DNA of 64,000 bases, taken from assembly GCF_021018745.1 (NCBI RefSeq), contig NZ_CP063845.1, positions 558,001 to 622,000 of the forward strand. The letters are read 5' to 3'. The first letter of the stretch is position 1, and each line of letters opens with the position of its first letter. Below the pieces are notes generated by a model that worked only from the letters and a program-made list of their open reading frames with translations, ran no database searches and had not been told where the DNA came from. The DNA is from Gloeobacter morelensis MG652769. Lineage in GTDB: Bacteria; Cyanobacteriota; Cyanobacteriia; Gloeobacterales; Gloeobacteraceae. Position numbers and translations under genes: made by a program. Below are positions 1-64,000 of this stretch, piece after piece.

Positions 1-1
1 C

Positions 2-976
2 GACCTCAAGCGATTGCTTGCAAACACCGGATTGACGGAAGAAGTCCTCTCCGATCCGGAATTCCAGACCGGGTTGCCACCACTTCGTCGGTTCTTTCTG
101 AATGCAATCGAACAGACCGGTGAACCGCATCTTGGGATCCGGCTTGCCCAGCAGTTCGAAGCCAACTTCATTGGCCTGCCGGCCTACGCCAGCATGAACG
201 CATCGACTTTCAAGGACGCGCTGGCGGTGTTGAGCCGCTTCTTCTTCCTGGCCTTCCCGGCGATTGAGTTCACATCTCCCGACAAGAACGCCGAGGTTCA
301 ACCCGGCGAATTCGCGATTCGGTTGCGACCGAAACTGCCGCTGGGCGACATCTCTTATTTTGCATCCGTCAGTGCCTTAGTGGCATGCGAGGGTCTGTGT
401 AAGGCGATCTTGCGCACGCCCAAGGCTGCGTTGCGCGGTGAGATGAGTATCAGCCAGCCCGAGGGATGGGCGCATGTCGAAGAGCAAATAGGCTTTCCCA
501 TCCGCTTCCAAGCCCCCGACATAAGGCTATTCTTGGCCGACGTGCTGTTGACCAGAGCATTGCCCGGAGCAGACCCGCTCAATCATCCGCGTCTCCTGGC
601 ACTTTGCGAACAGGTTGCAGAGAGAGCACGCGTCGAGACAACGCCTTTTAGCGAAGTCACCTCATTCCTCCAAGAAGGGCAGAATCTCGCCTTGCCAATC
701 TCGCAGGTCGCGGCAGCTCTTGGTTACTCCGAACGGAGTCTGCGTCGGCACCTGGAGCGGTCGGGCACAACATTCCGAAAGCTGACGAGCGAGATCCGCG
801 AGCAGAGGGCTCGCGGGATGCTTGCCAACACAGCCATACCGATCAAGACCATCGCTCACGACCTGGGTTTTGACACACCGTCGAACTTCGCAAGGAGCTT
901 CAAACGGTGGGCAGGCACCTCGCCTTCGGCCTTTCGCCTGGCACGGAGCGCAAAGGACATTTCTGGTCAAAACTGA
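2..976 (+). CDS. AraC-family transcriptional regulator (5' end outside the window)
   Basis: DNA-binding regulator of the AraC/XylS class with an N-terminal ligand-binding region of the OruR/ArgR type. The frame is open to the left edge, so the true start lies upstream; a TTG at 14 is only an internal possibility. About the last 100 residues form the double helix-turn-helix, with the first recognition helix around ISQVAAALGYSERSLRRHL and the second around IKTIAHDLGFDTPSNFARSF, followed by the usual RRF-like ending KRWAGTSPSAFR. It is read in the same direction as the sulfatase cassette that starts about 120 bases later and is its most likely regulator. The inducer cannot be read from the sequence. 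Confidence 0.9.
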   Translation, partial: DLKRLLANTGLTEEVLSDPEFQTGLPPLRRFFLNAIEQTGEPHLGIRLAQQFEANFIGLPAYASMNASTFKDALAVLSRFFFLAFPAIEFTSPDKNAEVQPGEFAIRLRPKLPLGDISYFASVSALVACEGLCKAILRTPKAALRGEMSISQPEGWAHVEEQIGFPIRFQAPDIRLFLADVLLTRALPGADPLNHPRLLALCEQVAERARVETTPFSEVTSFLQEGQNLALPISQVAAALGYSERSLRRHLERSGTTFRKLTSEIREQRARGMLANTAIPIKTIAHDLGFDTPSNFARSFKRWAGTSPSAFRLARSAKDISGQN

Positions 977-1097
977 ATAGCATTTGGCCGAGCGAGAACT
1001 TCTGCTTGGCTCCCTATCGTGCTTTAACGGTAATGTCATGAGCCGTGGGCCTGATCGCAAATGCATAGGCTTAGCAGCGGTTGCGAGGTTGCAGTCC

Positions 1098-2915
1098 ATG
1101 AAGAAACTCCATTCTGAACGTGCGTTGTCAGTCCTAACAGCGTCGGCGGTCGTGGCTCGGGCGGGCCTTTTCCTGTTTGCCTTGAGCCTGGCGAGTGCTG
1201 TTCCGGCCATGGCGAGAAACACTCGACCGAATATTCTGCTCGTGCTCTTCGATGACGTGGGCTTCATGGATTTCAGCGCATATGGCAGCGACACGCGGAC
1301 ACCGAACATCGATGCCCTGGCGAAAAAGGGGGTGATGCTCTCGCGCTACCACTCCTCACCCTTTTGCGGGCCGAGCCGTGCGATGCTCATGACGGGTATG
1401 GACAATCACCAGGTCGGCATGGGGACGCTGGTGGAAACGGTGACCCCGGAGATGCGCAAGCGCCCCGGTTACTCGATGCTCTGGAGCGCGAATCGAACGA
1501 CCGTTGCCAGCCTGCTATCCGCTGCGGGCTATAAGACCTATGTGACTGGCAAATGGGGCATTGGCGAGGCGGGGGCGAACCTTCCGAACCGGTTCGGGTT
1601 TGATCGGTCCTACGTGATGGATGCGACCGGCGGCAGCAATTACGATGCCAAACCGTATCTGCCGGGATACAACAATGTGGACTGGTTTGAAGACGGCAAG
1701 CCGATCAAGTTGCCCGACGATTACTATTCGTCGCGAACCCTCGTCGACAAGATGATCAAATACATCGATGCGGGCGACCCTGATGCGCCGTTCTTTGCGT
1801 TCCTGTCGTTGCAGGCCGTACACATCCCGGTGCAGGTGCCGACATCCTATATCGACGCCTATAACGGTGTGTTCGACGCTGGGTGGGATGTGATGCGCAA
1901 GGCGAGGCTGCAGCGGGCCATCGACATTGGGCTGGTCCCGCCCAGCACCAAACTGGCCTCGTCGCCCAAAACACATCGCGCATGGGACGATCTGACGCCT
2001 GAGGAACAGGCGCTTGCGGCTCGCGAGATGCAGGTCAATGCCGGGATGATGACAGCGGCTGACGAGCATATCGGACGCTTGCTGGCACACTTGGACGCCG
2101 CCGGAAAGCTGAAGAACACCGTCGTCATCATCACGTCCGACAATGGCGCTGAAGCGGGGGTTACCAAGTTTGAAGGGTTCGAAAACCTGATCGTGCGCGG
2201 GATCGAGTTGATCGAAGGCTTTGACACCTCACCGGAGAATCTGGGCCAGCCCGGCAGCCTGACAGCCATCGGGCCCGAATGGGCGTCGGTCTCGTCTGCG
2301 CCCTTCAATCTTTACAAGTTCTATAGCAGCGAAGGGGGCTTGCGGGTGCCCTTGATCGTGGCAGGCCCCGGGATCAAGGCGTCGGGCATCCTGGATGCGC
2401 CTGTCCATGTGGCCGATCTGGTGCCGACGATTCTGGATACGGCGGGTGTGTCCTTTGACGCAGCCGCCTTCTATGGGCGCAGCGCCTTGCCGGTGCTGGC
2501 CAGGCAGGCGGACCGCAGTCGGTCTGCGGACATGGGGTTTGGCTTCGAGGTGAGCGGCAATGCCGCGCTCTATCGCGGGCAGTGGAAGATTACGCGCCTT
2601 GCGCCACCTCTGGGTGACTCCAAATGGCGCCTTTATGATCTCTCGGCCGATCCGGGCGAGACCAGGGACGTGTCCGCCGGGAACCCCGAACTGTTTAAAA
2701 GCATGTTGGCCGAGTACTGGTCTTATTCCAAAAAGGTTGGCGTCTTTGAACTTGGCCCCGATGACTCCGCCTTCAAGCAGCTTTTCAAGAATCTCATGAC
2801 GAAAGCTTTGCACAAATATTGGCCCTATGCGCTCGGTATGATCCTCGCGTTTGCGGGAGCCCTTTACCTGGCCTTCCGAATGATCCGCATTCTTTTTCGC
2901 CGGGCTGTGGTCTGA
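1098..2915 (+). CDS. Exported arylsulfatase (formylglycine-type) with C-terminal membrane anchor
   Basis: Type I sulfatase that hydrolyses sulfate esters after a cysteine is oxidised to formylglycine. The signature CGPSR is at residues 90-94, so Cys90 is the modified residue; metal-binding parts include LFDDVG near residue 50 and TSDNGAE. I chose ATG 1098 because it starts a clean signal peptide (MKKLHSERALS, a hydrophobic core, then VPAMA before RNTRPN); an in-frame ATG at 984 would add 38 uncharacteristic residues. The last 35 residues hold one transmembrane helix followed by a basic tail, so the enzyme is probably periplasmic and tethered. Length is about 605 residues. It is followed by a DJ-1/PfpI protein and its likely maturase. 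The substrate is unknown. Confidence 0.93.
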   Translation: MKKLHSERALSVLTASAVVARAGLFLFALSLASAVPAMARNTRPNILLVLFDDVGFMDFSAYGSDTRTPNIDALAKKGVMLSRYHSSPFCGPSRAMLMTGMDNHQVGMGTLVETVTPEMRKRPGYSMLWSANRTTVASLLSAAGYKTYVTGKWGIGEAGANLPNRFGFDRSYVMDATGGSNYDAKPYLPGYNNVDWFEDGKPIKLPDDYYSSRTLVDKMIKYIDAGDPDAPFFAFLSLQAVHIPVQVPTSYIDAYNGVFDAGWDVMRKARLQRAIDIGLVPPSTKLASSPKTHRAWDDLTPEEQALAAREMQVNAGMMTAADEHIGRLLAHLDAAGKLKNTVVIITSDNGAEAGVTKFEGFENLIVRGIELIEGFDTSPENLGQPGSLTAIGPEWASVSSAPFNLYKFYSSEGGLRVPLIVAGPGIKASGILDAPVHVADLVPTILDTAGVSFDAAAFYGRSALPVLARQADRSRSADMGFGFEVSGNAALYRGQWKITRLAPPLGDSKWRLYDLSADPGETRDVSAGNPELFKSMLAEYWSYSKKVGVFELGPDDSAFKQLFKNLMTKALHKYWPYALGMILAFAGALYLAFRMIRILFRRAVV

Positions 2916-2967
2916 GCCGTTGAGCGACCAGCGGATTTTCAACATTAGCCAGTAACGGAGTATCACC

Positions 2968-3810
2968 ATGCACTGGAGCCTCTATCTTCTTATCGGGATC
3001 ATGGTTCTTCTTGGGATCATCGCGTACTATCTGCGTCCGATCCTTGCCGCGATGGGTTTGCACCGCCACTACACCATCCCGGATTTCGATCTGAAAGGGC
3101 GGCGCGCACTGGTCGTGTGTACGAACCACAACCGGCTTGACCCCCACAACAGGGATACCGGTGCCTTTGGCTCTGAGTTCACTGTTCCGTACTATGCTTT
3201 CATCAACGCCGGCATGGATGTAGACATGGCCTCACCCAAAGGTGGGGAAATCCCGATCCAGCCCCCGTCTTGGTCGTGGCCGCTCTCCTGCGAGGATGAT
3301 CGCCGGTTCATGGCGGACAAGGAAGCCATGGCGAAGCTGAAGAATTCCAAAAAGATCAGCGACCTCAAGCCTGATGACTACGACGTGATCTTCATGGCAG
3401 GCGGCTGGGGCGCAGCCTATGACCTGATGCAAAGTGAGGACCTGGCCGACTTCGTCACGCGGGCTAATGCCTCGGGCAAGATTCTGGGCTCGGTCTGTCA
3501 TGGCGCGTTGGGCTTGTGCAGCGCCAAGGGCATCGACGGTGAACCATTGGTCAAAGGGCGCCGAGTCACAGGTGTGACCAACGATCAAATCAATACGTTT
3601 GGCATCGCAGTCACGCCCAAGCATCCAGAGGAAGAACTGAAGAAAGCAGGCGCGATCTTTGAGTGCCAGCACGGATGGCTCGATCCATTCATGACGCATA
3701 CCTCCATCGACGGCAACCTGATCACCGGCCAGAACCAGAACAGCGGGTACGAGACGGCGCACCGCATCCTGGAAAGAATGGCGACGCAAATGAATGAGGT
3801 GGTAAGATGA
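2968..3810 (+). CDS. Membrane-anchored DJ-1/PfpI family protein
   Basis: Glutamine-amidotransferase-like fold of the DJ-1/PfpI/Hsp31 class, whose members act as glyoxalases, chaperones or proteases. The nucleophile elbow GSVCHGALGL puts the reactive cysteine at residue 177, after the glycine-rich AGGWGAAYDL. Residues 1-30 form a hydrophobic helix (SLYLLIGIMVLLGIIAYYL) that would anchor the protein in the membrane, which is unusual for the family. It lies 52 bases after the sulfatase, and its stop overlaps the start of the next gene by four bases (ATGA), so the three genes look co-translated. Its role in sulfatase function is not known; protection or repair of the envelope is only a guess. Confidence 0.88.
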   Translation: MHWSLYLLIGIMVLLGIIAYYLRPILAAMGLHRHYTIPDFDLKGRRALVVCTNHNRLDPHNRDTGAFGSEFTVPYYAFINAGMDVDMASPKGGEIPIQPPSWSWPLSCEDDRRFMADKEAMAKLKNSKKISDLKPDDYDVIFMAGGWGAAYDLMQSEDLADFVTRANASGKILGSVCHGALGLCSAKGIDGEPLVKGRRVTGVTNDQINTFGIAVTPKHPEEELKKAGAIFECQHGWLDPFMTHTSIDGNLITGQNQNSGYETAHRILERMATQMNEVVR

Positions 3811-4748
3811 CAAGACGTTGGGCGACCAACCGAAAGATCGACGGGCGGAGGGCGGTCTTGGTCATTGCGGCCGCAGCGCTCGGAACCGCAGTGACCGCAA
3901 CTTCGGCAGTGCTCCTTTGGCAGACTCAGAGCTGCCATTTTGGTCAAGACAATTTGGGAACCTTCGTCGACATCCCTGGAGGCGGGTTCGTCCAGGGAGA
4001 TTCTCCCCTGTATCCGGAAGAGGGTCCGCCTCGAAAGGTTTTTGTCTCGCCGTTTCGCTTGCAGGCCCATGAGGTGACCAACAGCCAATTCGCCGCCTTT
4101 GTGGAGGCCACGGGCTATGTGACCGATGCCGAACGAAACGGCGGCTCCGCACTGTTCAGAAAAAGCGACACGCCCGAGGTCTTTATGTCTTGGTGGTCTA
4201 TCGACACCGGCGCGACGTGGCGAACGCCGGAAGGCGCAGGCTCCACGCTTGACGGGCGGTCGCTCCATCCGGTTGTCCATGTCACGCTGAACGACGCCCG
4301 CGCCTATGCGGATTGGGCCGGCGGGCGTATCCCGACCGAAGTGGAATGGGAGTACGCAGCAAGCCTTGGCCTTTTCGACCCGATGAACCCGAAATCAGGT
4401 GCGCTTCGTCCAGATGGCACGCTGCGCGCCAATATCTGGACGGGGTTGTTCCCCACTCTGAACTCGCGCCAGGACGGCTATGCGGGGACCGCCCCCGTGG
4501 GGTGTTTCGAGCCCGGACTGACCGGCGCCTACGACATGATCGGCAACGTCTGGGAATGGACCGAGACACCCTTTAGCTCAGCCGTGCCCCGTTTCACTAT
4601 CAAGGGCGGATCCTACCTGTGCAGCGAGACCCACTGCCAAAGGTACCACGTGGCGGCGCGCCAGAGCCTCGAGGAGGATTTCAGCACCGCCCATATCGGC
4701 TTTCGAATTGTCCTGGATGCGCAGTCGTTACCCGCAGCCAAGCCATGA
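3807..4748 (+). CDS. Formylglycine-generating enzyme (sulfatase maturase), membrane-anchored
   Basis: SUMF1/FGE-family protein that oxidises the sulfatase active-site cysteine to formylglycine. The catalytic cysteine pair is visible in GGSYLCSETHCQRYHVAAR (Cys272 and Cys277), matching the conserved copper-binding pair of true FGEs rather than EgtB-like relatives. Other family marks are the HEVTNSQFAAFVEATGY block near residue 90, GGRIPTEVEWEYAA near 172 and GNVWEWTETPF near 246. Residues 14-38 form a hydrophobic N-terminal segment after several arginines, a signal anchor that would place the domain outside the cytoplasm. The start overlaps the DJ-1/PfpI stop (ATGA). It almost certainly serves the sulfatase two genes upstream. 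Confidence 0.93.
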   Translation: MTRRWATNRKIDGRRAVLVIAAAALGTAVTATSAVLLWQTQSCHFGQDNLGTFVDIPGGGFVQGDSPLYPEEGPPRKVFVSPFRLQAHEVTNSQFAAFVEATGYVTDAERNGGSALFRKSDTPEVFMSWWSIDTGATWRTPEGAGSTLDGRSLHPVVHVTLNDARAYADWAGGRIPTEVEWEYAASLGLFDPMNPKSGALRPDGTLRANIWTGLFPTLNSRQDGYAGTAPVGCFEPGLTGAYDMIGNVWEWTETPFSSAVPRFTIKGGSYLCSETHCQRYHVAARQSLEEDFSTAHIGFRIVLDAQSLPAAKP

Positions 4749-4785
4749 GTAGTGCGGGGCGCCACGGAAAACGAAGGGGTACCGT

Positions 4786-4860
4786 ATGAAGCACCGCCTT
4801 TTCACCACCAGCCTTCTGAGGGCGTCAATTTCCGGGGGGTGCGCCGGTTTTCCTAGGATA
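4786..4860 (+). pseudogene. Possible truncated first codons of a fourth cassette gene
   Basis: An ATG at 4786 is preceded at proper spacing by AAGGGG and encodes MKHRLFTTSLLRA, which looks like the start of a signal peptide. It then runs into unrelated sequence and, in the same frame, into the separate pRiA4b-like gene. I read it as the stump of a gene downstream of the maturase, cut at the edge of the transferred segment at roughly 4820-4860. The evidence is short, so confidence is low. Confidence 0.3.
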
Positions 4861-4902
4861 AGACTCGCTAGGATATCCCCGGAGTCGCGAGCCGGACAGC
4901 CC

Positions 4903-5599
4903 ATGCAGATCTACCAACTTAAGCTTGTCCTGCGCGGCATCAGCCCTCAGATCTGGCAGCGGGTGCTTGTGGACAAAGACACCTCCCTGGCTGACCTGCA
5001 CCAGATCTTTCAGATCGCCATGGGCTGGCAAGATCAGCATCTGCACCGCTTCCGCATCTACGGCAAGGACTTCGGCCTCACCTACCCAGGTGGACATATC
5101 TTCAGCGATGACCCGCAGCTGGTCCAGCTCTGCCAGTTTCGCCTCCGACCGGGTGAACGCTTCCTCTATAGAGTACGACTTCGCCGACCGCTGGCAACTG
5201 GATGTCCGTCTGGAAGCAATTCTGCCTGCCGAAGCACAGCAGGTCTACCCAGTCTGCACCGCAGGCAAACAGGCCTGTCCGCCTGAGGAGTGCGGTGGCG
5301 TAGAGAACTACCTGGCCCAACGCCGCCTGCTATGGCAGACTGAGCCACAGGATCTGGAGGTGTTGACGGAATTTACTATACAGGTGGCACAGCGTCAGCC
5401 CGAGGATCCGGCCCTGGGTCTGGCTCAAGGCAGCGAGGAGTATGCCGCTCTGGTCCTTGCAGCTCAGCGCACCCAGGCCCGAGAGCACCTGAAAGCCGGG
5501 AGCTTTAATCGGCACGAGCTCAACCAGCAACTGTGTGCCCTGCCCTTGTGTTGCGAGGTCAGTGATGCACTTTCAGCTCCAGGTGGTCTGCACCGATGA
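4903..5599 (+). pseudogene. Plasmid pRiA4b ORF-3-like protein, broken by one inserted base
   Basis: The first part (MQIYQLKLVLRGISPQIWQRV, then MGWQDQHLHRF) and the later part (EYDFADRWQLDVRLE, then CTAGKQACPPEECGG) together match the pRiA4b ORF-3 family, found on plasmids and in mobile DNA and of unknown biochemical role. They lie in different frames. The family's YDFGDxW block is restored if the single A at 5170 is removed, giving FLYEYDFADRW across the join. With the base present, the first frame ends at 5286. The rest runs without stops to 5599, so this is one fresh lesion in an otherwise complete gene. An IS701-type element lies about 230 bases downstream. Confidence 0.8.
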
Positions 5600-5826
5600 A
5601 GCGGGGGGTAGGGTAGAGAAGCTGATTTTAAAAGTCGCGGGGTATTTCTATACTCAATCCAAAGTTCTGAAATGCCGGGCTGGAGAACATTTTAGGATTT
5701 AGTGCCTGAGAGCCAGAATTATACTCATATCGATAAATTCTCAAGAAATTCTTGAGGTTTGTAAATTTTGTCTGTGTACTTTGGCTACACTTTTCTGAGA
5801 AAGAAAAACCTTGAAATGCTTACTAT

Positions 5827-7205
5827 CCCTGATCTGTCAAACTGGGTACAATGATCGCTGCGAACCTCTTGCTGGAGGGCTTTGCGGTCATGACCACTCC
5901 AAGAGAACCCCATAGTACGATCTCTTTCGTAGATCAATACTGCTCCGTTTATCAACATTTGTTTGCAGATGTCCGAACTTTTGAATGCTTCAAAAGCTTG
6001 CAACTCGGATTAATTTCCGAGGTCAAACGGAAAACCTTGCCCGCGATTGCCAAGGCGGTGGGCACCGATGCCCAAGCTTTTCATCATTTTTTGGTCAACT
6101 CTCCTTGGTCAGTCAAAAGCTTTAGAGAACAACGGATTACGCTCACCAAACAAGCACTGAACGGACGGGCTATTACCGTCTGCATTGATGAAACCGGCGA
6201 CAAGAAAAAGGGAAATAAAACCGACTATGTTTCCAGGCAATACATTGGCAACGTCGGCAAGATAGACAACGGCATCGTTTCGGTTCATGCCTTCGGTTTG
6301 CTGGGGAATATCACCTTTCCTCTGCTGTTCAGAGTTTTCAAGCCCGAACGCCGTCTCCAAGAGAGTGACCAGCACAAGAGTAAACCCAAAATCGCCGCCG
6401 ATTTGATCGATGAACTGTGCGAACATGGGTTCAATATTGGGCTGGTGGTGGCGGACAGCCACTACGGAGAAAGCAGCGATTTTATCGACACCTTGCGGAA
6501 GCAGCAATTGCACTATGTCGTCGCCATCCGCTCCAATCATGGAGTGTGGATGCTCAAGGGTTGGGTTGTCCGCTGCAACCGCTGGAAAATGTTCGAGCGT
6601 CACTTCAGCAATGGCAAGACAGAAACTCGTTACCTCCGCGAGATCATTTTTGGCAAACGCAAGGCAACGCGATACTACCAAATCACGACGGACACCGAGA
6701 AACAGCCGGAGGAAAGTACTTGGTACGTGATGACCAATTTGCCTGGAAAAATCGAAAAGACGGTAGGCAACTTGTTTGGAGACAGAACTTGGGTTGAGTA
6801 CTGTTTTCGCCAGGTCAAAGCGGAATTGGGCTGGAAAGATTACAAGTTGACAGCCTATCCATGCATCGAGAAGTGGTGGGAGATGGTGTACGGTGCCTAC
6901 GGGATGGTCAGTTTGCAAACTCCAACGATGAAAGGAGAAGACCTTGAAGAACATACTGTCGGCGCAGCGAGCAAAAGCGACCGCTGTCCTGAGATCTGGA
7001 TCAACCACAAATGGTGGGATGAAAAACAAGGATGGAAAGCGGTTTTGAACAACATGCGGCTGCTGGTTCAGCCATTGGTTTGCCTGAGTTTATTGATGCC
7101 CTGGTTGCAGGTAATCGACTTGACTGGCTTGGGAGAAGCACTTCAAGATCTTGTAGATAAACTCAACGGTTTTGCAGTCTTCCTCCGACTTTGACAGAAT
7201 CAGGG
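5827..7205 (+). mobile_element. IS701-type insertion sequence
   Basis: A complete-looking element of about 1.38 kb. The left end CCCTGATCTGTCAAA (5827-5841) matches, with one base missing, the reverse complement of the right end (TTTGACAGAATCAGGG, 7190-7205), giving imperfect terminal inverted repeats. The flanking four bases are CTAT on the left and CTAA on the right, three of four matching, which fits the short duplication of this family but is not clean. The single transposase gene fills the element. Confidence 0.8.
5890..7194 (+). CDS. IS701-family DDE transposase
   Basis: Catalyses cut-and-paste transposition of the surrounding element. The family pattern is clear: CIDETGDKKKG followed by YVSRQYIGNVGKIDNGIVSV carries the first acidic residue, LVVADSHYGES the second, and WVEYCFRQVKAELGW the third. 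Length is about 434 residues, normal for the family, and the frame is uninterrupted. I prefer ATG 5890 (MTTPREP), with GGAGG about 11 bases before it, over ATG 5851, which has no visible ribosome site. Base composition looks more A+T-rich than the neighbouring chromosomal genes, as expected for an acquired element. Confidence 0.92.
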   Translation: MTTPREPHSTISFVDQYCSVYQHLFADVRTFECFKSLQLGLISEVKRKTLPAIAKAVGTDAQAFHHFLVNSPWSVKSFREQRITLTKQALNGRAITVCIDETGDKKKGNKTDYVSRQYIGNVGKIDNGIVSVHAFGLLGNITFPLLFRVFKPERRLQESDQHKSKPKIAADLIDELCEHGFNIGLVVADSHYGESSDFIDTLRKQQLHYVVAIRSNHGVWMLKGWVVRCNRWKMFERHFSNGKTETRYLREIIFGKRKATRYYQITTDTEKQPEESTWYVMTNLPGKIEKTVGNLFGDRTWVEYCFRQVKAELGWKDYKLTAYPCIEKWWEMVYGAYGMVSLQTPTMKGEDLEEHTVGAASKSDRCPEIWINHKWWDEKQGWKAVLNNMRLLVQPLVCLSLLMPWLQVIDLTGLGEALQDLVDKLNGFAVFLRL

Positions 7206-7533
7206 CTAAGATGATGCCGAGGCACAAGCGCTGGCAGCGATGATCCCTGGTAAGGGATTGAAACGTTGTATGGAGCCAGGCATCACCAATGCAGTCGCCA
7301 TGCAAAGCGTGCCGACTCCAGAAACGTCGGCCAGGCCCACAACCGTGCCCTGAAGTCAGGGGTGGCACCCCCGGACACGGGCAGGCTGGAGAGCGCGAGA
7401 GGGAAAGCGCGAAGGGGGTTCTGCCGCTCGCGACCCAGGCTCTTGTGCAAAGCGAATCCACCCAGACCCCGGTAAAGAGCGGCCAAAAGAACCCGGCCCG
7501 ATTTGAACCACGCCGCTTCACCCAGATTCGTCA
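7206..7533. other. Gene-free stretch between IS701 and thrC
   Basis: About 330 bases without a believable gene. Short open frames on both strands lack ribosome sites and family features. It contains the CRISPR-repeat-like sequence at 7243-7264. The right part lies just downstream of the thrC stop. Confidence 0.6.
7243..7264 (+). repeat. Solitary CRISPR-repeat-like sequence
   Basis: ATCCCT-GGTA-AGGGAT forms a perfect six-base hairpin followed by TGAAAC, the form of the 3' end of many cyanobacterial CRISPR repeats (AGGGATTGAAAC). Only one copy is present and no second repeat follows at spacer distance, so it is at most a relic. Confidence 0.35.
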
Positions 7534-8721
7534 TCACTGCATCGCCAACGCCTCGCCCATCGCCTCCGGGTACTTGAGGGCGGAGCCGGTGTTGATGAGC
7601 ACCACCCGGTCGCGGGCTGTCAGATCGCCGCGCTCGCGCAGGATTTTGGCAGCAGCCAGGGTAGCGGCTCCTTCCGGCGCTGCAAAAATTCCTGTACGAC
7701 CAGCTAAAAGCTTCATCATCTCGCCGCACTGCGCGTCGCTCACAGCGACAGCAGTGCCGCCGGTCTCGCGCACCGCCCGCAGCACCAGAAAATCACCCAG
7801 GGCCTTGGGTACGCGCAAACCGGAGGCGAAGGTACGGGCATCCGGCCAGAATTCGGAATCGGCGCGGCCCTCCTCAAAAGCCTTGACCAGTGGAGCGCAG
7901 CCTTCGGCCTGCACGACGATGAGCCGGGGCAACTCCCCCGTCACCCAGCCTATCGCCTTCAGTTGCTGCAAGCCCCGCCAGATGCCGATAATCCCGACGC
8001 CACCCCCGGCCGGGTAGAGGATGGCATCGGGCAACTGCCAGTCCAGCTGCTCGGCAATTTCAAGACCCAGGGTCTTCTTGCCCTCGATGCGGTAGGGCTC
8101 CTTGAGGGTCGAGACATCGAACCAGTCGTGCTCGCGCACCCCCTGGGCGATCCGTTTGCCCGCATCTGAAATCAACCCGTCAACCAAGACCAGATCCGCG
8201 CCGTACAGACGGCATTCGAGCTGGTTGATGACCGGAGCATCCCTGGGCATCGCCACGTGCACGCGCAAACCGGCGGCGGCTCCGTAGCAGGCCCAGGCGC
8301 CGCCCGCGTTGCCCGCCGTGGGCAGGGCCACCTCCCGGATACCGAGTTCTCTAGCCTTCGAGATGCCGCAGGAAGCGCCCCGCGCTTTGAACGAGCCGGT
8401 GGGATTGAGCCCGTCGTCTTTGAGCCAGACCGCCTCCAGCCCCCAGTCCCGAGTGAGCGCAGCGATGGATAGGAGCGGTGTGAACCCTTCGCCGAAGCTC
8501 ACGATGTGGGTCGGGTCCACCACGGGCAGCAGTTCCAAGTAGCGCCACATCGACTCGCCGCGCCGGGCGAGCGTTGCTTTATCCACCGCCGATTGCACCT
8601 TTTCGAGGTCGTACTCGGCCAGTAAAGGCGAAGCGCAGGCGGTGCAAAGGTTATGGGCTTTGTGGGGGTCGAAGCGGCTGCCGCAGCGTGGGCAAACCAA
8701 ATGGCTGATAAATGCAGGCAT
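7534..8721 (-). CDS. thrC: Threonine synthase
   Basis: PLP enzyme of fold type II that converts O-phosphohomoserine to threonine, the last step of threonine synthesis. The PLP-binding lysine is Lys112 in GLNPTGSFKARG; the phosphate-binding glycine loop is YPAGGGVGIIG, and INTGSALKYPEA near the C-terminus is typical. An N-terminal zinc-ribbon-like part (CPRCG and CTACA) marks the ThrC form common in cyanobacteria and archaea. It is full length at 395 residues. Its C-terminal coding part and its first codons recur at 14321-14529 as a decayed copy. A CAP-domain gene is read divergently from about 100 bases upstream in both copies. Confidence 0.93.
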   Translation of the reverse strand: MPAFISHLVCPRCGSRFDPHKAHNLCTACASPLLAEYDLEKVQSAVDKATLARRGESMWRYLELLPVVDPTHIVSFGEGFTPLLSIAALTRDWGLEAVWLKDDGLNPTGSFKARGASCGISKARELGIREVALPTAGNAGGAWACYGAAAGLRVHVAMPRDAPVINQLECRLYGADLVLVDGLISDAGKRIAQGVREHDWFDVSTLKEPYRIEGKKTLGLEIAEQLDWQLPDAILYPAGGGVGIIGIWRGLQQLKAIGWVTGELPRLIVVQAEGCAPLVKAFEEGRADSEFWPDARTFASGLRVPKALGDFLVLRAVRETGGTAVAVSDAQCGEMMKLLAGRTGIFAAPEGAATLAAAKILRERGDLTARDRVVLINTGSALKYPEAMGEALAMQ

Positions 8722-9232
8722 CGCGACTATTCCAGGCGGCAGAAGCTCAAGCGGACAGTGATTCCATAGTATGAGAGCTGTAGGGATTGCACGCCCCGGC
8801 GCTCGTGGGCAGGAAAGGTATTTTCGTGCACCTGTTCAGACGAAACACCTTCGTGTGGTTGGTCGCTGCTTTCGGTTCATTCCTCGCTCTGGCTGGCTGC
8901 CAGACCGTCGGGGATCTGACCGCCGAGGCGAAAGCCTTTGTCGAGCGGGCGACACCGCCCTCCCAACCGCCCGCCGCTGGGACTGAGAAGCCCCAGACGG
9001 CCGCCCTGGGCCAGATGGAGGAGCGCGTCGTGCGCGATGTCAACGCGATCCGCGAGCGCAACGACCTCGCATCCCTCAAGCCCAACGCCAAGCTCGCCCA
9101 GGTGGCCCGCAACTACAGCCGATTGATGGCCGAGCGGAACTTTTTCAGCCACACCGGCCCCAAGGGCGACAGCGTCGCCGACCGGGTGCGCTCGGCAGGA
9201 ATCTTTTATCTGGTGGTGGGGGAGAACCTGGC
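7671..9232. repeat. Left copy of the thrC-CAP segmental duplication
   Basis: This stretch recurs in the same orientation at 14321-15040. Both copies begin at CTTCCGG and end inside the CAP gene at GAGAACCTGGC. By eye most bases agree, with scattered substitutions, so the duplication is not recent. Here thrC is whole and the CAP gene is cut. The other copy lacks about 840 bases corresponding to roughly 7843-8684. Confidence 0.9.
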
Positions 9233-9236
9233 TTAA
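8826..9236 (+). pseudogene. Truncated CAP-domain lipoprotein gene (left duplicate)
   Basis: Nearly the same protein as the intact gene at 14634-15224 through GENLA, where a stop follows at once. It therefore lacks the second half of the CAP domain, including the SPGHRENIL part. The start is a GTG at 8826 with GGAAAGG seven bases upstream. The lipobox ALAGC follows the hydrophobic signal. The cut coincides with the left edge of the defence island and with a short inverted-repeat element. The remaining 136 residues may still be made as a lipoprotein, but the fold would be incomplete. Confidence 0.85.
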
Positions 9237-9238
9237 TG

Positions 9239-9368
9239 TCAGTTCGGGATAAGAAAAGGCAGTCCGGTAGGCTGGGATTACCACACCACCAACCCAAGAC
9301 CGCCCATGCTCAGTCTAGAAGCCTTGTTTTGCCCGATGCTGAGCTGCTCCTGGCTTAACCCGAACTCA
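9239..9368. repeat. MITE-like inverted-repeat element
   Basis: About 130 bases flanked by imperfect inverted repeats: TCAGTTCGGGATAAG at the left, and on the reverse strand of the right end TGAGTTCGGGTTAAG. It carries no gene and sits exactly where the left CAP copy ends and the island begins. No parent element is visible here. Confidence 0.5.
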
Positions 9369-9397
9369 CGTGTCATTGTGGATACTGGGGGGTCGAT

Positions 9398-10597
9398 TCA
9401 CTCTGCGCGAAAAATGTTGATCTTTGTCTCGAGGCACTTTCGCAGGTACATGTCGTTCGCGCCGATTTCAAACCAACTGAGTGGCTTCTGGTAGATGTCA
9501 AGACCGCGGCCAATCTTAATGATCCAACCATTATCAAGGCGGACTTCGCGGTCGTGAATATTTTGGCTGAACTCGATATCGAGTGTGATGTCAAGTTCGA
9601 GAAGGCTTTGCTTGAGGTCGCCAAGCTTCGCCTGGATCTCGGATAGTAGGATATCATCACCGTGAGACGTGATGAGTTTGATCCGCTTACAGGTCTGAGC
9701 CTTGACGACTGTTTCACAAAAACGGACAAAATTTTGGATTTGATGGGGAGCTCGGATGTAAGGATCTTCAATCAAAAGTGAAGTAGCACCTTGAAGGTAG
9801 GGACCGAAAATTGAATCGTAGCTGTAGCCTGTGTCCCCGTAGTAGACGGTAAAATGTTGCTCCTTTAGAGTGGGTACTTGTGGTGCCTTTTTGTCTTCTC
9901 GTGAATACTTATCTGTTCCATTTGCATCTGTCGGCTGTGCAGGTGTTCTGCTTTCCATCTTCGTGGCAGTTGGCTTCTTTATCGCGGCCAAGGCACGCCG
10001 AATCGGATTTTGCGTGGCGGCGGCATCCTTAGACTCCGGGCAAAAAACAACCACTTCTTCACCCTTTGTGGAGTAATAGGAGAGGTTAATACGAGCAAAC
10101 TCGTCGCCAGGCTTGCGCTTGTTCATCTGCTCTTTAACACGGCGTCTGCACTCGATTGCGTAGGCAACGTACTCTTCAAATTCTTGATCACTCGGACTTG
10201 TGCCAGGATGCAAAATTTTGAGAAAGGCGGCCACTGTCTTCTTGATTCCTTTTTCGTCTCGGCCCTCCACAGCCTTGCCGAGCTGAATGCGTTTGGTAAC
10301 CTCCTCGTAGCGGTTTGTGCGCTGGAATAAGTGATGAAAAGCTTCAGCCAGGTAATCGGTGATAAAGCCGTAGTTGTTGGTTAAGTACTCGCTGCTGTTC
10401 TTAGGCATTTCCCAGCCTGGCAAGTAACAGGCAAAGCGGTCCATCACGGCAAGGTCGAACTCACTTGGTAACGGCTGAAACAGGTCGTGCTGGCTAGAGT
10501 GGACAATTTGCTCAACAGACATATCGATATTGCCAACAAAGGCCAGGCTTGCGTCCGCGATAACCTCGACGCCCCGGGAGAAGCGGCCATTGGCCAT
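9398..10597 (-). CDS. brxL: BrxL-like protein of a BREX system, N-terminally truncated, with MIT_C/PLD-like C-terminus
   Basis: C-terminal part of BrxL, the Lon-related AAA+ protein of type 1 BREX phage defence. Recognisable blocks are GRFSRG, ASLAFVGNID, FACYLPGWEMPK, YGFITDYLAEAFHHLF, and RRRVKEQMNK followed by NLSYYSTKGEE. Usual BrxL proteins are around 680 residues; here only 400 remain. The Walker A part and N-terminal domain are missing. The frame stays open upstream to 10738, but only EPRQF just before the ATG resembles the family, so the break lies near 10610. From about residue 245, HFTVYYGDTGYSYDSIFGPYL and LIEDPYIRAPHQIQNF look like the phospholipase-D-like MIT C-terminal domain. 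It is probably not a working ATPase. AbiEii ends 67 bases upstream. Confidence 0.75.
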   Translation of the reverse strand: MANGRFSRGVEVIADASLAFVGNIDMSVEQIVHSSQHDLFQPLPSEFDLAVMDRFACYLPGWEMPKNSSEYLTNNYGFITDYLAEAFHHLFQRTNRYEEVTKRIQLGKAVEGRDEKGIKKTVAAFLKILHPGTSPSDQEFEEYVAYAIECRRRVKEQMNKRKPGDEFARINLSYYSTKGEEVVVFCPESKDAAATQNPIRRALAAIKKPTATKMESRTPAQPTDANGTDKYSREDKKAPQVPTLKEQHFTVYYGDTGYSYDSIFGPYLQGATSLLIEDPYIRAPHQIQNFVRFCETVVKAQTCKRIKLITSHGDDILLSEIQAKLGDLKQSLLELDITLDIEFSQNIHDREVRLDNGWIIKIGRGLDIYQKPLSWFEIGANDMYLRKCLETKINIFRAE

Positions 10598-10664
10598 AAA
10601 CTGGCGAGGCTCATGTAGGCACCAGTTTTGAGCGCTGGAAGGAATTGAAACCTCCCGACTGTGT

Positions 10665-11576
10665 CTACGTCCAACCCTTACCAGGAGTCCAGATTGCCTG
10701 CAACTCTTGCATTTGTGCGGCAGCTCTTGCCGGGGGCATTAGAAACTGTTGTAAGGCACCGACTACCTCCTCAAGAGCAAGTTGAGGCATTTGCGATGGA
10801 TTTTTTCGCACGAGCGCATTCCATTGTTGAATTTTGGACGGGTCTGCAAAAAATGTGGCTGTTAATCCTTCTGGTAGCTCCTCAGGAATTTCTCTGCCCC
10901 TACGATCAAAAGTGTTGCGTATCGCTTCAGCCAGTATCGCTCCGTTAAACTCAAACAACTTCTGCAGGAAGAATATGTCGTAGTAGTCCTTCATTCGGCT
11001 GTTGGCCAGATTGACCATGGTTTCAAATTTCTCAGCAACGACGGTCTCTATTGGGTAGATGCGCAGTCTGGGTGTCGGGCTTTCGGGCAGGATACATGGG
11101 TACTCGCGCCATTCTGCTGTGGGAGTAACAGCATCTCCAAAGCTAATATCAAATTGCACGGTTACCCTAATATCTCCAAGTTTTGCACCAAAATTAAGCC
11201 GGGTTCCTCCGTACTGCTGCTCTTCTTTGATGGGTTCGTTTCTGATATCTTTTACCAGAAACATCAGCCCATCTTTCTCTACGTCTAGGGAGCATATTTC
11301 ATTGAATACACTGACAAGATATTCCGGATCGCTCTGACCAAATACCAGCACGTCTACATCGCGAGTAGATCGGTAGGGCTGATCTGTCCACAGCGATATC
11401 AGCATTCCACCTTTGAGAATAAAAAGCTCGGCATATTTGGACTTGCTGAGCCTGTACAGCGCCCGCTCCAGGGCGTAGCGCTCGACTACGAACTGGAAAT
11501 TCTCTCCGGTCTTTTTGGATTTCTCCAGGAGGCGCTGTCTCACCGATGCGGCTATGTTCCTTACCGGTTTCGGCAT
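10665..11576 (-). CDS. abiEii: AbiEii-type nucleotidyltransferase toxin (type IV toxin-antitoxin)
   Basis: Toxin of the AbiE phage-abortive-infection pair. The nucleotidyltransferase signature is seen as LKGGMLI (residues 54-60) followed by STRDVDVLVFG (70-80) with Asp73 and Asp75. VVAEKFETMVNLANSRMKDYYDI near residues 179-201 is the second family block. It is 303 residues, a normal length, with no lesion. It starts nine bases after the AbiEi stop on the same strand, as in known AbiE operons. The family's RNA-directed nucleotidyl transfer is known from relatives; the target here is not known. Confidence 0.9.
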   Translation of the reverse strand: MPKPVRNIAASVRQRLLEKSKKTGENFQFVVERYALERALYRLSKSKYAELFILKGGMLISLWTDQPYRSTRDVDVLVFGQSDPEYLVSVFNEICSLDVEKDGLMFLVKDIRNEPIKEEQQYGGTRLNFGAKLGDIRVTVQFDISFGDAVTPTAEWREYPCILPESPTPRLRIYPIETVVAEKFETMVNLANSRMKDYYDIFFLQKLFEFNGAILAEAIRNTFDRRGREIPEELPEGLTATFFADPSKIQQWNALVRKNPSQMPQLALEEVVGALQQFLMPPARAAAQMQELQAIWTPGKGWT

Positions 11577-11585
11577 CCCTATTCC

Positions 11586-12209
11586 TCACGAAGATAGTTC
11601 AATAATCGTTTCGAGGTAGGGCTGCATCACTCTGGCAACGCGGCAAATCCTGGCGTAGTGCAGCAGATCCGCCACGGAAGCGCGGCGGCGGCGGTAGCAA
11701 TCGCGCAGTGCCTCCAGCGCCACATCCAGGCCAACCTGGTTTCGAAATTTGAAGCAGTCGGCGACGGTTTTGGCAGGGCAGAAAATTCGCACCGGGATGG
11801 CTTCGATCTGATGGATCTCGACTCCGGCGCTCAGAGAGGCTTCCGACATGCGTATGGGGCGCAGCCGAGTTTCTACCGTTTTGGGTGGCTGAGCTTTGTT
11901 GGCAATTGCAAACCAGACCACTGACGGTTGCTGGGTTGTCAGTCCGTGAAATTGCAGGGCCGATAGCAGACAGACGACACCCTGCGGCGCACGAAAGGCC
12001 GGCTCCACCAGGCTGTGATGAATGCTGGGTTCAACCCTCAGGTCCCGCCAGACACCGGGCGACACCTGCTCGACAAGTCCCTGTCTTTCCAGGGCGCGCA
12101 TCGCCTGGGTTCGGCGACGATGTGTTTTGACCACCTGGCGTGGCCGAACAAGGGAAGCCTTCCGAAGAAATGCCCGCAGATTCCCGCTCTTACTAGCTTT
12201 TGCAGCCAT
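11586..12209 (-). CDS. abiEi: AbiEi-type antitoxin / autorepressor
   Basis: Antitoxin partner of AbiEii, with an N-terminal winged-helix DNA-binding part and an AbiEi C-terminal domain (GVVCLLSALQFHGLTTQQP, then FCPAKTVADCFKFRNQVGLDVALEAL). I place the start at ATG 12209 (MAAKASKSG), which has AAAGG eight bases upstream. The longer start at 12257 would put the operator-like inverted repeat inside the coding region and lies next to the -10 box. Known AbiEi proteins repress their own operon by binding inverted repeats in the promoter, which agrees with the repeat found here. Confidence 0.87.
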   Translation of the reverse strand: MAAKASKSGNLRAFLRKASLVRPRQVVKTHRRRTQAMRALERQGLVEQVSPGVWRDLRVEPSIHHSLVEPAFRAPQGVVCLLSALQFHGLTTQQPSVVWFAIANKAQPPKTVETRLRPIRMSEASLSAGVEIHQIEAIPVRIFCPAKTVADCFKFRNQVGLDVALEALRDCYRRRRASVADLLHYARICRVARVMQPYLETIIELSS

Positions 12210-12219
12210 TTTTCTACCT

Positions 12220-12263
12220 TTGCCTCGGTACTTTCTAAAAAGTACCGAGGCAATCACATTATA
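12220..12263 (-). promoter_or_regulatory. abiE promoter with perfect 14-bp inverted repeat (operator)
   Basis: TTGCCTCGGTACTT (12220-12233) and AAGTACCGAGGCAA (12240-12253) are exact reverse complements separated by six bases. Just upstream on the minus strand is a consensus -10 box TATAAT (12258-12263). The repeat thus covers the expected transcription start and leader of abiEi, the right place for autorepression. No good -35 box is seen. Confidence 0.75.
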
Positions 12264-12310
12264 GATCAGTTAAAAGTCTTTTCCAGCAAGGACTTGAGCC
12301 ACACAAAAAC

Positions 12311-12808
12311 TTATTGTATTTCTCTGCGAGTGCGGCGAGTACGTTGGGAAGCTGGGGGAGTCACAGGTTCCTCGTAGAGGTCTTCGAGAGCGTGGGCAAT
12401 GGCGAGGGATTTATCCTTACGGCACTTCTCGCGGACGCGCTCGGGCCAGATGGTGTACGCAAGATGTGCCCAGTCGTACTCACCCTGCTCCAGGCTCTCC
12501 CAGGTTTCTTTGAGCTTCTTCTGCCACTTGGGCAGTCGGAAGAGCCTCCAGAGGGGAGTGGCGGTGATCTGGACACCATCGTTGAGGTTGGGACGCCAGG
12601 GTAGTTGAGCAACGCGCAACAACTCATCGCGCAGGTCGGTCAGTTCTAGTTCAAGTTCCTGTAACTCCTCAAACTGCTTCTCCTCCGCCCGATTGCGACT
12701 GGATTGGCTCCGCAGCTTGTCCGCTGCTTCGCGCACACTGTGCAACTTTGGCTCGACGTAATCGTTGACGCAGGTGTACAGCGTCTGGTCGTTGCTGTCG
12801 TTCGTCAT
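12311..12808 (-). CDS. Stand-alone protein resembling the C-terminal part of PglX-type methyltransferases
   Basis: A 165-residue protein. Residues 70-150 carry a pattern I associate with the C-terminal tail of PglX/Eco57I-like BREX methylases: LPWRPNLNDGVQITATPLW, then EYDWAHLAYTIWPERV and DKSLAIAHALEDLYEEP. The N-terminal half is charged and probably coiled-coil. No methyltransferase motif (NPPY or a SAM-binding glycine motif) is present, so it cannot methylate by itself. The start is ATG 12808, whose first bases overlap the stop of the nuclease gene before it (ATGA), indicating coupled translation. It is either a functional split subunit or the remnant of a larger pglX. The assignment rests on memory of the family pattern. 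Confidence 0.65.
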   Translation of the reverse strand: MTNDSNDQTLYTCVNDYVEPKLHSVREAADKLRSQSSRNRAEEKQFEELQELELELTDLRDELLRVAQLPWRPNLNDGVQITATPLWRLFRLPKWQKKLKETWESLEQGEYDWAHLAYTIWPERVREKCRKDKSLAIAHALEDLYEEPVTPPASQRTRRTRREIQ

Positions 12809-13839
12809 CGGCTCACTCCGCAGGTCTGGGCAAGTTGCACGAAAAGTTGCTCCTGGACGGAGGAGGGTGTGGCTTCTCCGCTCAGCAAGCTCTTGAGCCG
12901 CTCGTAGCTTGTGTCGGCCCCGAACAGTTCCGATGCGCGATCGCCCAGGGAGCGGACGGTATCCCGGTGCAGCCCCTTGCAATGATGGGCGAGGATGCAG
13001 CTGCCCAGGCAGGTTTGCTGAAAATGGGTCTTCAGATGCGGGGCTGCCGCTTCAATCGGTGTGCTCTGGTCCGTGCTTAGCTCTGCAAGCCGGGCGACAA
13101 CATCCGCGAGCGATTCGACGGCACGGCGCACCTCCCGCAGTTCGGCATCGAGGTGCTCCTCGAAGATGGGGTGGGGCTTCATGCCGTAGGGCGAGCCGAA
13201 AATGAAAACGGCGTGGCTGTCCACCCGACCACCAAGCCCGAAGCGCGAAAGCGTGTCTTTGAGAGCGAGGATTTCGACTGCTGCCTGTAACCGGGCTGGC
13301 TCCAGTTTGTCCGCGTTGGCACCGCTTTTTCTTAAGATGCCCGACTTGGCCTCACCGGGCCGGTAGATTCCCGCGAGCCGATTGAAGATCAGTACATCCG
13401 GGGCGATGAGCATTCGGTCCTTGCCGGGAAGGTGCAACTGCAACTGCGGTTGGACCAAGAGATCCGGTACCAGATTGCCCGAGGACAGGTCGGCGAAGAC
13501 CTCCGCAGTCGCCTCCAATCGCCGAAGGGCGGCTTCGGCCCCTTTGCCCGGCTCCTCGACGCGGAAGTCTCGCACTGAGAGCGACGCAGGGTCCAGACCG
13601 TACCGCTTGCCCACCTCCTCGCGCAGCACTCGGGCACCGTCGGCAAAGAGCTTTTCCTCGAACTGGTTCCCGCGGCGGATGGCCGAGGCTCTCTGGCCGT
13701 ACTCCCCGTCGAATTCCCGTCCGGTAATCAGACGATGCATCTGGCGTTCGCCGATGCGTTCGCGGACCATGAATGCTTGCAACTGACACTCGGGGTTGCG
13801 GGACAACCGGATCAGGCCACGGGAACCGGAAGTGCTCAT
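12805..13839 (-). CDS. Cas4/RecB-like PD-(D/E)XK nuclease with probable 4Fe-4S cluster
   Basis: A 344-residue protein. A nuclease core is suggested by APDVL (Asp148), then PGEAKS with Glu163 and Lys165, then a Gln at 185 in LQAAVEI, in the order D-ExK-Q of RecB-family nucleases. Cys18 (NPECQLQ) together with Cys277, Cys281 and Cys287 (TCLGSCILAHHC) gives the one-plus-three cysteine layout of Cas4 and AddB iron-sulfur nucleases. The start at 13839 is chosen because GAGGAG stands directly before it; the longer frame to 13971 has no such site. It is the first gene of the island operon and overlaps the PglX-like gene. No cas1 or cas2 is nearby, so a role in CRISPR adaptation is unlikely. Confidence 0.7.
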   Translation of the reverse strand: MSTSGSRGLIRLSRNPECQLQAFMVRERIGERQMHRLITGREFDGEYGQRASAIRRGNQFEEKLFADGARVLREEVGKRYGLDPASLSVRDFRVEEPGKGAEAALRRLEATAEVFADLSSGNLVPDLLVQPQLQLHLPGKDRMLIAPDVLIFNRLAGIYRPGEAKSGILRKSGANADKLEPARLQAAVEILALKDTLSRFGLGGRVDSHAVFIFGSPYGMKPHPIFEEHLDAELREVRRAVESLADVVARLAELSTDQSTPIEAAAPHLKTHFQQTCLGSCILAHHCKGLHRDTVRSLGDRASELFGADTSYERLKSLLSGEATPSSVQEQLFVQLAQTCGVSR

Positions 13840-14320
13840 CGTTCGCTCCTCGGAATCGAAATTACACCTGGGGACGAGAAACGCAGAAGCCTTGCAACCG
13901 GCAAGAAGCAGCGCGCCGCAACCGACTGCGAGCGTGCGCCTATCTATTTGGGCAGCCATTGCGATTGTCAAAACCAGCCCGGGGCGGGGAGAAGAACACC
14001 AACGGCGCCGTCCGCCGCCCGCAAAACAATAGTACTGTAGCGCCTATTTAATTGCAAGGGTAATTAAATTTATTTTCTGGGTTTTCATTGATGGTCAACG
14101 TCCTCAGAGCCGCGAAGAGAGCGCCTGTAGCCTACTGACCAACGGGCTGCTCGGATATCGAAGTGCCGGGCCAGAATATCGTCCGACACTCGGGTAGGAT
14201 TCGCCCCTGGTAGTTCGGAAGGAGACAACATTGATCAAGCTGAGGGGTATCAAAATGCCGAATTGAGCTGGTCTCCAACCGGGTGGGAAGGGTATGGCCC
14301 CTAGAGCAGGTGTCAGGTGT
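13840..14320. other. Upstream region of the defence island
   Basis: About 480 bases with no convincing gene. The part next to the nuclease gene is G+C-rich, followed by an A+T-rich stretch around 14040-14090 that probably holds the promoter. The right end abuts the decayed thrC copy. Confidence 0.55.
14046..14069. promoter_or_regulatory. Inverted repeat in the island promoter region
   Basis: ATTTAATT and AATTAAAT are exact inverted repeats separated by eight bases (GCAAGGGT), about 210 bases upstream of the nuclease gene in an A+T-rich stretch. It may be an operator; nothing identifies the protein that would bind it. Confidence 0.35.
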
Positions 14321-14529
14321 CTTCCGGTGCTGCAAATATCCCGGTGCGACCGGCTAAAAGTTTCATCATCTCACCGCACTGCGCGTCGCTGACGGCGATG
14401 GCGGTGCCGCCGGTTTTGCACAGCGCCTGCAGCACCAGAAAATCACCCAGGGCCTTGGGTACGCGCAAACCGGAGGCAAAAGTGCGGGCATCAGCGTGGG
14501 CAAACCAAATGGTTGATAAATGCAGGCAT
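14321..14529 (-). pseudogene. Decayed thrC copy (ends only, middle deleted)
   Basis: On the minus strand the ATG at 14529 and the first dozen codons of threonine synthase (MPAFINHLVC) join, after a deletion of about 840 bases, to a piece from the C-terminal third of the gene. The true 3' end is absent. The bases match 7671-7842 and 8685-8729 of the intact copy with scattered changes. It cannot make an enzyme. Confidence 0.88.
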
Positions 14530-15040
14530 CGCGACTATTCCAGGCGGCAGAAGCTCAAGCGGGCACTTATCTCATAGTATGAGAGTCATAGGGAGCTTCC
14601 GCCCCGGTGCGCGCGGGTGGGAAAGGTATTTTCGTGCACTTGTTTAGCCGCAACACCCTGCCATGGATAGCCGCAGCACTCTGTGCGTGCCTTGCCCTGG
14701 TTGGCTGTCAGACCTTCGCAGATTTGACCAGCGAGGCAAAAGCCTTCATCGAGCGGGCGGCACCGCCTTCCCAGCCGCCCGCCCCGGGGACCGAGAAACC
14801 CCAGACGGCCGCCCTGGGTCAAATGGAGGAGCGCATCGTGCGCGACATCAACGCGATCCGCGAGCGCGGCAACCTTGCCCCCCTCAAGCCCAACGCCAAG
14901 CTCGCCCAGGTAGCCCGCAGCTACAGTCGATTGATGGCCGAGCAGAACTTTTTCAGCCATACCGGTCCCAAGGGCGACAGCGTCGCCGACCGGGTGCGCT
15001 CGGCGGGGGTTTTTTATCTGGTGGTGGGCGAGAACCTGGC
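14321..15040. repeat. Right copy of the thrC-CAP segmental duplication
   Basis: Direct repeat of 7671-9232 with an internal deletion in thrC. Beyond 15040 the CAP gene continues intact here, while in the left copy the island begins. Confidence 0.9.
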
Positions 15041-15224
15041 CTACGTCGGCGGCTCAAAGCGACCGGTCGAAATTGCCGTGCAAGGCTGGATGAAAAGCCC
15101 CGGTCACCGCGAGAACATCCTGCGGCCGGTCTACATGGAGACAGGGGTGGGCGGCTGGAAAAAGGGCAACCGGATCTACTTCACCCAGGTGTTTCTGACC
15201 CAGGTGTCGATTAGAAACCGCTAA
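14634..15224 (+). CDS. CAP-domain (SCP-like) lipoprotein, intact copy
   Basis: Secreted CAP-superfamily protein of unknown biochemical role. The start is GTG 14634 with GGAAAGG seven bases upstream. A hydrophobic signal ends in lipobox ALVGC with Cys25, so it is a predicted lipoprotein. A proline-rich linker follows, then the CAP domain from about residue 50, with NFFSHTGPKGDSVADRV, VVGENLAYVGG and WMKSPGHRENIL. It is 196 residues long. A second copy, cut after GENLA, lies at 8826-9236. It faces the DUF2780-like gene, with a small hairpin between them. Confidence 0.87.
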   Translation: MHLFSRNTLPWIAAALCACLALVGCQTFADLTSEAKAFIERAAPPSQPPAPGTEKPQTAALGQMEERIVRDINAIRERGNLAPLKPNAKLAQVARSYSRLMAEQNFFSHTGPKGDSVADRVRSAGVFYLVVGENLAYVGGSKRPVEIAVQGWMKSPGHRENILRPVYMETGVGGWKKGNRIYFTQVFLTQVSIRNR

Positions 15225-15234
15225 AGGCGGTTTC
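15214..15234. terminator. Hairpin between convergent genes
   Basis: GAAACCGC and GCGGTTTC form a perfect eight-base stem with a five-base loop spanning the stop of the CAP gene and the end of the facing gene. The A and T tracts at the stem ends are short, so it is only a weak bidirectional terminator candidate. Confidence 0.45.
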
Positions 15235-15679
15235 AACTGCCAGGCAGGCCGGGTAGTTTGCCTTTGATCACTTGAAAAAGATCCGCAGGCAGGTTTTCCT
15301 CAAGCACGTTGCTGAAGGTGGGTACAAAGTCGTCGAGCTTATCGGCGGGCACACCCACCTGAGCGAGGCGGGCAAACAGTTGGGCGGCGGCCCCGACCCC
15401 GCCCAGACCGCCGACGGCCCCCGCCACTTTGCCCACCACGCCGCCCAGGAAGGACGATTCTTCTTTTTGCCTTTCGACGAGCAGGGCCTGCTCGATCCAA
15501 CCGCGGGCCGCCGGAAAACGATCGAGTAGCGCGTCAAATGTTCCTGCCTCCAGTTGCTGGCCGAGAAATTGAAAGGCCGACCCGGCGGCGGCGACGGCCA
15601 CCGGTTGGGGAATACCGAGGCGGGCGGCGAGCTGTACGACGATCTGCTCGCCGGGGGAAGAGGTTCCGCTGGATACCAT
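15233..15679 (-). CDS. DUF2780-like protein
   Basis: A 148-residue, mostly helical protein resembling the DUF2780 (VcgC/VcgE) family: an N-terminal helix pair (EQIVVQLAARLGIPQPVAVAAAGSAF), a glycine- and alanine-rich centre (GGVVGKVAGAVGGLGGVGAA), and a C-terminal part ending DLFQVIKGKLPGL. No signal peptide or catalytic motif is visible. Function is unknown for the family. It is convergent with the CAP gene and divergent from the DUF2470 gene. Confidence 0.65.
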   Translation of the reverse strand: MVSSGTSSPGEQIVVQLAARLGIPQPVAVAAAGSAFQFLGQQLEAGTFDALLDRFPAARGWIEQALLVERQKEESSFLGGVVGKVAGAVGGLGGVGAAAQLFARLAQVGVPADKLDDFVPTFSNVLEENLPADLFQVIKGKLPGLPGS

Positions 15680-15797
15680 AGAGTACCTGGCAAGTGAATG
15701 CCGAGATCATATCAACATGTCCGCCTGTTCCCGTGTTTTTGGGCAAACCACTGCCCCGGCAAGACGCTACGATAAAAATGCCTCGATGGGAGCCGCT

Positions 15798-16094
15798 ATG
15801 TCCGATGCTTTCAGCGCCCAGATCAGCGAACGGATCTGCAGGCACATGAACGAAGATCACGGCGACGCCGTCGCCCTCTATGCCCGGGTTTTTGGCGGTG
15901 CTGCCGACTGTGAAGCGGCCCGGATGCTGTCGATCGACGCGGAGGGCATGAATTTGCTGGTGAGCGACAAAGACGCCCAGGTACCGGTTCGCGTCACCTT
16001 CAAGCGGCCCCTCAAAGACGCCGAGGACGCGCATCAGATGCTGATTGCCATGGTCAAGACGGGCCGCGCCCGACTTGCCGGCCAACCCATCTGA
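15798..16094 (+). CDS. DUF2470-domain protein (HugZ/PNPOx C-terminal-like)
   Basis: A small protein consisting almost entirely of the DUF2470 domain found at the C-terminus of HugZ-type heme-degrading and pyridoxamine-phosphate-oxidase-like proteins. The family core is ERICRHMNEDHGDAVALYAR, then VTFKRPLKDAEDAHQMLIAMV. I chose ATG 15798 (MSDAFSAQI) with GGGAG six bases upstream over two earlier starts. No flavin-binding split barrel is attached. A second small gene follows 11 bases later, probably in the same transcript. Confidence 0.82.
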   Translation: MSDAFSAQISERICRHMNEDHGDAVALYARVFGGAADCEAARMLSIDAEGMNLLVSDKDAQVPVRVTFKRPLKDAEDAHQMLIAMVKTGRARLAGQPI

Positions 16095-16105
16095 GGTCGC
16101 GCCCC

Positions 16106-16486
16106 ATGGCCCTCAGCGAAGAACAAGTCGCGCGCCGCGCCCTCGCCATCCGCATCAAACAGCAGCTCACCGAACTGTCCAAGGAAATGCAGAAGTGGCA
16201 GGGTTACGTGCAGTTGGCCAAGACGCAAAATCGCCTGGAGATGGCGAGCCAGGCTGAGCAGCGCATTGCTGAGCTGACCGAGCGGGCGCGCGCGCTCTGG
16301 AAGCAGCGCGACGAACTGCTCACCGAGGAACGTTTTGCCGAACTGGAGATTGACGACGCACTGGCGGCCCTTAAGCGGCAGGTTCAAAAAGACGACGGGG
16401 TCACCGACGCCGAATTTGAAGAAATCGACGACGAGCTCGAACAGCTCAAGCGGCGGGCCGGCAGCGAGCGTCCGCCTGCAAGTTAA
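16106..16486 (+). CDS. Small coiled-coil protein of unknown function
   Basis: 126 residues, highly charged and helical throughout, with heptad-like spacing in [18 protein letters not shown] and [22 protein letters not shown]. No enzyme motif, signal peptide or membrane segment. It follows the DUF2470 gene by 11 bases, and its stop overlaps by four bases the end of the facing TatD gene. I do not recognise a named family. Confidence 0.75.
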
Positions 16487-17274
16487 ACCGCAGGCACCGG
16501 CAGGCGAAATAGACGCCGGGCGTTGGCGGCGGTCAACCGGGCAATCGCTTCTGGAGTTTTGCCGCGCAACTCGGCCACTTTCTCCGCGACGTGGGCGACG
16601 TAGGCGGGCTCGTTGCGCTTGCCGCGCTTGGGCACCGGGGCCAGGAAAGGACAGTCGGTCTCTACCAGCAACAGTTCGTCGGGCACCACCCCCACCGACT
16701 GCTGCAGCAGGGCGGCGTTTTTGAAGGTGACGATGCCGCTGAAGCTGACAAACATGCCCAGTTGGACAAACCAGCGGGTCTCCTCGGGCGTACCGCCCCA
16801 GCAGTGCATCACCCCCCGCACCGGCCCGACCGCTTCGAGAAGGCGCCGGGTGGCCATCGCCGCATCGCGACAGTGGATGATTACCGGTAGGTCCAGCTGT
16901 TGGGCGATGGCGATCTGGTCGCGAAAGGCCCGCTCCTGCTCCTCGGGATTGTCGGCTTTAAAAAAATCGAGGCCGGTCTCGCCGATGGCTACTACCCGCT
17001 TATCTGAACGGGCCTGCTCGCGGATGCGGTTGCAGAGAGCTTCGTCCCAGCGCCGCTCGACATCGAGCGGGTGGAGCCCCACCGCCAGAAACACCTCCGG
17101 GTAGCGGTCGGCCAAAGCCTGCATGCCCGGGAAATCCTCCGGTTTGACACAGGCGTGCACCAGTTGCACCACCCCCGCCGCGCGCCAGTTGTGGGCGACC
17201 GCATCCAGGTCGGCGGCAAAATTTTCGTAGTTGATATGGACGTGGGTGTCGATCAGGCCGCTCAGCGTCGCCAT
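16483..17274 (-). CDS. TatD-family metal-dependent hydrolase/DNase
   Basis: Metal-dependent hydrolase of the amidohydrolase fold. Metal ligands are seen in LIDTHVH (His-x-His), GETGLDFF (Glu), IIHCRDA (His), MHCWGG (His) and [12 protein letters not shown] (Asp), all in canonical order. I start at ATG 17274 ([13 protein letters not shown]); the longer frame to 17427 adds residues foreign to the family. About 263 residues, normal length. Family members act as 3' exonucleases in DNA repair or as D-aminoacyl hydrolases; the substrate here is not decided by sequence. Confidence 0.92.
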
Positions 17275-17389
17275 GGTTTGCCCTTGACCGTTCTTTACAA
17301 TCCTAACTTCGCCGCCCGCCCCGCCGCGACCGCAGCGCCGGGGGCACGGTACGATGAGGAAGCTTTTTGTTCTGGAAGTACATTTAGCC

Positions 17390-17932
17390 ATGCGGATTCC
17401 ACCCATCGAACCGGAAAGCGCCGACAAGCAACTGAAGACTGTCTACGACGCCCTCAAAAAGCAGTACGGCACCGAGCTGAACCCGCTCAAGGTGCTGGCC
17501 CACCGGCCCCAGGTGATGCGGGCGGTGATGAATTTGTATGGAGCGATCCACGCCCACAGCGGCACGATTTCTGACGAACTCAAAGAACTCATCAGCCTGC
17601 GCATCGCCCAGATCAACAGCTGCCGCGACTATTGCGTGCCAATGCATACGTACATGCTCCACAAGCAGGGCACCGCCGAAGAAAAAATCCGCGCCCTCCC
17701 CCGCTACGCCACCAGTGACCTGTACTCGGAGGCCGAAAAAGTCGCCCTCGAATACGCCGAGCGGATCACCGTGCCGTCCACAATGGTCAGCGAGCCACTG
17801 TTCGAGCGGCTCAAAGCCCACTACGGCGAAGGGGACATCGTCGAACTGACGGCGGTCATCAGCACCCTTAACTTCTGGACAAAATTCATCGACGCTCTCG
17901 AAATCCCGCTCGACGATGTGTTCAAAGAATAG
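17390..17932 (+). CDS. AhpD-like / carboxymuconolactone decarboxylase family protein
   Basis: An all-helical protein of about 180 residues with the AhpD-type redox motif [10 protein letters not shown] (Cys-x-x-Cys then His), the signature of peroxidase-related members. [15 protein letters not shown] is the helix leading into the motif. I favour ATG 17390 ([10 protein letters not shown]); an ATG at 17354 would add 12 residues. It is divergent from tatD. Likely a peroxide- or radical-detoxifying enzyme, but the partner thiol system is not seen. Confidence 0.85.
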
Positions 17933-17966
17933 CTATCAGGGGGAAATGGAGTGCGCCCTGCGGTTG

Positions 17967-19697
17967 TCAAAAACTGAAGACCGCCCGCAGGATACCGACC
18001 GCCAGGCCGTTGCTGCGGCTGGAATTGACCGGCTGCTCGATAAATTGCAGTATCGGTGTGAGGCTGAGGCGGTCGGTGAGCATGTGGCGGTAGTACACCA
18101 CGTAGTCGCGCTCGGTGCCGCTCGGCACCAGCGAACTGGTCACCCCTGGCCCCACCAGACCGACGGCACTGCCCGAAAAGACGCGCAGCGGCTGGGCGAT
18201 GGTGAAGCCGAGGGCGTTGCCGTCGCCTCCGAGATTGGGCAGGGTAAAGCCCAACTGCCAGGTGTTGAGGCTGATCGCCGTGAACTGCTCGTCGATGCCG
18301 GCCACCGGATAGACCGCGGTGGTCCCCCAGCCGTAGCGGCCGAAAATCGCGAAAGCCGGGATAATTGACCATTCGAAGTTCACCCCCAGCGACTGGGTGA
18401 CGGTGTTCTGGATGGTCTCGGGCAGCGTCAGGGTATCGACGATGCCGCCTTGCTCGTTGAGTTGTCCGAACTGCAATTTCACCGAGGCGGCAGGGCCGGG
18501 GCGCACCTCGAACTCGCCCAACAGCGACGATTCACCGCCGAATAACCCGCCCGCACCGTACCCGCCGTAGGGGGCTCCAAAGGGATTCACGTCGCGGCGG
18601 GCGTCGCCGGTGGCCGCCCCGGCGTTGGTGGATAGATAGATGCCCCGCAGGCTGAGCGTCTCGGAGATGTCCCAATCGAAACCGAGACCAGGCCCGAAAA
18701 AGACAAAAGTCAACAGCGGGCTGTTGGTGGTCAGTCCGCCGGTGAAGTCGAGTTCTTCGTTGTTGGCGAAGCTGTTGGCATCGAGGTATTCAGAAATCTC
18801 CAGGCGCGGGCCGAAGAAGACCCGGAAGTTCTGGCTAAAGAGCGGGAAGATATAGCGAATTTCGTCGATGGTGAAGCTGGAGGTGCCGTTGAAGTTGATG
18901 CCCACCGTCGAGCCGTCGAAGGAAGTATTGTCGGGGCCGCCGCTGAAGATGAGCACGCCGATGCCGCTCGCGATCCCTGCGAGCACGGCGCTGATGTCCT
19001 GGCCGGTGACCCCCCGCATCCGCAGCCGCAGTTCGTCCTGCCCGGTGAAGGTGGTGCGCAGGTTGAGGGTGGTGCGCGAAACAAACGTGGTGTTGGCCGC
19101 CTGGATAGGAATGCTCACCGCGCCGAGCGCATCCCCCAGGGCGGCGGCGGAGGGGTAAGTTGCCTCGGCGGTCCCCGAGAAAATCGTACAGCCGGGACAA
19201 CCGACGCCGCCGGAGATGCCCATCACCACCGAGCCGTCCATTTTGGTGACGGGGCTCAAGAGATTGGCTTCGATTGCACCGAGGCGCGTTTCGAGGCTTC
19301 CCAGGCGATCGGCGGCTCCCCCCAGTTCGTCTTGAAATTCCACGCGCAGGCGCTCAAGGACCGCCAGATCGGCAGGCTCGGGGAGTGCCGCGCCCTCGGA
19401 GGCGATACGCGCTTCGAGCCCCGCCAGGATCCGCTGCAACCAGTCGGCAAATTCGAGCCGGTTGAGGGGGCGGTCGCCTGCGAAGCGCGGCGGCTGCGCC
19501 AGATCGAGCCGCTGGGCGATTTGGGTCAGTTTTGTGCGGCTCCAGGCGCCGGGGGGCACGTCCGCCAGGGACCAGACGGCATTGGGAGCGCGCAGTTCGC
19601 TCTCCGGCCAAGCCTGGGCGTGGGCCGGCCGGCACCACCAGGACAGGCCCAACAGCCACAACCAAACCCACCATCGAGCTGTCGCACCGGTCGGCAC
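17967..19697 (-). CDS. Iron-uptake-type porin with SLH-like N-terminus
   Basis: Outer-membrane beta-barrel of the cyanobacterial SomA/OprB-like group. A GTG start is followed by a signal peptide ending AHAQA. Residues 40-90 resemble an S-layer-homology region (LTQIAQRLDLAQPP, then RPLNRLEFADWLQRIL), next a short coiled coil, then alternating beta strands to the C-terminal phenylalanine (GILRAVFSF), the usual barrel-assembly signal. At 576 residues it fits this group. The strand pattern IDEIRYIFPLF and ...RVFFGPRLEI is typical. It would let small solutes or inorganic ions through the outer membrane. Confidence 0.87.
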   Translation of the reverse strand: MPTGATARWWVWLWLLGLSWWCRPAHAQAWPESELRAPNAVWSLADVPPGAWSRTKLTQIAQRLDLAQPPRFAGDRPLNRLEFADWLQRILAGLEARIASEGAALPEPADLAVLERLRVEFQDELGGAADRLGSLETRLGAIEANLLSPVTKMDGSVVMGISGGVGCPGCTIFSGTAEATYPSAAALGDALGAVSIPIQAANTTFVSRTTLNLRTTFTGQDELRLRMRGVTGQDISAVLAGIASGIGVLIFSGGPDNTSFDGSTVGINFNGTSSFTIDEIRYIFPLFSQNFRVFFGPRLEISEYLDANSFANNEELDFTGGLTTNSPLLTFVFFGPGLGFDWDISETLSLRGIYLSTNAGAATGDARRDVNPFGAPYGGYGAGGLFGGESSLLGEFEVRPGPAASVKLQFGQLNEQGGIVDTLTLPETIQNTVTQSLGVNFEWSIIPAFAIFGRYGWGTTAVYPVAGIDEQFTAISLNTWQLGFTLPNLGGDGNALGFTIAQPLRVFSGSAVGLVGPGVTSSLVPSGTERDYVVYYRHMLTDRLSLTPILQFIEQPVNSSRSNGLAVGILRAVFSF

Positions 19698-19727
19698 AGC
19701 GGGTCACTTCGAAAGCCAGAAGCCATT

Positions 19728-20957
19728 CTAGGGCGGATTGTCCCGGGAGGCGGCCGGAAAGCGCTCCCCCGGCAAGACGAACTTGAAGACGGTGCCTTGA
19801 TCGAGCCGGCCGCCGTGGGCGGTGGTGCCGTACAGGTGACCGTCCGTGCCCTGCACCAGGGTGCTGACCGGGTGGGAACCGTCCTCGCCGCCAAAGACAT
19901 GCAGCGTCTTGAGGCGGCCCTCCAGGGTGAGAGCAAAAAGCGTGCCGTCGCCGTCCTCGAAGATCGACAGTTTGCCCGCGCTGCCGCCCATCAGCGATGG
20001 CTTGCCGCCGTTGACGGTCGTGCCGTAGAGCCTGCCGTCTTTACCCTGGATGAGCGAGCCGTAGGGCCGCGAGCCGTCCACGCCCCGGAAGCTGTGCAGA
20101 GTCGTCATCTCCCCTTGCGGGGACAACTTGAAGACCGTGCCCAGGCCGTAGCTGCCCCCGGCGACGGTGGTGCCGTAGAAATGGCCGTCGCCCGCGAGCA
20201 TCAGCGCAGCCCGGGGACTCGTGCCGGTGCTGCTGTCGCTGTCTTGAAAGGCATGGAGCATTGAGAAGCCGGCCGCGGCCGAAAAGCGGTAGACCGTGCC
20301 GCCGTGGTTGGGTCCGTCGTAGACCGTTGTGCCGTACAACTGGCCGTCACTGCCTTCCACCAGGCCGGTAAAGGGGTCGGAACCTTCCTGGAGCTTGAAG
20401 GTGTGCAATGTCTTGAAGCGGCCGTCCGCTGCGAGGCGGAAGATCGTGCCCAGGCCCGGGGAAGCGACGCAACTGGTGGTGCCGTAGAAGTGGCCGTCGC
20501 GGGCCAAAAGCAGACTGGCGAAGGGATTGCCGCCGTCGTCGCTGTCAAAACTGTGCAGGGTGGTGAGCGCTCCATTCGGGGCCATCCGGTAGAGCGTGCC
20601 GCGCCCGGCGACTCCCCCGGCGCTGGTGGTGCCGTAAAGGGAGCCGTCGGGGGTGATGGCCGGCCGGGCGACCGGGTGGGCGCCTTCCTTACCGCGAAAG
20701 CTGTGCAGGACTTTGAACTCGCCTGCCGCCGACAGGCGATACAGCGTGCCCTTGCCGTAGGCCCCGCCGGTGGTGGCGCTGCCGTAGAGATGCCCCTCCC
20801 GGCCCTGGACGATGCCCGCGTACGGGGAGGAGCCGCCCTGCCCATCGAACTGGTAGAGCGTCGCCAGTTGGGCACGGGCGGTCGCCTGCAACGCGATCAG
20901 CAGACCGAGAGCACCGAGGGCCACCCACAGTTGCCTGTCTTGCCGGTATCGCTCCAT
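19728..20957 (-). CDS. GloVer-repeat exported protein
   Basis: Tandem repeats of about 35-50 residues with the unit G..PYAGL..G.DG.LYGTT..GG..G.GT.Y.L...G....LHSF, repeated about eight times; this is the repeat first noted in Gloeobacter and Verrucomicrobia. A signal peptide precedes it (MERYRQDRQLW, hydrophobic stretch, ATARAQ). I chose ATG 20957 over a longer frame to 21086. The repeats probably form a beta-propeller-like domain exposed outside the cell. No C-terminal anchor is obvious. Function is unknown. Confidence 0.87.
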   Translation of the reverse strand: MERYRQDRQLWVALGALGLLIALQATARAQLATLYQFDGQGGSSPYAGIVQGREGHLYGSATTGGAYGKGTLYRLSAAGEFKVLHSFRGKEGAHPVARPAITPDGSLYGTTSAGGVAGRGTLYRMAPNGALTTLHSFDSDDGGNPFASLLLARDGHFYGTTSCVASPGLGTIFRLAADGRFKTLHTFKLQEGSDPFTGLVEGSDGQLYGTTVYDGPNHGGTVYRFSAAAGFSMLHAFQDSDSSTGTSPRAALMLAGDGHFYGTTVAGGSYGLGTVFKLSPQGEMTTLHSFRGVDGSRPYGSLIQGKDGRLYGTTVNGGKPSLMGGSAGKLSIFEDGDGTLFALTLEGRLKTLHVFGGEDGSHPVSTLVQGTDGHLYGTTAHGGRLDQGTVFKFVLPGERFPAASRDNPP

Positions 20958-21087
20958 CGCCGTCCGCCTGCACCGATGGCCACACGATATCAGCCGCACA
21001 ACCGCCACAGCAGTCGTCCATGCGACGCTTCCCAACCAGGCTGTGCGGAGAAGATGAACCTCAATCACTTCAGCAGGGATAAGCAAG

Positions 21088-22395
21088 ATGCATTACCGTC
21101 TGTATTTGAGCGGCATCGCTTTGCTATGGGCCGGGATGAACGCCCTGCCCGCCAATGCCCAGGGCGTCCTGCCCGCGGGCGGACCCCTTGGGCTCAGACA
21201 GGCGCTCAACCAGGCAGAACTGCGCAACCCGCAACTGGTGGTCGCCCAGCGCAACCTGGGCCTTGGACTGGCCGGGATTACCGCCGCCGGGAGTACCCCC
21301 AACCCGCAGCTGACCGTCTACTGGGGGTTCGGCACGGTCTACACCGAGGACGGCAGCCCCCAGACAATAGGGCTTTCTCAGAAAATCGAAACGGCCGGCA
21401 AGCGGCCGGCCCGCCTCGCCCTGGCCGACGCCCAGTACCGCCTCGTCCTTTTACAGTACAACGCCACACGCTTTGAAGTCCGCTCGCAGGTGCGCAAAGC
21501 CTACGCCCAATTCGCCGCGGCCCAGGCCGGCGGCCGCGCCCTCGAAGTGCAGGAGCGCCTCGCCCAAAGGCTGCTCGAAGTGGCCCGCAAGCGCAGCGCA
21601 GCGGGCGAATCGCCCAAGACCGACGCCCTGCAGACCCAACTGGAGGTCAACCGGCTCAAAACCCAACAGACCGAAGCCCTCGGCCGCGTCGAGCAGGCGC
21701 AGATTGCCCTGAGTGGTCTGTTGGGACGCGATCCGGAAGAAACCCTCGATATCGACGATCTGGGTCTATTTGAGCTGTCGCTCGAAAAAACTGCCCTGGT
21801 TCCTTTGCCGAGCGCCCCCGTGCCGCTGGTGGCCACCTTCCTGGAGCGGGCTTACCGCGCCCGCTTAGATCTGCAGGCGGCCGAGCAGCAGCGGGAGGTG
21901 GCCCGCCGCCAGCTGGATCTGGCCCGTGCCCAGCGCGTCCCGGATGTGGATGTGGCGGCCGGATATCTGTTTACCACGCGCACCAACCGCGATCCCCAGG
22001 CCCAGGGGGTCTACCTGGGCCTGGGGATCGATCTGCCGGTCTTCTACAACAACCAGGGCGAAGTGAAACTGGCGGAACTGGCCGGCGAACAGAGCAGCCT
22101 GCAGATCGACGCGCTCAAGCTGCAGATCGCCGTGGAGGTGCGCACGGCCTACCGGGCGCTGCTCAACGCCCGCGAGAGCCTGCGCCGCCACCGCAACCAG
22201 CTGTTGCCCGCCGCCCAGGACGTGGTACAGCTGACCCAACTGAGTTACGAACTGGGCAAGCGCGACCTGGGTGAAGTGATCCTTGCCCAGCAGGCGGCCC
22301 AGGAGGTGCTCGAAAGCTACCTGGAGGCGGTGGTGGCCTACCAGGGGGCCTGGGCGGATCTTGAAAGGGCGGTGGGTGAACCGCTCGATGCCTAG
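21088..22395 (+). CDS. TolC-family outer-membrane efflux protein (CzcC/CusC-like)
   Basis: Outer-membrane channel of tripartite efflux. A signal peptide (MHYRLYLSGIALLW to PANAQG) is followed by two OEP repeats with long helices: LRQALNQAELRNPQLVVAQRN opens the first, and FLERAYRARLDLQAAEQQREVAR the second. QTIGLSQKIETAGKR is the typical CzcC-like loop. It is 435 residues, full length. It converges, with only three bases between stops, on a heavy-metal RND pump, the natural inner-membrane partner. No periplasmic adaptor gene lies between or next to them. Confidence 0.91.
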   Translation: MHYRLYLSGIALLWAGMNALPANAQGVLPAGGPLGLRQALNQAELRNPQLVVAQRNLGLGLAGITAAGSTPNPQLTVYWGFGTVYTEDGSPQTIGLSQKIETAGKRPARLALADAQYRLVLLQYNATRFEVRSQVRKAYAQFAAAQAGGRALEVQERLAQRLLEVARKRSAAGESPKTDALQTQLEVNRLKTQQTEALGRVEQAQIALSGLLGRDPEETLDIDDLGLFELSLEKTALVPLPSAPVPLVATFLERAYRARLDLQAAEQQREVARRQLDLARAQRVPDVDVAAGYLFTTRTNRDPQAQGVYLGLGIDLPVFYNNQGEVKLAELAGEQSSLQIDALKLQIAVEVRTAYRALLNARESLRRHRNQLLPAAQDVVQLTQLSYELGKRDLGEVILAQQAAQEVLESYLEAVVAYQGAWADLERAVGEPLDA

Positions 22396-22398
22396 ACC

Positions 22399-25300
22399 TC
22401 AAGCCGGAGGCGGTTCCACCCGGGCAGGCTCGATCCCGGGGAGCGGCTTCGGGGCGGCGCTGTACTGCCCGAACAACTTCTGCAGGCGCTCCCACGGCGA
22501 GGGATTCTTGCGGGCGCTGCCGCCCGGAGAAGAACCGCCGCAGATCACCGGGTAGAGCACCGGTAGGGCAAACAGCGTAAAGAACGTGCAGGTGATCAGA
22601 CCGCCGATGACGACGGAGGCGAGCGGCTGCTGCACCTCGGCCCCGGCGCTGGTGGCGGTGGCCATCGGAATAAAACCGATCGACGCGAGCAAAGCCGCCG
22701 AGAGAATCGGACGCAGGCGCTCTTTGGCGCCTTTGAGGGCCGCCTTTTCAGCAGACAGACCCTCGGCCTCCTGCATGGTGCGGATGGTGGAGACCAGCAC
22801 GATGCCGTTGAGCACCGCGACGCCAAAAAGCGTAATAAAGCCTACCCCCGCCGAGACCGACAGCGGCATGCCCCTGAGGTAAAGCGCCACCAGACCGCCC
22901 ACCAGCGAGAAGGGCACATTCAGGAAAATCAAGATGCCCGGCCGCAGATTGCCGAAGGAGCTATAGAGCAGCAAAAAGATCAAGGCCAGCGCCAGGGGCA
23001 CGAGAATCTGCAACCGCGAGAGGGCCGATTGGTAATTTTCGAACTGACCGCCCCAGACCAACCGGTAGCCCTTGGGGGCGCTGATTTGCGATTCGACCGC
23101 CTGCTGGGCGGCGGCGACGAAAGATCCCAGATCGCGGTCGCGCACGTTCATGCCGACGGTGATCACCCGCTCGCCCTCGCGGTGCGAAATCTGGGCGATA
23201 CCGTCGCTGGTGGTGATATCGACCACCGCTCCCAACGGCACGATGCGGCCGTCCTCGGTGGAGACCGGCAGGCGCCGGGTGTCCTCCAGATCGCGCACGG
23301 CGTCCTCGTCGAACTTGACCGCCAGACTGAAGCGCTGGCGCCCTTCGTAGATCGTGCCCACCACCTTGCCGGCGCGGGTCGCTTCGATGGTGTCGAGCAC
23401 CTCGCGCACGTTGATGCCGTACTGGGCGAGCCTCTGGCGATCGACTTTGATGTTGAAGACCGGCAGGCCGCGCACGGTCTCGGCGCGCACGTCCGCCGCC
23501 CCCTGCACCTTTTTGATCACCCCGGCGGCCTGGTTTGCCAGGCGATCGAGTTCGGTGATTTCCGGTCCATAGATGCGAAGCGCAATGTCGAGGCGGTCGC
23601 CGGAGAGCAGTTCGTTGACGCGCTGCTGGATGGGCTGGGTGTAGGCGACGGTCACCCCCGGCACGATGCCGGTGAGCCGCTTTTCAATCTTCTTGACCAG
23701 CTCGGGCTGGGTCTTGGCGGTCTTCCACTCCTTTTGGGGTTTGAGGATGACCAGAACGTCGGAGTTTTCGGATTTGTTGGTGTCGGTGGCCAGTTCCGGG
23801 TGGCCGGTGAAGGAGACGGCGGCCACCACCTCGGGAAACTCCTTAACTGCCTTCTCGATAATTTTGGTCTGGCGGGCACCTTCATCCAGGGAGGCGGCCG
23901 GCGGTCGGCGCATGTTGATCACCATCGACCCCTCCGAGAGGTTGGGGACGAACTCCGAACCCAACAGCGGCACCAGCGTCAGCGAGGCGACAAAGATGGC
24001 CGTGCAGACGGCCGAGACCGGCAGCCACTTGCCCATCAGCCAGGTGACACCCTTTTCGTAGCCCGGGCGCAGCCACTGGATGACCAGCGTCTCGCGCTCC
24101 TCAGGCAGCTTTTTGGAAAACGCGAAGTAGCAAGCCAGCGGTACCAGCGACAGCGTCAGCACCAGCGAGGCCACCAGGGCCAAGATCACCGTGAAGGCCA
24201 TCGGCTGGAAGAGTTTGCCCTCGACTCCCGAAAGACCAAAGATCGGAATATAGACCACCGTGACGATCGTGATCGCAAAAGCCACCGGCTTGGCCACCTC
24301 CGCCGAGGCCGCTCCGATTACTGCCATGCGCTCTTTGGGGGTCTCAGGCCGCTGCTCGGAGAGCCTGAGGATGATGTTTTCGACCATGAAGACCGCCCCA
24401 TCGACTAGAAGTCCAAAGTCGATGGCCCCCAGGCTCATCAAGTTGCCGCTCACCCCGCCGATCACCATGCCGGTAATCGCCAGCAGCATCGAGAGCGGAA
24501 TGATGAGGGCGGTGATGAGCGATCCCGGAATGTTGCCCAGCATGATGAGCAAAATCGCCGTCACCAGCAAAGCGCCTTCGATCAAGTTGACGGCGACGGT
24601 CTTGATGGCGGCGGTGATGAGCTGGGTGCGGTCGTAGTGGGGGACGATTTGGACCCCTTCGGGCAGCTCCTTTTGCAGTTCGGCGACGCGGGCTTTGACG
24701 TCTTTGATCACGCCGTTGGCGTTCTGGCCGGCGCGCATCAGCACCGTGGCCACCACCGTGCCGTCGGTGCCGTTGCGGGTGATTACGCCTTGCCTGAGCT
24801 GGTTGCCGATTTCGACTTCCGCCACATCGCGCAGATAGACCGGCGTGCCGTGGCTGCGATCGACGATCACGTTGCTGATATCGCTGGTGCTGGTCACCAG
24901 ACCCTCGCCGCGGATAATCGTCTGCTCGCCGCTGCCGTCCGTCGAGTAGCCGCCGCCGGAGTTGGCGTTGTTGGTCTCAAGCGCCGAAAAGACCATCTGG
25001 GGCGTAATGCTGTAGCCCAGCATCCGCTCCGGGTCGAGTTTGACCTGGTACTGCTTGACAAAACCGCCCATCGGGTTGATTTCCGCCACGCCTCGGACCG
25101 ATTTGAGGCGGGGGATCACCGTCCAGTTCATGATCGTGCGCAACTCCATGGGCGTGTAACGGCCGTCGCCCTTGAGTTCGAAGATATAGATCTCCCCAAG
25201 GCCGGTGCTCACCGGACCGAGGACGGGCCTTTCGGACCCGGCGGGCAGGAGGCCCTCGGCATCTTTGAGCCGTTCGTTCACCAGTTGGCGGGCAAAATAA

Positions 25301-25665
25301 ATATCAGTGCCGTCCTCGAAGACGACCGTGATCTGCGAGAGGCCGTACTTGGAGATCGAGCGCATCTGGGTGAGACGGGGCATGCCGGTCAGAGCAATCT
25401 CCACCGGAAAGGTGATGAGTTGCTCGATCTCCTGGGGACCCAGGGCAGGCGCTTCGGTAATCACCTGCACCTGGACGTTGGAAATATCCGGCAGGCCGTC
25501 CAGGGGCAAGCGCATCACCGAGTTGATCCCGACACCGACGATCACCAGCAGCACCAGCAGCGCCAACAGCCGCTGCTTGAGCGCCCAGTAGATCCACTGA
25601 GCCAGAAAACCTTTAGGCTGAACCTGGGGAGCTCCAGCGGTTTCGGGCTGGTAGGCTGTCGTCAT
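22399..25665 (-). CDS. CusA/CzcA-family heavy-metal RND efflux pump
   Basis: Proton-driven inner-membrane pump for metal cations. It has the RND layout: TM1 near residue 30, a long periplasmic loop, TM2-6, a second loop and the C-terminal helices. The transmembrane-4 block AIDFGLLVDGAVFMVENI is the heavy-metal (HAE1-distinct) signature containing the proton-relay aspartate. FPVEIALTGMPRLTQMRSISKYGLSQITVVFEDGTD-type N-terminal motifs are also typical. The start at 25665 (MTTAYQPE) is supported by AGAGGAAG upstream, better than the ATG-containing extension to 25734. About 1,088 residues, intact. Metal specificity is not settled by what I can see. Confidence 0.92.
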   Translation of the reverse strand: MTTAYQPETAGAPQVQPKGFLAQWIYWALKQRLLALLVLLVIVGVGINSVMRLPLDGLPDISNVQVQVITEAPALGPQEIEQLITFPVEIALTGMPRLTQMRSISKYGLSQITVVFEDGTDIYFARQLVNERLKDAEGLLPAGSERPVLGPVSTGLGEIYIFELKGDGRYTPMELRTIMNWTVIPRLKSVRGVAEINPMGGFVKQYQVKLDPERMLGYSITPQMVFSALETNNANSGGGYSTDGSGEQTIIRGEGLVTSTSDISNVIVDRSHGTPVYLRDVAEVEIGNQLRQGVITRNGTDGTVVATVLMRAGQNANGVIKDVKARVAELQKELPEGVQIVPHYDRTQLITAAIKTVAVNLIEGALLVTAILLIMLGNIPGSLITALIIPLSMLLAITGMVIGGVSGNLMSLGAIDFGLLVDGAVFMVENIILRLSEQRPETPKERMAVIGAASAEVAKPVAFAITIVTVVYIPIFGLSGVEGKLFQPMAFTVILALVASLVLTLSLVPLACYFAFSKKLPEERETLVIQWLRPGYEKGVTWLMGKWLPVSAVCTAIFVASLTLVPLLGSEFVPNLSEGSMVINMRRPPAASLDEGARQTKIIEKAVKEFPEVVAAVSFTGHPELATDTNKSENSDVLVILKPQKEWKTAKTQPELVKKIEKRLTGIVPGVTVAYTQPIQQRVNELLSGDRLDIALRIYGPEITELDRLANQAAGVIKKVQGAADVRAETVRGLPVFNIKVDRQRLAQYGINVREVLDTIEATRAGKVVGTIYEGRQRFSLAVKFDEDAVRDLEDTRRLPVSTEDGRIVPLGAVVDITTSDGIAQISHREGERVITVGMNVRDRDLGSFVAAAQQAVESQISAPKGYRLVWGGQFENYQSALSRLQILVPLALALIFLLLYSSFGNLRPGILIFLNVPFSLVGGLVALYLRGMPLSVSAGVGFITLFGVAVLNGIVLVSTIRTMQEAEGLSAEKAALKGAKERLRPILSAALLASIGFIPMATATSAGAEVQQPLASVVIGGLITCTFFTLFALPVLYPVICGGSSPGGSARKNPSPWERLQKLFGQYSAAPKPLPGIEPARVEPPPA

Positions 25666-25961
25666 CGCGTCTTCCTCTTGTGCGGTAGCTTCAGGCGGCG
25701 GTAAAGTTGGAACCGGTTCAGCGTCCATACCCACAGAGGAACCGGCTCCTACGATACGTCTGATGTAATTTTACAAACATATGTTTCTCGAATATACAGT
25801 GAAACGTACATCCCTACCCCGATCCATCGCCAAAATAGGCGATTGCTACTATAGCGTTGCGTCGTGAATAGCATGGATCAGAGCAGAGGGTACCCAGAGA
25901 AATGGTCAGCTGCGTCCCGTTTTACGCAGCTGACCGTTCGTCAAAGATTGCAACAAACGCA
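25666..25961. other. Upstream region of the RND pump
   Basis: About 300 bases without a gene. An A+T-rich stretch around 25765-25815 (with ACATATGTTTCTCGAATATA) probably carries the pump promoter. I do not recognise a metal-regulator operator with confidence. Confidence 0.45.
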
Positions 25962-26645
25962 TTACAGTGTCGGCGTTGGCAGCAGGGGAGCAAGCCACAT
26001 TTGCACAGTCACATCCCAGCCCAACAGCATCGCCAGAGCCGTCGCAGCCACCGCCGCTCCCCCGATCCGCTGCAACAGCTCGCCTTGGGCGCGCAACCCC
26101 AGTAGCTGAGCGCTCAGGTAACGGCCGCCGTAGGCGAAGACCAGCATCGGTACCGCCGCTCCCAAGCCGTAGACCAGCAGCAGGCCGAAAGCTCCCGCCG
26201 GTTGTCCCCCCACCGCCGCCAGGGTCAAGATCGAACCGAGCACCGGTCCGGCGCAGGGAGTCCAGATCAAGCCAAGCTGGCTGCCTACCAGCAATTCCCC
26301 CCACAAGCCGTCCCGCCTGGGTTCCAGGGGCTGAAATCCCCCCAGGCGAGCCCACAGCCGGTGGCTCCACTCCGGCAAGAGGGCTGCAAGTCCCAGCACG
26401 AGCAACAGCGCGATGGCGGCGGTGCGCAGGAAACTTGCCAGCCCCGCCAACCACTCGGCGGTGACGCCCAACAAACTGCCCGCCAGGGCAAAACCGCCCA
26501 CCAGCCCAATCACCAGCGCCAGCGGCCCGAAGCGGTGCGAGCGCAGCGAGCGGCCCACCAGAATCGGCAACACCGGCAGAATACACGGTGAGAGCACGGT
26601 CAGCAAGCCACCGGCAAACGCCAGACCCAACGGTACAGCACCCAT
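25962..26645 (-). CDS. ccdA: CcdA-like transmembrane thiol transporter
   Basis: Six-helix membrane protein that passes reducing electrons from cytoplasmic thioredoxin across the membrane. The paired redox cysteines are in LSPCILPVLPIL (helix 1) and TPCAGPVLGSIL (helix 4), as in CcdA/DsbD. 227 residues, standard for the family. AGGAG lies 10 bases before ATG 26645. It follows a thioredoxin-like exported protein by about 76 bases; together they make a split DipZ/DsbD-like relay for disulfide reduction or cytochrome maturation. Confidence 0.9.
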   Translation of the reverse strand: MGAVPLGLAFAGGLLTVLSPCILPVLPILVGRSLRSHRFGPLALVIGLVGGFALAGSLLGVTAEWLAGLASFLRTAAIALLLVLGLAALLPEWSHRLWARLGGFQPLEPRRDGLWGELLVGSQLGLIWTPCAGPVLGSILTLAAVGGQPAGAFGLLLVYGLGAAVPMLVFAYGGRYLSAQLLGLRAQGELLQRIGGAAVAATALAMLLGWDVTVQMWLAPLLPTPTL

Positions 26646-26721
26646 GATCGTCGGCTCCTAAGAACGAAAGTCAGGAAAGTCGGCGGACCGGTCCCCTGCA
26701 AAAGGGGGGGGGCCGACCCTC

Positions 26722-27294
26722 CTAGGCGTCAAGCAGCGTGCGGATCGCCTGCTCGGTAGCCTCGTAGGCTCCCTCGCCGATGTGGTCGTAGCGCAAGCGG
26801 CCCTGGCGATCGGCCAGGAACAGGTGCGGCCAGTACTCGTTGTTGTAAGCTTTCCAGGTGGCAAAGCGGTTGTCTACGGCGTTCGCATAGGTGATGCGGT
26901 GCTGCTCCATCGCCCGCCGGATATTCTCGATATCGCGCTCGTAGGCAAATTCGGGCGTATGGACGCCCACAACCCGCAGCCCCCGCGCAGCGTAGGTTTC
27001 GTGCCAGCGCACGACGTAGGGCAGGGTGCGCTGGCAGTTGATGCAGGCAAAAGTCCAGATGTGCACCAGAACGACATTACCTTTTAGATCCGCGACTGTG
27101 AGCGGTTTGGGCGTGTTCAACCACCGGGTGATACCTGCAAATTCGGGCAGTGGCCCGCGCAGGGGTAAGGGCGGAGCGGAGCCGGTCTCCATCGCCCGAA
27201 CAGGGGTCGAATCACCCCACAGCCGCATACTCGCGGCGGCTCCGGCTCCCAAGAACCCCAGCAGGGCGCGGCGGCTGGTCGGTGCGTTTTTCAT
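26722..27294 (-). CDS. Thioredoxin-like exported redoxin (DipZ/TlpA type) with Tat-like signal
   Basis: Extracytoplasmic thioredoxin-fold protein. The redox centre is FACINCQRTLPYV (Cys-Ile-Asn-Cys), as in DipZ-type domains rather than the CPPC of TlpA. The start at 27294 (MKNAPTSRRALLGFLGAGA) has AGGAG 11 bases upstream and begins with a twin-arginine-like SRRALLG, so Tat export is possible. About 190 residues. The matching CcdA gene lies directly downstream. A run of nine G (on the plus strand) sits in the gap between them. Confidence 0.86.
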   Translation of the reverse strand: MKNAPTSRRALLGFLGAGAAASMRLWGDSTPVRAMETGSAPPLPLRGPLPEFAGITRWLNTPKPLTVADLKGNVVLVHIWTFACINCQRTLPYVVRWHETYAARGLRVVGVHTPEFAYERDIENIRRAMEQHRITYANAVDNRFATWKAYNNEYWPHLFLADRQGRLRYDHIGEGAYEATEQAIRTLLDA

Positions 27295-27357
27295 AAGCGA
27301 GCTTCTCCTGCATGCCAACCGGATTACGCAGAAGCGCCGCGCTCGGATTGCCCCGCG

Positions 27358-28464
27358 CTACGGTACGGGTGCCACCTCGCAGAAGACTTTGATGGCGCCT
27401 TTGGCTTCGGTGAGGGTGCTGAGCAGTTCGGCGTAATTTTCCAGCCCCCGGACCGGGTGGGTGAGCAGCTTCGCAAGCCAGCCGGGCCACTGCAGCTCGG
27501 CCTGGGAAAAATCTTTGACGCCCATCTCGAAGTACTCGCGGTTGGCGTTGACGGTGCCCACCACGACCTTGTTGCCCAGCACAAAGCCCAGGTTGATCTT
27601 GTCGGCAGGAATTTCGATGCTGCGCCCGCCGCCGGTGACGCTGGAGAGCACCAGCACCCCATTTTTGCCCAATAGTCCCATCGCCTCAAAGACCAGGGGG
27701 GCGTAGCCGGTGGCCTCGAAGATGAGATCGAAAGGACCGTGATCGCGCGAGGCGTCCATCAAACTCACGTCCTGGCTGCTGTGATAGCAGCCGCCAATCG
27801 ATGCGATCAGTTCGGAATTCAGGTAGGGCGGGCGGGTGCGCGCGAAAGTACAGACTTCGAGGCCCCTGAGGCGCAGCGCGAGGGTGGCCAGCAGTCCGAT
27901 CGTGCCCGCCCCCAGCACCGCCGCGCGTCGGGGCTGCCAGATCCTCAGTCGCCGCTGGATTTCGTAGGCCTGGTGGATGCCCTTTTCGATGACGCTCGCC
28001 GGTTCGAGGAGCACCCCGACTTGCTTCAGGCCCTGGGGCACTTTGACGATGTACTCGGGCTCATCGACGTAGTACTCGGTGAGATAGCCGTGGCGCAGGT
28101 TGATCCCCCGCTCGTAGTACGTGTCGTCGAGGGTCATATCATAGAGGCCGATTTTGTCGTAGAGGCTGTTTCCGGGGCGGCGGACGGTAGCGACGACGAA
28201 GTCGCCGGGGGCCAGTGCATGCACGTTCGACCCGACCGCTTCGACGATGCCGAAGCTCTCATGACCGGTCACCAGAAAATCGCATCCGGGCGGGGCGACG
28301 CCGTACTCGGCGGCGTTGATCTCCTTATCGGTGCCGTCGACGCCGACGCGCAGCACCCGCACGAGCACCCCCCGGCCACCGGGGATGTCCTCGACATGGG
28401 GCTTGGGCAATTCGGCCAGGTGCATGCTGTCGGGTTGGCCGGGAATTACAGCGATTGCTTTCAT
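27358..28464 (-). CDS. Glucose 1-dehydrogenase (medium-chain, zinc, archaeal type)
   Basis: NAD(P)-dependent enzyme oxidising glucose to gluconolactone. Family marks are [16 protein letters not shown] near the N-terminus, [13 protein letters not shown] (zinc/substrate site), [18 protein letters not shown], the Rossmann loop [18 protein letters not shown] and [14 protein letters not shown], as in the glucose dehydrogenases with a dedicated C-terminal domain. 368 residues, intact. It starts 38 bases after a GH63-type glucosidase, so the pair probably turns a glucosyl compound into glucose and then gluconate. Confidence 0.88.
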
Positions 28465-28502
28465 GGACGTGGGTTCCTGAAATTGGCAGTGGGTAAAAAG
28501 GC

Positions 28503-31172
<2,670 letters not shown>

Positions 31173-31445
31173 CTGCTTCTTTGCCGCCAGCGAGGGTTTC
31201 GATTCAGATACGGTCGGGCAGTGCCGCCGGATGAACAGCGCTCGGCGACACCTGGGACAATACCGCGGTGGGCTGCCACACCCGAAGCCGCACCAGAGCG
31301 TCAAAAGTAACAGCAAAGACAAAAACCGGCGCCGGGCGACGGCCGTGGGCTGCCTCCGTATGTGTGGGAATCTTTACCGGCCGGACCTGTCCGGCACGGG
31401 AAGAGTAGGATAAGGGCGAGCGATTGTGCTGGGGATCTGCACTCC

Positions 31446-32123
31446 ATGTCCGCCCATATCCTGCTGGTCGAAGACGAACAGAAGCTGGCGCGCTTTGTGG
31501 AGTTGGAACTGGCGAGCGAAGGCTACCGCGTCAGTGTCGCGGGCGACGGCATCGCCGGGTTGACGGCGGCGCGCGAATCGACCCCCGACTTGATCTTGCT
31601 CGACTGGGAGATGCCGGGCATTTCGGGCCTGGAGGTCTGCCGTCGCTTGCGCAGCACCGGCAACCGGGTGCCGGTGATCTTTCTTACCGGCCGGGACGCG
31701 GTGGGCGACCGGGTGATGGGTCTGGACTCGGGGGCCGACGATTATCTGAGCAAGCCCTTCAGCATCGAGGAGTTGCTCGCCCGCATCCGCGCCCGCCTGC
31801 GCGCCGTCCAGGAGCCCAAGACCGGTGCGCTCGCCTTTGAAGATATTCGCCTGAGCCGCCTGACGCGCGAAGTGCACCGGGGCGAGCGGGCCATCGACCT
31901 TACCCCCAAGGAGTTCGACCTGTTGGCCTACCTGCTGGAGCATCCCCGGCAGGTGATTACCAAGGGCAACATCCTGGAGCGGGTTTGGGGCTACGACTTT
32001 ATGGGGGATTCCAACATCGTCGAGGTCTACGTGCGCAACTTGCGCCTCAAGCTCGAAAAAGCGGGCGAAAAGCGCCTGCTGCAAACGCTGCGCGGCGTCG
32101 GCTATATCCTCAAAAGTGGCTGA
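31446..32123 (+). CDS. OmpR/PhoB-family response regulator
   Basis: Receiver domain (residues 1-118) with acidic pair Glu9-Asp10, phosphoacceptor Asp53 in LLDWEMPG, and the conserved Lys in YLSKPFS; then a winged-helix output domain ending VRNLRLKLEKAG and TLRGVGYIL. The start ATG 31446 (MSAHILLVEDE) opens directly into the receiver. It is read towards a histidine kinase gene on the other strand, 55 bases away, a convergent arrangement; the two may be partners, but this is not shown. Confidence 0.93.
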   Translation: MSAHILLVEDEQKLARFVELELASEGYRVSVAGDGIAGLTAARESTPDLILLDWEMPGISGLEVCRRLRSTGNRVPVIFLTGRDAVGDRVMGLDSGADDYLSKPFSIEELLARIRARLRAVQEPKTGALAFEDIRLSRLTREVHRGERAIDLTPKEFDLLAYLLEHPRQVITKGNILERVWGYDFMGDSNIVEVYVRNLRLKLEKAGEKRLLQTLRGVGYILKSG

Positions 32124-32178
32124 GGCGGCGTGGACAGGTGGGATACGCACTGCGGCCGCAATCGGATGAGCACCCTGT

Positions 32179-33426
32179 TCAGCAGGTAGTCAGGCGCACT
32201 TGCGCCGTCGTTCCTTGCGCCGCCGTCGAATGGAAGGTCAATTCGCCCCGGTGCGCTTCGACGATGCGCCGGACGATCGCAAGGCCCAGCCCGGTCCCCG
32301 AGGCCCGGGTGGAAAAAAAAGGTTCCCCAAGGCGCGGCAGGATCTCCGGAGCAATCGGTTCGCCACCGTTGTGCACAGATATCCGCACACAACCCGGCTC
32401 GCTCCAATCGAGCGCCAGGCGGACTGGCTCGCCGGGAGGTGACGCTTCGCAGGCGTTGCGGCCGAGGTTGACCAGCGCCTGCTTGAGCTTGTCGCGGTCG
32501 CCCATGGCCCGTGCCGACGCACCCGTGCCGGTGCACTGGACGGGTTGTCCCTGCAGGTGCAACTCCTCGGCGACCTCCTGCACCAGGGCGGTCAAATCGA
32601 CCGCCTCCAGCTGGAGGGCCTGGGGCCGCGCGTACATGAGAATTTCCTGGAGCAGCCGCTCCAGCCGTCCGACTTCGCCCGACGCCAAGTCCAGGTACTC
32701 CCTGTAGGCCGCGCTCAGGGCCAGGGTCTGTAATCGCCGCAGCACCCCGGCAATTGTGGTGAGGGGGTTGCGAATCTCGTGGGCGATCGAGGCGGCAAAT
32801 TCACCGATGGCCGCGAGGCGTTCGCGCTCCACCAGTTGTGCCTGGGCGGCCCGCAGTTGTTCGGTGCGCTGGTGCACTTCCGTTTCCAGGTGGCTATGAA
32901 AGCGGCGTTCGCGCTCGTAGAGGTGGTAGTTGTCGAGGACGATGGCCGCCCGCTCGGCAAACATCTCCACAATCCGGATCTCCCCATCCTCGAAGCTGCG
33001 CGGCTGACGATGAAAAGAGCAGATGGTGCCAATGACCTGCCCCTGGGGCGTGCGCAGGGGAATGCCCAGATAGGAGCGGTAGCCGGGTGGGCCGCAGCCG
33101 TACTCCGGATGCTGTTCGACATCGTTCACCACCAGCGAGTGGCCATGTGCCACGACATAGCCGGTCAAAAGCCCGTGCAGCGAGTAGCTCTGGCCGACCG
33201 CGCCGGCATCCAGGCTGCTGGCCACCACCTGCTCGACATCGTCCTCGCAGAAGGTGACCACCGACCAGTCGACACCGACCAGTTCGCTGACCCCGCTTGC
33301 GATCGTCTGTAAATAATCGCCCAAGTTCCCCGTGCGGTAGCTCAGAGCGTGCAGGATCTCCAGCAGGCGCTCGGCATTGTGCCAGGTCTTCGTGTTCGCC
33401 AAGGACATCTCCATCGTCCGGTGCAA
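32179..33426 (-). CDS. GAF-domain sensor histidine kinase
   Basis: Cytosolic histidine kinase of 415 residues. A GAF domain spans about 20-170 (ending SFEDGEIRIVEMFAERAAIVL), followed by a coiled-coil linker, the HisKA helix with His216 in ASIAHEIRNPLT, and the ATP-binding domain with the N box NLGRNACEA, then PFFSTRASGTGLGLAIVRR. There is no membrane segment, so it senses a cytoplasmic signal. The GAF domain keeps a cysteine in EYGCGPPGYRSYLG, but bilin attachment is not supported by a CH-type motif. It may pair with the convergent OmpR regulator. Confidence 0.92.
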   Translation of the reverse strand: MHRTMEMSLANTKTWHNAERLLEILHALSYRTGNLGDYLQTIASGVSELVGVDWSVVTFCEDDVEQVVASSLDAGAVGQSYSLHGLLTGYVVAHGHSLVVNDVEQHPEYGCGPPGYRSYLGIPLRTPQGQVIGTICSFHRQPRSFEDGEIRIVEMFAERAAIVLDNYHLYERERRFHSHLETEVHQRTEQLRAAQAQLVERERLAAIGEFAASIAHEIRNPLTTIAGVLRRLQTLALSAAYREYLDLASGEVGRLERLLQEILMYARPQALQLEAVDLTALVQEVAEELHLQGQPVQCTGTGASARAMGDRDKLKQALVNLGRNACEASPPGEPVRLALDWSEPGCVRISVHNGGEPIAPEILPRLGEPFFSTRASGTGLGLAIVRRIVEAHRGELTFHSTAAQGTTAQVRLTTC

Positions 33427-33593
33427 GCTGAATTTTTCCTGAATTATGGCTTGAACCCGGCTGAATTGAAGACAAGTTTCATTTCAGGTAATTTTTCGCA
33501 TTTGTTCTAGAAATGCTTCAGAAATGATCAGACCCGCGGCGCATGCTTGTAGCTGAAACAGGTGCTGCCTCAGGCACCTGGAGGAGGCCTGAA

Positions 33594-34154
33594 ATGTATT
33601 GTCCTCCCATCCCCGAGCCGGCCGCCGCTCCGTCGCTTCCGCTTTTCGCTTGCCAGTGCAAAGTTGCGGCTGAAGTTTATTTGCAATACCGGGATCTTGT
33701 TTTTCGCACCGCCTTTCGCCTACTGAATGATTTTCAAGAAGCAGAAGATTTGACCCAGGATATTTTCGTCGGGCTGCTGCAACGCTACACCTACGACCCC
33801 GCCCGCGGTTCGCTGGTTTGTTTTTTGCGCACCCTGACCCGCTCGCGGGCTATCGATCTGTTGCGCTCCCAGGTGAGCCGCCGCCGCAGCCAGCAGCGCC
33901 ACGGCAAAAGCCTCGCAGCCGAGAGTCGGCCGTGTTTGCTGGAGGGGCTCTCCCTGCAGGAGCGCTCCGAGCAACTCCTTGAGGCGATGGACAAGCTGCC
34001 CCTTCGCTGGCGTCTCGTGCTCGAACTGGCTTACTTCGGCGGCCTCAGCCAGGTGCAGATCGCCGCAAAAATCGGCGCTCCCCTGGGTACGGTCAAAAGC
34101 TGGGCGCGCTTCGGACAGCAACACCTGCGCCGGTTGCTTGCCGATCGTCTTTGA
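33594..34154 (+). CDS. ECF-type sigma factor
   Basis: Extracytoplasmic-function sigma-70 factor. Region 2 is seen in YRDLVFRTAFRLLNDFQEAEDLTQ with IFVGLLQRY, then RSRAIDLLRSQ. Region 4 is LPLRWRLVLELAYFGGLSQVQI followed by GTVKSWARFGQQHLRRLL. ATG 33594 has a strong GGAGGAGG ribosome site; the earlier ATG 33543 has none. 186 residues. No anti-sigma factor gene is adjacent, so its control is unclear. A broken GMC oxidoreductase follows. Confidence 0.9.
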   Translation: MYCPPIPEPAAAPSLPLFACQCKVAAEVYLQYRDLVFRTAFRLLNDFQEAEDLTQDIFVGLLQRYTYDPARGSLVCFLRTLTRSRAIDLLRSQVSRRRSQQRHGKSLAAESRPCLLEGLSLQERSEQLLEAMDKLPLRWRLVLELAYFGGLSQVQIAAKIGAPLGTVKSWARFGQQHLRRLLADRL

Positions 34155-34263
34155 TGCAAAGTACCCGCCAGACCTCCCTAATCATCCATCGGCGGCGGTC
34201 TTGCGTATCTAGGGTGTGACTTGCCTGTCCGATGCAGCGAGTGCACTTGCGAGGAGACGGACC

Positions 34264-35016
34264 ATGCCTGAGCAAGCTTACGACGCGATTATTGTCGGTA
34301 CCGGCGCCGGGGGAGGCACCCTGGCCTACCGGCTTGCGGCCGGCGGTTTGAAGATTTTGATTGTGGAGCGCGGTCCTTTTTTGCCCCGCGAGAAAGCCAA
34401 CTGGGACACCCAGACCGTTTTTGACTCGAGCCGCTACCACAACCCCGAAGTCTGGTACGACAAAGACGGCGGCGAGATCCGCCCCGGGATGAGCTACTTC
34501 GTGGGCGGCAACACCAAAGTCTACGGCGCGGCGCTGTTTCGTCTGCGCGCACGGGATTTTGAACGGGTGGAACACCGGGGCGGCCTCTCGCCGGAGTGGC
34601 CGCTCAAGTACCGGGATTTCGAGCCTTATTACACCGAGGCCGAGCAACTCTACCAGGTGCACGGCAAAAGCGGCCTCGATCCGACCGAGCCGCCCCGCAC
34701 GGGCGAGTATCCTTATGCGGCGGTCAGCCACGAGCCGCGCATCCAGGAGGTTTGCGAGGCGCTCGAAGCGCGCGGGCTGCACCCGTACCACACCCCGCTC
34801 GGCATCCGTCTCAACGAGGTGCAGCGCCACCTGGGGGCGTGCATCCGCTGCGACACCTGCGACGGGTTTCCCTGCCTGGTGCAGGCCAAATCCGACGCCG
34901 AAATTTCGGCGGTGCGGCCAATCTTGCCCGAGGCCAACGTAAACTCTTCGACAGCGCCGGCGCGCTACTGGAGCCTACCTACATCCGGCGGCTGGATCGC
35001 TTCATGCACGAATTGA
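34264..35016 (+). pseudogene. GMC-type FAD oxidoreductase, 3' half missing
   Basis: The N-terminal FAD-binding part of a glucose-methanol-choline oxidoreductase: AIIVGTGAGGGTLAYRLAAGG, MSYFVGGNTKVYGAALFRLR, then ACIRCDTCDGFPCLVQAKSDAE. Such enzymes run about 500-560 residues; here homology stops at about residue 230 (PILPEANV) and the frame ends in unrelated residues at 35016. In another frame a different tail (EPTYIRRLDRFMHELTWMAQ) runs from about 34945 to 35072, apparently the end of another gene I cannot name. A deletion joined the two near 34945. The start is good: GAGGAG before ATG 34264. Confidence 0.78.
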
Positions 35017-35089
35017 CCTGGATGGCGCAGGCACTGCGCTTCGCGCGCGCCCAACTGGCGGTCGAAGGATAAGCGCAGCGCTTTTGCCC

Positions 35090-36280
35090 TTACGGCTCGA
35101 CCCAGCGGCCGTCGGATTTGATCAAATCGACCAGTTCCTCGACGCCGCGGTCTTCAGGCACCTTTTTGATCTCCTCGCGGCCCCGATACAGCGAGATCGT
35201 ACCGGGGGTCTTGCCCACATAACCATAATCGGCGTCGGCCATCTCACCGGGGCCGTTGACGATGCAGCCCATCACGGCGATGTTGAGGCCGGTGAGGTGC
35301 CGGGTCGCCTCGCGCACCCGGTGCAGGACGGTTTCGAGGTTAAACAGCGTCCGCCCGCAACTGGGGCAGGCCACGTACTCGACCATCGTCCGCCTGAGGC
35401 CCAGGGCCTGCAGGATACCGTAGCAGACCGGGATTTCTTTGAGCGGATCTTCGGTGAGCGAAACGCGAATCGTATCGCCAATGCCGTCGGCCAACAGCGT
35501 CGCGATCCCGGCGGTCGATTTGATGCGGCCGTACTCGCCGTCGCCCGCCTCGGTGACCCCGAGGTGAAAGGGATAGGGCATCCCCCGGGCGTCGAGCAGC
35601 TTGGCCGCCAGGCGGTAGACCGCGATCATCACCGGCACGCGCGAGGCTTTAAGAGAAATCACCAGATTGTGATAGCCCATTTGCTCGCAAATCTCGATAA
35701 ATTCGACGGCCGATTGGACCATACCCTCGGGGGTGTCGCCATAGGTATAGAGCATCCGCTCAGAGAGCGAGCCGTGGTTGACACCGATGCGCATCGCCTT
35801 ATCTTGGGCACCCAGGACATCCACCAGGGGCTTCAATTCCTCGCGGATCTGGGCGCGGGCGCGCTCGATGTCCTCGGCGGTGTAGTCGCCCAACCGCGCC
35901 CGTCGAAAAATGAACAAGCCCGGGTTGATGCGCACTTTGTCGACGTGGCGGGCCACCTCCAGGGCGATGGGACCGCCGTCGTGGTGGACGTCGGCGACCA
36001 GGGGGACCGGCTGGTAGGTGTCTTCGAGGGTCTTGCGGATGCGCTCGAGGGCGCGGGCGTGGGCCAGGCTCGGCACCGTCACCCGCACCAGCTCGCAGCC
36101 GGCTTTGTGCAGGGCGCGGATGGCCGCCACCGCCCCCGGGGTGTCGAGGGTATCCTCGTTGATCATCGATTGGACGACCACCGGGGCGTTGCCGCCGATG
36201 GTGACCGCCCCCACCTGCACCGGCCGGGTGACGCGGCGGGAGGGCAATAGGGTGGGAGTGACCGGGTCGAGGGTTTGCAT
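35090..36280 (-). CDS. ispG: 4-hydroxy-3-methylbut-2-enyl diphosphate synthase (ferredoxin-type)
   Basis: IspG/GcpE, the penultimate enzyme of the MEP isoprenoid pathway, a 4Fe-4S protein that in cyanobacteria takes electrons from ferredoxin. Typical features are [22 protein letters not shown] at the N-terminus, [22 protein letters not shown], and the cluster cysteines in [10 protein letters not shown] with the third in [18 protein letters not shown]. 396 residues, intact. It is divergent from a 2Fe-2S ferredoxin gene about 155 bases away, its plausible electron donor. Confidence 0.96.
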
Positions 36281-36410
36281 GGTGAATAATGGGGCGCGCT
36301 GCTTTCAGATTGACACGATTTTGTCTGCGGATCAGGTGAGAAAAAATACCTAGAAACGCCCGGCGATCCCGATTAGGCTTATGGTACCTTGAGGAGTTGT
36401 GGCTTCTTAG

Positions 36411-36728
<318 letters not shown>

Positions 36729-36744
36729 GTTCTGCCGACCGGAG

Positions 36745-36776
36745 ACAGGGGAGAGCCGCATTCTCTTCCCTGTTTT
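36745..36776 (+). terminator. Rho-independent terminator of petF
   Basis: ACAGGGGAGAG and CTCTTCCCTGT pair over 11 positions with one G-T wobble around a seven-base loop, directly followed by TTTT and, after GGCA, a second T run. It may also serve the facing YtxH gene, which ends at 36784. Confidence 0.85.
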
Positions 36777-36783
36777 GGCATTT

Positions 36784-37119
36784 TTAAGGCTCGACAGCCG
36801 GTGTCGGTGGAACCGTCTGGCCGCTGTTGTCCGCCGTTGGCGAGGGCGGAGTCTGGACGGGTCTGCTGGCCTCGATCGCTTCGTTGAGCCTTGCAATCGT
36901 TTCATCGAGGCTGCTCCGGGCCGACTGCACCAGCCGGTCGACGCGTTGCTGGGCGTCCTCGGCCACTTCCTCGGCGGCTCCCGGTATGGTGGCGACCGAG
37001 CGCTTGAGGCGGCGGCGCGTCTCCTCTCCGGATAGTGGTGCCAGGAGCAACCCGAGCACACTACCCACGGCTGTGCCCAGCAAAAACCCGCCTACGAAGG
37101 CCCCGGTACCTCTAGCCAC
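36784..37119 (-). CDS. YtxH-domain small membrane-associated protein
   Basis: 111 residues: a glycine-rich hydrophobic N-terminus (GAFVGGFLLGTAVGSVLGLLLAP) with LSGEETRRRL, the YtxH signature, followed by a charged helical part and a proline-rich tail. It starts two bases after the stop of acsF on the same strand, so it is translated from the same message. Family members are linked to membrane or stress functions; a role around the cyclase is suggested only by position. Confidence 0.8.
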   Translation of the reverse strand: MARGTGAFVGGFLLGTAVGSVLGLLLAPLSGEETRRRLKRSVATIPGAAEEVAEDAQQRVDRLVQSARSSLDETIARLNEAIEASRPVQTPPSPTADNSGQTVPPTPAVEP

Positions 37120-37121
37120 CG

Positions 37122-38162
37122 TCAGCGCACCATCTCGGGGGCCGGGGGCGCCAAGGGCTTGAGCAAAAACAGTTGGGCAATGGTGCCGGCAAGGGCAGCC
37201 ATCACCGGTAGGCGGGCTAGAAGACCTTTCCCCGAGAGCGCCTCGAGCTGCAAATTTAAGTCCGCGCAGCGATCGAGATGGTGCTGGAAGCGGGGATTAT
37301 CCAGATCGAGAATCAGCGGAAAGACCTTGCCGCTATCGAGGTTGGTCTGGCGCAACACCTCCATCGCGTAGTGCGAGGCGTCAAGGCCGAGGGCGCTGTA
37401 GAGGTTGCGGGGCTTGCGGTCGTTGAGGTACATAGTCAGGCAGAACGACAGCAAGAAAAAGCGGATCCACAGCCGGTTGATCGGGCCTTTGAGCAGCTCC
37501 GGCTGGCTTTTGAGAATCAGTCCAAAAAAGTCGCCGTGGCGATTCTCGTCCTGGCACCAGCTCTTGAAGTAATTAAACAAGGGGTGGATACGGTTTTCAG
37601 GGTGGCGTTCAAGGTGCCGGAAGATGGCGATATAGCGCCAGTAGCCAATCTTCTCCGACAGATAGGTGGCATAGAAGATGAACTTGGGCTTGAAGAAGGT
37701 ATATTTTTTTTGCTTGGCAAGGTTCGACAGATCGAGGCCCAGGTTATAGTCGCCCATCGCCTTGTTCAAGAAACCGGCGTGGCGCGCTTCGTCGCGCGAC
37801 ATCGCTTTGAAGCACTCGGCGAGCAGCGGATTGGCCGCTTTGAGGCGGCGGGAAATTTCTTTGTAGAGCAAAAATCCCGAGAATTCGGAGGTGCAGGAGC
37901 GCTCTAAAAATTCGAGCATCAACGCGCGCCACTGCGGATCGATCTGGTGGGCCTGCTGTACAAAGCGCTCGTCGCGCTGGAAGTGCTCGCGGTTGTAATC
38001 GGCCTGAAATTCGGCGAGCATGGCCTCGAAGTCGGCTTCCATCGCCGAGATATCCAGTTTGGCCAGGGCTTCGAAGTCGGTTGTATAAAACCGGGGTGTG
38101 AGCAAAGTTTCCCGTCGCTCAGACTGGGATGCGGTGTTCGCCTCGCGCAATGCGTCTACCAT
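37122..38162 (-). CDS. acsF: Mg-protoporphyrin IX monomethyl ester oxidative cyclase
   Basis: Di-iron oxygenase (AcsF/ChlE/CHL27) that closes the fifth ring of chlorophyll using oxygen. The di-iron helices carry Glu and EXXH motifs in [31 protein letters not shown] and [37 protein letters not shown] is typical. 346 residues, intact. The YtxH gene is coupled downstream. It marks an oxygenic phototroph. Confidence 0.95.
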
Positions 38163-38270
38163 AATCTGCCCATATCGCTAGCACAATGGTAATCAGTCTA
38201 GCAGCAGCCTCGGGCAATTTTGAGCGCCGCTGTTGCAATGTTACGGAGCCTGCTCGGCCATCATAGAAGG

Positions 38271-38292
38271 GCGCGGTCGCCCGTGACCGCGC
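38271..38292. other. Perfect GC hairpin upstream of a small membrane protein gene
   Basis: GCGCGGTC and GACCGCGC form an exact eight-base stem around GCCCGT, between the divergent acsF and small-protein/GNAT genes. It could be a leader structure or a weak terminator; no long T run follows. Confidence 0.35.
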
Positions 38293-38325
38293 TTGTCGTC
38301 TTCTTTGTCGTCGGGTGCCCAGCCT

Positions 38326-38475
38326 ATGCGTGGCAATTTGCTCTTTTTTGCCGTTTTGATCGTGTTCGTATTCGCCCTGGTGCTGATGTCCTCGCGCGCC
38401 TTCTTGCCCGCAGATATGAAGGCACCGGCCCCAACGGATCCTGCCGCGTCCGTGCCTGCAAGCAGTGTGCCGTGA
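38326..38475 (+). CDS. Small single-helix membrane protein
   Basis: 49 residues: MRGN, a hydrophobic helix (LLFFAVLIVFVFALVLM), then a short proline- and alanine-rich tail ending VPASSVP. Its stop overlaps the GTG start of the following acetyltransferase (GTGA at 38472-38475), which supports both reading frames as real and coupled. I do not recognise the family. It is too short and simple to assign a role. Confidence 0.55.
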   Translation: MRGNLLFFAVLIVFVFALVLMSSRAFLPADMKAPAPTDPAASVPASSVP

Positions 38476-38930
38476 ACAGCCTCCCGGAGGGCTACCACCT
38501 GCGCGCGGGCAAGACCCAGGACCGGGCACTCCTGCGCCGCTTTCTGCAGGAACTGCTCGGCGAACTGGGGGAAACCCCCGAGGCTCCTGGGACCATCGAC
38601 AACCTGCTCGCGCGCGTCTTCGACGCGCGCCGCACGCCGCTCTGGTGGGCGATGCGGGACTCTGCAGAGGTGGGCTGCCTGTGGTTGGGGAGAGCGTGGG
38701 ACCAGTTCAGCGGCGCGCAGAGCACCTACGTCCACCTGCTGTACGTCCGCCCTGAACACCGTCGCCGGGGAATTGGCCGCTTTTTGCTCGATTGGGCTTC
38801 GGAGATAGCCCGCACCCAGGGCGATTCGCAGCTGCTGTTGCAGTCGCTGCCCGACAACACCGCCGCCCTGGGACTGTACGCCGCGATGGGATTTCAGACG
38901 CGGGCGCTATTTTTGAGCAAACCGCTCTAG
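38472..38930 (+). CDS. GNAT-family N-acetyltransferase
   Basis: Acetyl-CoA-dependent N-acetyltransferase of about 152 residues. The acetyl-CoA loop is VRPEHRRRGIGRFLLDWA, with LLYVRPE before it and NTAALGLYAAMGFQTRALF as the C-terminal GNAT strand-helix. The usual annotation from 38220 would add 84 residues that overlap the small membrane protein and have no family match; I prefer GTG 38472 (VNSLPEGYHLRAG), which overlaps the preceding stop. The acceptor substrate is unknown. It ends overlapping by four bases the facing FG-GAP gene. Confidence 0.85.
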   Translation: MNSLPEGYHLRAGKTQDRALLRRFLQELLGELGETPEAPGTIDNLLARVFDARRTPLWWAMRDSAEVGCLWLGRAWDQFSGAQSTYVHLLYVRPEHRRRGIGRFLLDWASEIARTQGDSQLLLQSLPDNTAALGLYAAMGFQTRALFLSKPL

Positions 38931-39892
38931 CGTGGTCCTTCGAGTTCCCAATTGAGATCGCCCACAGAAGGAAGCGACAGGGACATTGTGAAGTTTGTGC
39001 CGTCTAACTGCCAGAGCGTATTGACACCGGTCCGGAAGTTGCGCCAGATAATATCGGGTTTGCCGTCGCCGGTGTAGTCGCCAAAGGCGTTGGGCTCCCA
39101 GCCGATGTTTGGGGTCACTGCGGGGAGGGCGGCGGACGCGCTGTAGGTGGTGCCGTTCATCAGCCAGATGCTGTTGGCACCGGTTTTGGTGTTGCGCCAG
39201 ACGATGTCCGGGGTACCGTTATTGTCGTAATCGGCGTCGCCGCTGCCATAGATGACCCAATCGAGGCTCACTGGGGGCAGGCTGACCGTTGAAGTCAAAG
39301 TCACACCGTTCATCAGCCACAGCACATTGGCACCCGTGGCGAAGTTGCGCCAGACAATATCCGGGCTGCCGTCGCCATTGAAGTCGCCTGCACCGCGGAT
39401 GCGCCAGTTAGAATCACTTACCGCAGTTAAGCTGACACTGCTGACAAAGTTCGTCCCGTCCATCAACCAGACAGAATTGAGGCCCTGCTGGGTATTGCCC
39501 GGCTGGACCAAGTTATTGCGCCAGAGAATATCGACATTGCCGTCGGCATTAAAGTCGCCGGTGGCAGCAATGAACCAGCCTGGGTTGGTGACGGAAGGCA
39601 AGGCGACAGAAGATACGAAGTTTGGTCCGTTGAGCAGCCAGACGGCATTGGCACCGGTCGTGTAGTTGCGCCAAACGATGTCCAACGAGCCGTCGCCATT
39701 AAAATCACTGTTGAGCACAGCACCCCCGCCGCTCACCTGCGAATCGCCCTGGACAGCCCTGACCCCACCGTCCGGCTGCAGGGCAGGACCTTGGGCCGGC
39801 TCAGGATTCGGGCCGGGGACGACGGCGGATGCCGGAAGTGCCAGTAGGGCGGCAAAGACGAGGGACAAATAAGACAACCTATTGCGATGCAT
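38927..39892 (-). CDS. Secreted FG-GAP/VCBS-repeat protein (copy 1 of 3)
   Basis: A signal peptide (MHRNRLSYLSLVFAALLALPASA) is followed by about five or six repeats of DFNGDGSPDIVWRN--TGAN-LWLMNGT--, the FG-GAP/VCBS form, with DxDGDG-like calcium loops (DFNADGNVDI, DYTGDGKPDI). It ends NWELEGPR, as do its two paralogues. The predicted fold is a beta-propeller exposed outside the cytoplasm. The whole protein is repeats, with no attached enzyme. Function is unknown; binding to surfaces or partners is typical of such repeats. Confidence 0.9.
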   Translation of the reverse strand: MHRNRLSYLSLVFAALLALPASAVVPGPNPEPAQGPALQPDGGVRAVQGDSQVSGGGAVLNSDFNGDGSLDIVWRNYTTGANAVWLLNGPNFVSSVALPSVTNPGWFIAATGDFNADGNVDILWRNNLVQPGNTQQGLNSVWLMDGTNFVSSVSLTAVSDSNWRIRGAGDFNGDGSPDIVWRNFATGANVLWLMNGVTLTSTVSLPPVSLDWVIYGSGDADYDNNGTPDIVWRNTKTGANSIWLMNGTTYSASAALPAVTPNIGWEPNAFGDYTGDGKPDIIWRNFRTGVNTLWQLDGTNFTMSLSLPSVGDLNWELEGPR

Positions 39893-40123
39893 CTCGATTT
39901 CCTGCTCAACGGATCGAAGATATTATCTAACGAAATCGAAAATTATGTAAACAGTTTGAAATACACTGGCGAACTCGAACGGAACCCTGGCGGTTTGCAT
40001 TCTAGGGGACTGCCACCCCTCCCAAACTTGGGAAGCAGGCGACCGCCTCCAGATGCGCAGCGCCGCAATCGCAGCCCAATGGTACTGGCTGATTCGAGCG
40101 CGGCTGCATCAATGGACCTGGAT

Positions 40124-41083
40124 TTAGCGAGGGCCAACCATCTTCCAGCGCAACTCCCCGACCACAGGCAGTGCCACAGTTTGGACCAGGGCAGTGCCGT
40201 TCATCAGCCAGATGGTGTTCGCGCCAGTTTGGTTGTTGCGCCAAACAAGATCGGGTTTGCCGTCGTTGTTATATTCACCGACGGCGGAGATTTGCCAGTC
40301 AAGGTCCGAGACGGAAGGTATGGCGACGGAAATAGAGTAAGTCGTACCGTTCATCAACCAGATGGTATTCGCCCCGGTCTGGTTGTTGCGCCAAACGATA
40401 TCCGGGGTGCCGTTGCCGTCAAAATCGCTGTCGCCGCTGCCGTAGATATTCCAGCCGCTGCCAGAGACCGAAGGAAGATTGATGATCTCGGTGACGAGCA
40501 CACCGTTGAGTAGCCAGAGTACGTTGGCACCGGTGGTGTAATTGCGCCAGATGATATCCGGGCTGCCGTCGCCGTTAAAGTCGCCTGCTCCCCGCAGGTG
40601 CCAGTCAGCCGTGACGGTCTCGGAGAGAGCGGCGCTAGTCAGATAAGTCGCTCCGCGCATCAGCCAGACGGAGACGCTTCCCCGCTGCGTATTTTCGGGG
40701 CTCGATCCGTTGTTGTGCCAGAGAATGTCGGTCTGGCCGTCGGCATTGAAGTCGCCGGTGCCGGCGATGAACCAGTTCAAGTCGGAGACTGGCGGTAATG
40801 GGACAGCCTCCGAATAAGTCGTACCGTCGAGATACCAGAGAGAATTTTCGCCGGTCTGGTTGTTGCGCCAGAGAATATCGCCGCCGCCGTCGCCGTCAAA
40901 ATCGCCGTCCGCCGCCGGGGTGCCCCCTGGGACCGCAAACCAGGGCTCGCTGGAGAGCACTCCGTCCGGCCGCAGGGGCGGACCGCTCGAAGGTTGGATT
41001 TGCGGCTCGGCAGCGAAACCCACAGAACATCCGACGATCGCAGCGCAAAGCCATAGTGAGAACGCCAGCCTTTTGATACCCAT
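40124..41083 (-). CDS. Secreted FG-GAP/VCBS-repeat protein (copy 2 of 3)
   Basis: Paralogue of the neighbours on both sides: signal peptide (MGIKRLAFSLWLCAAIVG, with a Cys near the cleavage site), a short linker QPSSGPPLRPDGV shared with the others, then repeats such as DFNGDGSPDIIWRNYTTGAN and WLMNGTTYSISVAIP, ending RWKMVGPR. The internal order of repeats matches copies 1 and 3 unit by unit, so the three arose by whole-gene duplication. About 230 bases without a gene separate it from copy 1. Confidence 0.9.
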   Translation of the reverse strand: MGIKRLAFSLWLCAAIVGCSVGFAAEPQIQPSSGPPLRPDGVLSSEPWFAVPGGTPAADGDFDGDGGGDILWRNNQTGENSLWYLDGTTYSEAVPLPPVSDLNWFIAGTGDFNADGQTDILWHNNGSSPENTQRGSVSVWLMRGATYLTSAALSETVTADWHLRGAGDFNGDGSPDIIWRNYTTGANVLWLLNGVLVTEIINLPSVSGSGWNIYGSGDSDFDGNGTPDIVWRNNQTGANTIWLMNGTTYSISVAIPSVSDLDWQISAVGEYNNDGKPDLVWRNNQTGANTIWLMNGTALVQTVALPVVGELRWKMVGPR

Positions 41084-41303
41084 AGCCGATGCCAGAACGC
41101 GAGAGGGACGGTGGCATTATCGGATGGCTTGGATCAAATTGCAGCAAGAATCCGCAAAATATATGAGGCGCTATCACACGATTGCTTGCGCCGTTACCTC
41201 AAAGATGAGAGCAAAAGTCCTATCAGCAAAGGCGAAATCGGCTTCGGTTCACTCTCGCTTGGCAGAAGTGTCTCAAAAAAATACAGCCAGTTAGACGCAC
41301 GCC

Positions 41304-42308
41304 TCAGCGCGGGCTCTCCAGCTTCCAATCGGGGGAGGCCACAGCAGGTAGCGCGGCCGTGCTGCTCAAGGCCGTGCCGTTCATCAGCCAGAGCGTGTTG
41401 GCACCGGTCGTGTAATTGCGCCAGACGAGATCCGGCTTGCCGTCGCCGCTGTAATCGCCGAAGGCACAAATCTGCCAGCCGACGTCGGGGGTTACCGCAG
41501 GCAGCGACACAGCCGCACTGAACGTGGTGCCATTCATCAGCCAGAGCGTGTTGGCACCGGTCACTTCATTGCGCCAGACAATGTCCGGGGTGCCGTTGCC
41601 GTCGAAGTCACCGTCGCCGCTGCCATAGATGTTCCAGCCTCGATCGCCCACGCTCGGCAGGGCCGAACTCTGCAGCAGATTGGTACCGTCCATCAGCCAC
41701 AGGGTGTTGGCTCCCGTCACGTAATTGCGCCAGATGATGTCCGGGCTGCCGTTGCCGTCGAAGTCTCCCGCCCCGCGAATGTGCCAGTCGCCGTCGACCA
41801 CACTGAGCAAATCGACGGTGCTCAGATAAGTGGAACCGCTCATCAACCAGACAGAAATCCGACCCTGCTGTGTGTTGGTGGGACCGGGTTTGTTGTTGCG
41901 CCAAAGAATATCGGTATTGCCGTCACCGTTGAAATCGCCCGTGCCCGCGATGAACCAGTTCAGATCGGTCACTGCGGGGAGGGTCACTGCCGAAGCATAG
42001 CTGGTGCCATTCATCAGCCACAGGACATTGGCTCCTTTACTGGCACTATTTCCGCGCAACCGCCAGACGATATCCGGAGTACCGTCGCTGTTGAAATCGC
42101 TATTAAGAGCAGGCAGGGCAGGTGCTGTAGGAGGCGTTGCGTTTGGAACTATACCCGGCACTATTTCCGGTGGAGCAATCAATCCTTCAGGTTGGAGGGT
42201 AGGACCGACGGGGGCTTCAGGCGTCGGTCCAGCGGCCCCGGCAATCGTCGCATTCAAGGCAAATGCAGCAGCGATCAGAGGCAGATAAACTAACCGTTTC
42301 GAATCCAT
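41304..42308 (-). CDS. Secreted FG-GAP/VCBS-repeat protein (copy 3 of 3)
   Basis: Third paralogue. I start at ATG 42308 (MDSKRLVYLPLIAAAF) because AAAGGA lies eight bases before it, while the ATG at 42317 falls inside that ribosome site. Signal peptide, proline-rich linker (GPTLQPEGL), then repeats with DFNSDGTPDIVWRL, DFDGNGSPDIIWRN and GDYSGDGKPDLVWRN, ending DWKLESPR. The linker is longer than in the other two copies. Its position at the upstream end of the cluster on the transcribed strand could make it the first gene of a common transcript, though the 220-base gaps argue for separate promoters. Confidence 0.9.
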   Translation of the reverse strand: MDSKRLVYLPLIAAAFALNATIAGAAGPTPEAPVGPTLQPEGLIAPPEIVPGIVPNATPPTAPALPALNSDFNSDGTPDIVWRLRGNSASKGANVLWLMNGTSYASAVTLPAVTDLNWFIAGTGDFNGDGNTDILWRNNKPGPTNTQQGRISVWLMSGSTYLSTVDLLSVVDGDWHIRGAGDFDGNGSPDIIWRNYVTGANTLWLMDGTNLLQSSALPSVGDRGWNIYGSGDGDFDGNGTPDIVWRNEVTGANTLWLMNGTTFSAAVSLPAVTPDVGWQICAFGDYSGDGKPDLVWRNYTTGANTLWLMNGTALSSTAALPAVASPDWKLESPR

Positions 42309-42510
42309 ATCTTTCATCCTTTGAGAGTTCGCGGCCAGGTTGGGCCGAATCCTTCAATAACTAAACTATGCAATTGTCCGTAGAATACATTGGTCGTTTT
42401 CAGTAAGTCAACACTTGCATCACATCCACGAACTATCTTGAAGTTAATAAACATAACGTCGGCGCGGCGACCAGCGCCAAGGCAGATCGCTATCTAAGCA
42501 ACGATAACGC

Positions 42511-43395
42511 TCAAGAAGTAAATGTTAGAAATGCCAGACGCGCCGCGCCGATACAGCCTGCTTCGTTGCCCAATTCGGCCTGCAACAGCTGCAACCAGGG
42601 CCGCTTGATGATCGAGCGGCGGTCGATTTCAGCCTCGGCCTCGGGTAGGAAGTAAGGGCAGCTTTTGCTCACCCCGCCGCCGATCACCACCGCCTCCGGG
42701 TCGAGCAGGTTCACCAGACCGACCAGGGCGTAGCCCAGGTCGCGCCCCACCTGCCGCCAACATTCGAGCGCCTGGGGGTCGCCTGCTGCCGCCCGCTCAC
42801 CGAGCACCGCGGGGTCAAGCCCGAAACGGCGGGCGATGGCGGGGGCTGCAATAAATTGTTCCAGGCAGCCGCTGCTGCCGCAGTTGCAGCGCGGACCGCG
42901 CGGATCGAAGACCAGGTGGCCCAACTCGCCCCCCAGGCCGTGGGCACCGGTGAATAGTCGGCGATTGTGGATAAGGCTGCCCCCCACGCCCGTACCCAGG
43001 GTGATGAAGATGACGTGGCCGAAGCGGCTGGCGCTGCCGAGCCAGTTTTCTCCCAAACCGGCCAGGTTGGCGTCGTTGCCCAGCACCGTCGCCAGGCCGG
43101 TCTTCTCCTCCAGCAGCCGGGCCAGCGGCACGTCGCGCCAGCCGTCGAGGTTGATGCAGGTGTACACCAGCCGGCCGCCGACATCGACCAACCCCGGTAC
43201 GCCCACGCCAAGAGCGACAGCTGCCCTTTCAGGATCGAGCCCCGCCACCAGAGCGCTCAGGGCCGCGAGCACCGCCGCGGGGGTACTCGGCCGGGGGGTG
43301 GCGATCGTGGCGCTCGCCAGTTCCCGGCCCTGTCCGTCGTAACGGCCGGCTTTGATGGCGGTGCCCCCGAGATCGATGGCGACGACCGAGCCCAT
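42511..43395 (-). CDS. ROK-family sugar kinase (glucokinase-like)
   Basis: ATP-dependent hexose kinase. VVAIDLGGTAIKAG is the phosphate-1 loop, VPGLVDVGG and ITLGTGVGGSLIHN follow, and the ROK zinc motif is GHLVFDPRGPRCNCGSSGCLEQF with the conserved Cys residues. ATG 43395 (MGSVVAID) is chosen; the frame open to 43602 overlaps the preceding gene. 294 residues. It starts one base after the upstream gene's stop, so both are in one operon behind the LptD-like gene. Glucose is the commonest substrate of this group, but not proven here. Confidence 0.9.
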   Translation of the reverse strand: MGSVVAIDLGGTAIKAGRYDGQGRELASATIATPRPSTPAAVLAALSALVAGLDPERAAVALGVGVPGLVDVGGRLVYTCINLDGWRDVPLARLLEEKTGLATVLGNDANLAGLGENWLGSASRFGHVIFITLGTGVGGSLIHNRRLFTGAHGLGGELGHLVFDPRGPRCNCGSSGCLEQFIAAPAIARRFGLDPAVLGERAAAGDPQALECWRQVGRDLGYALVGLVNLLDPEAVVIGGGVSKSCPYFLPEAEAEIDRRSIIKRPWLQLLQAELGNEAGCIGAARLAFLTFTS

Positions 43396-43396
43396 G

Positions 43397-43789
43397 CTAG
43401 GAGCCGGGTTGGGCGTTGAAGCGGCGGGGCCGCTCGATGCGCGGACGCTCGGGGCGCTCTGCTGTCCGGTAGGGCCGCTCTGCGGCGGCGGGGAAATCCC
43501 CTTGCCGGTCGCGCCGACGGTTGGGATTGCGCTGGAGGCGCGGCAGGCGCGGCTGCAGACCCTCGCGCCGCTGGCTGAGTTCGTGGTGCAGTGTGGCTGC
43601 ATCCATGGCCGCGAAGGTGGACCAGCTGCGGTCGAGTTCGTCGAAATTTTCGTAGAGCAAGCGCTTGGGCGGCGACGGTGTGCCGCTCAACCCCCAGACA
43701 GCCACCACATGGTGCTCCTCGATGCGATAAGCCCGCATCACGAGGGTATCGTCCACCTTGCGCTCGCAGATCAGCAGCGTCGGTTTCAT
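43397..43789 (-). CDS. Hypothetical protein with basic C-terminal tail
   Basis: 130 residues from ATG 43789 (MKPTLLICERKVDDTLVMR). The first 75 residues look folded (YRIEEHHVVAVWGLSGT, LLYENFDELDRSWSTF); the remainder is rich in Arg and Pro and probably disordered. No family is recognised. Tightly placed between the LptD-like gene (43 bases upstream) and the ROK kinase. A start at an earlier Met cannot be excluded. Confidence 0.7.
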   Translation of the reverse strand: MKPTLLICERKVDDTLVMRAYRIEEHHVVAVWGLSGTPSPPKRLLYENFDELDRSWSTFAAMDAATLHHELSQRREGLQPRLPRLQRNPNRRRDRQGDFPAAAERPYRTAERPERPRIERPRRFNAQPGS

Positions 43790-43832
43790 ACTCTTGCCCA
43801 GAGTTCTCCAGCCATCGTAGCAGCGCAGGGGT

Positions 43833-45776
43833 TCACGGACTGCCCGGTCCATTGCGGTTGAACCGCTCGACGCCGCCAACCACATCGGTGACCTGGTCAG
43901 GGCGACCGTAGGCGTTGGTGCCCCAATTAAAATCATCCACCCGCAACTGAAAACCGCCGGTCTGGCGCACCGGGTTGTAGGTGATCGACAGCGAGTAGGT
44001 GCGCCGATCGAGGCTGACTGTATAGAAGGTGTCGACGGCCCGTCCGAAGGTCAGATCGATGCCGGTCTGCACTCCAAAGCGCAGGGGACCGTAGATCTGC
44101 TGGGTGATGCCGGCGAACACTTGCTCGCGCGAAGCCACCCGATCGAACAAAAACGGCGATTCGCCGTTCACAAAACCATTGTTGTACGAAAGGCTGAGGG
44201 CGGTGTAATCGAGAAAGTCGCGGCTGAAGCGGCCCAGAATGCTGAACAGGCTCACGCGCCCCCCCAGGTAACCCTGGCTGTCGCCGCTGGAGTACCACGA
44301 CTGGACAAGGGTAGTCCCCACATCTAGAAACAAACCGGGGGTGACCGGTATCTGCGTAAAGCGCAGGGTCTCGCGCGACAGTGGTAAGAATTCTGCCTGC
44401 AGGAGGGTGATGGTCTTTGAAAGCGAGCCTGCCACGCGAAAGCGGCCCAAATCCGGCTGCCTGTCCAGTTGCGGCTGATCGGTGTTGGCGGAGATGAGCG
44501 CGGCGTTGGCCTGGTAGGAAAGCCGCACGCCCGAGCTGCCGAGGGTGATCAGCGGCGAATCGAGGGTGATGCCGAGGTTGGATTGGGCCGTCTGAAAGCC
44601 CAGCAAATAGTTAAAAAAGCGCTCCCGGTACGCGTAACTAAAAGTGAGCGTGTGGTCGCCGACAGGGACGATGTGTTCGAGGCGGGCGCGCACGCGATTT
44701 TCAAGATCGTCGAGCACCAGGCCGTTGATCTCGGAGAACAGGCGGGTGAGTTGGCCATTGTCGTACTCGACGCTCAATTTGTTCTGCAGACCAAAATTTT
44801 TGGGATCCAAAAAGCTGTTGGAACTGAGGGCCTGCTGGATGTAGAGCTGGGGTGAGATCTGAAAAGTGATCTTCTTGGCAAATTCGACATAGAGATTTTG
44901 CTGGTAGTAGACGCCACCTTTGTCGAGAAAGTCGGAACCGACCTCGTAAGGGGGCTTGCGCTTTTCGTTGTCGATCACGCTCTCGATGGTCGGGAAGGGC
45001 ATCGCAAAATTTTGATCAAAAAACAGCGTCCCCGAATCGATCGTCAGCCGGTTGCTGCCCTTACCAATTTCTCGCAACGTCGCCCGCGCGCTCACCAACT
45101 CCAGTTCGGGTGGATCGAACTGGTCGGGGGTAACGCGCAGATCCTCCCCTCGCCAGCCTTCGGCGTTGAACACGATGCGCTTGGCCTCGAAGCGCAAGAT
45201 CCCGCCCCGGGGCTTGGGTGGGGGCGGCAGTTCGAAAGCGCCGGTCAGATCGGCGGCCAGGGGCGTATTGATGCGCACGTTACTCTCAGCCTTGGTGTCG
45301 ATGCGGCCGGTGGCGTTGAGCAGGACCCCTTCTTTGCGGGCAAAGTTGTACTCCATGCGCGTACCGGCGATGCGCTGTTCGCCCTGCACCAGCTTGACGT
45401 TGCCCTCGGCAACGGCCAGGCGGGTGTCCAGATTGACTTGCATCTGGTCAGCGCTCAACAAAACCTCGCGCAGGCGCATCTTGACGTTGCCCCGGGCGGT
45501 AAAGACCCGATTGATCTGGTCGTACTGCTGGGTGTCGGCATCCAGGAAAACCTCCTCGCCGGGCTTGAGCGCGCCGCCCAGGGGCACCCCCTCCTCGCGA
45601 GGCTGCAGGGCGGTGTTGTCGATGCCGGTAGAAAGATCCTGGGCCTGACCCGCCCCCTGGGCCTGCAGATCGCGGGCACGCTCAGGGGGCGGATTTTCGG
45701 CGGGTGCCTGGGGATCCGCCTGGACCAGACGCACCAGGGGCGGCGGTGCGGGCGGCAGAGCCGGAAGGTACGGCAT
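43833..45776 (-). CDS. LptD-like outer-membrane protein (DUF3769)
   Basis: Cyanobacterial counterpart of the lipopolysaccharide-insertion protein LptD. Residues 75-190 are an OstA/LptA-like strand repeat (EEVFLDADTQQYDQINRVFTARG, MRLREVLLSADQMQVNLDTRLAVAEG); the C-terminal two-thirds is a beta-barrel with alternating strands. The start at 45776 (MPYLPALPP) has AGGAG five bases upstream. No classical signal peptide is visible; the N-terminus is proline-rich. 647 residues. It is the first gene of a likely three-gene operon. Confidence 0.85.
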   Translation of the reverse strand: MPYLPALPPAPPPLVRLVQADPQAPAENPPPERARDLQAQGAGQAQDLSTGIDNTALQPREEGVPLGGALKPGEEVFLDADTQQYDQINRVFTARGNVKMRLREVLLSADQMQVNLDTRLAVAEGNVKLVQGEQRIAGTRMEYNFARKEGVLLNATGRIDTKAESNVRINTPLAADLTGAFELPPPPKPRGGILRFEAKRIVFNAEGWRGEDLRVTPDQFDPPELELVSARATLREIGKGSNRLTIDSGTLFFDQNFAMPFPTIESVIDNEKRKPPYEVGSDFLDKGGVYYQQNLYVEFAKKITFQISPQLYIQQALSSNSFLDPKNFGLQNKLSVEYDNGQLTRLFSEINGLVLDDLENRVRARLEHIVPVGDHTLTFSYAYRERFFNYLLGFQTAQSNLGITLDSPLITLGSSGVRLSYQANAALISANTDQPQLDRQPDLGRFRVAGSLSKTITLLQAEFLPLSRETLRFTQIPVTPGLFLDVGTTLVQSWYSSGDSQGYLGGRVSLFSILGRFSRDFLDYTALSLSYNNGFVNGESPFLFDRVASREQVFAGITQQIYGPLRFGVQTGIDLTFGRAVDTFYTVSLDRRTYSLSITYNPVRQTGGFQLRVDDFNWGTNAYGRPDQVTDVVGGVERFNRNGPGSP

Positions 45777-45856
45777 GAACACTCCTGCTGAATGAACTCA
45801 GCATACCGAATCAAGGCTCTGCTAGCTTAAAGCTGGTTGAGACGGAGGATAGACCG

Positions 45857-46234
45857 ATGACAGTCCAGTTCAGACACATCATGCTGATGGTCCCGGACGT
45901 GATGGCGGCGGTGAAATTCTACAGCGAAGGGCTGGGCCTGGCCGTCAAGACGGCCTCGCCCGGCTGGGGCGAGTTGGAGACCGGGGGAACCATTCTCGCT
46001 TTGCACTACGCAGAAAATCCTCACCCGGCCGGCGCTTCGCCGATTCTCAGCTTCGTCGTCGATGACCTGGCTGCTACTGTGGCGTCGCTCGAAGCCCTGG
46101 GAGCGAGGCTCGAAGGTCGGGTCCGCGAGCCCTCCTTCGGCAAGGTGGCGGCGATGCGCACGCCGGACGGCCATTTGCTCAGCTTGCTGCAGCCCGCCCC
46201 GGTCGGGGCCGCCGTCGGCTCGGGCGCGCATTAA
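45857..46234 (+). CDS. VOC-family (glyoxalase/bleomycin-resistance fold) protein
   Basis: 125 residues made of two beta-alpha-beta-beta-beta units: FRHIMLMVPDVMAAVKFYSEGLGL begins the first and FVVDDLAATVASLEALGARLEG the second, ending TPDGHLLSLLQP. Possible metal ligands are His7 and a Glu near the end of each unit, as in glyoxalase I relatives. The start ATG 45857 has GGAGGA upstream. The substrate is unknown. It converges on psbI. Confidence 0.87.
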   Translation: MTVQFRHIMLMVPDVMAAVKFYSEGLGLAVKTASPGWGELETGGTILALHYAENPHPAGASPILSFVVDDLAATVASLEALGARLEGRVREPSFGKVAAMRTPDGHLLSLLQPAPVGAAVGSGAH

Positions 46235-46235
46235 G

Positions 46236-46274
46236 TTCAAAAATTCGGGTGTCGGCTAACTACACGCTGACACC
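46236..46274 (-). terminator. Rho-independent terminator of the psbI transcript
   Basis: On the minus strand GGTGTCAGC and GCCGACACC pair over nine positions (one G-U) around a nine-base loop, followed by CGAATTTTTGAAC. It starts 11 bases after the psbI stop codon and fits as the operon's end. Confidence 0.75.
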
Positions 46275-46284
46275 TGACATCTAT

Positions 46285-46401
46285 CTACTGCCCGCCGCCC
46301 CGGCCGGGGTTGCGGCTCGGATCCCCGGACAGGAAGCCGAAGGCGAAGATGGCCACAAACAACAGCACGACGATCGTGACAACCCACTTAAGAACTTCCA
46401 T
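46285..46401 (-). CDS. psbI: Photosystem II reaction centre protein I
   Basis: 38-residue single-helix subunit of photosystem II next to D1. The sequence begins [19 protein letters not shown] and continues with [14 protein letters not shown], which matches the invariant PsbI stretch FGFLSSDPTRNPGR. Length is the family standard. It lies 43 bases downstream of an NDUFA9-like epimerase gene on the same strand and is followed by an intrinsic terminator. The C-terminus (GGGQ) differs from the common KDLE or RDLE ending. Confidence 0.93.
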
Positions 46402-46444
46402 CTGGGGACCCGAATTATTTCTTAAACAATGATAAAGCACCGCC

Positions 46445-47341
46445 CTAATTTTGGAGATACTCGCGAATACCGGTAGCCAGGTCGGTCAGCGGCATCTGCA
46501 ATTCGCCGCTGAAGGGCCGCTCGGCGGTAATGTTGTCCTCTTGAAGCATCGTCAGTTGATCGGCGGTAATGGGCAACAATTGTGGGGCGACGGCGCTGCC
46601 CAGGGCGACAGCGGGCTGCACGAGGGCGATCGGAATCGAGATAAAAGGTTTGCGCACGCGCAGGTGCCGGGCCAGCAGCGCCAGAATCTCGCGCAGGCTC
46701 AACTGCTCGGGGCCACCCACTTCGAGGATGCGGCCGTCGAAGCTCGAACTGGTGGTGCAGCGGGCGATCACTTCGGCCAGATCTCTGACCCACAAGGGTT
46801 GCAACTGGTTGGTGCCGGGGCCGATGACCGGAATAAAGGGCGGCTTGCGCACCAGATCGTTGGCCAGCAGATTGATAAATTCGTCTTCTGGACCGAAAAC
46901 CACGGAGGGACGCAAGATCACCCAGGCCAGTCCCGAGGAGCGCACCAGGGCTTCGGTGGCCCACTTGGTCTGGTGGTAGCGGGCTGTGGCACCGGGCCGA
47001 GCACCGATGGCGGAGATGTAGACGAATTTGCGCACTCCGGCCTCGGTCGCAGCCGCAAGCAGGTTGCGGGTGCCCTCGACATGGATGCGCTCGAAGGTGA
47101 CCATCGGCGGCAGTTCGCGGATGATCCCGACGAGGTGGATAATCTCGTCTATCCCGGCGCAGGCGCGGACAAGGGAAGCTTTGTCGGCCAGATCGCCCGT
47201 GGCTAAGTCCACCGCCAGCGCCTCAAGCGCAGAGGTGTCCGCCCCCGAGCGCACTAGAGCGCGCACAGCAAGACCGCGCTCGCGCAGCGCTCGCGCGGTG
47301 TGCGAACCGATAAAACCGGTGGCGCCGGTAAGCAGAATCAT
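46445..47341 (-). CDS. NAD(P)-binding atypical SDR / NDUFA9-like epimerase family protein
   Basis: Rossmann-fold protein with [21 protein letters not shown] at the start, then [11 protein letters not shown] and [30 protein letters not shown]. It resembles complex I NDUFA9-type and Ycf39-type atypical short-chain dehydrogenases, several of which act as assembly factors for photosynthetic or respiratory complexes. 298 residues, intact. It sits between a TetR regulator (37 bases upstream) and psbI (43 bases downstream), so an assembly-factor role for photosystem II is plausible but unproven. Confidence 0.88.
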
Positions 47342-47378
47342 AGATTCAACGATGCCACACCGGGAGGGATTTGGCGCT

Positions 47379-48014
47379 TCAGGCGGGTTCGAGGCCGCAG
47401 GAGCGCAAAAGCATCGCCAACACCGAACGCTTCCAGTGTTCGTACTGTTCGGGATCGTCGAGGATCTCCGAGTAAAAACTCTGCATATATTGCATCTGGG
47501 AGAAGTACGAGTAGCACAGCAGCATCCCCGCCATCAGCGTGCGGCTCACATCGCAGTCGGGACGCAGCTGACCCTGCCTCTGGGCTACCTCGAAGTAATG
47601 AACCACCTGCTCAAAAGTCTGGCGGCGAAAACCGAGGTTGCTCAGCTGGTTGCCTTCTCCGAGTACCTCCCAGCTGATCAGCCGCACGTAGACGCGGTGG
47701 GTGGCCAGAAAATCAAAGTACGTATTGAGCAACCGCTCCAGCATCGCGGCGGGGGGCAGGTCCGTCTGCAGCACGTGGCGGCTCATCTCGATCATCGGCT
47801 TGAGGTGTTTTTCGAGCACCGCCTGGTACAGCCCTTCTTTGCTGCCGTAGTGATAGTAGATCATGCGCTTGTTGATGTGAGCGACGCGGGCAATCTCATC
47901 GACGCGCGTGCCCATGAACCCCAACCGGGCAAAAAAGTACTCCGCCGTCTCCAAAATGCGCTGGGCGGAGTTGCTGCAGGATTTGTCGGAGACCGGTTCG
48001 GGGGTTGAATTCAT
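47379..48014 (-). CDS. TetR-family transcriptional regulator
   Basis: N-terminal helix-turn-helix QRILETAEYFFARLGFMGTRVDEIARVAHINKRMIYYHYGSKEGLY, standard for TetR. The rest is helical, as for a ligand-binding domain with the TetR C-terminal pattern. The start is ATG 48014 (MNSTPEPVS), with a further upstream Met possible. 211 residues. It is first in a line with the epimerase and psbI and is divergent from mutS2. The ligand and targets are unknown. Confidence 0.9.
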   Translation of the reverse strand: MNSTPEPVSDKSCSNSAQRILETAEYFFARLGFMGTRVDEIARVAHINKRMIYYHYGSKEGLYQAVLEKHLKPMIEMSRHVLQTDLPPAAMLERLLNTYFDFLATHRVYVRLISWEVLGEGNQLSNLGFRRQTFEQVVHYFEVAQRQGQLRPDCDVSRTLMAGMLLCYSYFSQMQYMQSFYSEILDDPEQYEHWKRSVLAMLLRSCGLEPA

Positions 48015-48195
48015 TGTGGTGAGCATCGTTCTGGCGGTCCAGGTGCATCAAAAGCAATTGCCAACAGTTTTGCATACTCGGCGGTCTATCGTACGGCATA
48101 GACGCCCGGCGGCCAAAAGCGATGGCCTGTACTACGATCGATCCTGGGGGTGCGGCTCATCGTCATCTTTCACAAGCTCACCTGATTTGCCCACT

Positions 48196-50568
48196 GTGCT
48201 GCTAGCCGACCTCAGTGCTGAAACGCGCGGATTGCTGGGCTGGGCGCGCCTTTGCACTCAGCTGGCGTCCTTTGCCCAGACCAAGGCGGCCAAGGGCGAA
48301 TGCGAGGCGCTGTTGCCCTTCGAGGCGCGCAGCGAAGCCGAAGACTGGCTGCAGCGCGCCGAGGAGGCCCTGCGGCTGGCCGAGAGTGTCCCGGGCGGCC
48401 TCGCCTTTGACGGAGTGCACGACATTGCCTCCGACGTCGAGCGCGCCGAACGGGGGGGGCTGCTCACCGGTGAAGCGCTGCTGGCCCTTGCCTCGACCCT
48501 GGCAGCTGCCCGCCGCCTGCGCCGGGTGATCAAAGAGCATGGCGCCCAGGCGGCGGAACTGGCGCTGTTGGTAGCCGAAGTGCGCACTTTTCCAGAATTG
48601 GAGCAAGAAATTTACCGTTGTATCGACGACACCGGCGAGGTGGCCGACCGGGCGAGCGAGAAGTTGCGCGATCTGCGCTCGGGCCACCGGCGCTTGCGCG
48701 CCGAGATCCAGCGGATCTTGTTGCACCTGTTGCAACGGCGGGCCAACTGCTTTCAGGAAAGTCTGATCACCCAGCGGGGCGAACGCTTCGTGGTGCCGGT
48801 CAAAGTCAGCCACCGCGATCAGGTGCTGGGGATTGTCCATGACTCCTCCGCCAGCGGTCAGACGTTGTTTGTCGAGCCGATGGCGGTGATCGACACCACC
48901 AACCGCCTGGTCGAAGGGATGCGCGCCGAACAGGTCGAAATCGAGCGCCTCCTTGCAGAACTGGCCGCTCTGGTCGCTGAGCGGGCTGCGGAGTTGTTGC
49001 ACCTGCACCGGGTGCTGGTCGATCTCGACCTGGCGGCGGCCCGCGCCCGCTACGCAAGCTGGCTGGGGGCGGTGCGCCCTCGCTTCGGCGGGGGCGGCTG
49101 CAGGCTGGTACAGGTGCGCCATCCGCTTTTGGTCTGGCAGGAGCGCCACGAGCAGGGTACCCCGGTGGTCGCTGTAGATCTGCCCGTCGACCCGGCGGTG
49201 CGGGCGGTTGTGATCACCGGCCCCAACACCGGCGGCAAGACGGTGACCCTCAAGACCCTCGGCCTGGTGGTGCTGATGGCCCAGGCGGGGCTATTCGTGC
49301 CCGCCCGCGAGCCGGCGGTGCTGCCCTGGTTTGACCGGGTGCTGGCCGACATCGGCGACGAGCAGTCGATCGAGCAAAATTTGTCCACCTTCTCCGGCCA
49401 TATCCGCCGCATCGTGCGGATTCTGGCGGCCCTCACCCCCGGGGCGCTGGTGTTGCTCGACGAGGTGGGGGCCGGTACCGACCCGCAGGAAGGTGCCGCC
49501 CTCGCCCGCGCCCTGCTGGTGCACCTGGCCGAGCGGGCGGGCCTGGTGCTCGCCACCACCCACTACGGCGAACTCAAAGCGCTCAAATACACCCAGTCCC
49601 ACTTTGAAAACGCCTCGGTCGAATTCGATCTGGCCACCCTCTCGCCCACCTATCGTCTGCTGTGGGGCGTACCGGGGCGCTCGAACGCCCTGGCGATTGC
49701 CGAGCGGCTCGGGCTCGACGCGCAGGTGGTGGCGGCGGCCCAGGCGAGCCTGGGCGAGGGCGACGTCGAACTCGACCGGGTGATCGGCGCTCTGCAGGAG
49801 CAGTTGCAGGCCCAGGAGGAGCAGGTGCGCTCCACTACCCGATTGCGGGGTGAAGTCGAGCGGCTGCAGTCGGATTTGCTCAGGCAGCAGGTGCTCCTTG
49901 ACGCGCGCGAGGCGACCGCCCGCGCCCGCCAGGACCAGCAGGTGCGCGAGGCGGTGGCTGAGGCCCGCGCTGAGGTGGCCCGGGTGATCCGCACGCTCCA
50001 GCGCGGTGACGCGACCGCCCAGCAAGCCCAGCAGGCTTCGGAGGCGCTCAGGGCCATTGGCGAAGCGTACCGGGGCGAGGAGCCCGCCGCTCCGACCGAG
50101 TACCGCCCCCAACCGGGGGACAAAGTCGAGATTATTCCGCTCGGCCAGATGGGTGAAGTGCTGAGCCCTCCGGATAACGGCGATCAGGTGCGTGTGCAGG
50201 TGGGCGTGCTCAAGCTCACCGTCTCTGCAAGCCAACTGCGGCGCCCCGGCAGCCCGGCGCCCCGGCCGAAGGCGCGGCCCCCGGCCGAAGTTCCCCGTCC
50301 TCCCGCACCGCCCAGGCAAGAACCGCTGGTGCGCACCGAAGCGCAGACTATCGATCTCAGGGGGCGCCGCGTCGCGGAGGCAGAAGCGGTTCTTGAAGCG
50401 GAACTGAACCGCCAGCGCGGGCCGCTCTGGGTTATCCACGGCCACGGCACCGGCAAACTGCGCGACGGCGTCCACGAAATTCTCGAACGCCACCCACGCG
50501 TCGCCCGCTTCGAATTTGCCGATCGCACCGAGGGCGGCAACGGGGTGACGGTGGTATTTCTGAAGTAA
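48196..50568 (+). CDS. mutS2: MutS2 endonuclease/ATPase
   Basis: MutS2 family ATPase linked to recombination suppression and ribosome rescue. ABC-type ATPase: Walker A GPNTGGKT, then SIEQNLSTFSGH signature, Walker B LVLLDEVGAGTDP and the H loop ATTHYGELK. A long coiled-coil clamp follows, and the C-terminal Smr domain carries TIDLRGRRVAEAEAVLE and WVIHGHGTGKLRDGVHEIL. No ATG fits; GTG 48196 or TTG 48187 is placed so that the protein begins shortly before the conserved GWARLCTQLASFA. About 790 residues. Confidence 0.93.
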   Translation: MLLADLSAETRGLLGWARLCTQLASFAQTKAAKGECEALLPFEARSEAEDWLQRAEEALRLAESVPGGLAFDGVHDIASDVERAERGGLLTGEALLALASTLAAARRLRRVIKEHGAQAAELALLVAEVRTFPELEQEIYRCIDDTGEVADRASEKLRDLRSGHRRLRAEIQRILLHLLQRRANCFQESLITQRGERFVVPVKVSHRDQVLGIVHDSSASGQTLFVEPMAVIDTTNRLVEGMRAEQVEIERLLAELAALVAERAAELLHLHRVLVDLDLAAARARYASWLGAVRPRFGGGGCRLVQVRHPLLVWQERHEQGTPVVAVDLPVDPAVRAVVITGPNTGGKTVTLKTLGLVVLMAQAGLFVPAREPAVLPWFDRVLADIGDEQSIEQNLSTFSGHIRRIVRILAALTPGALVLLDEVGAGTDPQEGAALARALLVHLAERAGLVLATTHYGELKALKYTQSHFENASVEFDLATLSPTYRLLWGVPGRSNALAIAERLGLDAQVVAAAQASLGEGDVELDRVIGALQEQLQAQEEQVRSTTRLRGEVERLQSDLLRQQVLLDAREATARARQDQQVREAVAEARAEVARVIRTLQRGDATAQQAQQASEALRAIGEAYRGEEPAAPTEYRPQPGDKVEIIPLGQMGEVLSPPDNGDQVRVQVGVLKLTVSASQLRRPGSPAPRPKARPPAEVPRPPAPPRQEPLVRTEAQTIDLRGRRVAEAEAVLEAELNRQRGPLWVIHGHGTGKLRDGVHEILERHPRVARFEFADRTEGGNGVTVVFLK

Positions 50569-50650
50569 TGCCAGGCTGGCTATAGTACGCGCCCTGGAGG
50601 TGGAAATTGGTCATTGGGATGGGGAACGCCGCGAGTCTCGATGGCTTCCT

Positions 50651-50681
50651 CTTGGGATTGACCACCCGCGAGCGGTAGACC
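50651..50681. repeat. 31-base copy of internal cobN sequence
   Basis: Exactly identical to 53152-53182 inside cobN. On the minus strand it reads VYRSRVVNPK in the same frame as CobN, preceded by EE, so a few more residues (EEVYRSRVVNPK) resemble the chelatase. It is probably the last trace of a second chelatase-like gene or of a local duplication. Confidence 0.7.
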
Positions 50682-50729
50682 TCCTCAGGATTCGGGCACC
50701 TGCAGCAGGCGGTGGGGTGTGCCTCTTGC

Positions 50730-50883
50730 CCTGATTGACTGACAAATCTCGATTCAGCATGAATTCCCACAGTTTTTCTGCCTATTCAGTCCGCAAGGGT
50801 ACGCAGAAATGGCCTTTTTCGAGGCTCTTTCAGCATTAATCTGTGGGAAACAAGCCACTATGGCGTTGTGTCAGTCAATCAGG
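50730..50883. repeat. MITE-like inverted-repeat element
   Basis: CCTGATTGACTGACA (50730-50744) is an exact reverse complement of 50869-50883. A second, nested pair, TTCCCACAG and CTGTGGGAA, lies inside. The 154-base element has no open frame and could fold into a long hairpin. The parental transposon is not present. Confidence 0.7.
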
Positions 50884-51343
50884 TGCCTGCTACTGCTATC
50901 AATGAACCAGAAGAAGAAATTCTGACCGAGTCGACAACAGATTTGCCGTGAAGTGTGTTTTGACTCTATGGTTTATGATCTGTCGAAAAAGTCTGTGCAA
51001 ACCTTACATTCGATGATAAAGAAGCACCCCCTGAACCCTTCAGAATTAGCGAGCGACGGTCTCTTTGAAATCAGCTCGATAAACTGCCTGAGACATTTAC
51101 TCTAACGCTAGACTCACTAGTGTGGCTAAGGAAACATGGCTGTGCAGGCAATCGAGCAACAGACGCCCGGGCCGAGACTGGTTTCAGCCGGCGAGTTTGA
51201 AAAAATGGCCAGACTGGGCATCTTCGGTCACGAGGAGCGTCTCGAACTCGTCGATGGGGCAATCATCGAGATGAGTCCGCAGGGACCGCTGCACGCAGCA
51301 CTGGTGCGCCTTGTCACCAAGATTCTTAAGTAGGCTTACTGGA

Positions 51344-51814
51344 TTAAAGCAAATATCGCTTGACTGAGTGCCCTTTCTTTGCGAAGCGGTTCTCTATCGC
51401 CTCCACGAGTGCTTTTTCTAGAGCAGATTCTTCAGTAAAGCTTTTTCCTCTCAGTTCATCGTACTTCAAATGTAGCCACTCGCCCTCAATAAGGTTCTGC
51501 TGGGGGCTGTACGGTGCGATAAAAAACATGTGCAACCCTTGCCTATGCCACAACCTCCAGTGCTTCTGGATTTTCTTGCTTTTGTGAATCGATGCATTGT
51601 CCTGAACGATCACGGTCGGCTGGCCCGTCGCCAGAAAATGTCTCCAGGCTTCCCGTGCCTCCTGCTCCATAATCTTCAGATATTCCTCACTCGTAAAGTT
51701 CTTCTTGATCAGGGCATATTTGAAATCTTTGCTCGGTTCCCAAATACCCAAGATGCTCTGACGTTTCGCCGCTTCTTTGGGTTGCTTAATGTGCTTTTGC
51801 CGGCCAATCTTCAT
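51344..51814 (-). CDS. IS630 transposase, catalytic frame
   Basis: DDE catalytic half with VIVQDNASIHKSKKIQKHW (second acidic residue) and FIAPYSPQQNLIEGEWLHLK (third). The first catalytic acidic residue is upstream of the marked start, in YLDETGKDGESTVNYTW, reached only through the frameshift. The frame is open upstream to about 51915, and the ATG at 51814 is not a real start. Confidence 0.82.
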   Translation of the reverse strand: MKIGRQKHIKQPKEAAKRQSILGIWEPSKDFKYALIKKNFTSEEYLKIMEQEAREAWRHFLATGQPTVIVQDNASIHKSKKIQKHWRLWHRQGLHMFFIAPYSPQQNLIEGEWLHLKYDELRGKSFTEESALEKALVEAIENRFAKKGHSVKRYLL

Positions 51815-51867
51815 CCAGGTGTAGTTGACTGTGCTTTCCCCGTCTTTTCCCGTCTCATCCAGATACT

Positions 51868-52386
51868 TTAATCGGATGAAACCATCTTCTGCCGACGCTT
51901 TGAGCTCGTCGAGCTGTTTTTGCCTCTCCTGCCGGAGCTTTGGATCCGCTCCACCAGGACTTTTGCGTGTGCGTTTCCAGACGTAGCCATTTTTTTTAGC
52001 GCCCTGCGCAGCGGCACCGCGGACATACTGACCCCGCGCTCCGCCAAAAGCAACTCGGACAACTGCCGAGCGTTGTACGTTTGCTCGTCTTCGAGAATGC
52101 GCTTCTCAAGACAGGCCAAGTCCTCTTGCGTGCATCTTGATTTCCCGCCACGACCGGGAGCTTCATAAAGACCTTCAATGCCACCATCCCACCAACGCTG
52201 AAACGTCTCACGTATCGTCTGCTGATGGCAATGGAAGAATTCTGCGATGCGAGGTACCGTCCAATCTCTTGCGGACAATCTGAGGGCTTCAGCCCGCTGT
52301 CGAACCCGAGACGGTACCGTACTGTTCTGAGAAAGTGCGAGCAAGGCCAGGTCTTCATCGGCAGAGAGATGGATCTTATGAGGCAT
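51868..52386 (-). CDS. IS630 transposase, N-terminal frame
   Basis: Helix-turn-helix DNA-binding half: VPSRVRQRAEALRLSARDWTV, then CHQQTIRETFQRWWDGGIEGLYEAPGRGGKS, typical of IS630 transposases. The frame ends at 51868. The catalytic half continues one frame lower; in that frame the residues LKASAEDGFIRLKYLDETGK run straight into the second part. A -1 shift in the region 51885-51915 would join them. Either programmed frameshifting, known in the family, or a mutation explains this. Confidence 0.85.
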   Translation of the reverse strand: MPHKIHLSADEDLALLALSQNSTVPSRVRQRAEALRLSARDWTVPRIAEFFHCHQQTIRETFQRWWDGGIEGLYEAPGRGGKSRCTQEDLACLEKRILEDEQTYNARQLSELLLAERGVSMSAVPLRRALKKMATSGNAHAKVLVERIQSSGRRGKNSSTSSKRRQKMVSSD

Positions 52387-52812
52387 AGTCTGAAAGATGC
52401 GGCATCCTCAGTATATTCAGTTTTTCCCTATCTCCCTACTTACCGCTGCCTTCGCTCAGTTCGAAGTGTTCACCGATCGGCCGGTAAGCTTGGAAGAACG
52501 CAACCAGCCCTCGCCCGACGTGTGTGTGGCGCGCGGTGAACTGAAAGATTATCTGGAGAGGCACCCACGGCCGGAAGATCTGCTGCTGGTGGTCGAAGTG
52601 GCCGATTCGAGCCTCGGGTTCGATCTGGGTGCTAAGGCCGCTGCTTACGCCCGGGCCGGGGTGCCGACTTACTGGGTGCTGGATGTGCAGGGGCGAGCCT
52701 TGCATGTGCACGAAGAGGCGAGCTCGGACGGTAGCTGGCAAAGTATTCGGGTACTCTCCGGCCTGGACAACACCGGCTTGCCCAATGTCACCGTGAACGA
52801 TCTGACCCTGCC

Positions 52813-55800
52813 TTAGCTGCTTTCTGCCTGGGGCGCACCGCGGCTCTCAACGCTTTCCTCGGCGGAGAGCACCAGTTCGCGTAGGCGGGTGAGCAACTCG
52901 GGCGGGGCGTCCTGCCACAGCTCGCGCTGGTGGGCTTCGAGCAGCCGCTCGGCCATATCCCGAAGCACCCAGGGATTTTTGGCGCGCACAAAGTCCTGCA
53001 CCACCGGGTCAAATAGATAGCGCTCCGCCACCCCCTGGTACATAAAATCTTCGACGCAGCGGGCGGTGGCGTCGTAGGCAAACAGATAATCGACCGTGGC
53101 CGCCAGCTCAAAAGCCCCCTTGTAGCCGTGGCGCAGCATGCCCGCGATCCACTTGGGATTGACCACCCGCGAGCGGTAGACCCGGGAGACCTCTTCGCCG
53201 AGGGCGCGGACTTTCGGATTTTGAGGGCGGGAGTGATCGCCGAAATAGGTCTTCGGTTGGCGGCCCGCGAGCACCCGGGAAGCCACGGTCATCCCCCCTT
53301 GAAACTGGTAGTAATCGTCCGAATCGAGCAGGTCGTGCTCGCGGTTGTCCTGATTGTGGAGCACCGCCTGGATCCGTCGCAACCGGCGCGCGAGGGCGGT
53401 GGGGGCGGCCACCCCGTCGCCTTTGCCGGTGTAGGCGTAGCCGCTCCAGTTCAAGTAGGCGCGCGCCAGATCCGCCTCGTCTTGCCAGGCTTGCGAATCG
53501 ATGAGCCCTTGCAATCCGGCGCCGTAGGCCCCGGGTTTGGGGCCGAAGACCCGAAACAGCCCATCGCCCTCGGCCGCTTCTTCGCGCGCCGCGGCGGCAA
53601 GCGGGTTGTCCTCTTCGGGCTCCTCCAGGCGGGTCACAGCCAGCACCGCGCTATGGAACAAATCGATCAGGTTCGCGAAGGCATCGCGAAAAAAGCCCGA
53701 CACGCGCAGGGTGACATCGACGCGGGGTCGGCCGAGGGTGCCGACCGGCAAAATCTCAAAATCGATCACCCGGCGGGTGGTCCGGTCCCACACCGGCTGC
53801 ACCCCAAGCAGGGCGAGCGCCTGAGCCAGATCGTCGCCGCCGGTGCGCATCGTGCTGGTTCCCCAGATCGACAGACCAATCGCGCGGGGGTACTCGCCGC
53901 AATCTTGGGTGTAGCGCTCGACGAGTGCCTCGGCCGCCCGCCGCCCGACATCCCAGGCGCTCGGGGTGGGCAGCGCCCGCAAATCAACCGAAAAGAAGTT
54001 GCGCCCGGTAGGCAGGACCTCCGGCCGGCCCCGCGTCGGGGCACCACTCGGACCGGGCGGCACAAAACCACCGGCCAGACCATGCAGCAGGGCGGTGATT
54101 TCGTCGGTGGTGGCCGCCAGGGCCGGCGCGAGAAAGTCGCGCACCCAAGCGAGCACCGCGCAGGTGGCGGGCAAACCCTCAGGAAGCACCGGCAGTTGGG
54201 CAAGCAAGTCGTGCCCGAACGCTTCGAGCTGTTCGATCGCATCGCCCACCGTGCGGCAACCGGAGAGGGCCCTGCCGCCGTAGGGCAGGGCGCCGTCGGC
54301 TGCGAGCGGGTCAAATTCAAGACCCAGATCGCGGGCGAGGGCCTGGGTGAGGCCGGGGCGTCCGTTGCTTCCCACCCGCGCCAGGGCCGCAAGCAACCCG
54401 AGGCGTTGCTCGCCCATGGGTGCCTGGCCCAGAATGTGCAGACCGTCGCGGATCTGTGCTTCTTTCAGTTCGCACAGATAGCCGTCGGCGAGGGTGAGAA
54501 AGGCAGGCAAATCCGCTTCAGACGGAGGCTCGGCCCGGCCGAAGTCGCGGTGCAGCTGGGTCTGGCAAATGAGTTCGGCAAGCCGGGAGCAAATCACCGG
54601 CAGCCGATCGGGGTCGAGGCTGGCCGCTTCGTGGTATTCGTCTATTAAGTTTTCGAGATCGAGCAGGTCGCCGTAGGTCTCAGCCCGGGCCATCGGCGGC
54701 GTCAGGTGATCGACGATCACCGCCTGGGTGCGCCGTTTGGCCTGGGAACCTTCGCCCGGGTCGTTGACGATAAACGGGTACAGGTGGGGCATCGCACCAA
54801 AGACCGCCTCCGGGAAGCATTCCGGCCCCAGGGCGTTGGCCTTGCCAGGCAACCATTCGAGGTTGCCGTGCTTGCCCACGTGCACAATCGCCTGCGCCCC
54901 CCAGATGTCGCGCAGCCAGTGGTAAAAGGCAAAGTAAGGGTGGGGAGGCTCCAGGTCCGGGGCGTGGTAGTTAAAGGCAGGGTCGGCGTCGTAGCCGCGG
55001 GCAGGTTGGATGCCCACGAATAGATTGCCGAAGCGCACTCCGCTGACCGGCAGCCCCTGCGGGCGCACGCCCCACTCACCCGGCGGCGGTCCCCAGCGAC
55101 TGCGCACCTGCTCCTGCACCGCCATCGGCAAAGTCGCAAAAAAGCGTTCGTAATCGTCAAAAGGTACCCACTGCCCGAGCGGGCGCCAGTCGAAGCCCTC
55201 AGGGTCGTTGGTCAGGCCCGCCGTCAGCTGTGCCATCAGCGCGTCGCCGTCGGCAGGCAGCGCCCGAGGGCCGGTATCGTAGCCGGCGGCGGCGAGGGCG
55301 GCGAGGATGGCGGCGCAACTGGCGGGAGTGTCGAGGCCGACGCCGTTGGCGAGCCTGCCGTCGCGGTTGGGGTAATTGGCCAGCACCAGGGCGATGCGGC
55401 GGCGAGGGACGGGCGTGCGGCGCAATGCCACCCAGCGCTCCGCCAATGCCGCCACGAAGGCCACCCGGTCCGGCTCCGGCCGGTAGCTGCTCAGCGGTGC
55501 TTCGAGGGCCGCGGCTACCGACGCGGTGTGCTTAAAGGAGACGGCGCGGCTGACAATGCGGCCGTCAACCTCCGGCAGAGCGATGTTCATCGCCACGTCG
55601 CGCGCCCCGAGCCCGGCGGTACCGGCCTGCCACCCATCGCGGGTGCAGCCTGCGAAGATTGCCTGAAGCACCGGCACGTCAAGGGCCGCCCAAAGCTCCG
55701 GCGGCTCTACCCCCTGCGAGGCATCGGGCAGGCGGGCCAGCGAAAAACTGGTCGTGTTAATCAAACACTGCACATCCGCAAGCAGCGATTTGAGCTGGGC

Positions 55801-56517
55801 TGTGGCCTCCGGATCGCGCAGCGAATTGACAAAAATCGGGCGCGCCTGCAGATCGCGTGCGTCGAGCGCCGCGCACAGCGCATCGACGGCCGCCGTGTTG
55901 CCGCTCAACAGGTGGGCGCGATAAAAAAGCACCCCCACCGGTGCTCGTCCCGGTCGGGGTGCACCTCCCCATTCGTACAGGCCGCTGCGGGGTGTTTCCA
56001 CCGGCGGGCCAGGATCGAACGCGCTCCCCAAAGCACAGTCGCAGAGCAGTTGCAGAGCGCGACCGAGATTGAGCGGACCACCGGCGCGGCAGTAGCGCCA
56101 GAGCCGTTCGGCCACCGCCAGATCCACCGTCGAGCACGCGAGCAACTCCAAATCGGGCTGCTCGTCGCCCGGCAACACCGCCAGAGCGATACCACGTTCG
56201 CGCGCCAGCGCGCAGACCACCTCCAGCCCGTAGGACCAGTAAGCCCGGCCGCCCAAAAGCCGCAGCACGATAGCCCGGCTGTGGGCCAGGACCGTCTCGG
56301 CGTAGTGGTCGATAGCCACCTGCTGAGATAGCTGCAGCAGGCTTGCCGCCCGCACGGGGCCCAGCCCAACGGGCAGATGCTCAAGGGCGGCGGCGAGCGC
56401 CTGAATCTCGGTATCGGCTGCGCTCAAAAAGACAAGCGGCGCCGCCGTTTGCTCAATCAGGGTAGTCCCCTGGTCTTGCGGTTGCCAGCTGCCCGCCGTT
56501 GCCGAAGTGCGATGCAT
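52813..56517 (-). CDS. cobN: Cobaltochelatase subunit CobN
   Basis: Large subunit that inserts cobalt into hydrogenobyrinate a,c-diamide in aerobic cobalamin synthesis, related to ChlH. Characteristic parts include IVHVGKHGNLEWLPGKANALGPECFPE, WGTSTMRTGGDDLAQALALLG, GRPRVDVTLRVSGFFRDAF and the C-terminal VVNPKWIAGMLRHGYKGAFELA. 1,234 residues, full length. It follows a LuxR-type regulator by 32 bases and ends overlapping uma2 on the other strand. CobS and CobT are not in the window; in cyanobacteria ChlI and ChlD may serve instead. No cobalamin riboswitch fits upstream, as the regulator gene occupies the space. Confidence 0.94.
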   Translation of the reverse strand: MHRTSATAGSWQPQDQGTTLIEQTAAPLVFLSAADTEIQALAAALEHLPVGLGPVRAASLLQLSQQVAIDHYAETVLAHSRAIVLRLLGGRAYWSYGLEVVCALARERGIALAVLPGDEQPDLELLACSTVDLAVAERLWRYCRAGGPLNLGRALQLLCDCALGSAFDPGPPVETPRSGLYEWGGAPRPGRAPVGVLFYRAHLLSGNTAAVDALCAALDARDLQARPIFVNSLRDPEATAQLKSLLADVQCLINTTSFSLARLPDASQGVEPPELWAALDVPVLQAIFAGCTRDGWQAGTAGLGARDVAMNIALPEVDGRIVSRAVSFKHTASVAAALEAPLSSYRPEPDRVAFVAALAERWVALRRTPVPRRRIALVLANYPNRDGRLANGVGLDTPASCAAILAALAAAGYDTGPRALPADGDALMAQLTAGLTNDPEGFDWRPLGQWVPFDDYERFFATLPMAVQEQVRSRWGPPPGEWGVRPQGLPVSGVRFGNLFVGIQPARGYDADPAFNYHAPDLEPPHPYFAFYHWLRDIWGAQAIVHVGKHGNLEWLPGKANALGPECFPEAVFGAMPHLYPFIVNDPGEGSQAKRRTQAVIVDHLTPPMARAETYGDLLDLENLIDEYHEAASLDPDRLPVICSRLAELICQTQLHRDFGRAEPPSEADLPAFLTLADGYLCELKEAQIRDGLHILGQAPMGEQRLGLLAALARVGSNGRPGLTQALARDLGLEFDPLAADGALPYGGRALSGCRTVGDAIEQLEAFGHDLLAQLPVLPEGLPATCAVLAWVRDFLAPALAATTDEITALLHGLAGGFVPPGPSGAPTRGRPEVLPTGRNFFSVDLRALPTPSAWDVGRRAAEALVERYTQDCGEYPRAIGLSIWGTSTMRTGGDDLAQALALLGVQPVWDRTTRRVIDFEILPVGTLGRPRVDVTLRVSGFFRDAFANLIDLFHSAVLAVTRLEEPEEDNPLAAAAREEAAEGDGLFRVFGPKPGAYGAGLQGLIDSQAWQDEADLARAYLNWSGYAYTGKGDGVAAPTALARRLRRIQAVLHNQDNREHDLLDSDDYYQFQGGMTVASRVLAGRQPKTYFGDHSRPQNPKVRALGEEVSRVYRSRVVNPKWIAGMLRHGYKGAFELAATVDYLFAYDATARCVEDFMYQGVAERYLFDPVVQDFVRAKNPWVLRDMAERLLEAHQRELWQDAPPELLTRLRELVLSAEESVESRGAPQAESS

Positions 56518-56549
56518 AGAGGGCTAGCTTAGCACGCCCGCCCGCTGAC

Positions 56550-57248
56550 TTATTCGCCGCCGGAACTCATCGCCTTGAGCACCGCCTGGGTGCGGTTGGT
56601 GGCGCTGAGCTTGGCGAAGATACGGCTCATATGGTTTTTGACGGTGTTGACGCTTAAATAAAGATGATCGGCAATCTGCTGATTAGAAAATCCCTGCTGA
56701 ATCAGTTGCAAAATCTCGCGCTCGCGACGGGAGAGCGACACGGCCTGCGTGCCCCCGGCGCGGTGGTCTGGAACCACCGGCGCGGCAGCCATCTGGGGCG
56801 ATTGGTTCGATTCGAGCAGCGTCCGGGTGCCCTCGCAGGCCGGATCCACCCACCGCTGTCCCAGGGTGGTTTTACGCATCGCCCGCAGTAAAACCGAGAC
56901 CGAAGATTGCTCGGTCCAGAGGCTGTCGGCCCCCGATTCCATGAACCTGGTCGCACCTTCAAGGTTCGCGGACAAAAGCACGACCAGTAGGCGCAACTGC
57001 GGAGACCAGGCTCGCAGATTCTGAACGATTTGATGCTCGAAAGGCCCAGCGGAACGCACTTCAAAGACGACAAAGTCGATAGGAGTCTGCGTAAATATTT
57101 CGCGGCTGATCGATCCGGTGGTTACGTGCAAAACCAGATCCAACGGCGTGCACTCCTCAATGAGCTTTTTGAGTGCATAAGCTGTGAGCGGGTGATCGGA
57201 TATGACCGCAACCCTGGCGCTGTCGTGTTCTGTGGATGAACGAGACAT
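56550..57248 (-). CDS. LuxR/NarL-type regulator with degenerate receiver domain
   Basis: 232 residues. The C-terminal HTH is intact: LSRREREILQLIQQGFSNQQIADHLYLSVNTVKNHMSRIF. The N-terminal half follows the receiver pattern (VAVISDHPLTAYALKKLIEE, then PIDFVVFEVR), but the phosphoacceptor aspartate is glutamate (Glu63) and the usual lysine after the GADS loop is missing (GADSLWTEQ). It therefore probably acts without phosphorylation. It is the gene directly before cobN, so it may regulate it or its own operon. Confidence 0.88.
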   Translation of the reverse strand: MSRSSTEHDSARVAVISDHPLTAYALKKLIEECTPLDLVLHVTTGSISREIFTQTPIDFVVFEVRSAGPFEHQIVQNLRAWSPQLRLLVVLLSANLEGATRFMESGADSLWTEQSSVSVLLRAMRKTTLGQRWVDPACEGTRTLLESNQSPQMAAAPVVPDHRAGGTQAVSLSRREREILQLIQQGFSNQQIADHLYLSVNTVKNHMSRIFAKLSATNRTQAVLKAMSSGGE

Positions 57249-57951
57249 AATGTAACTCCATTAGCTCATGTCGATTGCGGATAAATGCATTATTCCGTAG
57301 ATGACAATGCTTAGACTCCTCCTTCGGAGTGAATTAGACCGACAGACGATGTATCATTCCCCCTGTGCCTCCTGTGGAGCGCCTTTGCGCTTCTGCAGAA
57401 TACCGAATCAGCCTTGCGGAATTTTAAAGATGACTTTCCGTTAGTTCATCAAGCACCGTCGCGGATGTACATAAAGATTGCTGAAGGTAGTAACTTAGTC
57501 ACCCTTCAATGCCGAAGCCTAAGAAGTTTAATACAGCGAATCACTCGACAGTACCGATGAAAGCGCTCGGACCTGCGGAAACACTAGAGCATAGGCCCGA
57601 TGTAGCAAAGCTAGTCGAAATATATCGGCGATAGGCACTGCAGTTGCCGGGTGTGCAACAGATAAACAGCGTAGCGCCCCAACAAAAGCTGCCGACGCAG
57701 GCGCCAACCAGAAAAAGTACCCTAAACATACAACCAGCAGGAGGAATAGGAAGGATTTAGAATGATTAATACAATACCGCGTCATAAAAAATCTGTAGCA
57801 ATTGCTACAAAATGTCGCCTCCCCGCTTCTCACCTGCCCGGATCGACGAGAATGCATGCATTTGGTCGCGCTATAAGGGTTGCTTGAAGGTCAGGAAGGT
57901 CTGAGTCCAGCATTGGTCTGCGTGGGGGAACGTGTAAATTGCATAGTAAAT
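57249..57951. other. Intergenic region between the LuxR-type gene and the YdjM-like gene
   Basis: About 700 bases. The LuxR-type gene's promoter should lie in the A+T-rich part near 57250-57300. A small reading frame with a hydrophobic N-terminus is noted separately (57528-57785). I see no RNA gene. Confidence 0.5.
57528..57785 (-). CDS. Possible small exported protein (doubtful)
   Basis: 85 residues from ATG 57785: MTRYCINHSK, a hydrophobic stretch (FLFLLLVVCLGYFFWLAPASA) ending like a signal peptidase site, then about 50 residues with no recognisable pattern. The signal-like start is the only support. There is no clear ribosome site, so it may be a chance frame. Confidence 0.3.
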   Translation of the reverse strand: MTRYCINHSKSFLFLLLVVCLGYFFWLAPASAAFVGALRCLSVAHPATAVPIADIFRLALLHRAYALVFPQVRALSSVLSSDSLY

Positions 57952-58536
57952 TCAGATGCGCCGGATCGTGGTGGACAGTAGCCAGCCCGGCAGCAGGGCT
58001 ACCAACAGCAAGATCAGACCCCAGGTCAGCGGATCTTCGATAGCGCGGGCGGCAGCGGAGCCGACCCGGTGGACCAGGCAGATCCAGCTGCCGATAATCG
58101 CCACCATGCCGATAACCACGTCCCAAAAGCCACCGTTGCGAAACAGCACCACCCCGAAGGGCAGTGGAAACGGCGGCCAGGGGCGCAGGCCCGGCCAGGT
58201 GAACCCATCGCACGCCAGGTGGGAGGTGTAGCCTACGAACACGGCCAGGGCGAGGCTCCAGCTGGCCCCCAGCCAGGGCACGCTCACCAGTAAGGCCGCC
58301 CAAAACGTATGCATCCAACCGCGGCGGCCCAGATTCCGCTCCAGCAGGCGGCCCAGCAGCGGCACCTGCAAGCCCAACCAGGAGGTGGGGCAGTCGATAT
58401 CGGCGAGTACCCCGGCCACCGATACCGCCGCCAGATGGGACCAGTCGACCGGCAAAGACCAGCCCTGGGTCTGGGTCACCAGACCCAAAGCCAGGTAAGC
58501 CAGGTTGGCGATGGCCACATGGGTGCCGCCGTTCAT
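57952..58536 (-). CDS. YdjM/DUF457-like membrane metal-dependent hydrolase
   Basis: 194 residues with about five hydrophobic helices. GGTHVAIANLAYLAL, VLADIDCPTSWLG, RGWMHTFWAALL and GYTSHLACDGFTWPGLRPWPPF give the His/Asp pattern of YdjM-type inner-membrane hydrolases; HxxxDxxTxxG-like residues in the last block are the typical signature. Relatives are SOS-associated in enterobacteria; nothing here shows LexA control. Function remains unknown. Confidence 0.82.
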   Translation of the reverse strand: MNGGTHVAIANLAYLALGLVTQTQGWSLPVDWSHLAAVSVAGVLADIDCPTSWLGLQVPLLGRLLERNLGRRGWMHTFWAALLVSVPWLGASWSLALAVFVGYTSHLACDGFTWPGLRPWPPFPLPFGVVLFRNGGFWDVVIGMVAIIGSWICLVHRVGSAAARAIEDPLTWGLILLLVALLPGWLLSTTIRRI

Positions 58537-58709
58537 TGCCGTTTCCGCTTCAAAGGTGCACCAGGCTGCGTGGGGAAGTCAGGATGCGCAAAGGCCCGGA
58601 GGGACTGTCCCATTAAATCCCACTTTGGGGAATGGCTCAGCCGAGAACGGTCCGATGCGGTTTTCCCTTCGATGGGGCAGGGAGACGAGCGGCGCCCGGC
58701 AAAAGTTCT

Positions 58710-60944
58710 CTAAATCAGCAGCTGCTGAACGCGCTCACAGAGGGAAGCGGCGCTCAGACCGTTAAAGGCCATCAGTTCGCCCGGGCTTGCGGTGGTCTCG
58801 CCGCGCTTCCAGCAGAACGTTTCGCGTCGGCGGGCCTGGGAGCGCAGGAATACCGGTTCGAGAACGCCGCCGGCGCCGCCGGTGACTCCGACGAGCACTT
58901 CGGCGCCGAACAGCCGCTCAAAACCCTCGTCGCTGAGAAATTCGCCGTCCGCTTCGGAGCAACTTTGCCAGGCAACGTCGCTGGGCCGGTAGAGCCGCCG
59001 CGGGTTGACCACCGAGACAATCCGGCTGGCGATGCCCAGCGCTTCAAGCGCTTGGGCGGCTTCGAAGACCGGCAGCAGGGCCATGTCCCCGACCACCGCA
59101 AAGGTGACTCGGGGCGCCTCACTGCCCTGGAGCAGAGTGATCGCTCCGTCGGCCAGGGCCTGACGGCCTTGATCGAGGGTGGTGCGCACCGGCAGGGGCG
59201 TTTTGCTGGCAAAGATGGCGATACCCTTGTTGACGGTACCGAGGGCCCAGGCGTAGGCTGCCTGGATGCCGTTGGCGTCGACGGGAAATACCGGATAGAC
59301 GTTGCCGTTGCGCATCAGGGCGGCAAAGTAATTTTCGATCTCAGGCCGCTGGTGGGTCCAGCCGTTGCGGCCCTGTTCGAGGGCACCGGCGGTGAACAGG
59401 CAGACAGTCGAGGGGGTGGGGCGGCGCAGTTCGGCCATCGCCTGGGTGACCGTCTGCCAGATGGGCAATCCGTTGATGGCGAACGACTCGTAGGAGCACC
59501 AGAGGCTGCGGCAGCCCAACAGCGCCAGGGCGGCGGCAAGTCCGGCGCAGGCGTCCTCGCTGAGGGGTTCGTAGACCTGTCCGCCCGGCTCCTGGTAATA
59601 AAGCGCATCGGCGGTGGGGTGCACGATGCGCAGCGCCTGGTTGATGTTGGCGATGCCCGAGGCTTCGTTGCCGTCGGCGTTGCTGACGATAAAGCTGCGG
59701 TCGGCGCGGCCGACGGCGGCCACCAGGTTGCCCATGGCCGTGGTCGCCACCTTCGCGGGGCCGCCCACTGCAAACGCTTCGCAGGGCAATTCTCCCAATT
59801 CCGGCAGGGGTCTGACCGACTCGGTGACCGCCACCCGCGCCGCCGGGCCGCCCCCGGCGCGCTCAAAATTGGTGCGCACCAGAGCCCAGGCCTCCGGGGG
59901 GAGGGCACGGCTTTGCAGGGCCGAGACAATGTCTGGGTTGTCGAGGGTGTGCTGGGCGTAGAGGTTGTGGGATTTGGCGCCGCGGGCATGCACACCCGCA
60001 CCTTTGAGCTGTTTGATGATCAGCGCGCACAATGTCCCTCCGAGGGCCGCCTGGGCGGCCCGGTGGGCGGCGGCGAGCACCGCGGCGGTAAAGGCGAGCC
60101 GCTGGGTGAACCCGAAGCGGGTGCTGTCGACGTAAGGGCCGCCCGGCTGCTGCTGCTGCTGCTGCTGGTCTTGATCGTCGAAGGACTTGGCGTCGACGAG
60201 GAACACCTCTTCAAAGCCCTGGGCGCGCCAGAGGTTGATCATCGCTTCGTTGCCGAGGGTCGAGACCATCGAGTGGTGCTCCTGGCTGAAGCCGTTCCAG
60301 ACCAGCACCGGCAGAAAGTTGGTAATCTCGGGAAAGGCGGTGTGGAAATGGCCGAAGGCGCTCAGCACGTAGGGTTCGCCCAGGCCGCCGTCGCCGATGG
60401 TGACCGGGAAGAGCGTACCGGGATAGAGCTTCGCTCCTGCCATCGCAAAGTGCTGGCCCTGACCGAGAGGACCAGCAGGGGAGAGGATACCGGGGATAAA
60501 GCCCGACAGGTGCCCCAGCAGCCCGTGCCTTTCGCGGTAGCGCTCGCGCAGTTGGGCGACCGTCTCGATGCCCATCGCCTCCAGCGAGCGATCGAGAAAC
60601 ATCGCACTGTAGTATCCGGGCGCGTGGTGACCCACTTCGGTCGGCATATTTTTGTGCCCGAGCATAAACAGCGCCGCCACCGCCTCGGCGCTGCTGGCAA
60701 AACCGCCGGGGTGACCGCTGGCCTTGCTTGCGGTAATTTGCAACGTCAAGTAGCGCAGCGCGTCGGCTGCCAGCAGGGTCTGGAAGACCGCCTCGGGGTC
60801 GGCCGCATCGGCGATGGCCACCTGGCCCTGGGCGATCACCGGCTGCTTGCTGTGGAGCGCAAAAAAGTCGCCGGGTTCGGCAAAGTACTGGATACCCTCG
60901 CAAAAAGCGGGCAGGGTGGACAACTGCTGCGGCGTGACGACCAT
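58710..60944 (-). CDS. TPP-dependent transketolase/phosphoketolase-like enzyme
   Basis: 744 residues in three transketolase-type domains. ASKASGHPGGFASSAEAVAALFMLGHKN opens the TPP domain, and the TPP motif is TIGDGGLGEPYV with the closing Asn in LPVLVWNGFSQEHH. The pyrimidine-binding domain holds VSNADGNEASGI and CSYESFAINGLP, with the catalytic Glu probably in YESF. Standard phosphoketolase blocks (the GPGHG form) are absent, so I do not call it Xfp; large cyanobacterial relatives are also named xylulose-5-phosphate 3-epimerases. A run of seven glutamines sits at about residue 260 in a loop. It follows glcE-glcF and may share their transcript. Confidence 0.78.
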   Translation of the reverse strand: MVVTPQQLSTLPAFCEGIQYFAEPGDFFALHSKQPVIAQGQVAIADAADPEAVFQTLLAADALRYLTLQITASKASGHPGGFASSAEAVAALFMLGHKNMPTEVGHHAPGYYSAMFLDRSLEAMGIETVAQLRERYRERHGLLGHLSGFIPGILSPAGPLGQGQHFAMAGAKLYPGTLFPVTIGDGGLGEPYVLSAFGHFHTAFPEITNFLPVLVWNGFSQEHHSMVSTLGNEAMINLWRAQGFEEVFLVDAKSFDDQDQQQQQQQPGGPYVDSTRFGFTQRLAFTAAVLAAAHRAAQAALGGTLCALIIKQLKGAGVHARGAKSHNLYAQHTLDNPDIVSALQSRALPPEAWALVRTNFERAGGGPAARVAVTESVRPLPELGELPCEAFAVGGPAKVATTAMGNLVAAVGRADRSFIVSNADGNEASGIANINQALRIVHPTADALYYQEPGGQVYEPLSEDACAGLAAALALLGCRSLWCSYESFAINGLPIWQTVTQAMAELRRPTPSTVCLFTAGALEQGRNGWTHQRPEIENYFAALMRNGNVYPVFPVDANGIQAAYAWALGTVNKGIAIFASKTPLPVRTTLDQGRQALADGAITLLQGSEAPRVTFAVVGDMALLPVFEAAQALEALGIASRIVSVVNPRRLYRPSDVAWQSCSEADGEFLSDEGFERLFGAEVLVGVTGGAGGVLEPVFLRSQARRRETFCWKRGETTASPGELMAFNGLSAASLCERVQQLLI
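60147..60167. repeat. CTG/CAG triplet run inside the TPP enzyme gene
   Basis: Seven uninterrupted CTG units on the plus strand (CAG for the gene) encode seven glutamines in a charged loop (DDQD before, PGG after). Pure triplet runs like this can change length by slippage. Confidence 0.85.
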
Positions 60945-61036
60945 CGGAGATCCTCGAAACTTTACTGAAGAGCGGCTGGCGCGCGTCTCCTCATAGTACA
61001 GCGAGAATTTACCGGCTTTTGTCGCGGGGATCGCCC

Positions 61037-62383
61037 TCAGCTTGCGCGAAGATCCGCAACTTTCACCCCGCGGATGGCGGCGTCGATGAGTTCCATGGGG
61101 TGTCTTACGGGTACTGCCTGGCCGGTCAGTTCCAGGTGCTTGCGGATCTGCAGGGCGCAGCCGGGGTTGGCAGAAGCGATGAGCACGGCACCGGTCGCGA
61201 GCAGATTCTCGACTTTTTGACGGCCGAGTTCCTCACCAATCTCCGGCTGCAGAATGTTGTAGACCCCGGCGCTGCCGCAGCAGAGGGCCGCATCCACCGG
61301 TTCGCGCACTTGCACTCCAGGAATCTGAGCGAGCAACTGGCGCGGCTGCAGGCTGATGCGCTGGCCGTGCAGCAGGTGGCAGGCGTCCTGGTAGACGAGT
61401 GCCAGTGGCCCGTCGGCAATCGGTTGGAGGGGGACGGGGATCTTGGCCCAGTACAAAAATTCCTGCACGTCGCGCACTTTGGCGGCAAAGGCGGCGGCCC
61501 GCTCGCGGTAGAGCGGGTCGTCCGCCAGGATGTGGCCGTACTCCTTGAGGGTATGGCCGCAGCCGGCGGCGTTGATGATCAGATAATCGACGCCGCTGTC
61601 GGCAAAACTGTCGATGAGGTCGCGGGCCATTTGCCGGGCTTGCTCGCTCTGGCCCTGGTGCTGCGGGAGGGCCGCGCAGCAGCCCTGGGAGCGGGGAATG
61701 ACCACCTCGCAGCCGATGGCGGTGAGCACCCGCAGGGTGGCGCGGTTGACCCGGTCAAAAAACAGCTGCTGCACACAGCCGGTGATCAGTCCCACCCGAA
61801 AGCGCTGCTTGCCCTGGGCGGCCACCCGCTCGGGCATCGGGGCTGCAAAGGCGCTCGCAGGTACTTCCGGCAGAATCGACTCCATCGCCGCCAGGCGCGG
61901 GGCGATTTTTGGCAGCAGCCCGCTTTTGCGCACCAGCTTCTGCAGCCCGAGTTTCTGATAGGGCACCAGCGGTACGAGCAGCGGACGCAAACGGCGCGGG
62001 TAGGGCAGCAGGTTAAAGATCAAGGCGCGCAGCAGCCGCTCGGGGACGGAGCGATCGACGTTGCGTTCCACCTGGGGGCGGGTAGCGGCGATGAGCTGGT
62101 CGTACTGCACGCCGGAAGGGCAGGTGCTCACACAGGCGAGGCAACCCAGACAGCTGTCGAAGTGGCCGGCGGTCGTCTGCGAGAGGGGAATCTGTCCCTC
62201 GTTGAGCGCGTCCATCAAATAGATGCGGCCCCGGGGCGAATCCATCTCCGTGCCGAGTACCCGGTAGCTGGGACAGGTGGCGAGGCAAAAGCCGCAGTGC
62301 ACGCAGGTGTCGATGATCTGCGGAGCGGGGGGGTGGTCCGCATCGAAGGCTCTGGGGCCGGTGGGCCGGGGCTGGTTCTCCAT
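61037..62383 (-). CDS. glcF: Glycolate dehydrogenase iron-sulfur subunit
   Basis: Membrane-associated electron-transfer subunit of glycolate dehydrogenase, which oxidises photorespiratory glycolate to glyoxylate. Two 4Fe-4S motifs near the N-terminus: DTCVHCGFCLATCPSYR and SCLGCLACVSTCPSG. The C-terminal half has two CCG domains, with GCVQQLFFDRVNRATLRVLTA and ALCCGSAGVYNILQPE. 448 residues, full length. It starts 63 bases after glcE on the same strand. glcD is not in the window. Confidence 0.92.
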   Translation of the reverse strand: MENQPRPTGPRAFDADHPPAPQIIDTCVHCGFCLATCPSYRVLGTEMDSPRGRIYLMDALNEGQIPLSQTTAGHFDSCLGCLACVSTCPSGVQYDQLIAATRPQVERNVDRSVPERLLRALIFNLLPYPRRLRPLLVPLVPYQKLGLQKLVRKSGLLPKIAPRLAAMESILPEVPASAFAAPMPERVAAQGKQRFRVGLITGCVQQLFFDRVNRATLRVLTAIGCEVVIPRSQGCCAALPQHQGQSEQARQMARDLIDSFADSGVDYLIINAAGCGHTLKEYGHILADDPLYRERAAAFAAKVRDVQEFLYWAKIPVPLQPIADGPLALVYQDACHLLHGQRISLQPRQLLAQIPGVQVREPVDAALCCGSAGVYNILQPEIGEELGRQKVENLLATGAVLIASANPGCALQIRKHLELTGQAVPVRHPMELIDAAIRGVKVADLRAS

Positions 62384-62446
62384 GGGTCAACTCGCTGGGA
62401 TCGCGCCTGCTTGCAAGGTACACCCGCACGGACACATCGTCGGGAA

Positions 62447-63754
62447 TTAGCCTGGCCCGAAAGGGCGGCAGGCAAAAATCTGTTCAGGGTCGAACTGGCG
62501 GCGGAGGCGGCCCATCAAGGCGGCGGTGCCGGGGGCGATATCCCAGACATCGAGGGTGTCTTTGAGGGCGGCGGGGGCTTCCAGAATGGTCAAATAGCCG
62601 CCCTCGGCGCGGCAAAAATCGCGCACCGCGACCACCGCAGCGGCATTCGGGGCTTCCCAACGCACGATCCCGACGCCGTTGCCGCCGCGTACACACACCT
62701 GCGCGCCTCGCTCGCGGGCACACCCCAGGACTGCCACCGCCCGCGCGGGCGGCATCCCCAGCTTGCAGACCACCGCCTCGGGAGTCGCTGTCCGCCAGAA
62801 ATAAGAGCGTAACTGCTCCCAGAGTTTCCCTTCCTCCTGCCCTTCGAGGACTTGCGGCGAGAGACCGGGAGCAAGAGCCAACAGCCGCGTACTTTGCTCA
62901 CGCACACTCGCCTCGATCCCGCCAAAGCGCACCAATAGTCCCGACTTGTCGCCCAATCCCAATCCCGCAAGGGTGCTTTCGTCGACGATTTCTACTGCCA
63001 GTGGCGCGAGGGCTGAAGCGAGCAGCGAGGCAGCCGCACGGGATAGATCCTCCGCTGTCGGTGCGCCCAGCACCACCGTGCGCCAGGCTTCAGGCAGCGG
63101 ATGGAGCCTGAAGGTCAGCTCTGAAACGATCCCGAGGGTGCCGAAGGCGCCGGTGAATAGCTTCATCAGGTCGTAGCCCGCCACGTTTTTGACCACGCGC
63201 CCGCCGGCTTTGACCATTTTGCCGTCGGCGCGCACTACGGATATCCCCAGGCACATGTCGCGCACCCCGCCGTAGCGGTGGCGCAAAGGGCCGCTATCGG
63301 CGGTGGAGAGTATCCCGCCCAGGGAAGCTCCTTCGGAATAGGCAGGGTCAAGGGCGAGAAACTGGTTGGCTTGGGCCAGCTTTTCCTGCAGCACAGCAAA
63401 GCCGATACCTGCCTCGGCGGTGACGGTCAGATCCCCGGCGGCGTGCTCGACGAGCCGGTCGAGTCTGGCGGTGCCCACCAGCAGATCGGCTCCCCGGGGC
63501 AGTGTTCCCCAACCGAGCTTGGAGCTGTGGCCCACGGGCAGAACCCGCCAGCGCTCGCGATGGGCACAGATCATCACCTCGGCAAGCAACGTGGGGCTGT
63601 CCGGCAGCACCACAGGTGTTTCGGGATCGAGGCCTATTTGTTTGAAGATCCACGGCTTGGCAGGAGAACATCGATCGAGTGCGTACCAGCCGGTATTGCC
63701 CACGATCGCTTCGAGGGTCTGAAAGATCGGTCTGGAAGTCGTGCTCACAGCCAC
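62447..63754 (-). CDS. glcE: Glycolate dehydrogenase FAD subunit GlcE-like
   Basis: FAD-binding oxidoreductase of the FAD_binding_4/VAO class, 435 residues. The FAD-domain core is LPVGHSSKLGWGTLPRGADLLVGT with VTAEAGIGFAVLQEKLA, then GASLGGILSTADSGPLRHRYGGVRD, and VKNVAGYDLMKLFTGAFGTLGIVSELTF. The tail (LMGRLRRQFDPEQIFACRPFG) is typical of GlcE, which is shorter in its cap domain than GlcD. It precedes glcF by 63 bases. In this operon it would deliver electrons with GlcF to the respiratory or photosynthetic chain. Confidence 0.9.
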   Translation of the reverse strand: MAVSTTSRPIFQTLEAIVGNTGWYALDRCSPAKPWIFKQIGLDPETPVVLPDSPTLLAEVMICAHRERWRVLPVGHSSKLGWGTLPRGADLLVGTARLDRLVEHAAGDLTVTAEAGIGFAVLQEKLAQANQFLALDPAYSEGASLGGILSTADSGPLRHRYGGVRDMCLGISVVRADGKMVKAGGRVVKNVAGYDLMKLFTGAFGTLGIVSELTFRLHPLPEAWRTVVLGAPTAEDLSRAAASLLASALAPLAVEIVDESTLAGLGLGDKSGLLVRFGGIEASVREQSTRLLALAPGLSPQVLEGQEEGKLWEQLRSYFWRTATPEAVVCKLGMPPARAVAVLGCARERGAQVCVRGGNGVGIVRWEAPNAAAVVAVRDFCRAEGGYLTILEAPAALKDTLDVWDIAPGTAALMGRLRRQFDPEQIFACRPFGPG

Positions 63755-63829
63755 CCGGACGTGTTCAGTGCTTTTCTACTATACGGGGCTCGACAACCTT
63801 CCACCCAGGGGGACGAATCCTGGCAATGA

Positions 63830-64000
63830 TGTATATATCACACTGATTACTTTGGCGAAACTACCCGCACCGAAGGTGACTTGAATGCTTTGGTAAGCAT
63901 CCGCGAAGAAGCACAAGATTCCTACCGGCGGATGTCGAGCCTGATGAGCAATATCGCCAGTTCGCCTGCACAAACCGCAGTTGATAGTATGAGACTGTTG
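63830..64000 (+). CDS. Possible start of a gene running off the right edge
   Basis: After a TGA at 63827 the frame stays open to the end of the window and reads DYFGETTRTEGDLNALV followed by EEAQDSYRRMSSLM, polar and helical in character. There is no ATG near the beginning; TTG 63881 or 63890 could start it. Too short to identify. Confidence 0.25.

Follow-up and report, generated by a model that had tools for sequence, protein, structure and literature searches.

The formylglycine-generating enzyme (FGE) depends on copper and O2. Substrates of the Tat pathway fold before export whereas Sec substrates are exported unfolded, and lipobox processing takes place on the outward side of the membrane. 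FGE is described as residing in the ER of eukaryotes and in the cytosol of prokaryotes, and the human enzyme carries structural disulfides between residues 218-365 and 235-346 (PMC4505483). Exported proteins with an FGE fold and another function are known as well, including PorK (PMC12421860) and OCTIN (PMC5915273). The closest solved structure to the sulfatase considered here is the Pseudomonas aeruginosa arylsulfatase AtsA/PAS (1hdh), in which His115 has been proposed as the elimination base (PMC5066984). Searches covering the open-access literature and few subscription papers yielded no exported bacterial FGE acting on sulfatases and no work linking Tat with formylglycine, and a prior description may exist in subscription papers.

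The locus analyzed here lies in a 64,000-nucleotide stretch of the Gloeobacter morelensis genome (hereafter the window). Open reading frames and profile searches place four consecutive genes at positions 2-4748, encoding an AraC regulator, a sulfatase, a DJ-1/PfpI protein and an FGE. An earlier reading of the sequence only had described this gene content, with a signal peptide and C-terminal helix on the sulfatase and N-terminal helices on the DJ-1 protein and the FGE, and all of these elements are present. The features in window coordinates are the following.

2 to 976, + strand: AraC-family regulator, 3' part (PF12625 and PF12833; homologue in 13 of 18 related loci)
1098 to 2915, + strand: formylglycine-type sulfatase with Sec-type signal peptide and C-terminal membrane helix (PF00884, 197 bits)
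1365 to 1367, + strand: codon of Cys90, the predicted formylglycine residue (CGPSR) and sole Cys of the sulfatase
2829 to 2885, + strand: C-terminal transmembrane helix of the sulfatase (KD 1.9), then RILFRRAVV
2968 to 3810, + strand: DJ-1/PfpI protein (Hsp31/YDR533c-like) with N-terminal membrane helix (PF01965, 62 bits)
3807 to 4748, + strand: FGE with N-terminal signal anchor (PF03781)
3852 to 3920, + strand: N-terminal membrane helix of the FGE (KD 2.0; N-in/C-out by charge)
3933 to 3935, + strand: codon of Cys43, proposed disulfide partner of Cys233 through co-occurrence with it
4503 to 4505, + strand: codon of Cys233, a residue found only in FGEs with an export signal
4620 to 4637, + strand: Cys272 to Cys277, catalytic copper-binding pair (CSETHC), by alignment with human and bacterial FGE
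5833 to 7198, + strand: IS701-family insertion sequence (NF033540; terminal inverted repeat 5833-5846/7185-7198)

The sulfatase cassette is real and conserved across genomes. A scan for related sulfatases yielded 18 loci. Among them, Alphaproteobacteria and Armatimonadota-labelled MAGs have all or part of the gene order AraC, sulfatase, DJ-1, (small membrane protein), (second anchored DJ-1), FGE, with sulfatases 63-81% identical to the Gloeobacter protein. The order is found in Roseibium, Asticcacaulis, Aquisalinus, Parvularcula, Rubrimonas and sphingomonads, bearing out the expectation of the same arrangement in proteobacteria, as well as in three MAGs that belong to a single phylum and of which two bear the label Armatimonadota. 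Orthologous sulfatases without an FGE at the locus occur in L024, L025, L027, L029 and L032. Since gene order and anchors recur in other genomes, the layout is more than a chance arrangement. In Gloeobacter, the full AraC gene encodes 354 aa (L007:9912-10976) and starts 89 bases upstream of the window, and the DJ-1 stop overlaps the FGE start as ATGA (3807-3810). A lipoprotein of ~310 aa without a Pfam or NCBIfam match is a further conserved member, with relatives in 14 of the 18 loci. Its copy here lies upstream of the window (L007:6299-7240), separated from the AraC gene by an IS3 element with inverted repeats at L007:7891-7915/9176-9200. Calling the cassette self-contained was thus too strong: the genes are adjacent, but the lipoprotein was displaced by IS3 and the small membrane protein found in the relatives is absent. 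The IS701 element downstream forms the cassette boundary and lies outside the cassette.

The distribution of the cassette points to an origin outside the cyanobacteria. An orthologous sulfatase is encoded in only one of 292 cyanobacterial genomes, that of Gloeobacter morelensis itself, and a search of 59 relatives gave no orthologous FGE, the best match reaching 51% over part of the protein. The nearest genomes compared came from three congeners and from two other genera in the family. In the sulfatase tree, the window protein groups with L021-L024 (100/99) within a set that is otherwise proteobacterial, and the window FGE falls within the cassette clade (99). The gene order and the anchors are thus present in other phyla and absent in relatives, so that horizontal transfer of the cassette into Gloeobacter is well supported. 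The trees, which could have placed the genes firmly within cyanobacteria, did not do so, and the suspicion that the genes were transferred was borne out. No donor is named as the MAG labels are unreliable. Base composition was considered as transfer evidence and set aside, since the GC content of the cassette (0.593) lies within the spread of the window (0.615 +/- 0.033) and does not show transfer. A clean empty insertion site was not found in the congeners; in G001, the flanking genes are ~107 kb apart and the region is rearranged.

The best start of the sulfatase is the ATG at 1098, giving a protein of 605 aa with the motif SSPFCGPSRAMLMTG (Cys90). The signal peptide ends in VPAMA and carries no twin-arginine motif. 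The S1 formylglycine sulfatase signature, C-x-P-S-R, is present as CGPSR together with the PF00884 domain. All related sulfatases have a C-terminal helix with a positive tail, here of +3, so the catalytic domain is predicted to lie outside and the tail inside. The position of His115 in PAS is occupied by Gly (GKWGIG) in 17 of 17 cassette-type sulfatases and by His (GKWH) in two outgroup proteins. The loss of this His was considered as a novel catalytic change and downgraded because the solved S1 enzyme 7ana has the same Gly (GKWGLG); the residue marks a subfamily rather than new chemistry, and S1 membership stands. An elimination base equivalent to His115 is not universal in S1. The lone Cys was similarly dropped as a pointer to maturation in the periplasm, since the PAS chain, where aligned, has no other Cys either.

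The FGE matches the full-length PF03781 domain (210.5 bits against a cut-off of 23.3, profile positions 4-254 of 255), and FGE structures are its top PDB matches (E down to 3e-74), with PvdO and PorK far behind. The motif GGSYLCSETHC provides C272 and C277, a pair equivalent to human C336/C341 and invariant in 11 orthologues; two further Cys, C43 and C233, are present. No other FGE-family protein in the genome has the catalytic Cys pair, the second one carrying GGSWVSGPAVLR, and no radical-SAM maturase scored above cut-off in the genome. As far as sequence allows recognition, the cassette FGE is the only source of formylglycine in this genome, which also encodes two further exported Cys-type sulfatases (CCPSR). 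A maturation module has here moved between phyla into a cyanobacterium with no other FGE bearing the catalytic Cys pair.

The location of the FGE relative to the membrane was called by hydrophobicity and charge rules only. The net charge is +5 before the helix and -1 after it. A hydrophobic helix precedes the FGE core in 11 of 11 cassette orthologues, all with the catalytic Cys pair, and the charges sum to +32 before the helix and to +2 over the 15 residues that follow, with the N-in/C-out pattern in 10 of the 11. Many related FGEs from Alphaproteobacteria and from the phylum of L021 have lipoboxes or signal peptides instead of the helix. Further evidence comes from C233: of 45 FGEs with an export signal, 29 have it, against none of the 20 that lack such a signal (Fisher 2.8e-7). 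The association should be read as clade-level signatures since the FGE tree shows few changes (two for export and four for C233) and an independent-pairs test cannot reach significance. All 29 FGEs with C233 also carry a Cys shortly ahead of the core, which in the Gloeobacter protein is C43. Across the four changes of C233, the N-terminal Cys follows about three times and never in the opposite direction, too few for a test, and three cassette FGEs of Armatimonadota type are without both residues. Such co-occurrence in exported FGEs is the pattern expected from a disulfide in an oxidizing compartment, and C43-C233 looks like one. An AF2 model of the FGE built from 11 sequences reached a pLDDT of 33, too low to give the C43-C233 distance. 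Charge bias and Cys pair both point away from a cytoplasmic FGE domain, and the FGE probably faces outward, as had been suggested for a signal-anchored enzyme retaining both catalytic Cys.

Whether the location of an FGE matches the export route of its partner was assessed in ~15 kb around further FGEs, by classing the closest sulfatase within 3 kb according to its N-terminus and assigning each sulfatase to its nearest FGE. In a first set, the sulfatase next to an exported FGE is itself exported in 27 of 27 cases (25 are Sec-like and two carry a weak RR motif). Next to cytosolic FGEs, the sulfatases are cytosolic (five), twin-arginine (four, DRRSLLIG) or Sec-like (two), with the Tat signals found on re-reading whole N-termini after the first result was known, several having been called cytosolic in the first pass. 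A second set of 17 plasmid FGE loci was fetched after the rule was written down. Its single exported FGE has an exported sulfatase (1/1), and the sulfatases of its eleven cytosolic FGEs are cytosolic (nine), Tat-type (one, SRRGFLAG, Streptomyces) and Sec-type (one, Paracoccus ferrooxidans); L178 was called exported by the fixed rule through an upstream ORF extension and was counted as cytosolic by its annotated start. Taken together, exported sulfatases are found beside 28 of 28 exported FGEs and 8 of 22 cytosolic FGEs (Fisher p 3e-7, which overstates the evidence as the pairs are not independent by descent), with 14 cytosolic, five Tat-type and three Sec-type partners among the latter. Given that Tat substrates fold before export, only a cytosolic FGE would reach their unfolded site, whereas a Sec substrate could be modified on either side. 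In L020, L124 and L186, a Sec-type sulfatase lies beside an FGE without an export signal and is apparently served by a cytosolic enzyme, so periplasmic maturation is not obligatory. We suggest, with somewhat more confidence than doubt, that bacterial FGEs form two classes, one cytosolic and one exported (by signal anchor, by signal peptide or as a lipoprotein), and that the class is matched to the route by which the partner sulfatase is exported. Sulfatases exported unfolded by Sec would then be matured in the periplasm by a disulfide-bonded FGE, and cytosolic or pre-folded Tat-type sulfatases in the cytosol. The Gloeobacter cassette is probably one case of such compartment matching. The view that bacterial FGEs are usually cytoplasmic, also expressed in the sequence-only reading, agrees with the literature but not with the sampled genomes, in which exported FGEs are common.

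The DJ-1 protein has a confident AF2 model (pLDDT 90.6) with a helix at residues 3-28 and a soluble part resembling Hsp31/YDR533c/REP24 in Foldseek searches (REP24 4p5p, TM 0.92). Glu70, Cys177 and His178 are invariant in 17 aligned sequences, so that both the Hsp31-type fold and the Cys-His-Glu residues are in place. The gene lies directly 3' of the sulfatase in 12 of 17 loci, with proteins 54-89% identical, and a second anchored paralogue lies directly upstream of the FGE in L023, L026 and L028. Searches of viral contigs gave no match; a near plasmid match (H1) has an unrelated gene context, and the region of match H15 is without annotation. The anchored Hsp31-like protein probably acts in support, as a chaperone or as an enzyme that handles aldehydes, and from its position and residues an accessory role in sulfatase maturation appears possible. 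The proposal that it assists on the outer face found no support: the charges flanking the helix are ambiguous (summing to +13 on the N-terminal and +17 on the C-terminal side over 17 proteins), its presence does not track that of the FGE, and nothing ties it to maturation. FGE without DJ-1 is found in L033 and L034 and DJ-1 without FGE in L024, L025, L027 and L032.

We consider it likely that a transferred cassette provides Gloeobacter with an anchored, outward-facing FGE that matures a Sec-exported, anchored sulfatase on the periplasmic side. The FGE could alternatively be membrane-bound and act before export, with a cytoplasmic core that the anchor merely concentrates near the Sec translocon. 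The published cytosolic location of prokaryotic FGE (PMC4505483) and the Sec-type sulfatases beside FGEs without an export signal speak for such an arrangement, which we nevertheless regard as improbable given the N-in/C-out charges of all but one orthologue, the many related FGEs whose lipoboxes are processed on the outer face, and the confinement of the C233/C43 pair to FGEs with an export signal. A loss of formylglycine formation, leaving a structural protein or another oxidase like PvdO or PorK/GldK, has precedents in exported FGE-fold proteins of other function (PorK, PMC12421860; OCTIN, PMC5915273). This seems very improbable for a protein with an invariant catalytic Cys pair and core, with true FGEs as its best PDB matches, adjoining a CGPSR sulfatase in a genome with no other FGE bearing the pair.

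Contamination or an assembly chimera could mimic transfer, and the nearest relatives do come from MAG contigs assigned to other phyla. The contig that carries the cassette, however, is 4.92 Mb long and belongs to a 99.96% complete genome of 5.10 Mb in 3 contigs, the flanks of the cassette are insertion sequences and ordinary genes of the genus (e.g., a threonine synthase 92% identical in a congener), and FGE and sulfatase are at most ~81% identical to any relative found, which makes an artefact scarcely credible. A further reading, compatible with periplasmic maturation by the anchored FGE, casts the DJ-1-like protein as a dedicated accessory on the outer face, acting as a chaperone or a thiol/aldehyde guard. 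Its fold, invariant residues, place behind the sulfatase and the paralogue preceding the FGE at three loci favor such a role, and we hold it to be rather doubtful in view of the ambiguous sidedness and of the loci with only one of the two genes. To our knowledge, DJ-1 proteins have no established connection with sulfatases.

Under periplasmic maturation by the anchored FGE, the sulfatase would exit the cytoplasm unfolded via Sec, and its C-terminal helix would hold it in the inner membrane with the catalytic domain in the periplasm. The signal anchor would insert the FGE N-in/C-out, with a C43-C233 disulfide stabilizing it. The copper site (C272/C277) could then use O2 to convert Cys90 of CGPSR in its presumed substrate, the adjoining sulfatase, to formylglycine on the periplasmic side. 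ER-lumenal FGE acting on eukaryotic sulfatases would be a parallel for such conversion. AraC probably controls the cassette genes. If correct, a periplasmic class of bacterial FGEs would install formylglycine on proteins already exported, in a compartment with a different copper supply and redox state, and the place of maturation would evolve together with the choice of Sec or Tat for export. This may help explain the poor maturation of some sulfatases expressed with cytosolic FGE and could provide a membrane-anchored aldehyde-tagging enzyme for the periplasm. The arrangement would be a bacterial counterpart of the eukaryotic ER, raising the question of whether the ER system is convergent or inherited.

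Compared with known systems, the cassette FGE shares its core, the copper-binding Cys pair and CxPxR sulfatases as partners with the Streptomyces coelicolor FGE (2q17) and with 5nxl/6s07. Known bacterial FGEs are described as cytosolic, whereas the cassette FGE is signal-anchored and has C43/C233; the chains of 5nxl/6s07 and 6muj align from the core on only and carry Ala or Ser in place of C233. Human FGE (SUMF1, 1y1e) resides in the ER lumen, hence on the exoplasmic side predicted also for the cassette FGE, and likewise has Sec-exported substrates, extra disulfides and Cys in an N-terminal extension. It differs in being soluble and unanchored, and the cassette Cys pair is distinct from the human disulfides and apparently convergent. 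The periplasmic PvdO and PorK/GldK have in common with the cassette FGE an exported FGE fold, but match weakly over part of the domain only and have no link to sulfatases. PAS, which aligns with 336 bits over 42-551, is of the same CxPSR type as the cassette sulfatase, with the remaining catalytic positions kept, and its chain is without the signal peptide and the C-terminal helix that the cassette sulfatase has. Finally, the Hsp31/YDR533c/REP24 group (glyoxalase III, chaperone) shares fold and Glu-Cys-His residues with the cassette DJ-1 protein, which is set apart by its N-terminal membrane helix and by its place next to the genes of a sulfatase and an FGE.

A conserved lipoprotein of about 310 aa is encoded at 6299-7240 of L007, the region that holds the Gloeobacter cassette and reaches upstream of the window, and lies about 2.8 kb before the window start. 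Relatives of this lipoprotein stand beside the cassette in 14 of the 18 related loci, and searches of Pfam and NCBIfam with it gave no match. The single Roseibium hamelinense locus L026 carries two paralogous C-anchored sulfatases together with two anchored DJ-1 paralogues (3760-5589, 7986-9761, 9825-10658 and 11304-12140). Downstream of the cassette, the window contains a gene apparently disrupted by a frameshift and, within 8787-15224, a defence-like island that is itself flanked by two copies of a CAP-domain lipoprotein gene, the first truncated:

4786-5599, pRiA4b ORF-3-like gene (PF07929), apparently frameshifted, between the cassette and IS701
9398-10597, island, 399-aa protein, part of a BrxL-type ATPase fused to an MIT_C phospholipase D-like domain
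10665-11576, island, AbiEii toxin
11586-12257, island, probable AbiEi

An N-terminal CC motif (e.g. KKACCTPHSG) recurs in many FGEs that lack an export signal; these come from several phyla, haloarchaea among them (loci L078, L082, L087, L088, L090, L094, L095, L176, L177, L183-L185, L188 and L191). None of the exported FGEs listed for comparison has the motif, which possibly serves metal delivery. A Sec-type sulfatase adjoins an FGE without an export signal, as an exception to the pairing rule for FGE and sulfatase export, in L186 (Paracoccus ferrooxidans plasmid pFER3), L020 and L124.

The cassette sulfatase reads GKWGIG at window 1548-1565, and the position of His115, the proposed elimination base of the Pseudomonas aeruginosa arylsulfatase (1hdh), is occupied by Gly in all cassette-type sulfatases (17/17).
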